Below the pieces are notes generated by a model, which did no database searches, had not been told where the DNA came from, and was given only the letters and a program-made list of their open reading frames with translations. Below are positions 1-22,202 of a DNA stretch of 22,202 nucleotides, in pieces. The number at the start of each line of letters is the position of its first letter. Positions within the stretch are counted from its first letter, which is position 1. The position numbers and the translations under genes were made by a program. This stretch comes from Entrophospora sp. SA101 (taxonomy: Eukaryota > Glomeromycota > Glomeromycetes > Entrophosporales > Entrophosporaceae): contig CAUDNR010000580.1 of the NCBI GenBank assembly GCA_958430865.1, forward strand, positions 55,487 through 77,688, written 5' to 3'.

Positions 1-135
1 GTTGCAATAAATATAGAAAGATGATTGTTAATCGTGATGTAATATTTAGCGCATCACATGACTTCCGTAGTAAGTTCGTTCTAATTGGTCGATATTAACG
101 GCCAATTTGTTGGTCCACGGTTTACAATCTCACAC

Positions 136-323
136 TATTTATTTTCTGATTTTTAAATATTATTGATTATTATTGTTATAATTAAATATTTTATTTATTA
201 TTTAGTTCAAAAATTATATGAACTTTCATGATAAATAAAATTTATGGATTAACACAAGATCCAGCTACAAAAGAATATATTTTTGTAATGGAATACATGG
301 AAAATAGAAGTCTTCAAGATTAT
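136..323 (+). repeat. Upstream copy of kinase intron plus hinge exon
   Basis: Directly repeats 741-940: the end of the kinase intron, its TTATTTAG acceptor and the start of exon 2 (TTCAAAAATTATATGAAC...). The offset is 605 bases at the start and 616 after an 11-base deletion in this copy, next to the GATAAA at 833-840 in the other. Read from its own acceptor (206) this copy meets a stop at 236-238, so it is not a working exon; the reading resumes in frame from the ATG at 228. Confidence 0.85.
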
Positions 324-1824
324 GAAAATCAATATTCAAAGGGAAGAAATGAAAAATATGGAGAATGTCAAACATGCAATAGATATAATACCTATAAGGC
401 ATGGTGTCAGTCATGTGATCCAAAGCTATTAACTGAAGGATGGACTAGTGGCAATGAAACATTAGATGAGTTGATTAAAAGTTTACAACTTAAAGCAACT
501 ACATATAACTATAGTGATTATCTTCAATGGATTCCTTATAATGATTTAACAAATATCAAAAAGATAGGTGAAGGTGGGTTTGCAACTATATCCAAAGCCA
601 CTTGGTTAAATGGTAAGAGAATTATAAATTATAAAAATAATGAAAGATATAATGAAGATATGCCTGTGGCATTAAAAAAACTACATGGTTCACAGAATAT
701 TTCAGATGAATTTCTTAATGAGGTAAATTATTTTATTTTCTATTTATTTTCTGATTTTTAAGTACTATTGATTATTATTGTTGTAATTAAATATTTTATT
801 TATTATTTAGTTCAAAAATTATATGAACTTTCATGATAAAGGATCTATAATTCATATTTATGGATTAACACAGGATCCAATTACCAAAGAATATATATTT
901 GTAATGAAATATATGGAAGATGGAATCTTCAAAATTATTTAACTAAAGATTTTAAAAATTTAAAATGGGAAAACAAAATTGAAATTCTTAAACAAATTAT
1001 TAAAGGTTTAAAAAGTATTCATGAAAACAAAATTATTCATCATGATCTTCATAGTGGTAATATTCTTCAAAATAATTGGGTTACACATATTGCAGATTTA
1101 GGATTATCATGTCTAGTTAGTCAAACATCATCATCAAACAAAAATAATATATGTGGAGTACTAACATATATTGCACCAGAAGTTTTAAAAGAGAAACCAT
1201 ATATAATGGCATCAGATATATACAGTTTTGGAGTTCTGATGTCTTTAGTATCAACTGGCCAACAACCATTTAATAATTTGGCACATGATGAATATCTTGC
1301 AATGGAAATATGTAAAGGTTCAAGACCCAAATTCTCAAACAATACACCAAAATTTTATATTGAACTAGCATTCAAATGCATGGATGCTAATCCAGATAAA
1401 CGTCCAACTGCTGGAGAAATTAAAAAGATTATCAAAATTTGGGATGATTCACTTAATGACTATGTAATGAATAATGATCTTGAAAAATATTCAAAAGAAA
1501 TGCAAGATGAATTAAAATCAATAAGAAAAGGGTTTGAGAAAATGGATGAAATAAAGTTTAATCCTTCAACAATTACTGCAGTAATTCATCCAAATGCAAT
1601 TTATACTAGCAGATTATTAAATTTTACAAACCTTCCCCAACCTGTGAATTCCAATAAAGTAACAATTATTGGTAATAATAATGGTAATTATTAATATTCA
1701 ATTATTGATTATTTTCATTTTTATTAAAATTAACACAATATTTATTAATATCCACTCTTGTGATAAATATTTTATAGATTCTAAACAAATTGATTTAGCT
1801 ATACCAAATGACCTACCTGAATAA
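228..1824 (+). pseudogene. Rhizophagus-type protein kinase, one frameshift
   Basis: Serine/threonine or tyrosine-kinase-like protein of the family expanded in Glomeromycotina. Proposed exons are 228-722, 811-1671 and 1778-1824; the introns are GT-AG and the phases join cleanly. The first exon carries a CxxC-x9-CxxC motif (residues 47-63), WTSGN, WIPYNDL, the glycine loop GEGGFA (114-119) and the VALKK lysine (150). Exon 2 carries HHDLHSGN (catalytic Asp kept, the usual Arg of HRD replaced by His; bases 1038-1046), ADLG in place of DFG (Asp at 1095-1097), APEVL and DIYSFGVLM. Near 922-926 one base is missing: GGAATC reads out of frame, whereas GGAAATC would restore an ordinary DGNLQNYL stretch. 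With that base the product would be 467 residues. Residues 5-31 duplicate the kinase hinge (YGLTQDP...VMEYME) ahead of the true N-terminus, so the real start may be later than 228. If exon 2 is left unspliced at its 3' end it reads to a stop at 1694. Either a recent pseudogene or a consensus error. Confidence 0.85.
741..940 (+). repeat. Downstream copy of the kinase duplication
   Basis: Partner of 136-323. It is in the expected place inside the kinase gene: intron 723-810 and the first part of exon 2. The kinase N-lobe exon lies between the two copies, as expected after unequal crossing-over or a partial tandem duplication. Confidence 0.85.
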
Positions 1825-2418
1825 GTTAAATCCTATTGCTTGTTATGTATTAAATTATTTATTATTTATTTTTATTTATCTGGCTACTGTAGTTTAAATA
1901 TTTTTTTTTTTCATTTTGAAATTTGGGTGTCAAATATGTACATAAATAAAAAATAATGATTTTTGGCAAAAAAATAAATGTAATTTTTAATAATCATTGT
2001 TGTCATACATACATAACTGGAGTATTGTTTGTTTCTTATCTTTTCAAATCAATGGTTTCTTTTTTTATAGTATTAACAAATTGAAGTGATGTACTTATCA
2101 ATATATCATATAATATATACAAAATTTAATACATGTATCTGAATAATTTAAATATAATAAAATTATACCTAAATTATCAAATAAAAAGCCCACATCTAAT
2201 CTTGCTTGTTGAACCACTATTGCAGTCAACTTCTAGAAGAGGTTCCCCATCCTCCAGATTTGGTTGTCCCAAATGATTCTTTCCCCAAAAATACATAACA
2301 GACACAAATTACAGTATACTGATTGTGGGTTTTGTTGAATCAAACAATGCCAAACTTCTGGTCTTATTTGGAATCCTGACCTGGAATCTTAGATGCTTCC
2401 CCCAAATAGAAAGATATA
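1825..2418. other. AT-rich region without a recognised gene
   Basis: Contains an AATAAA-type poly(A) signal near 1945-1950, plausible for the kinase gene. From about 2190 the sequence becomes less AT-rich and leads into the broken coding pieces that follow; the minus strand there is full of stops and no family was recognised. Confidence 0.5.
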
Positions 2419-3191
2419 CTATGATACATTAAAAAATACCACCTTCAATAGATAGCTAGGTCCTGCTTGTGTTGGTACTAGCCACATTGATGTTTGAGAA
2501 AAGAAGAAATTTTCAAAATTAGAACCAGATACTGGCCACCAAACATGCAAACTATAAGAAATATTTATCAAAAACCACAACCTTGCCTTCGAATTTGTCT
2601 CCCTTTTTAAAAAGAAATAAGTGTGTAAGGCCCCTCTCAGATCTTCTACACCTTGATGATGACCAAAGACAAATGGGCTCACTTGCATGTAATGGCAACA
2701 CACCCATTGCACATCTACATGCACTACCACAATATACCAGGATAAGTTGTGGAAGGACCCTGGGATGGTGAATATTATCTAACCAGAAATCAAATGTATC
2801 TTCATCTAGAAGTTTTCCCATTGCTTCATTATAATTGTTCTCTGCAATTATGTGTAATTCATCACAAATTTCCTTAAGCTTTTTATGAACCTTAATGTAT
2901 CATCTAACCTATCAAGATTTAGATATCTTATAAATCTATTCAATTTATTGATCCTTTTTAATCTTTAACCATTCTATTATCTTTATATAATTGATGTTTT
3001 CCCTCTTTATACCATGTTTTGTTTACTAACATTATGTTTGTAATTTTTACTGGATCCTTGATTTGCTTTATAATTTTACCAATCAGTTCTGATGGTAATA
3101 CAAACTCTGGTGTTTTCACCCCTACATACTTGATTTTTTCCCTGACCTCTACTATATAGATCACCAGCTTCAAATGGGTCCCTACTATCAT
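2419..3191 (-). pseudogene. Decayed F-box-like protein fragment
   Basis: Read on the minus strand, 3191-2958 gives a 77-residue open stretch with LPSELIGKIIKQIKDP...LVNKTWYKEG..LYK. This follows the F-box pattern (LPxEL...LVNKxW), the Skp1-binding module of SCF ubiquitin ligases. After the stop, further open pieces in shifting frames follow: one with LNRFIRYLNLDRLDD (about 2950-2900), and one with KLKEICDELHIIAENNY running into GKLLDEDTFDFWLDNIHHP (about 2900-2740). A third frame stays open from 2730 to 2419. At least two frameshifts separate these pieces, so no working product is expected. The F-box assignment rests on motif spacing alone. The downstream pieces are unrecognised and could belong to a different element. 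Confidence 0.4.
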
Positions 3192-3333
3192 TGAGGGATT
3201 TTAATGCATTGCCAATATAGCTGAAAATTTGAGTAATATATTCAAACATTTTTGGTTTATTTTTATATAGATTGCAGAAATGTTTAATTTGAAAATGTTA
3301 TTAATTTATTAGTTTTATTGTTTTGGTATCAAC

Positions 3334-3724
3334 CATACATGATGGTGAAAGTCATTTGATAAAATTCGAAACTTTCAAAAAAATCACATTTTCGAAATCG
3401 AAATACCCTTGGCGAAATTAAAATCAAAATCTAAAATTCAAAATCAAAATCAAAAATCAAAATCAAAATCAAAATTCAAAATTGAAATCTAAATTCAAAA
3501 TCAAAATCGAAATTCAAAAAATTGAAATAAAAACACTTTAAAGACATTAATGCAAATATTACAATTTTCGAATTTTGATTACAAATTTCGATTTTGATTT
3601 TGATTTTTGATTTTGATTTCGAATTTTGATTTTTTCGAAACCTGTTAGGGTATATTCAAAATGTTTGAACCTTAATCGTCGAAATTATTGTCGAAACAAA
3701 ACTATTTCGCCATCATGTATGATT
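3334..3724. repeat. Inverted-repeat element (MITE-like) rich in TTTTGA
   Basis: Outer ends are CATACATGATGG (3334-3345) and its reverse complement CCATCATGTATG (3710-3721). Inside, the left half is built of (TCAAAA)n-like words around 3420-3510 and the right half of the complementary (GATTTT)n words around 3580-3635, so the whole can fold into a long hairpin. No open reading frame. It looks like a non-autonomous foldback or MITE element; the superfamily could not be told because no clear target duplication was seen. Confidence 0.6.
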
Positions 3725-3762
3725 AATGCAAAAATGAAAAAAAGTTATTTATTAATTTCGAT

Positions 3763-3863
3763 TTTCGATTTTTTCGAAACCTGTTAGGGTATATTCGAAA
3801 TGTTTGAACCCTAATCGTCGAAATTATTGTCGAAACAAAACTATTTCGCCATCATGTATGATT
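3763..3863. repeat. Second copy of the right end of the element
   Basis: Repeats 3624-3724 at an offset of 139 bases with only a few differences, from TTTCGATTTT... through CCTGTTAGGGTATATTC to CCATCATGTATGATT. It is a tandem duplication of the right terminus, or the stump of a second element inserted beside the first. Confidence 0.8.
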
Positions 3864-5493
3864 TTTTTATCATTATTATTATTATTATTACATTTAATAT
3901 TATTCCTGAAAAAAATAAAGATTAACTATTAATTTTTTATTTTAAATAATAATAGTGCGCAAGTATTTTTTCATTACTACAGTCAATATCATTGTTTCTG
4001 AAAAAGTATTAACTATTAATTTTCATTTTATTTTAGATAGTAAATGGGTGTAAGTGTTTTTTCAATATTATTATTGTTTAAAGCAATTAACTGTTTGTTG
4101 TTGATTTTTTCAATTCTCTGAAAAAAAAGGTTCAGTTTGCTGGAATTGGGGCCTAATTTTAAAGTAGTTAATAAAAATATACATATTGTGATCATTTCAA
4201 TAGTCTATATATAGGTTCCTGATTGTCAATCATTATTAATATGCGCCAAATGTTAATATTTCATCAGTACTGACTTCCTACTACCTAGGTAATACCCGAC
4301 CGGACCAGTAACAATCTCTACGACGTAGTTAATCGAGACTGAATAAAAATAACTTCTTAGGCTGTTTGGCATATCTGTTCTTTCTGAAACGTCAAAAAAA
4401 ATTTTTTTTAATTATTTTCAAGAGGAATGAATAGCCTCACATAAAGTTAATTTGGAAATTATTTTGTGTGAACTATTATTTTATTTACTTTATTTAATAA
4501 AATTATGAGCCTTTATTAGAAAAAAAAAATATGCGCCAAATGTTTGTCATAATAGTAATACACTTTCAGAATGTTACACTTAATATATTTTTCAATAGTG
4601 ATTGGAGTCTGATGGCTTATAATAAGTAGTTGTTGAATTTCCTACATGGCAGCATTTTATAATAATCCACCAATTTATTCGAGACAATATTTAAAAGTAT
4701 TATTGTTATTATAATAGCATATGATGTACAAGCTTAGTCAATTTCAGAACTGTCAGGATAATATCCTTTTGGAACATATCATTTCATCACTTTCATCATT
4801 TTGATTATAATGAGATTGCTTATTTTTTATTTTTAATGATAAGTTATGAGTTTGGATATTTTTATGTCATTTTCAGAGCATTTTTATCCTTTGGATGTTT
4901 TTTGCCGAAATTTTCTTTGGTTACATATAAAACCTTCCCAATTTGGTTCAGAGTATCCACTTTCTAATATGAAAAATATGAAAATAATAAATCTATTATT
5001 GATCTATAAAAAAAAATTCGGTCGTTGTCCTTGTGGGTTTTTTGTAAAAACCTCTTTTACTTTTTTTAAATTGATTGATTATCTTTAAATTGACCAATTA
5101 TAATAATAAAAGTTATGAAAATTGTGCCAAAAACGAATTTTATTTTCTTATAAATATATCAATTGTTCAATGGATAATGAAAAATTTTGTTAAACAAATA
5201 AAAAAAAATTTGTTACACGGAAAAAATATATTTTCACTTTTTGCTTTATTAAATGCACCAATCGAGTTTTTAAAAAATTGCATTTCTTTTTTTTAAAAAA
5301 AATTTTCCTAAATAAATAACGCGTTATAAGTGAGTTATTTTAATTAAATCTATTTCAAATAAAAAATTTTTATCTTATACTCACTTATTTTCTTTCACAC
5401 AAATTATCATTGCACATATACTCCAAGCAACTAACAATCACTTGCTAAACAATTAAAACTTTAGATTAACTATATTATTCAACAATAAAAAAA
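3864..5493. other. Long AT-rich intergenic stretch
   Basis: Holds an ATT microsatellite (about 3871-3890), homopolymer runs, and a 15-base word TATGCGCCAAATGTT seen twice (4240-4254 and 4530-4544). Two open stretches at 4846-5088 and 5075-5296 are biased to F, K, I and N, show no family motif and look like chance frames in AT-rich DNA. The last 100 bases should hold the promoter and 5' leader of the NTF2-like gene; no TATA box stands out. Confidence 0.5.
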
Positions 5494-6957
5494 ATGAGTC
5501 TCGAACAAATTTGGCATGAATATAAACATAACCATGATGGTGATCATTATACAGATAATGCTTCCGTAGTTTTTGTCCCGACAGCCTCTGGTGCACGAGG
5601 TTATGATGCTGTTAGACAATTCTTGGCAAAGGCATACGATACTCGTGTGCTCAAAATAAGCGAAAAATTGATTTACTCGACAGTTGGAAATGATTCCATC
5701 GTTGAAGAATCGGAAACTACAATTCAGTTTGTTAGTGGTGATGGTTCCTGGGTTGTACCTGGTGTTGACAGTAGATACACAATTGATAACAAAGTTGTCA
5801 TTCCAATGGTAGGTTTATTGACCCATTTATGAGTTATGAGGATATCTGATGAAAAATTATTTTGAGGCTTTACAGACTTTTTGTCCTGCTTTTCATGTAA
5901 CGTTATTATTTTTTTAATCAAAAATTGTATGCATGTACGTATATAATAGGTAACTTCAGCAAAATTTGAAGGCGATAGAATCTCATCAATTGTGAGTAAT
6001 TATTAATAATGTAGTTAATTACTACTATTACTAGCGTTTTTATTATTAGAGAATACATTAATTCACACACTAAAAAAATTATAATTATGATAATTTTTTA
6101 ATATAGCGCGTTTATTGGGATCAAGCTTCAGTATTGAAGCAACTTAAATTGTAATTATAAAAGATTTTATTAAATATATTAATAATCATTTACACCATTA
6201 CCATTATCATCATTGTTGTTAATTTGTTGTTATATAGGATATCTGAGAAAAGCGCTTGGCCAATAGTAACTGATAAACAGGCTGAATCATTAACTAATAT
6301 TGCAAATGCACATCTCAATCCATTTGGTAAAACGGTTCTTAGTGCTGGTTTGTCGCAAATGAACTCCAATGGTAATATTGTTTATTAACAAAATTTTTTT
6401 ATTTTATAAATAATTAATCACATAGCTGTTAATACTAACAATCAAATTTAAAAAAATTTGCAGAACAACAGCAACAACAACCTCGTCATAATGTTCATAC
6501 TTCTAGTCGTGTTAATCAACCTGGCGGTACTGGTGGCAAATCTTCAATCATTTTCAGCAACGAGACTGATGATCGTAGGAATTTTTGAATTTTGAATTTT
6601 ATTACTTTTCTTAAAACAAGAAGCGATCCTTTATCTTATTTTTAAACCCGTTGTTTCAACAAATAGCTGTTGTTAGTCGTACCAGATTCAATTCAAACAA
6701 GAATGCATCACAATTCTCTATTGGTGATGACGACGACACTGCTTCTCAAGCTGATACATTATCTGGACATTCAACTCGTCAAACTGTTAAACCTTCAAGC
6801 CGGTAAATATTTACTATATTGCTGTTGTTGTACTTTTAAAATTATATTTATTGTTATTTTTGCAAATAACGCTAACAATAATTCATATATATGCTATATA
6901 TACTTTAGTGTCTTGAAACCTCCTGGTGGTGGTGGTTCTCAAATTACCTTTGGTTAA
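5494..6957 (+). CDS. NTF2-like protein with Jupiter/HN1-like C-terminal motifs
   Basis: Seven exons: 5494-5808, 5950-5991, 6107-6150, 6238-6371, 6464-6574, 6667-6802, 6909-6957. All six introns are GT-AG (87-141 bp) and the phases agree, giving 276 residues. The first ATG follows a run of A and is preceded by AT-rich leader. Residues 1 to about 160 (MSLEQIWHEYKHNHDGD... RVYWDQASVLKQL... SAWPIVTDKQ... HLNPFG) resemble NTF2-like domain proteins of fungi; family members of this kind are usually single-copy genes of unproven function. The rest is low complexity (QQQQQ, DDDD) with three related short motifs: SSRVNQPGGTGGKSSIIF (about 192-209), SRTRFNSNKNASQFSIG (about 219-235) and SSRVLKPPGGGGSQITFG at the C-terminus (259-276). 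The last closely resembles the PPGG..S..FG motif of Jupiter/HN1 microtubule-associated proteins. Family recognition is from memory; the exon model is well supported. Confidence 0.88.
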
Positions 6958-7548
6958 AAAAAAAAAACTTTTAAAGGTGCTGCCAACAATTTAAACTATA
7001 ATAAAAAAAAATATATTCATTATTATTATTGAAATTTCTTTTATTATCAGAATTTTTTTCCTAAAATTTTTTTGTTCTTTTTATTGTGTTCGTATTTATA
7101 TTATATTGATACATTTTGCAGCTTATATTTAACAAAAAAAAAAAGGAGGAATAAAATTTATTAGGATAATGATAAGACACTTTTCATTATTATAATGAAA
7201 AAGATCAATTATCTTCATTTATTTAACCCTGATTGATTATAATACAAAATAATAAAGAAAATTAAACGCTATTTTTATTATTAATTATTAATTATATAGA
7301 TAAAATATGTTACTAATTTCATAAAAACCAAAAATTTTGCTTGCGAGTAATAAAAATAACCCAACCGATATTTAGTTGATGAATGATGATCCGTCGTCTA
7401 TGAACCAGAGAATTTGCTCTCAAAGTAAAAAAGGATATTTCAATAACAAGCAAAGAAAAATCATTGTAAGGATGTCTGTGTAAAAGAAATGTACTATAAT
7501 AAATATATGTATAAATAAAGGAATTTTTAGTAACCTCTTACATTGAAC
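6958..7548. other. 3' region of NTF2-like gene and spacer
   Basis: AATAAA at 7000-7005 is a likely poly(A) signal, 43 bases after the stop. An imperfect hairpin lies at 7180-7203 (CTTTTCATTA / TAATGAAAAAG). From about 7370 the base composition changes as the Fanzor relic on the other strand is approached. No gene seen. Confidence 0.5.
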
Positions 7549-8968
7549 CTATGCCAATACTAAGTACAAGTCATACGTAGACAGCCTACAATAAGGTGTC
7601 TCGGGTGTAAGCCCTAACGTCGCAAACGACTCTTGTTGTTTTTCTGTAATATACTTCAAAGCATATTACGAACTCCGTTTTACATCCCTGTTAATTGTGG
7701 ATTTGCAAGATGTACAACATCTGCATGTTTTGTTAGTATATTCCTCAGTGCAGACGATTTTGACCTTGCATCAAGGGTACCCGCGGATTTGTGGAGCAAA
7801 TGTTGGTGAAAACGGTAACGTGACCATGCAGTTTTAGAGTAGATTTTTCTAGACCGTGTTTTTTAACCATGTCTTTTGTTTTAAATTCGGTGAGCAATAC
7901 TACATGATGGCTTTCACAAAATTATCTTGCTAATCTTCGATGACATTTATCCACACTTAAGATTACGAATTTCTTGTGAATCTGGAGCATTCATCGACAG
8001 AGCATACGCTACGCCTACTTGCTTTGACATGAATAGAATCCCTTTCTTTTCACCTTGGATTCTATCACAATGCAAGCACAAGCGATGTATTCTATTAATA
8101 TCCCCCTTTTCCCATTCTATAACTTCACCACCACTTGGATTATAGCCAGTCAGAGAAATGATGCCAGTGCCTCTATTTTCTTCGACCACCGAAAATTTAG
8201 AAATTTGGCTATCAGCCTTAGTTTCGAGTGGTTTAGAGGTACAAAATAGAATTCACCAAGACGATTCATGATGAGACATGGAGGTCATAATTTATTTCAA
8301 GAATTTCTTCTCTTGCTTCAATATCCGAGAAATGAATAATGACCACGATTTTTTCTGATAGAATGGTGATTGACTGCAATTTATCCTTTTTAAAGCAATT
8401 TAAAAGGTCAATCATTTCTTGCACCCCTAATACCAATACTAATGTCAAGAACCCTATCAAAGACTAATTTCTTTAATTTTTCAGCGATACAATTTTCACG
8501 TAAACAATTTTTTTATTTTTTTATATTATGATTAATTGCAGCTAGGCATCGGTTGTACGTTAATATTTTGCTTTTTCTTCCGAATTAGGGTAAAAGCCTA
8601 ATTTTAAGAGTTTTCCCGGTGGAAGTTTTTTGGAAAGGAGATCAAAGACGAAGGAACAACATCCTCGACTTTAAAAGAAGATGAAAAAGAATCACATCTT
8701 TAAAATTCTTTCATGTTCCATCTGGTAAAAAAAAAAGACTATTTAAACCTTTAGCTGTTGGTTTAGCTGACTCAATTGTAATCCATGAACCAAGAGCTAG
8801 TCTTTTTAAAGAGTCCTTCCATTGACTTGAGCACGGTAATTCGCTATTAGTTTTTAAGGGTAACCAACACCAATTGGTGAGTTTTTGAATAAATTCATCC
8901 CAGAATGGCTTATATCTTCTTACATTCGAAGAAGTTGGTTTGTCACAGTCAACTAAAGAAGATTTTTA
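7549..8968 (-). pseudogene. Decayed Fanzor (eukaryotic TnpB-like RNA-guided nuclease)
   Basis: Minus-strand blocks in the order of a fungal Fanzor/OrfB protein, in shifting frames. 8968-8711: N-terminal extension (YKPFWDEFIQKL, LPLKTN). 8620-8588: TGKTLKIRLLP. 8564-8515: LTYNRCLAAINHNI. 8501-8266: IGIRGARND then LLNCFKKDK. 8269-8150: MNRLGEFYFV, SKKIEAL. 8153-8033: SLTGYNPSGGEVIEWEKGDI, the strand after the RuvC-I aspartate. About 7945-7865: CHRRLAR*FCESHHVVLLTEF, the RuvC-II region, Glu codon 7888-7886. 7862-7787: SKTAWSRYRFHQHLLHKS. 7787-7549: CKVKIVCTEEYTNKTC, then CTSCKSTINRD (last Asp 7686-7684), ending ALKYITEKQQ...LGLTPE. Fanzors are known to use a guide RNA made from the element's end to cleave DNA. 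This copy is dead: at least five frameshifts, in-frame stops, the DPG segment of RuvC-I missing and the zinc ribbon collapsed. No partner recombinase seen. Assignment is by motif order, without a search. Confidence 0.82.
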
Positions 8969-8990
8969 ATAAAAAATAAAATTTTGTAAA

Positions 8991-9021
8991 ATATTCAATT
9001 TTTTTTAAAAAAATTGAATAT
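8991..9021. repeat. 31-bp AT palindrome beside the Fanzor N-terminus
   Basis: ATATTCAATTTTTTT and its exact reverse complement, separated by one base. It lies 23 bases outside the outermost recognisable Fanzor block, so it may mark an element end, but AT-rich palindromes also occur by chance here. Confidence 0.55.
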
Positions 9022-10041
9022 GGCAAATATCATAAATAGACGTTTATTTAATAGATCGTAAAATGGCAATCTGCACTTGACGATCTTCACAAAACACGTG
9101 ACAATAAAATCTTTTGATTCTCAAAAACTGACGTTGTGGCACAGAAAGCTGTGAGGGCCAAGTGTCTTCATTATAGTAGAATATATTGAATACCAGTTTT
9201 AATTGTTGAGGGTCTTTTGTGGTTCGTTTTTATTATTGTTATTAAATTTTGAACCTTTTATTTGTTTGCCTCCTCCTCTCTTTGGTATGGTGGGTGGTTG
9301 TTGTTGCAGTTAATCGAAATAATTTTTATTTTTTTAATGTTTCTTTCTTTTGATTCATATTTCATCATTTCGATTATTACACAACCACATAAATTAATGC
9401 AAATGATCCAAATAAAAATTATTGAAGATAATTTATGGGAAAGTTTAGTATGTGTCAATCAGTCACTCTTTATGAAATGATTATTATTTATTTTTATTAT
9501 ATTTATGAGGATATACATTTAGGACCATAGAAATATTATCCTATACTTATCAAGTGCTGGTAGGAATTCAAATATAAATGATGATCATCATATGTATTTC
9601 AACTGTTTTGATAGTGAATCTTCACACACCCATCACCTTTTCAAGGCCCGAATGAATATTGTCGGATGTCAAGTTAAACTGATTTTATCAAGCATATTAA
9701 AGATTTTGTTTGATAATGGAACATCCTAATATGAAATCGATATGAAATTTGTAATAAGAACAAGCTTGGTCTGAGAAATGGAAAGACAATTGAAAAGGAT
9801 TTATATGATGAATTTGTGCGAGTTAAAGATAGATACAGAGTTATAAAAACATCAAGATAGAAAACGTTGAATGTTAATATATATATATATGAATGTATGC
9901 ATACACATACATGTAGAAGATATATTCATTGAATTTTTGAATTTTGTTGTTAATTCTAGCAAATAGCAATATATTTTTAATATTATAGATATATTTAAAT
10001 TTAACTTTTCACTGTAATAAATAATTCAATCAATCAATCAT
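9022..10041. other. Region without a recognised gene
   Basis: Overlapping open stretches on both strands at 9258-9480 show no family motif. About 9750-9860 (+) reads GLRNGKTIEKDLYDEF then VKDRYRVIKTSR before a stop, possibly a broken exon of unknown origin. A TA run with ATGTATGCATACACATACAT lies near 9880-9915. The last bases are presumably the 3' end of the minus-strand gene that follows. Confidence 0.4.
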
Positions 10042-10894
10042 TCAATTATCAATGCTGCTGAATCTTCGATAAATTCTTATGGCAATATCATAAAATGATT
10101 TTTCTTTCTCTGGATCGAAATTTGTTGCAATTGTTGATTCTTTACTGCTTAAAGAAAAAAAATAATGATATTTGTTTTTAAAATAATAGTAACGTTGATA
10201 ATAATAATAATAAAAGCTATTTATTTAAAAGCATTTTTTACCCTATTTCAACATTCTCGTCATATTTAGAAAGAATAATTTGAGAAGGTCTTCTTAATGC
10301 ACTAATACTGTATGGTCTATCATTTATATGATGATGACCTGTGTACGAAGATGAAGATGTTCTGGATCTTAAAGTTGAATCGATTTGTGATTGGTGTGAA
10401 CTTGCAAATGTACTATTATTGTATAGAATTTTATTCCTGGAGGGTGTTGTATCAGCTAATAACGAAAAATCTTCTGGTGAACTTGGAGTTCTAATTATGT
10501 TCTTGGACATCTCACGCTGTTCCTATTCATTAGTTTTTATCGTTAATAACTATTATATATAAATAATAATATAAATATTTTTCTTATTATTACCGATATT
10601 AAATCATTATCAATTTTATTAGATGATCCTTGTTGTTGTGATTCATAACTATTCTTTTTTGGAAAATTACCTAAATCTGCCAGTAATTCTAAGAATAATA
10701 ATAATAACAATGATTACTTTTAATCTACAGTACAACTACAATAATTAAGGAATAAATAAAAAACCTTCAGGCTTAAATGAATAAGGATATGGTGCTGGAA
10801 TATTTCCTACGCCAAATTCCCATTCTGATATTGGTGGTGATATTAAATTTTTCGGTTTTTTGAATGCATCATAAATAGTTTCTTTTGAAGACAT
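10042..10894 (-). CDS. Hypothetical protein, 203 residues, four exons
   Basis: Exons on the minus strand: 10894-10765, 10688-10594, 10522-10242, 10147-10042. Introns are GT-AG (71-94 bp), phases agree, and the total is 612 bases including the stop. The start MSSKETIYDAFKKPK is the first ATG after AT-rich leader and runs into a proline-rich segment ending WEFGVGNIPAPYPYSF. Then come an acidic/leucine stretch (EELLADLG), a Ser/Thr-rich middle (TPSSPEDFSLLADTTPS and SRTSSSSYTG, with SP and TP sites that could be phosphorylated by proline-directed kinases), and a conserved-looking C-terminus (FDPEKEKSFYDIAIRIYRRF). No membrane segment or signal peptide. I do not recognise the family. The clean splicing and uneven composition argue for a real, mostly disordered nuclear or cytoplasmic protein. 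Confidence 0.75.
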
Positions 10895-11369
10895 TTTATA
10901 AATGAAGGCAATAATAATAATAATAGTGTATTTTTTGTTTCACAAAAGATTTCTCCCGATTCACGTCAATTATCTACCCGTGCAACCTAAAAATTGATGC
11001 CAACCAACTTGTTTGTTGTACTTGGTCATCACCATCACCTTCGTTCAAAAGATCAACCGGCGTAAGTTTTAATTTCCTTATGTTTTTTCAGAAATGATTA
11101 TATGGAATGACTTTGATTGGTTCTCCCATTATACTGACATGTCGTTATAACAGAATAAATTCTATAATTCTAAAAAAAGTTGACAAATTATGTCATTATA
11201 TATACTTGTATAACGAGATAAATAATAGGTGTCATTTAATTTCGTTGTTTGGCAAAACAATTACCATCCCATGTATAATCATAACAGAAAATGTTATTAT
11301 TATTGTTAACAAATCATGTGTAGATGTTAAAATTTACTTAATTTATTCGAGATAATCAATTAAATATCT
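10895..11369. other. Spacer upstream of the 203-residue gene
   Basis: The first 200 bases should contain the promoter of the minus-strand gene. An open stretch at 11107-11355 (+) is rich in I, N and K with no motif and is probably chance. Short words GTCGTTATAACAG and CTTGTATAACGAG suggest a worn transposon end but are not enough to call one. Confidence 0.4.
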
Positions 11370-11890
11370 TCTACATTTACGACTGCCTTTATGCCTCAAG
11401 GACTAAATTAGCTAACTTAAAAAAGCGAGTCAATCATACAGCATCCATGTATAAATAACGTTTTTTATTAGTATGTACTTTCCAATATGTAATAAATAAA
11501 TAAAAATAATACATTTATGACTACCTTTTATGTCTTGAGTCAATTAAGGTTTCTGGTCCAAACTGTTTTCTCAAAGCCCAAACTAGTTTGGGCAATTTGG
11601 GCTTCTCAACATTTTCTATAAGCATGAACATTAAAAAACTATATGAATCAACTTGTTTTAACTTAAACAACTTTAAAATAATTTCGCCCAATTTCGGCTA
11701 ATAACAAAAAGTAGTTTGGGCTTATAAAAAAAATAATTTTTGCCCAATGTATTTGGGCAATTTCGGCTACTAATAGAAGCAGTTTCGACCAGAAACCTTA
11801 GAGTCAATCATACAGCATTCATGTATAAATAACATTTTTATTGGTGTACTTATTATTATCCAATACCAGTATGTAATAAATAATATGTAT
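11370..11890. repeat. Two ~140-bp tandem units, second split by a MITE
   Basis: Unit A runs about 11370-11508, from ACATTTACGACTGCCTTT through GAGTCAATCATACAGCATCC to TATGTAATAAATAA. Unit B starts at about 11509 (ACATTTATGACTACCTTTT), is interrupted at 11544 and resumes at 11801 (GAGTCAATCATACAGCATTC) to about 11885. Unit B lacks some 30 bases before GAGTCAAT. A weaker third start may follow near 11895. Confidence 0.75.
11545..11800. mobile_element. hAT-type MITE, 256 bp, 8-bp target duplication
   Basis: Left end TAAGGTTTCTGGTC and right end GACCAGAAACCTTA are inverted copies, extending to about 21 bases with one mismatch. The element is flanked on both sides by GAGTCAAT (11537-11544 and 11801-11808), an 8-base duplication as made by hAT transposases. 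The neighbouring tandem unit at 11427-11434 shows the uninterrupted site. Inside are repeats of the word TTTGGGC and its complement GCCCAAA near both ends, probable transposase contact sites. No coding capacity; it would have needed a transposase supplied from elsewhere. Confidence 0.88.
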
Positions 11891-12414
11891 GTATGTATTG
11901 CTCTAGCACGATTTCCTTTATGTTTAAAGAAATAAATGAAAAAGAATAAGAAGTGCAATTGAATCATTAATTTTTGTGCACCTTGGTAAAAATATGTATA
12001 TTTTTTGAAATTTTTACCTCTTATTTAGATCTTGCAATCTGCTGGATTAACTGGATTATTTTTAACAAAGCAAGGCTTTCAAAGGAAGGCATGTTCTTGC
12101 AAAACATTCTTTGTTGTTATAATGTATGTTACTTATGACCAGTTTTTTCTATTTTAAGTTAATTGAAATTGAACTGTTACTAAAGTTGGTGTCTGTAACT
12201 GTTTTCACATTTTCTGCAACTGCAGGGTTTTAAAGCTCGAGTTACAACATTCTCTGCAACCTCTGAAACTGCCTGCAACCTCTGCAACTATAATAATTAT
12301 GATGATTTAGTATCAAAAATGAATCACATGACTGCAAAATGGGATTTATTGTTTTTAAATAAAATCATTAATTAAAAAAATTTTTTTAATAAAAATAAAT
12401 TTAGTTTTATAGTG
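11891..12414. other. AT-rich spacer with clustered CTGCAAC words
   Basis: No gene. Between about 12212 and 12290 the word CTGCAAC or CTCTGCAAC occurs several times; it is the reverse complement of the GTTGCAG word that fills the tandem repeat at 12415-12657. Confidence 0.5.
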
Positions 12415-12657
12415 ATTGAAGTAGCTGACCAACCAGAGGTTGCAGACAGTTGCAGACAGTTGCAGACAGTTGCAGCAGTTGCAGCATTAGATGTCAATAT
12501 TTCTTTGGGTTGCAACTCCCTAGTTGCAGAGCCATCTTTAATTGAAGTAGCTGACCAACCAGAGGTTGCAGACAGTTGCAGACAGTTGCAACAGTTGCAG
12601 CATTAGATGTCAATATTTTTTTGGGTTGCAACTCCCTAGTTGCAGAGCCATCTTTAA
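12415..12657. repeat. Nested tandem repeat: 126-bp unit with inner 10-bp unit
   Basis: Copy 1 at 12415-12540 and copy 2 at 12541-12657 both begin ATTGAAGTAGCTGACC and end GTTGCAGAGCCATCTTTAA. Each holds an inner minisatellite of TTGCAGACAG, three times in copy 1 and twice in copy 2, which explains most of the length difference. The plus strand is open through both, reading IEVADQPEVADSCRQLQ twice, but with no recognised family this may be chance. Confidence 0.9.
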
Positions 12658-12745
12658 CTGGCTGACTGTTTTTTCATTTCATCCAATATAAGTTCTTGCA
12701 CCTCCCAATATTTATATATAGTGCACATCTAAATTAAAAGGAAGT

Positions 12746-13224
12746 TTAACAATATTGACTTGGAAATGATTTCTTCAAGGCAAGTAAATCTTTTACCTCT
12801 TCAATAGCTTTTATGGTTTCAAGAATAATGCCTTCAAAATGCAATGGTGTGAAATTGAATTGACCATACACCTTGGTTTTAAGATCATCCCATTCTTCAC
12901 CACAAAGAATGTATATATTCCATTTTCAAATTCAGATGTTAGATCTACAATGCATGACAACCCAAGGCTGTAATTAAGATTGTCAGTAATTTGGTTTCTT
13001 AGTACTTGTTTTAGAAGCCTCCACTGTCTTCATTGTTCCTTCTGCAAGAATTTCTGTAACCAACTTTCCATTTTTTTTAATTTCCATTCTGTCTCTTTTT
13101 TGGAAATTGTATTAAATACTGATTAATAAGAATTTACATCAAATATATCATAATCACTACTATTTTCTCCCCCTTCATCTCCATCTTCATCTTCATCTGA
13201 GTTATTGAGATCTAGAAATTTCAT
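12746..13224 (-). pseudogene. Broken coding region of unknown family
   Basis: Minus strand. 13224-13123 reads a 33-residue acidic piece (MKFLDLNNSDEDEDGDEGG... then a stop). 13020-12746 reads LKQVLRNQITDNLNYSLG, IVDLTSEFENGIY, then changes frame near 12910 to CGEEWDDLKTKVYGQFNFT and IILETIKAIEEVKDLLALKK before a stop. The second half looks like real, once-selected protein, with a helical Glu/Lys/Leu-rich end. Possibly related open pieces continue upstream to about 13760 (AKHIMQLIKEANFIELFF; LINWEKEA), interrupted by stops. I do not recognise the family. Confidence 0.4.
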
Positions 13225-13771
13225 TATAAGATTCTGGGAGAAAATTAATGAGTTACTTACCGTCTAGACTTTGTCATTTTTTAAGTATATATACACTTTC
13301 ATACATGAGGTGGTGTCACATTACTAAAATTGATTTGATCCATTGAGTTTTTTATGCTATATAGATTAAATTGCAAAGAATGTGTAAATTACATTCATAC
13401 AACAATTCATTTGGTTTACAAAACTGTGTATTACCTTCATAGGATGTTCAATTGATTTTTCCGAATGTCATGCCTCCTTTTCCCAATTAATTAATTTAGA
13501 ATGGGTTGTTTCTTCCTCAGATTTTCCAATGATATAATCAAACTGGTATAAATATTTAAATTTAATTAATCCACACAATAAACATTTATAACAATAAACA
13601 TAATTCAAAAAAATTCACATCAGAAATTGCCATTTGCAATTTTGTTCATCTAATATTTTGGATTCATTTCAGAATTGTTCTACAGCAACAGAATCTTTAT
13701 CATTCTTAAAAAATAATTCAATGAAATTGGCTTCCTTAATTAGTTGCATTATATGCTTGGCTACTGTGACA

Positions 13772-14037
13772 AACTGAACAAAGCTCAAGGCTTATCACTT
13801 AGTCTGGCACAAAAGACCAACCAAATGTGTCCAGCAATAGATTGAGGCATCCTACCAAGACCCCTTCATGAAATGAAAGTGATCAAGGCTTGTCAACAGC
13901 ACTGTTGATGAACTGAACAAAGCTCAAGGCCTATCACTTGTTCTAGCACAAAAGACCAACAAAATGTGTCCAGCAATAGTCTGAGGCATCTTACCAAGAC
14001 CCCTTCATGAAATGAGAGTGATCAAGGCTCATCAACA
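13772..14037. repeat. Two-copy tandem repeat, period 139 bp
   Basis: Copies start at 13773 and 13912 with ACTGAACAAAGCTCAAGG and run through TGTGTCCAGCAATAG and ACCAAGACCCCTTCATGAAATG to GATCAAGGCT. They differ at scattered positions. The minus strand of both can be read for short distances (one frame runs into AKHIMQLIKEANFIE), so the repeat may be a duplicated exon of the broken coding region beside it. Confidence 0.85.
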
Positions 14038-14785
14038 GATTTCAAACATGTTTCATATCATAATAAGCATCTTCTAGATACCATGTTCAACTTCCTTGTT
14101 AAAAATATTTGAATGACATGACCTCCACCTCAAGAAGCTTATAAGTGACCATTCCGATTCTTCCTCCTCCTTGAAATATGTTTTCTTTTCAACAATTGGC
14201 TAATAATGGAAGTTTTCATGTTTAGTAACAAAAAATAAACAATCAGCATGATACAACACTTAACACATAAAACTAAATACTCATGTTATTATCCATTATA
14301 ACTATAGATGTCGAAATATTATGCAATATATAATAAAAGAAATTTCAAAATATTTTATTATTATTATTATTATTACAAACACGTTATTAGTATGATTGGC
14401 AAAACATTTGTTTTGTACAACAGGATTCAAGAAGAAACTTCAATGCAATCTTGCATTTTAAACATAACTTTCTATTTGCAACATTTTTTAATTTGATATG
14501 GAGAAATCAAAACAACAAGAACAGTTAACAGCATGTAAATAAACAATAAATAAAATTTGCTGTATAAGTAGTGTGTGTTACAAGAATAAGGGAATCGAGT
14601 GACTTCGTTATATGTACAGTTTTTTATTTATTATGTTATTTAACACTTATAAAAGATTGCTCAAAACCCATAACACTGCTTTTTCCTTAATTGGGATAGA
14701 TTGTATGATTTTGGTTTTGATCTACTATTTTTTTTTTTTGTAAATTAAATTTGTTGTTTGCCTATTTGACATAAAAAACAAAATA
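14038..14785. other. AT-rich spacer
   Basis: No gene recognised. A short open piece on the minus strand around 14205-14100 (FQGGGRIGMVTYKLLEVEVM) may be debris. A (TTA)n microsatellite lies at about 14349-14372. The open stretch 14308-14496 spans this microsatellite and looks accidental. Confidence 0.45.
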
Positions 14786-15703
14786 CAGTCAAACCTCGTC
14801 ACAGCGGACCTTGTCACAGCGGATTTCTTGTTACAACGGATTTAAATTTTGTCCCCTTTTTTTACTAATTAAAAATATTTGTCACAGCGGATTTTATTAA
14901 TAAATTCGTGCCAGTGTTAACGGATTTTTGATTGGGATACCTTCTATATGACTACTAATCTTACCACAGCGGATTCACGTGACATAGAAATTTATAAATT
15001 TATCCGAATTACTAAAATAGGCAACAAAAAAATTTTTTTTAATTACGGATTTAATTAAATACAAATACAAAACAATAAACGGATTATTTGATCAAGTAAC
15101 AAAATTTTCCAATTTCTAAAATAATTTATCAAATGCTTGCGATTAACAATATTTTTCAAGTTTCTAAATAATTGATCAAACTTCTGCAAGTAACAAACAA
15201 TTAAATGAATTATTTGTTCAAACGTTTACAAGTAACAAAATTTTCCAAGTTTCTAAAATAATTTATCGAATTAAATAGATTGTATGTTCAAATATTTGCG
15301 AGTAACAAAATCCCAAGTTTCCAAATAAATAACTGAAAGTTTTTAGGCAATAAAACGAACAGGATTTATTATCCTTCTCCAAAGATCAAAATTTCAAAAT
15401 GTATAAATTAAGATAAAAATTTTGTTTATTAATTTTACAACTATAATCGAAAAAAAAAATAATGAAAAATTAATACAATCAAATATTTCATCTTATTTCA
15501 AAAAATAGATTTTTAATTCCTGCATATATTAGTATCATGTGTTTTTAGTTTATTATTAATTACTATTGTAATCATTGTTATCATTATTATTATTATTGTC
15601 TTACTATTAAAAATTTTTTTTGTCGATCATGTCATAGTGGATTTCTTGTCACAACGGATTTTTTTGGCTGGTCCCATCAATCCGCTGTGACGAGGTTTGA
15701 CTG
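14786..15703. mobile_element. pogo/Tc1-mariner-type non-autonomous element, 918 bp
   Basis: Perfect 23-base terminal inverted repeats at 14786-14808 and 15681-15703, beginning CAGTCAAACCTCGTCACAGC, flanked by TA on both sides (14784-14785, 15704-15705) as expected of Tc1-mariner/pogo insertion. The word GTCACAGCGGA and close variants recur inside the left end (near 14810, 14835, 14882, 14966) and inside the right end (near 15630-15655). No transposase is encoded. The middle is AT-rich and holds diverged short repeats. Confidence 0.9.
15092..15340. repeat. Diverged ~45-bp repeats inside the pogo-type element
   Basis: About five degenerate copies built on AAGTAACAAAATTTTCCAAG then TTTCTAAATAATTTATC and a TTGCG or CTGC ending. 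Spacing and length vary, so the array is old or was amplified irregularly. Confidence 0.6.
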
Positions 15704-15738
15704 TATAACATAATAATAATAATAATATCATTGTCAAC

Positions 15739-16001
15739 TCATAAATTCATCAATGCAACATTGTTTTGCTTCTTGGGTGCTTCTATAAGAAATTTTCTCT
15801 TTTTAACTTCAATATATTTATATATTTTTAATTATTTGAGGATCAACTTCTAAATATTTTTGTTGTATATATTTAAGCGCATTTTCAACCATTTATAGCT
15901 TCTGTATTTGTTACAATTGGCTCGCTTATCTTATCAACACCCTCATTATCTTCAACTTCAGATTGCCCCAACACTATGTTTACAATTTCTTGTTCCGTCA
16001 T
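15739..16001 (-). pseudogene. C-terminal relic of a pogo/Tigger-like transposase
   Basis: 16001-15882 reads MTEQEIVNIVLGQSEVEDNE, then ISEPIVTNTEAI and a stop. In the next frame it continues ENALKYIQQKYLEVDPQIIK, then KKRKFLIEAPKKQ to a stop at 15739. The pattern of EEIV..V, an acidic linker, PI..EAI and a helical ALxYIQQ segment is that of the tail after the DDE domain in pogo/Tigger transposases. The DDE domain itself is not present upstream, where element-end sequence follows instead. At least two frameshifts. The neighbouring 918-bp element ends only 36 bases away and may have inserted beside it or descend from the same family. Confidence 0.6.
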
Positions 16002-16189
16002 TTCATAATAAATTCATCAACATTTAAAGAAATAAAAAAAATGACATTATATACAAGTGTCATTGCCAAGAAATAGTTAACAATATGTTCAATTAAAATG
16101 TTGTTAATATTTAATATTAATAATACATCATTACTATTACGCTTATTTATTATACGCTTATTATAATAAAATTAGGCTATCCAAAAAAG

Positions 16190-16394
16190 GCAAAAATCAT
16201 CATTATCGTAATATCGAGAGAATTTTATTATAAGTGACATATTAATATATGGATTTTTAAAAAAATATCCACTAAATCGAATATATTAATATATGAAAAT
16301 CCGTTAAATCCGTTAAATCGAGATAAAATAATTATTATTATCCGTTAAACCCCTAAATCCGCTAAATCGAGGTCCGTTAAATCGAGATCCACTG
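16190..16394 (-). mobile_element. Terminus of a second pogo-like element
   Basis: Read on the minus strand from 16394: CAGTGGATCTCGATTTAACG, followed by four to five further copies of CTCGATTTAACGGA or near forms within 130 bases. This layout (CAGT terminus plus repeated subterminal word ending in GGA) matches the 918-bp element, but the word is different. No matching opposite end was found in the window. It lies on the 5' side of the transposase relic, so the two could be the remains of one internally deleted element. Confidence 0.6.
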
Positions 16395-16815
16395 TGTAAT
16401 ATTATTTGAATTGGTGTAACTAATAAAAATATTGGGGTTGTGGATCAATTTAAATTTTATTTAAAAAACTCTTTGTTACTCAATTACTCATTTTTTTATT
16501 TAGAGAACATGGTTTGAAAATTTTTCCAGTTATAGTTTCAATGTTACAGATTGATGTTATGTAAAAAAGTCAATTTTGGTAAAACTGGTTTTTTCTAGAA
16601 ATTCCCCCATATTATTTTAGTGTGTTAGAAATTTTTATAGAAAACCCCTAGAAAATTCTGATACTATATAAGGTGGGATCACCACACATCCATTTATGGT
16701 ATAATCCCAGACTGTAATATGTTTGAAATTTGTGGTGTAGTCACTTTTTTGAAAAATAAGAAAGAATTATCTTAGCCCTGCCAATCTTATATGTATCTAT
16801 CTATAAAAAATTACC
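16395..16815. other. Spacer without a recognised gene
   Basis: AT-rich; contains a short stretch with TAAGGTGGGATCACCACAC (about 16669-16687) of unknown origin. No open frame of interest. Confidence 0.4.
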
Positions 16816-16938
16816 TGATTGATAAATGATTTGCAATCATCTAATGTATCTAAATGCATTTTGCTCTCAATTTGTTTTTAATTAAATTTGTTTGAGAAAA
16901 TATTCTTTCTACATGAGCATTAGAAAGAGGTATAAAGA
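16816..16938 (-). pseudogene. hAT transposase C-terminal (dimerisation) relic
   Basis: Minus strand: FIPLSNAHVERIFSQTNLIK then NKLRAK, a one-base shift, and KMHLDTLDDCKSFINQ. The motif PLSNAxVERxFSxxNxIKxKLR is the signature of the hAT C-terminal dimerisation region. A possible donor site (CAG/GTAATT) follows. Upstream on the minus strand (to about 17130) only stop-ridden pieces remain (for example GDNLVESLTKRN), so the rest of the transposase is lost or scrambled. Confidence 0.75.
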
Positions 16939-17148
16939 AGCACCATTCTAACAACTAATAATATATTTAGAATTCATTTCTCTATTATTATTTTTATGGT
17001 GCTGGAGAAAAAGTTTTGTTGAATTCCATTCTTATTAAGTTCCTCTTTGTCAATGATTCCACTAAATTATCTCCATTTATATCAAATTTAATTTCTCCAT
17101 AGAAATTACCTATAATTGCATATGTGTGACAAATTTTTATTTTAATTA

Positions 17149-17345
17149 CAGTCCACTTTCTCTATAATGGATCTTTTTATACCAGATTTTTTTCCCAACT
17201 TTTTACTATTTGAAATCTCCCTCTATTATGGATATTATTAATTAATGTTGTATATGTATATTGGATTGCATCTGAAACCATTTCATATGACCTATATATA
17301 AATCAACACTGTCTATAACAGATTCACATGATAGGGTATCATTCA
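17149..17345 (+). mobile_element. Left end of a third pogo-like element
   Basis: Starts CAGTCCACTTTCTCTATAATGG directly after TA (17147-17148). The next 190 bases can be aligned by eye with 14786-14990 of the 918-bp element: shared landmarks include TTTTTACTA, GGAT(T)TTATTAAT, ATATGAC and GATTCACRTGA. The repeated word CACAGCGGA is replaced by TATAATGGA or TATTATGGA at the corresponding places. No right end seen; truncated. Confidence 0.65.
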
Positions 17346-17395
17346 TATGTTGTTAATTAAAGATTGAAATGCATTTATAGATAGCAATTGTTGTA

Positions 17396-18032
17396 TCAAT
17401 TGTTGTTTATATACAATAAAATATTAGGACCAAGTATTGAAGTTTTTTGAAACAAATCTAATGCCAATGATTCAACTTTATACATAAATTCCATAAACCT
17501 TTTAAATAGCATTTTGAAATTTTGTTTTCTAATATGGGGCATGCTGCAACAAAACCAGACAAAGTGAACATTGATGTTACCAAGAATTTCAGGGATCAAG
17601 ATTTAGTCATTTGTATAGTTGTTTGCCGTATCCTGTAATCAGTGTTGGTATTTGGCCATTGGCCTATTTTTGACCAAAATGGCCAAAAATAAATGTACAA
17701 ATCACGTGAACATTTTTACCCAAATAAGTTTTATTCAACATTAAAATATATGTAAGTTCTTAATGCAATTTTAAATGAAAAAATGGAACTTCCAGACCAT
17801 CAACAAAAATATCTCTTATTTCCCACTTTGCTGTGTTGTCTAATGCAGGATGTGTTTGATCCAATAATAAATAAATCATTCCATTGATCAAAAAAAAAAA
17901 GATTTAATGTTTTGTGACAAATTTTCTTAGAATTACTTCGCTCAGAGATTCCACTGTTTGAACTATCTGATCCAAAAATTGATCATACACTCCAGGATGC
18001 ATAGCTTTGAATTTTGAACATTTTTTTAAATG
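17396..18032 (-). pseudogene. Scattered broken coding pieces, family unknown
   Basis: Minus-strand open pieces separated by stops: 18032-17907 (KFKAMHPGVYDQFLDQIVQT, then VESLSEVILRKFV), 17889-17760 (INGMIYLLLDQTHPALDNTA, then KWEIRDIFVDGLEVPFFHL and a stop) and 17599-17396 (MIPEILGNINVHFVWF, RFMEFMYKVESLALDLFQ). The amino-acid make-up is that of protein, unlike chance frames here, but I cannot name a family; a hAT transposase body is possible given the C-terminal relic nearby. An element end (17640) lies between the pieces. Confidence 0.4.
17640..17700 (+). mobile_element. Possible hAT-type element end
   Basis: CAGTGTTGG at 17640 followed by TATTTGGCCATTGGCC and an inverted TGGCCAAAA (about 17679-17687). 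CAGTGTTGG-like starts are common at hAT termini. No partner end (CCAACACTG) was found downstream, so this is a stump at best. Confidence 0.3.
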
Positions 18033-18539
18033 TGTAATAATTCTTTCCCTTTTATAACAGATTCAAAAATGATGATTAATACAAAGAAAATCTACATCTT
18101 TAAGGCTTTCTAAAGAATGTTTTTTCATATTGATAGGCGTTCTCTATGTAAAGTTAACCCTATTTGAAAACAGTGTCACTTTTTGCTTCAGAGCTGAGAT
18201 TATTTTTCAGCTTTATGTTGAGTGCCTTGAAAAGTGGATGAAAAGATGTAGATATTTTGTGCTTTCATATGAGTATTATTTTATGGGGGTTATTTATTAT
18301 TAAAGTTTAGAGGAAATAGCAAAAAACTGGAAAAAAAAACAAGACGAATTGAATTTAGTAAAAACAGAAACTAATAACTTTTAAATTGTCACGAGTTTTA
18401 TTAAAAGAAGCATATAAAAATATTTTATTTGGAACTCTTTATAACAAAGGTTGATTTAAATCCAGTATCTATTGCTATAATAATATAAATAATTATTAAT
18501 GTGTTATCACATAAAGATTGTATACATTGATTGAAATCT
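18033..18539. other. AT-rich spacer
   Basis: Short minus-strand open pieces in 18250-18060 (for example FSSTFQGTQHKAE and LESLKDVDFLCINHHF in different frames) suggest continuing debris of the coding pieces at lower coordinates. Nothing recognised from 18260 to 18539. Confidence 0.35.
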
Positions 18540-18675
18540 GCAATATTTTTTGAAATTTTTCCATCTATCTATTATTAAAATGTAATCATAAATTATTAAT
18601 TGTGTTAGCAATATTTTTTGAAATTTCCATCTATCAAGTTCTCGAATTAGTATTATTAAAATTTAATCGTATATT
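18540..18675. repeat. Tandem duplication over the 3' end of the ten-exon gene
   Basis: Copy at 18540-18597 and copy at 18608-18675 share GCAATATTTTTTGAAATTT, CCATCTATC and TATTATTAAAAT-TAATC. The upper copy includes the last codons and stop of the minus-strand gene; the lower copy lies in its 3' flank. Confidence 0.75.
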
Positions 18676-20888
18676 TTGGGAAGAGAGACTTTCGTCTTCG
18701 CTCTCGACACAAATCGCATTAATGCCTGCACGATGTTGTTCTTTGCATGGGGTGAGCGAATGCATCGGAAGTCTCCCATGGAGAGGTCTATAATTTTCTT
18801 CAAACATATTGGCGAGGTTTTCTTCATGTAATTTTTTGATTGATTCGATTGTATCTAACAAGCAGAGCTATGCAGATAAAATCCATTAACAAACAATACT
18901 TATATGAATGTGACTGAATCAAATGAAACAACAAAGGTGATTACCTTTAAATCCCATAATAATTTAATAAAATTAAAAAAATATATTTGTTGATTATCCC
19001 AATCGATGGGAACAACGACTTTATGAGTTCTTTCGAATATTAAGACACCAGATGCGGGGTTAGACATTCTCCAAAGTTCCAAATGATTGTCTATAGATTG
19101 TGTAAACAATTAAATATCAAGAAATGACACAATAAAGTATTTAATTAAAAGGTAATTTACCAAGTCCATGCAAGAAGACACTTGAATCTTTGAAAAAGTC
19201 CTGTAGGAAGCCTTTTTGTAACAGTATGAAAGGTCTCCTAACATATAAATATTTCCGACTGCACCTTTAAGATGATCCCAGGTGGATCGTGGTTTATCTA
19301 TACAACCATAACCACCACTAATTTCAACATGACCAATTTCAATATAATGATTTTTCAAACACATCAAGAAAACACCGTCCGATTTTTGTTCGTAATCACT
19401 TTCCTTTTTCCTTTTACGATAAGATTCGATTGATGATAATGCTATCTCTCCCCTTATATAAGAAAGAAAGTCAATATTATTAATTTATGCTACATAAAGA
19501 CAATAACTAAAATAGCACTTACGGTTTATATATCAAATCATCTTGTAGTCCAGATAAAAGCTTCATTAAACAAATATTAATTACGTACAATTTGTACGAA
19601 CTCTCGGATATATTTCCACGTTGTATTATGGTGTTATTGGGATAAACAAACTCAAATCTATAAATGGTTAAAAATTGAGAATTAATTACAGCAAAAATAG
19701 GCAAAGATAGTAAGTAGTTCAAGTAAGTTTTCTACTTACAAATATTTTAAAATTCTTATCGAAAAGGTAGTGAGTGGATCTTTGAGTTCTTGATTAATAT
19801 TTACCAATTTATTATTATCCAACTTGTTTTTATGGTCCTGTGAACAAAAAATAATTAGATTTAGGAATGTCTCAATTCTAATAACAAAAAGAAAATGTTC
19901 AAAGCAATACCAGCTTAACGATTTCCTTTAATGTTCTTGAAGGAGAAATATATGGTGCCTTTTTTTTACAGATTTGCTGGATTTCATTATAATCAGCTTC
20001 TGCACACCATTTGGGTCTAGAAATGTTTAATCCACATCTAATTACTCCCCAATTCTCCAACCTAGTGTATTGTATAATATTAAAAAAGGCATATTTTTGA
20101 ATATTTAGTTCAGATGTTTGATTTACTGTACCTTCTCAATATAAAGCATTTTGGGAATGATTCAATTTACCTCATTACGTGTCCACTGAGATTTGTCGCT
20201 TCTTTTAATAATCTCTTGATGGTGATTCCAGATTGTAACTTCCAATTATTCCTATTTATTAATGTATTGGCATTCTCATCGTTATTATTGTTGTTGTTTG
20301 AGCTTTCGTCAACTGATTTGAAAATAAATATGGATTAATTATAAAGTAAACTAGAATGACGTTCAAATCAATAATCACCACCCTCATTCTTTCTTAAATA
20401 ACTAGATATAGTTGCAAACCCACCTTCACCTATCTTTTCACTCTCCAACAATACTTACCCACAGGATTCTTTGATTTTCGTTTCTTCTTTCCTTTTTCTT
20501 CTGCTACTAAAAATTTTTTTTAAAAAAATTAGAATGATGACAAGTTGCAAGTACCACCACCATCCTAATAATAATAGCATTTACCTAGGCTAGCGATATC
20601 TTCACGAAAATTTTCAGTTTTTCTTTTTTTAACAAATGATTTGGAAAATTTTTAAGCAATATATCATTTAAATTATGTTTTAAGAAGAAAATGAATAATA
20701 TGGAATACAAAAAAAAAATTTATTTTAACAAGCTAGAAATGACGATATTCATTTTTAAAAATAACTAGAGTAACGACGACAGGTGGCGGGCGATAACCAC
20801 CACCACCATCCTTAAAAAACACTTACCCAGCGATATCTTTTTCTTCTAGTTGTTGTTTTCTTTTCTTGTTGTCGTGTTGTCGTGGCAT
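18634..20888 (-). CDS. Conserved fungal protein of unknown function, ten exons, one frameshift
   Basis: Exons on the minus strand: 20888-20827, 20622-20585, 20506-20459, 20312-20171, 20061-19911, 19837-19740, 19657-19523, 19452-19161, 19090-18945, 18867-18634. All introns are GT-AG and every phase joins, except between exons 8 and 9. There exon 8 ends one base short: KIQVSSCMDL leads to a stop, whereas one extra base near 19171-19178 would join KIQVFFLHGL to DNHLELWRMSNPASG. With it the product is 448 residues. The N-terminus is lysine-rich (KKRKQQLEE; EEKGKKKRKSK, nuclear-signal-like), then a poly-Asn linker. The body has WKLQSGITIKRLLKEA, NWGVIRCGLNISRPKWC, HVEISGGYGCIDKPRSTW and GVLIFERTHKVVVPIDWD. 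I believe similar proteins are common in Rhizophagus but know no function. A CCAAT box (20953-20957 on this strand) lies about 65 bases upstream of the ATG. Either a recent pseudogene or a consensus error. Confidence 0.78.
20348..20838 (-). repeat. Diverged duplicated exon-intron units at the gene's 5' end
   Basis: Three related segments lie in introns 1 to 3, each with AACTAGAGTAACGACG-like text (from about 20763, 20528 and 20349) followed by ACCACCACCATCC-like text (about 20800, 20553, 20374). The first two are 236 bases apart, and the exon ends beside them also match (GCGATATCTT at about 20830 and 20593; both encode D-I-A). This points to tandem duplication of a small exon with its intron. 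Confidence 0.65.
20405..20438 (-). repeat. 34-bp kinase glycine-loop fragment in intron 3
   Basis: Exact reverse complement of 559-592 in the kinase gene. On the minus strand it reads KIGEGGFATIS, the glycine loop, in the same direction as the host gene but inside its third intron (20458-20313). Flanking bases do not match the kinase, so only this piece is shared. Confidence 0.9.
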
Positions 20889-21294
20889 CAATAAAAATTT
20901 TTAAAAAGAAGTTTATGATTTGATCGACGCATACACATTGATTATTTATCCTATTGGTTTTTTTTTTGGTAGGACAGACGCGAATTGATTTTTTTCTTGG
21001 AAAAACAATTTATTTTTTGACGGTGTCCAAGGTGACAAAACATGAGTGTTGTTGTTTGGTTTGGTTTGGGTCTCCTAAAGAAGACGTTTTAATAACTAAC
21101 CAGAGGTACTATTTTTTACTTGAATTGATATATATATTTGTTGTCTTTATTGGTTATAATAAATATTTTAATTGGAAATCAAAACGCGGGGCAGATCTTG
21201 CTGGATAATTACAAGATTTTCATTGATAATATTTTGTTTTTCGTGACCATTAATAATATTATCATAAATATTATATATATTACTATACAAGAAA
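20889..21294. other. Upstream region of the ten-exon gene
   Basis: No gene seen. An open stretch at 20954-21208 (+) is Phe/Val/Leu-rich with no motif. The TTGTTTGGTTTGGTTTGGG run near 21053-21070 is a pyrimidine-rich tract on the minus strand and could be part of a promoter. Confidence 0.35.
20953..20957 (-). promoter_or_regulatory. Possible CCAAT box
   Basis: CCAAT on the minus strand (CCAATAGG), 65 bases upstream of the ATG at 20888. A common fungal promoter element (bound by HAP/NF-Y), but a five-base match is weak evidence. Confidence 0.25.
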
Positions 21295-22202
21295 TCAAGG
21301 CAGCACATTGTTGAAAAAGAGACATTTCGAATATGCAATGTTTGATTACAGGAAATTTACAGGCATTGAAGCTGCCTTGAACACATTACAGTCATTCACC
21401 TGTTCCTTGTGTACATAAGGCTAATCTGACTAGTGTCATCCGATGATACAATGATGCAACAGAACTCCAGGGGGGTGTGGACATGTCCTGGAGTTTACCA
21501 AGACTGCACCAATCGTCAATGATGCTTTTCACTAATCTCCCCAGACCAGAGATGGCCGCTGGCATGCTAGCCGAAAAGTTGTCTGCAATGATCCCACCTC
21601 TAGGGTAAGGATGGCACTGTAACCAAGTTGCAACTCTGCAGATGAATATTAGTGCCATGTAAATATCCAGATCCATCAAAGCAATGAGAATCTGCAGCTT
21701 GTTTCAAGCACAGGAGGTCGCAATTCAGAGCAGGGTTGGTGGCCCTGAAATTGCATTTGGACTGATGTTAAGAGGGAAGTTGTAAAATAGCGTTTGTTTT
21801 GTATAATCACTTTCCTAAATTCTCTGTTTTTCTGATATTAACCAATTTATGATTTTGGGTAGGGCTTTTGCCCAATCATTCCTCTGTCTTGTGGGTTAAA
21901 ATTATATATACTGTATCTTTGTCAGTAATATGGCCAACATGAAAAAAGTCATAAAATGGTTCGGATTTTGTTTGGTATGTTTTGTATAAATTAATCATTT
22001 TCCCAAATTTTTTGCTTCTCTTTAATCTTTATCTGACCAACTGAACTTGTTATTTAAATAAATGGAAGGTAGGGTTATTGGCAAGCAGGCATGCCACTGA
22101 CAAGACAGGAGACGCCTTTGGGATGTACCAGCCAAACTCATAGAAAGGGATCTTTTGTCCAGACTTAGGGTCACATGGATGTTAAGCACAGAAAATGTAC
22201 AC
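21295..22202. other. Less AT-rich island, unidentified, runs off the window
   Basis: Composition changes sharply to many GC-containing words (GGGGGGTGTGGACATGTCC, CAGACCAGAGATGGCCGCTGG). Begins with a 10-base inverted repeat, TCAAGGCAGC (21295-21304) and GCTGCCTTGA (21371-21380). The minus strand is open from 21679 to 21392 (MDLDIYMALIFICRVATW; DDWCSLGKLQDMSTPPW) but matches no family I know. GTGTACAT at about 21410 and its inverse ATGTACAC at 22195-22202 could be element ends. From 21790 to 22080 it is AT-rich again. Possibly an unclassified repeat. Confidence 0.35.

Follow-up and report, generated by a model that had tools for sequence, protein, structure and literature searches.

Fanzor proteins, as circumscribed here, are eukaryotic proteins, related to the DNA-cutting enzymes of CRISPR systems and associated with mobile elements, with a TnpB-type RuvC nuclease domain and a zinc ribbon; their fingerprint, as given in PMC10711439, is a DPG motif together with an alternative position of the RuvC-II glutamate. 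The best PDB match of the family analyzed here, by both sequence and fold, is the Fanzor2 of Acanthamoeba polyphaga mimivirus (L79; 9b0l in the PDB), where the elements are described as carrying a serine recombinase (PMC3627910). The Fanzor2* proteins are encoded in non-IS607 transposons, with examples in Chloropicon and molluscs (PMC10711439). Among fungi, Spizellomyces punctatus encodes SpuFz1, a biochemically characterized Fanzor1, as a single-gene element flanked by inverted repeats and present in many full and partial copies, for which 42 loci, 19 of them full length, are reported in PMC10432273. The same source presents Fanzor1 as common in early-diverging fungi, while PMC3627910 describes Fanzor1 in many kinds of eukaryotic transposons, as well as 5'-truncated Fanzors borne by Helitrons in Chlamydomonas.

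The DNA analyzed here (the window) is a stretch of 22,202 nucleotides from the glomeromycete Entrophospora sp. SA101 (contig CAUDNR010000580.1 in GCA_958430865.1, positions 55,487 to 77,688 of the forward strand). Its minus strand from 7445 to about 9065 very probably carries a dead copy of a seemingly single-gene mobile element encoding a Fanzor2-type RNA-guided DNA nuclease. This reading is based on near-whole-protein homology, the losses of frame, start codon and RuvC-I aspartate, the presence of at least 34 related loci, a dN/dS below 1 and a recurrent right end. The features of this copy are as follows:

7445-7450, minus strand: CTTGTT, tentative right end (motif in 9 of 30 3' flanks; chance in the window flank alone 0.048)
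7530-7640, minus strand: candidate guide-RNA region across the former stop codon (alignable across 32 loci, alignment A2)
7579-8911, minus strand: predicted Fanzor2-type pseudogene, residues 15-523 of the C1299 relative (frameshift-aware alignment and six homologs)
7684-7686, minus strand: RuvC-III aspartate codon, retained (translation; invariant in 25 of 25 family members)
7705-7725, minus strand: remnant of the zinc ribbon, with the loop removed by an in-frame deletion (translation and alignment)
7744-7746, minus strand: codon of the "alternative" RuvC-II glutamate, retained (translation; invariant in 25 of 25 family members)
8151-8152, minus strand: in-frame deletion point, at which the RuvC-I (DPG) motif and the first catalytic aspartate are gone (alignment)
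8912-8965, minus strand: N-terminal end of the former coding region, without a start codon (comparison of the 5' ends of 13 copies)
9024-9062, minus strand: 39 bases common to the 5' flank of the copy on contig C776 of the same genome (nucleotide similarity)

The homology was evaluated with a purpose-written frameshift-aware local aligner, with a 524-codon TnpB/Fanzor-type frame from contig C1299 of the window's own assembly (G000; 101 Mb, 2123 contigs) as the reference. Window positions 8911-7579 align with residues 15-523 of this frame at a score of 1172, with identity at 308 of the 431 residues aligned. The alignment has to change frame 14 times and to read through 5 in-frame stops, and 70 residues are missing. 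By comparison, the maximum score was 51 (mean 37.4, sd 4.2) for 30 two-base-block shuffles and 42 for 20 other stretches of the window. With six homologs not belonging to this genome, the stretch gave scores of 340-836, compared with 31-40 for their shuffled versions and 35 for each of two kinases. The preliminary description had recognized by eye ten blocks of a nearly full-length decayed Fanzor, in a fixed order on the minus strand and with frames shifting between them. All ten were recovered in that order in three minus-strand frames, from about 8905 to 7684, and the frameshift-tolerant comparison that it proposed is significant both with the C1299 frame and with the six outside homologs. 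It was also right that single-frame tools would miss the gene, as none of four single-frame pieces matched a TnpB-type family in Pfam, where FTH was matched once below threshold (E 0.018), or any family in NCBIfam, and one such piece gave no TnpB-type match in the PDB (one chance match, E 1). Thus a frame-hopping pseudogene that single-frame family searches overlook was correctly read by eye. The limits proposed there, 7549-8968, were nearly right: the protein match covers 7579-8911, nucleotide similarity to other copies spans 7488-9015 and 9024-9062, and the element probably extends from about 7445 to 9062-9070. Elsewhere in the window, open frames of a protein kinase occupy 222-1694 (best homolog 79% identical over 90%), and tandem repeats of about two copies each are found at 12449-12657 (116 bases) and 13772-14038 (139 bases).

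A search of G000 with one 101-residue piece of the window retrieved 60 matches (E up to 1), one of which led to the 524-codon frame; that frame as query retrieved 114 matches (E up to 0.001), in 47 places. Less 13 same-score places, these correspond to at least 34 distinct family loci, mostly broken; both 47 and 34 are lower bounds, derived from 82 scored out of 363 first-look candidates. Many Fanzor places in G000 occur as same-score pairs or triplets, and the window region itself has a second copy on contig C266, 99.88% identical over 7494 bases (window 3752-11245), which may be a second haplotype, a duplication or an assembly artefact; together these observations indicate that the assembly contains haplotypes or duplications. 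The frame on C1299 (L006/L016) retains the catalytic residues and is free of introns over the stretch matching the window. It exceeds the cut-off of the NCBIfam family guided_TnpB (121.3 bits, cut-off 100) and those of the Pfam families Cas12f1-like_TNB and HTH_OrfB_IS605, and falls below that of OrfB_IS605. At its 5' end the similarity to other copies stops, and an inverted repeat leads into a gene encoding a Tc5-type transposase DNA-binding domain (L016:7156-8259), in the position expected for the 5' part of the Fanzor; hence the start of the C1299 copy itself appears to have been replaced by an inserted Tc5/pogo-type transposon. No copy open across the whole protein and with its own start was found among the 82 scored candidates (363 in the first look). 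The expectation of relatives elsewhere in the genome was therefore borne out at many loci, but their anticipated intactness only in part, the best copy, C1299, being seemingly devoid of its own start.

All 38 pairs of copies compared by a simple Nei-Gojobori count exhibit dN/dS below 1 (range 0.38-0.77), in a set of pairs that are not independent, as they share sequences and include dead copies; for the window and C1299 the same count gives dN 0.135 and dS 0.244 (ratio 0.55). Since pure drift would give a ratio of about 1, the ancestors of these copies were under selection for the protein. The zinc-ribbon family PF07282 has 66 matches in G000 at E up to 0.01. The best of them lie outside the known family places, at C366:9749-9934 (open frame of 383 codons), C1908:33658, C102:1606, C1993:121327, C434:9906, C532:22147 and C1354:56140, and may represent other TnpB/Fanzor families.

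The window copy is dead and, as it stands, can encode no working nuclease, because in addition to the frame changes and in-frame stops listed above it lacks a start codon, and the catalytic aspartate of RuvC-I has been deleted together with the surrounding motif. Of the 13 copies compared at their 5' ends, 8 (L017, L018, L022, L025, L026, L030, L032 and L034) have a start codon a short distance ahead of the PFW motif; the window copy has none. Against a full loss, the alternative glutamate, the RuvC-III aspartate and a part of the zinc ribbon persist.

The catalytic residues were compared in 25 family members, hand-picked from the best 120 of 2247 homologs. The DPG motif in RuvC-I is present in 23 of them, though it is deleted in the window copy itself; the alternative RuvC-II glutamate (E453, separated by six residues from C460 of the zinc finger) occurs in all 25 and in the window, whereas the canonical RuvC-II slot holds a glutamate in only 14. 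None of the 25 lacks the RuvC-III aspartate or any of the four zinc cysteines. Judged by these sequence features, the family is a member of the Fanzors, i.e. it encodes a predicted protein with a TnpB-type RuvC domain and a zinc ribbon, and does so in a eukaryotic genome. The eukaryotic context is indicated by flanking frames of host type (read by eye) and by named homologs from glomeromycetes. Relatives from Diversispora epigaea (P0011, 51% identity) and Gigaspora margarita (P0071, 47%) belong to the same protein family; they are the two of the 25 that deviate at the DPG motif and carry no Fanzor name in the source listing. Since the named homologs come from glomeromycete fungi, the fungal host assumed from the letters alone fits.

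The distinction between Fanzor2 and Fanzor1 is a refinement absent from the preliminary description. The PDB search with the C1299 frame identified the mimivirus TnpB-like protein L79 as the best match (6.3e-20), and the profile search of PDB sequences did so with 5.1e-43; the 19 PDB sequences that it retrieved (E up to 1) include no Fanzor1 chain. When the structure of the C1299 frame was modelled with AlphaFold2 (mean pLDDT 78.5) and used for a fold search, the mimivirus Fanzor2 ranked first (E 7.9e-22) and SpuFz1 (8gkh) only 43rd (E 1.4e-3, TM-score 0.29). The family protein is compact, about 520 residues, as is the mimivirus Fanzor2 (520 residues vs. 524 in the C1299 relative), although the two share only about 21% identity in the structural alignment. 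As both the best sequence match and the best match of the predicted fold are the mimivirus Fanzor2, the protein is classified as Fanzor2-type rather than Fanzor1; as no IS607 recombinase was found, it is named Fanzor2-type and not a canonical IS607 Fanzor2 element. A decayed Fanzor1, of the type known from S. punctatus, would agree with the frequency of Fanzor1 in early-diverging fungi, and the variety of transposons carrying Fanzor1 would explain the missing IS607 recombinase; given the distant rank of SpuFz1 in the fold search, the lack of Fanzor1 chains in the profile search and the compact protein, we regard this origin as improbable.

Two further explanations, each of which we consider scarcely credible, concern the nature of the locus rather than the type of the protein. 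The frame changes might be introns of a working gene, or the protein might be kept for another job, e.g. as a nuclease-dead regulator: nuclease-dead TnpB-derived repressors exist in bacteria, and the window copy has indeed lost the RuvC-I aspartate while retaining other parts. Yet introns are contradicted by the C1299 relative, which is open over the same stretch without them, and any working gene by the accumulated frame changes, stops, missing residues and the lack of a start codon. Likewise, the Pfam and NCBIfam models matched by the family are common to it and bacterial TnpB, as would be expected of a bacterial gene acquired by contamination or recent transfer, but the loci are dispersed, diverged and set beside frames that look eukaryotic by eye, the named homologs are glomeromycete, and DPG combined with the alternative glutamate is the Fanzor arrangement. 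As to a viral origin, tblastn found no relative in viral contigs; the structure matches to proteins of giant viruses do not by themselves place the family in a virus. The preferred reading of the window locus remains a dead Fanzor2-type element.

Comparison of the right ends revealed a T-run followed by CACTTGTT in 5 of 8 copies and CATTTGTT in one, with unrelated flanks beyond; the motif is absent from L018 and L022. As L025 and L039 have one common flank, the shared right end is found in 5 of 7 distinct cases. CTTGTT occurs in 9 of 30 3' flanks, where 1.7 are expected and at most 7 were obtained in 2000 simulations, and 6 of these 9 flanks are outside the young subfamily (L036 and L039 belong to the set of 8 right ends and are outside the set of 30 flanks). 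Upstream, 9 of 19 rows contain one or more units of a repeat array (unit length about 50 bases), of which the window has none; in L025 and L030 a short inverted-end element was seen by eye inside this array, some 230-480 bases ahead of the Fanzor start.

The left end in the window is probably at 9062-9070, between the stretch shared with C776 and a different repeat. Some 40 bases at window 9071-9110 have matches at five further places (C2041, C1329 twice, C1293 and C247) and represent this different repeat, which ends beside the Fanzor copy. At the copies in general no terminal inverted repeats or target duplications were found and the left end was not located, and a search upstream for an inverted copy of the right end gave no consistent one. 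A candidate left end common to L022, L017 and L053 was discarded, as the stretch in question is also found at unrelated places. The stretch at L022:3343-3430, also in L040-L053, has a TATA-like core and is repeated at roughly a dozen unrelated places; it is perhaps a shared promoter or repeat end. No empty site was seen at L037, which is flanked on the left by the end of a different repeat. Several copies retain only a 3' part, as do the 5'-truncated Helitron-borne Fanzors of Chlamydomonas, but this is no more than a resemblance, since one of these copies, L037, simply adjoins that repeat.

Searches of G000, an assembly that is possibly incomplete, yielded no IS607-type serine recombinase with either of two models (PF00239, E up to 0.001, 10 of 14 controls detected; NF033518, E up to 1, 9 of 14 controls detected), in contrast to the mimivirus elements. 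No partner transposase was identified beside the Fanzor copies, where the flanking frames read by eye (part of the set) are of host type. The Tc5/pogo-type gene beside C1299 was rejected as a carrier and is taken as a later insertion, because it is sited where the similarity stops and was not seen at the other 5' ends read. Since left end, inverted repeats, duplications and transposase were not found, the reading of the family as a mobile element in its own right draws on the dispersed copies and the right end. In its numerous full and broken copies of a single gene the family is similar to SpuFz1, though the inverted repeats flanking the latter were not found here; it shares with Fanzor2* the Fanzor2-type protein without a detected IS607 recombinase, but Fanzor2* rides carrier transposons, and none was identified for the present family.

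By analogy with characterized TnpB and Fanzor systems, a live copy would have made a nuclease that binds an RNA transcribed from the 3' end of the element encoding it. The last nucleotides of this RNA, derived from the DNA just past the right end, would guide the cutting of matching sites; a separate transposase would move the element, and guided cutting could then help it to persist or spread. The window copy no longer carries out any of these steps. The candidate guide-RNA region was analyzed in alignment A2, from which identical rows had been collapsed to leave 32. Hairpins in single sequences gave fold z-scores from -1.71 to +0.28 in 8 sequences (+0.28 in the window), RNAalifold predicted no pairs, and in pair counting 89.9% of cells were paired, a value reached by 295 of 500 shuffles, so that covariation does not rise above the shuffled background. 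In a conservation profile computed without L032, which has large insertions, identity over the first 45 bases past the stop is 0.73, compared with 0.81-0.84 in the coding part, so an RNA function could not be argued from higher conservation there. As folding, RNAalifold and pair counting add nothing beyond sequence conservation, a 3'-end guide RNA is not claimed for the window, and for the family it is inferred solely by analogy with other Fanzors.

That fungi harbor Fanzors of this kind is already known. In a full-text literature search (main texts) on Fanzors in Rhizophagus, glomeromycetes or mycorrhiza, the one paper retrieved was a review of gene transfer in plants, the matching passages of which contain no description of these loci, and the transposable-element papers on Rhizophagus irregularis found by full-text search do not contain the word Fanzor. 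The present analysis adds a single genome with at least 34 loci of Fanzor2 type, which have relatives in both Diversispora and Gigaspora. It is tempting, if rather speculative, to suppose that glomeromycetes host an undescribed Fanzor2-type lineage without an IS607 recombinase, moved by another transposase and marked by an asymmetric right end (T-run, CTTGTT) and a 5' array of about 50-base repeats, in which broken copies such as that of the window could still act in trans, supplying a live Fanzor with guide RNAs. The passage of Fanzor2 to other transposons has been proposed in PMC10711439 as the step that gave rise to Fanzor1. If the family truly lacks an IS607 recombinase, it would bear on this transfer of Fanzor2 to other transposons.
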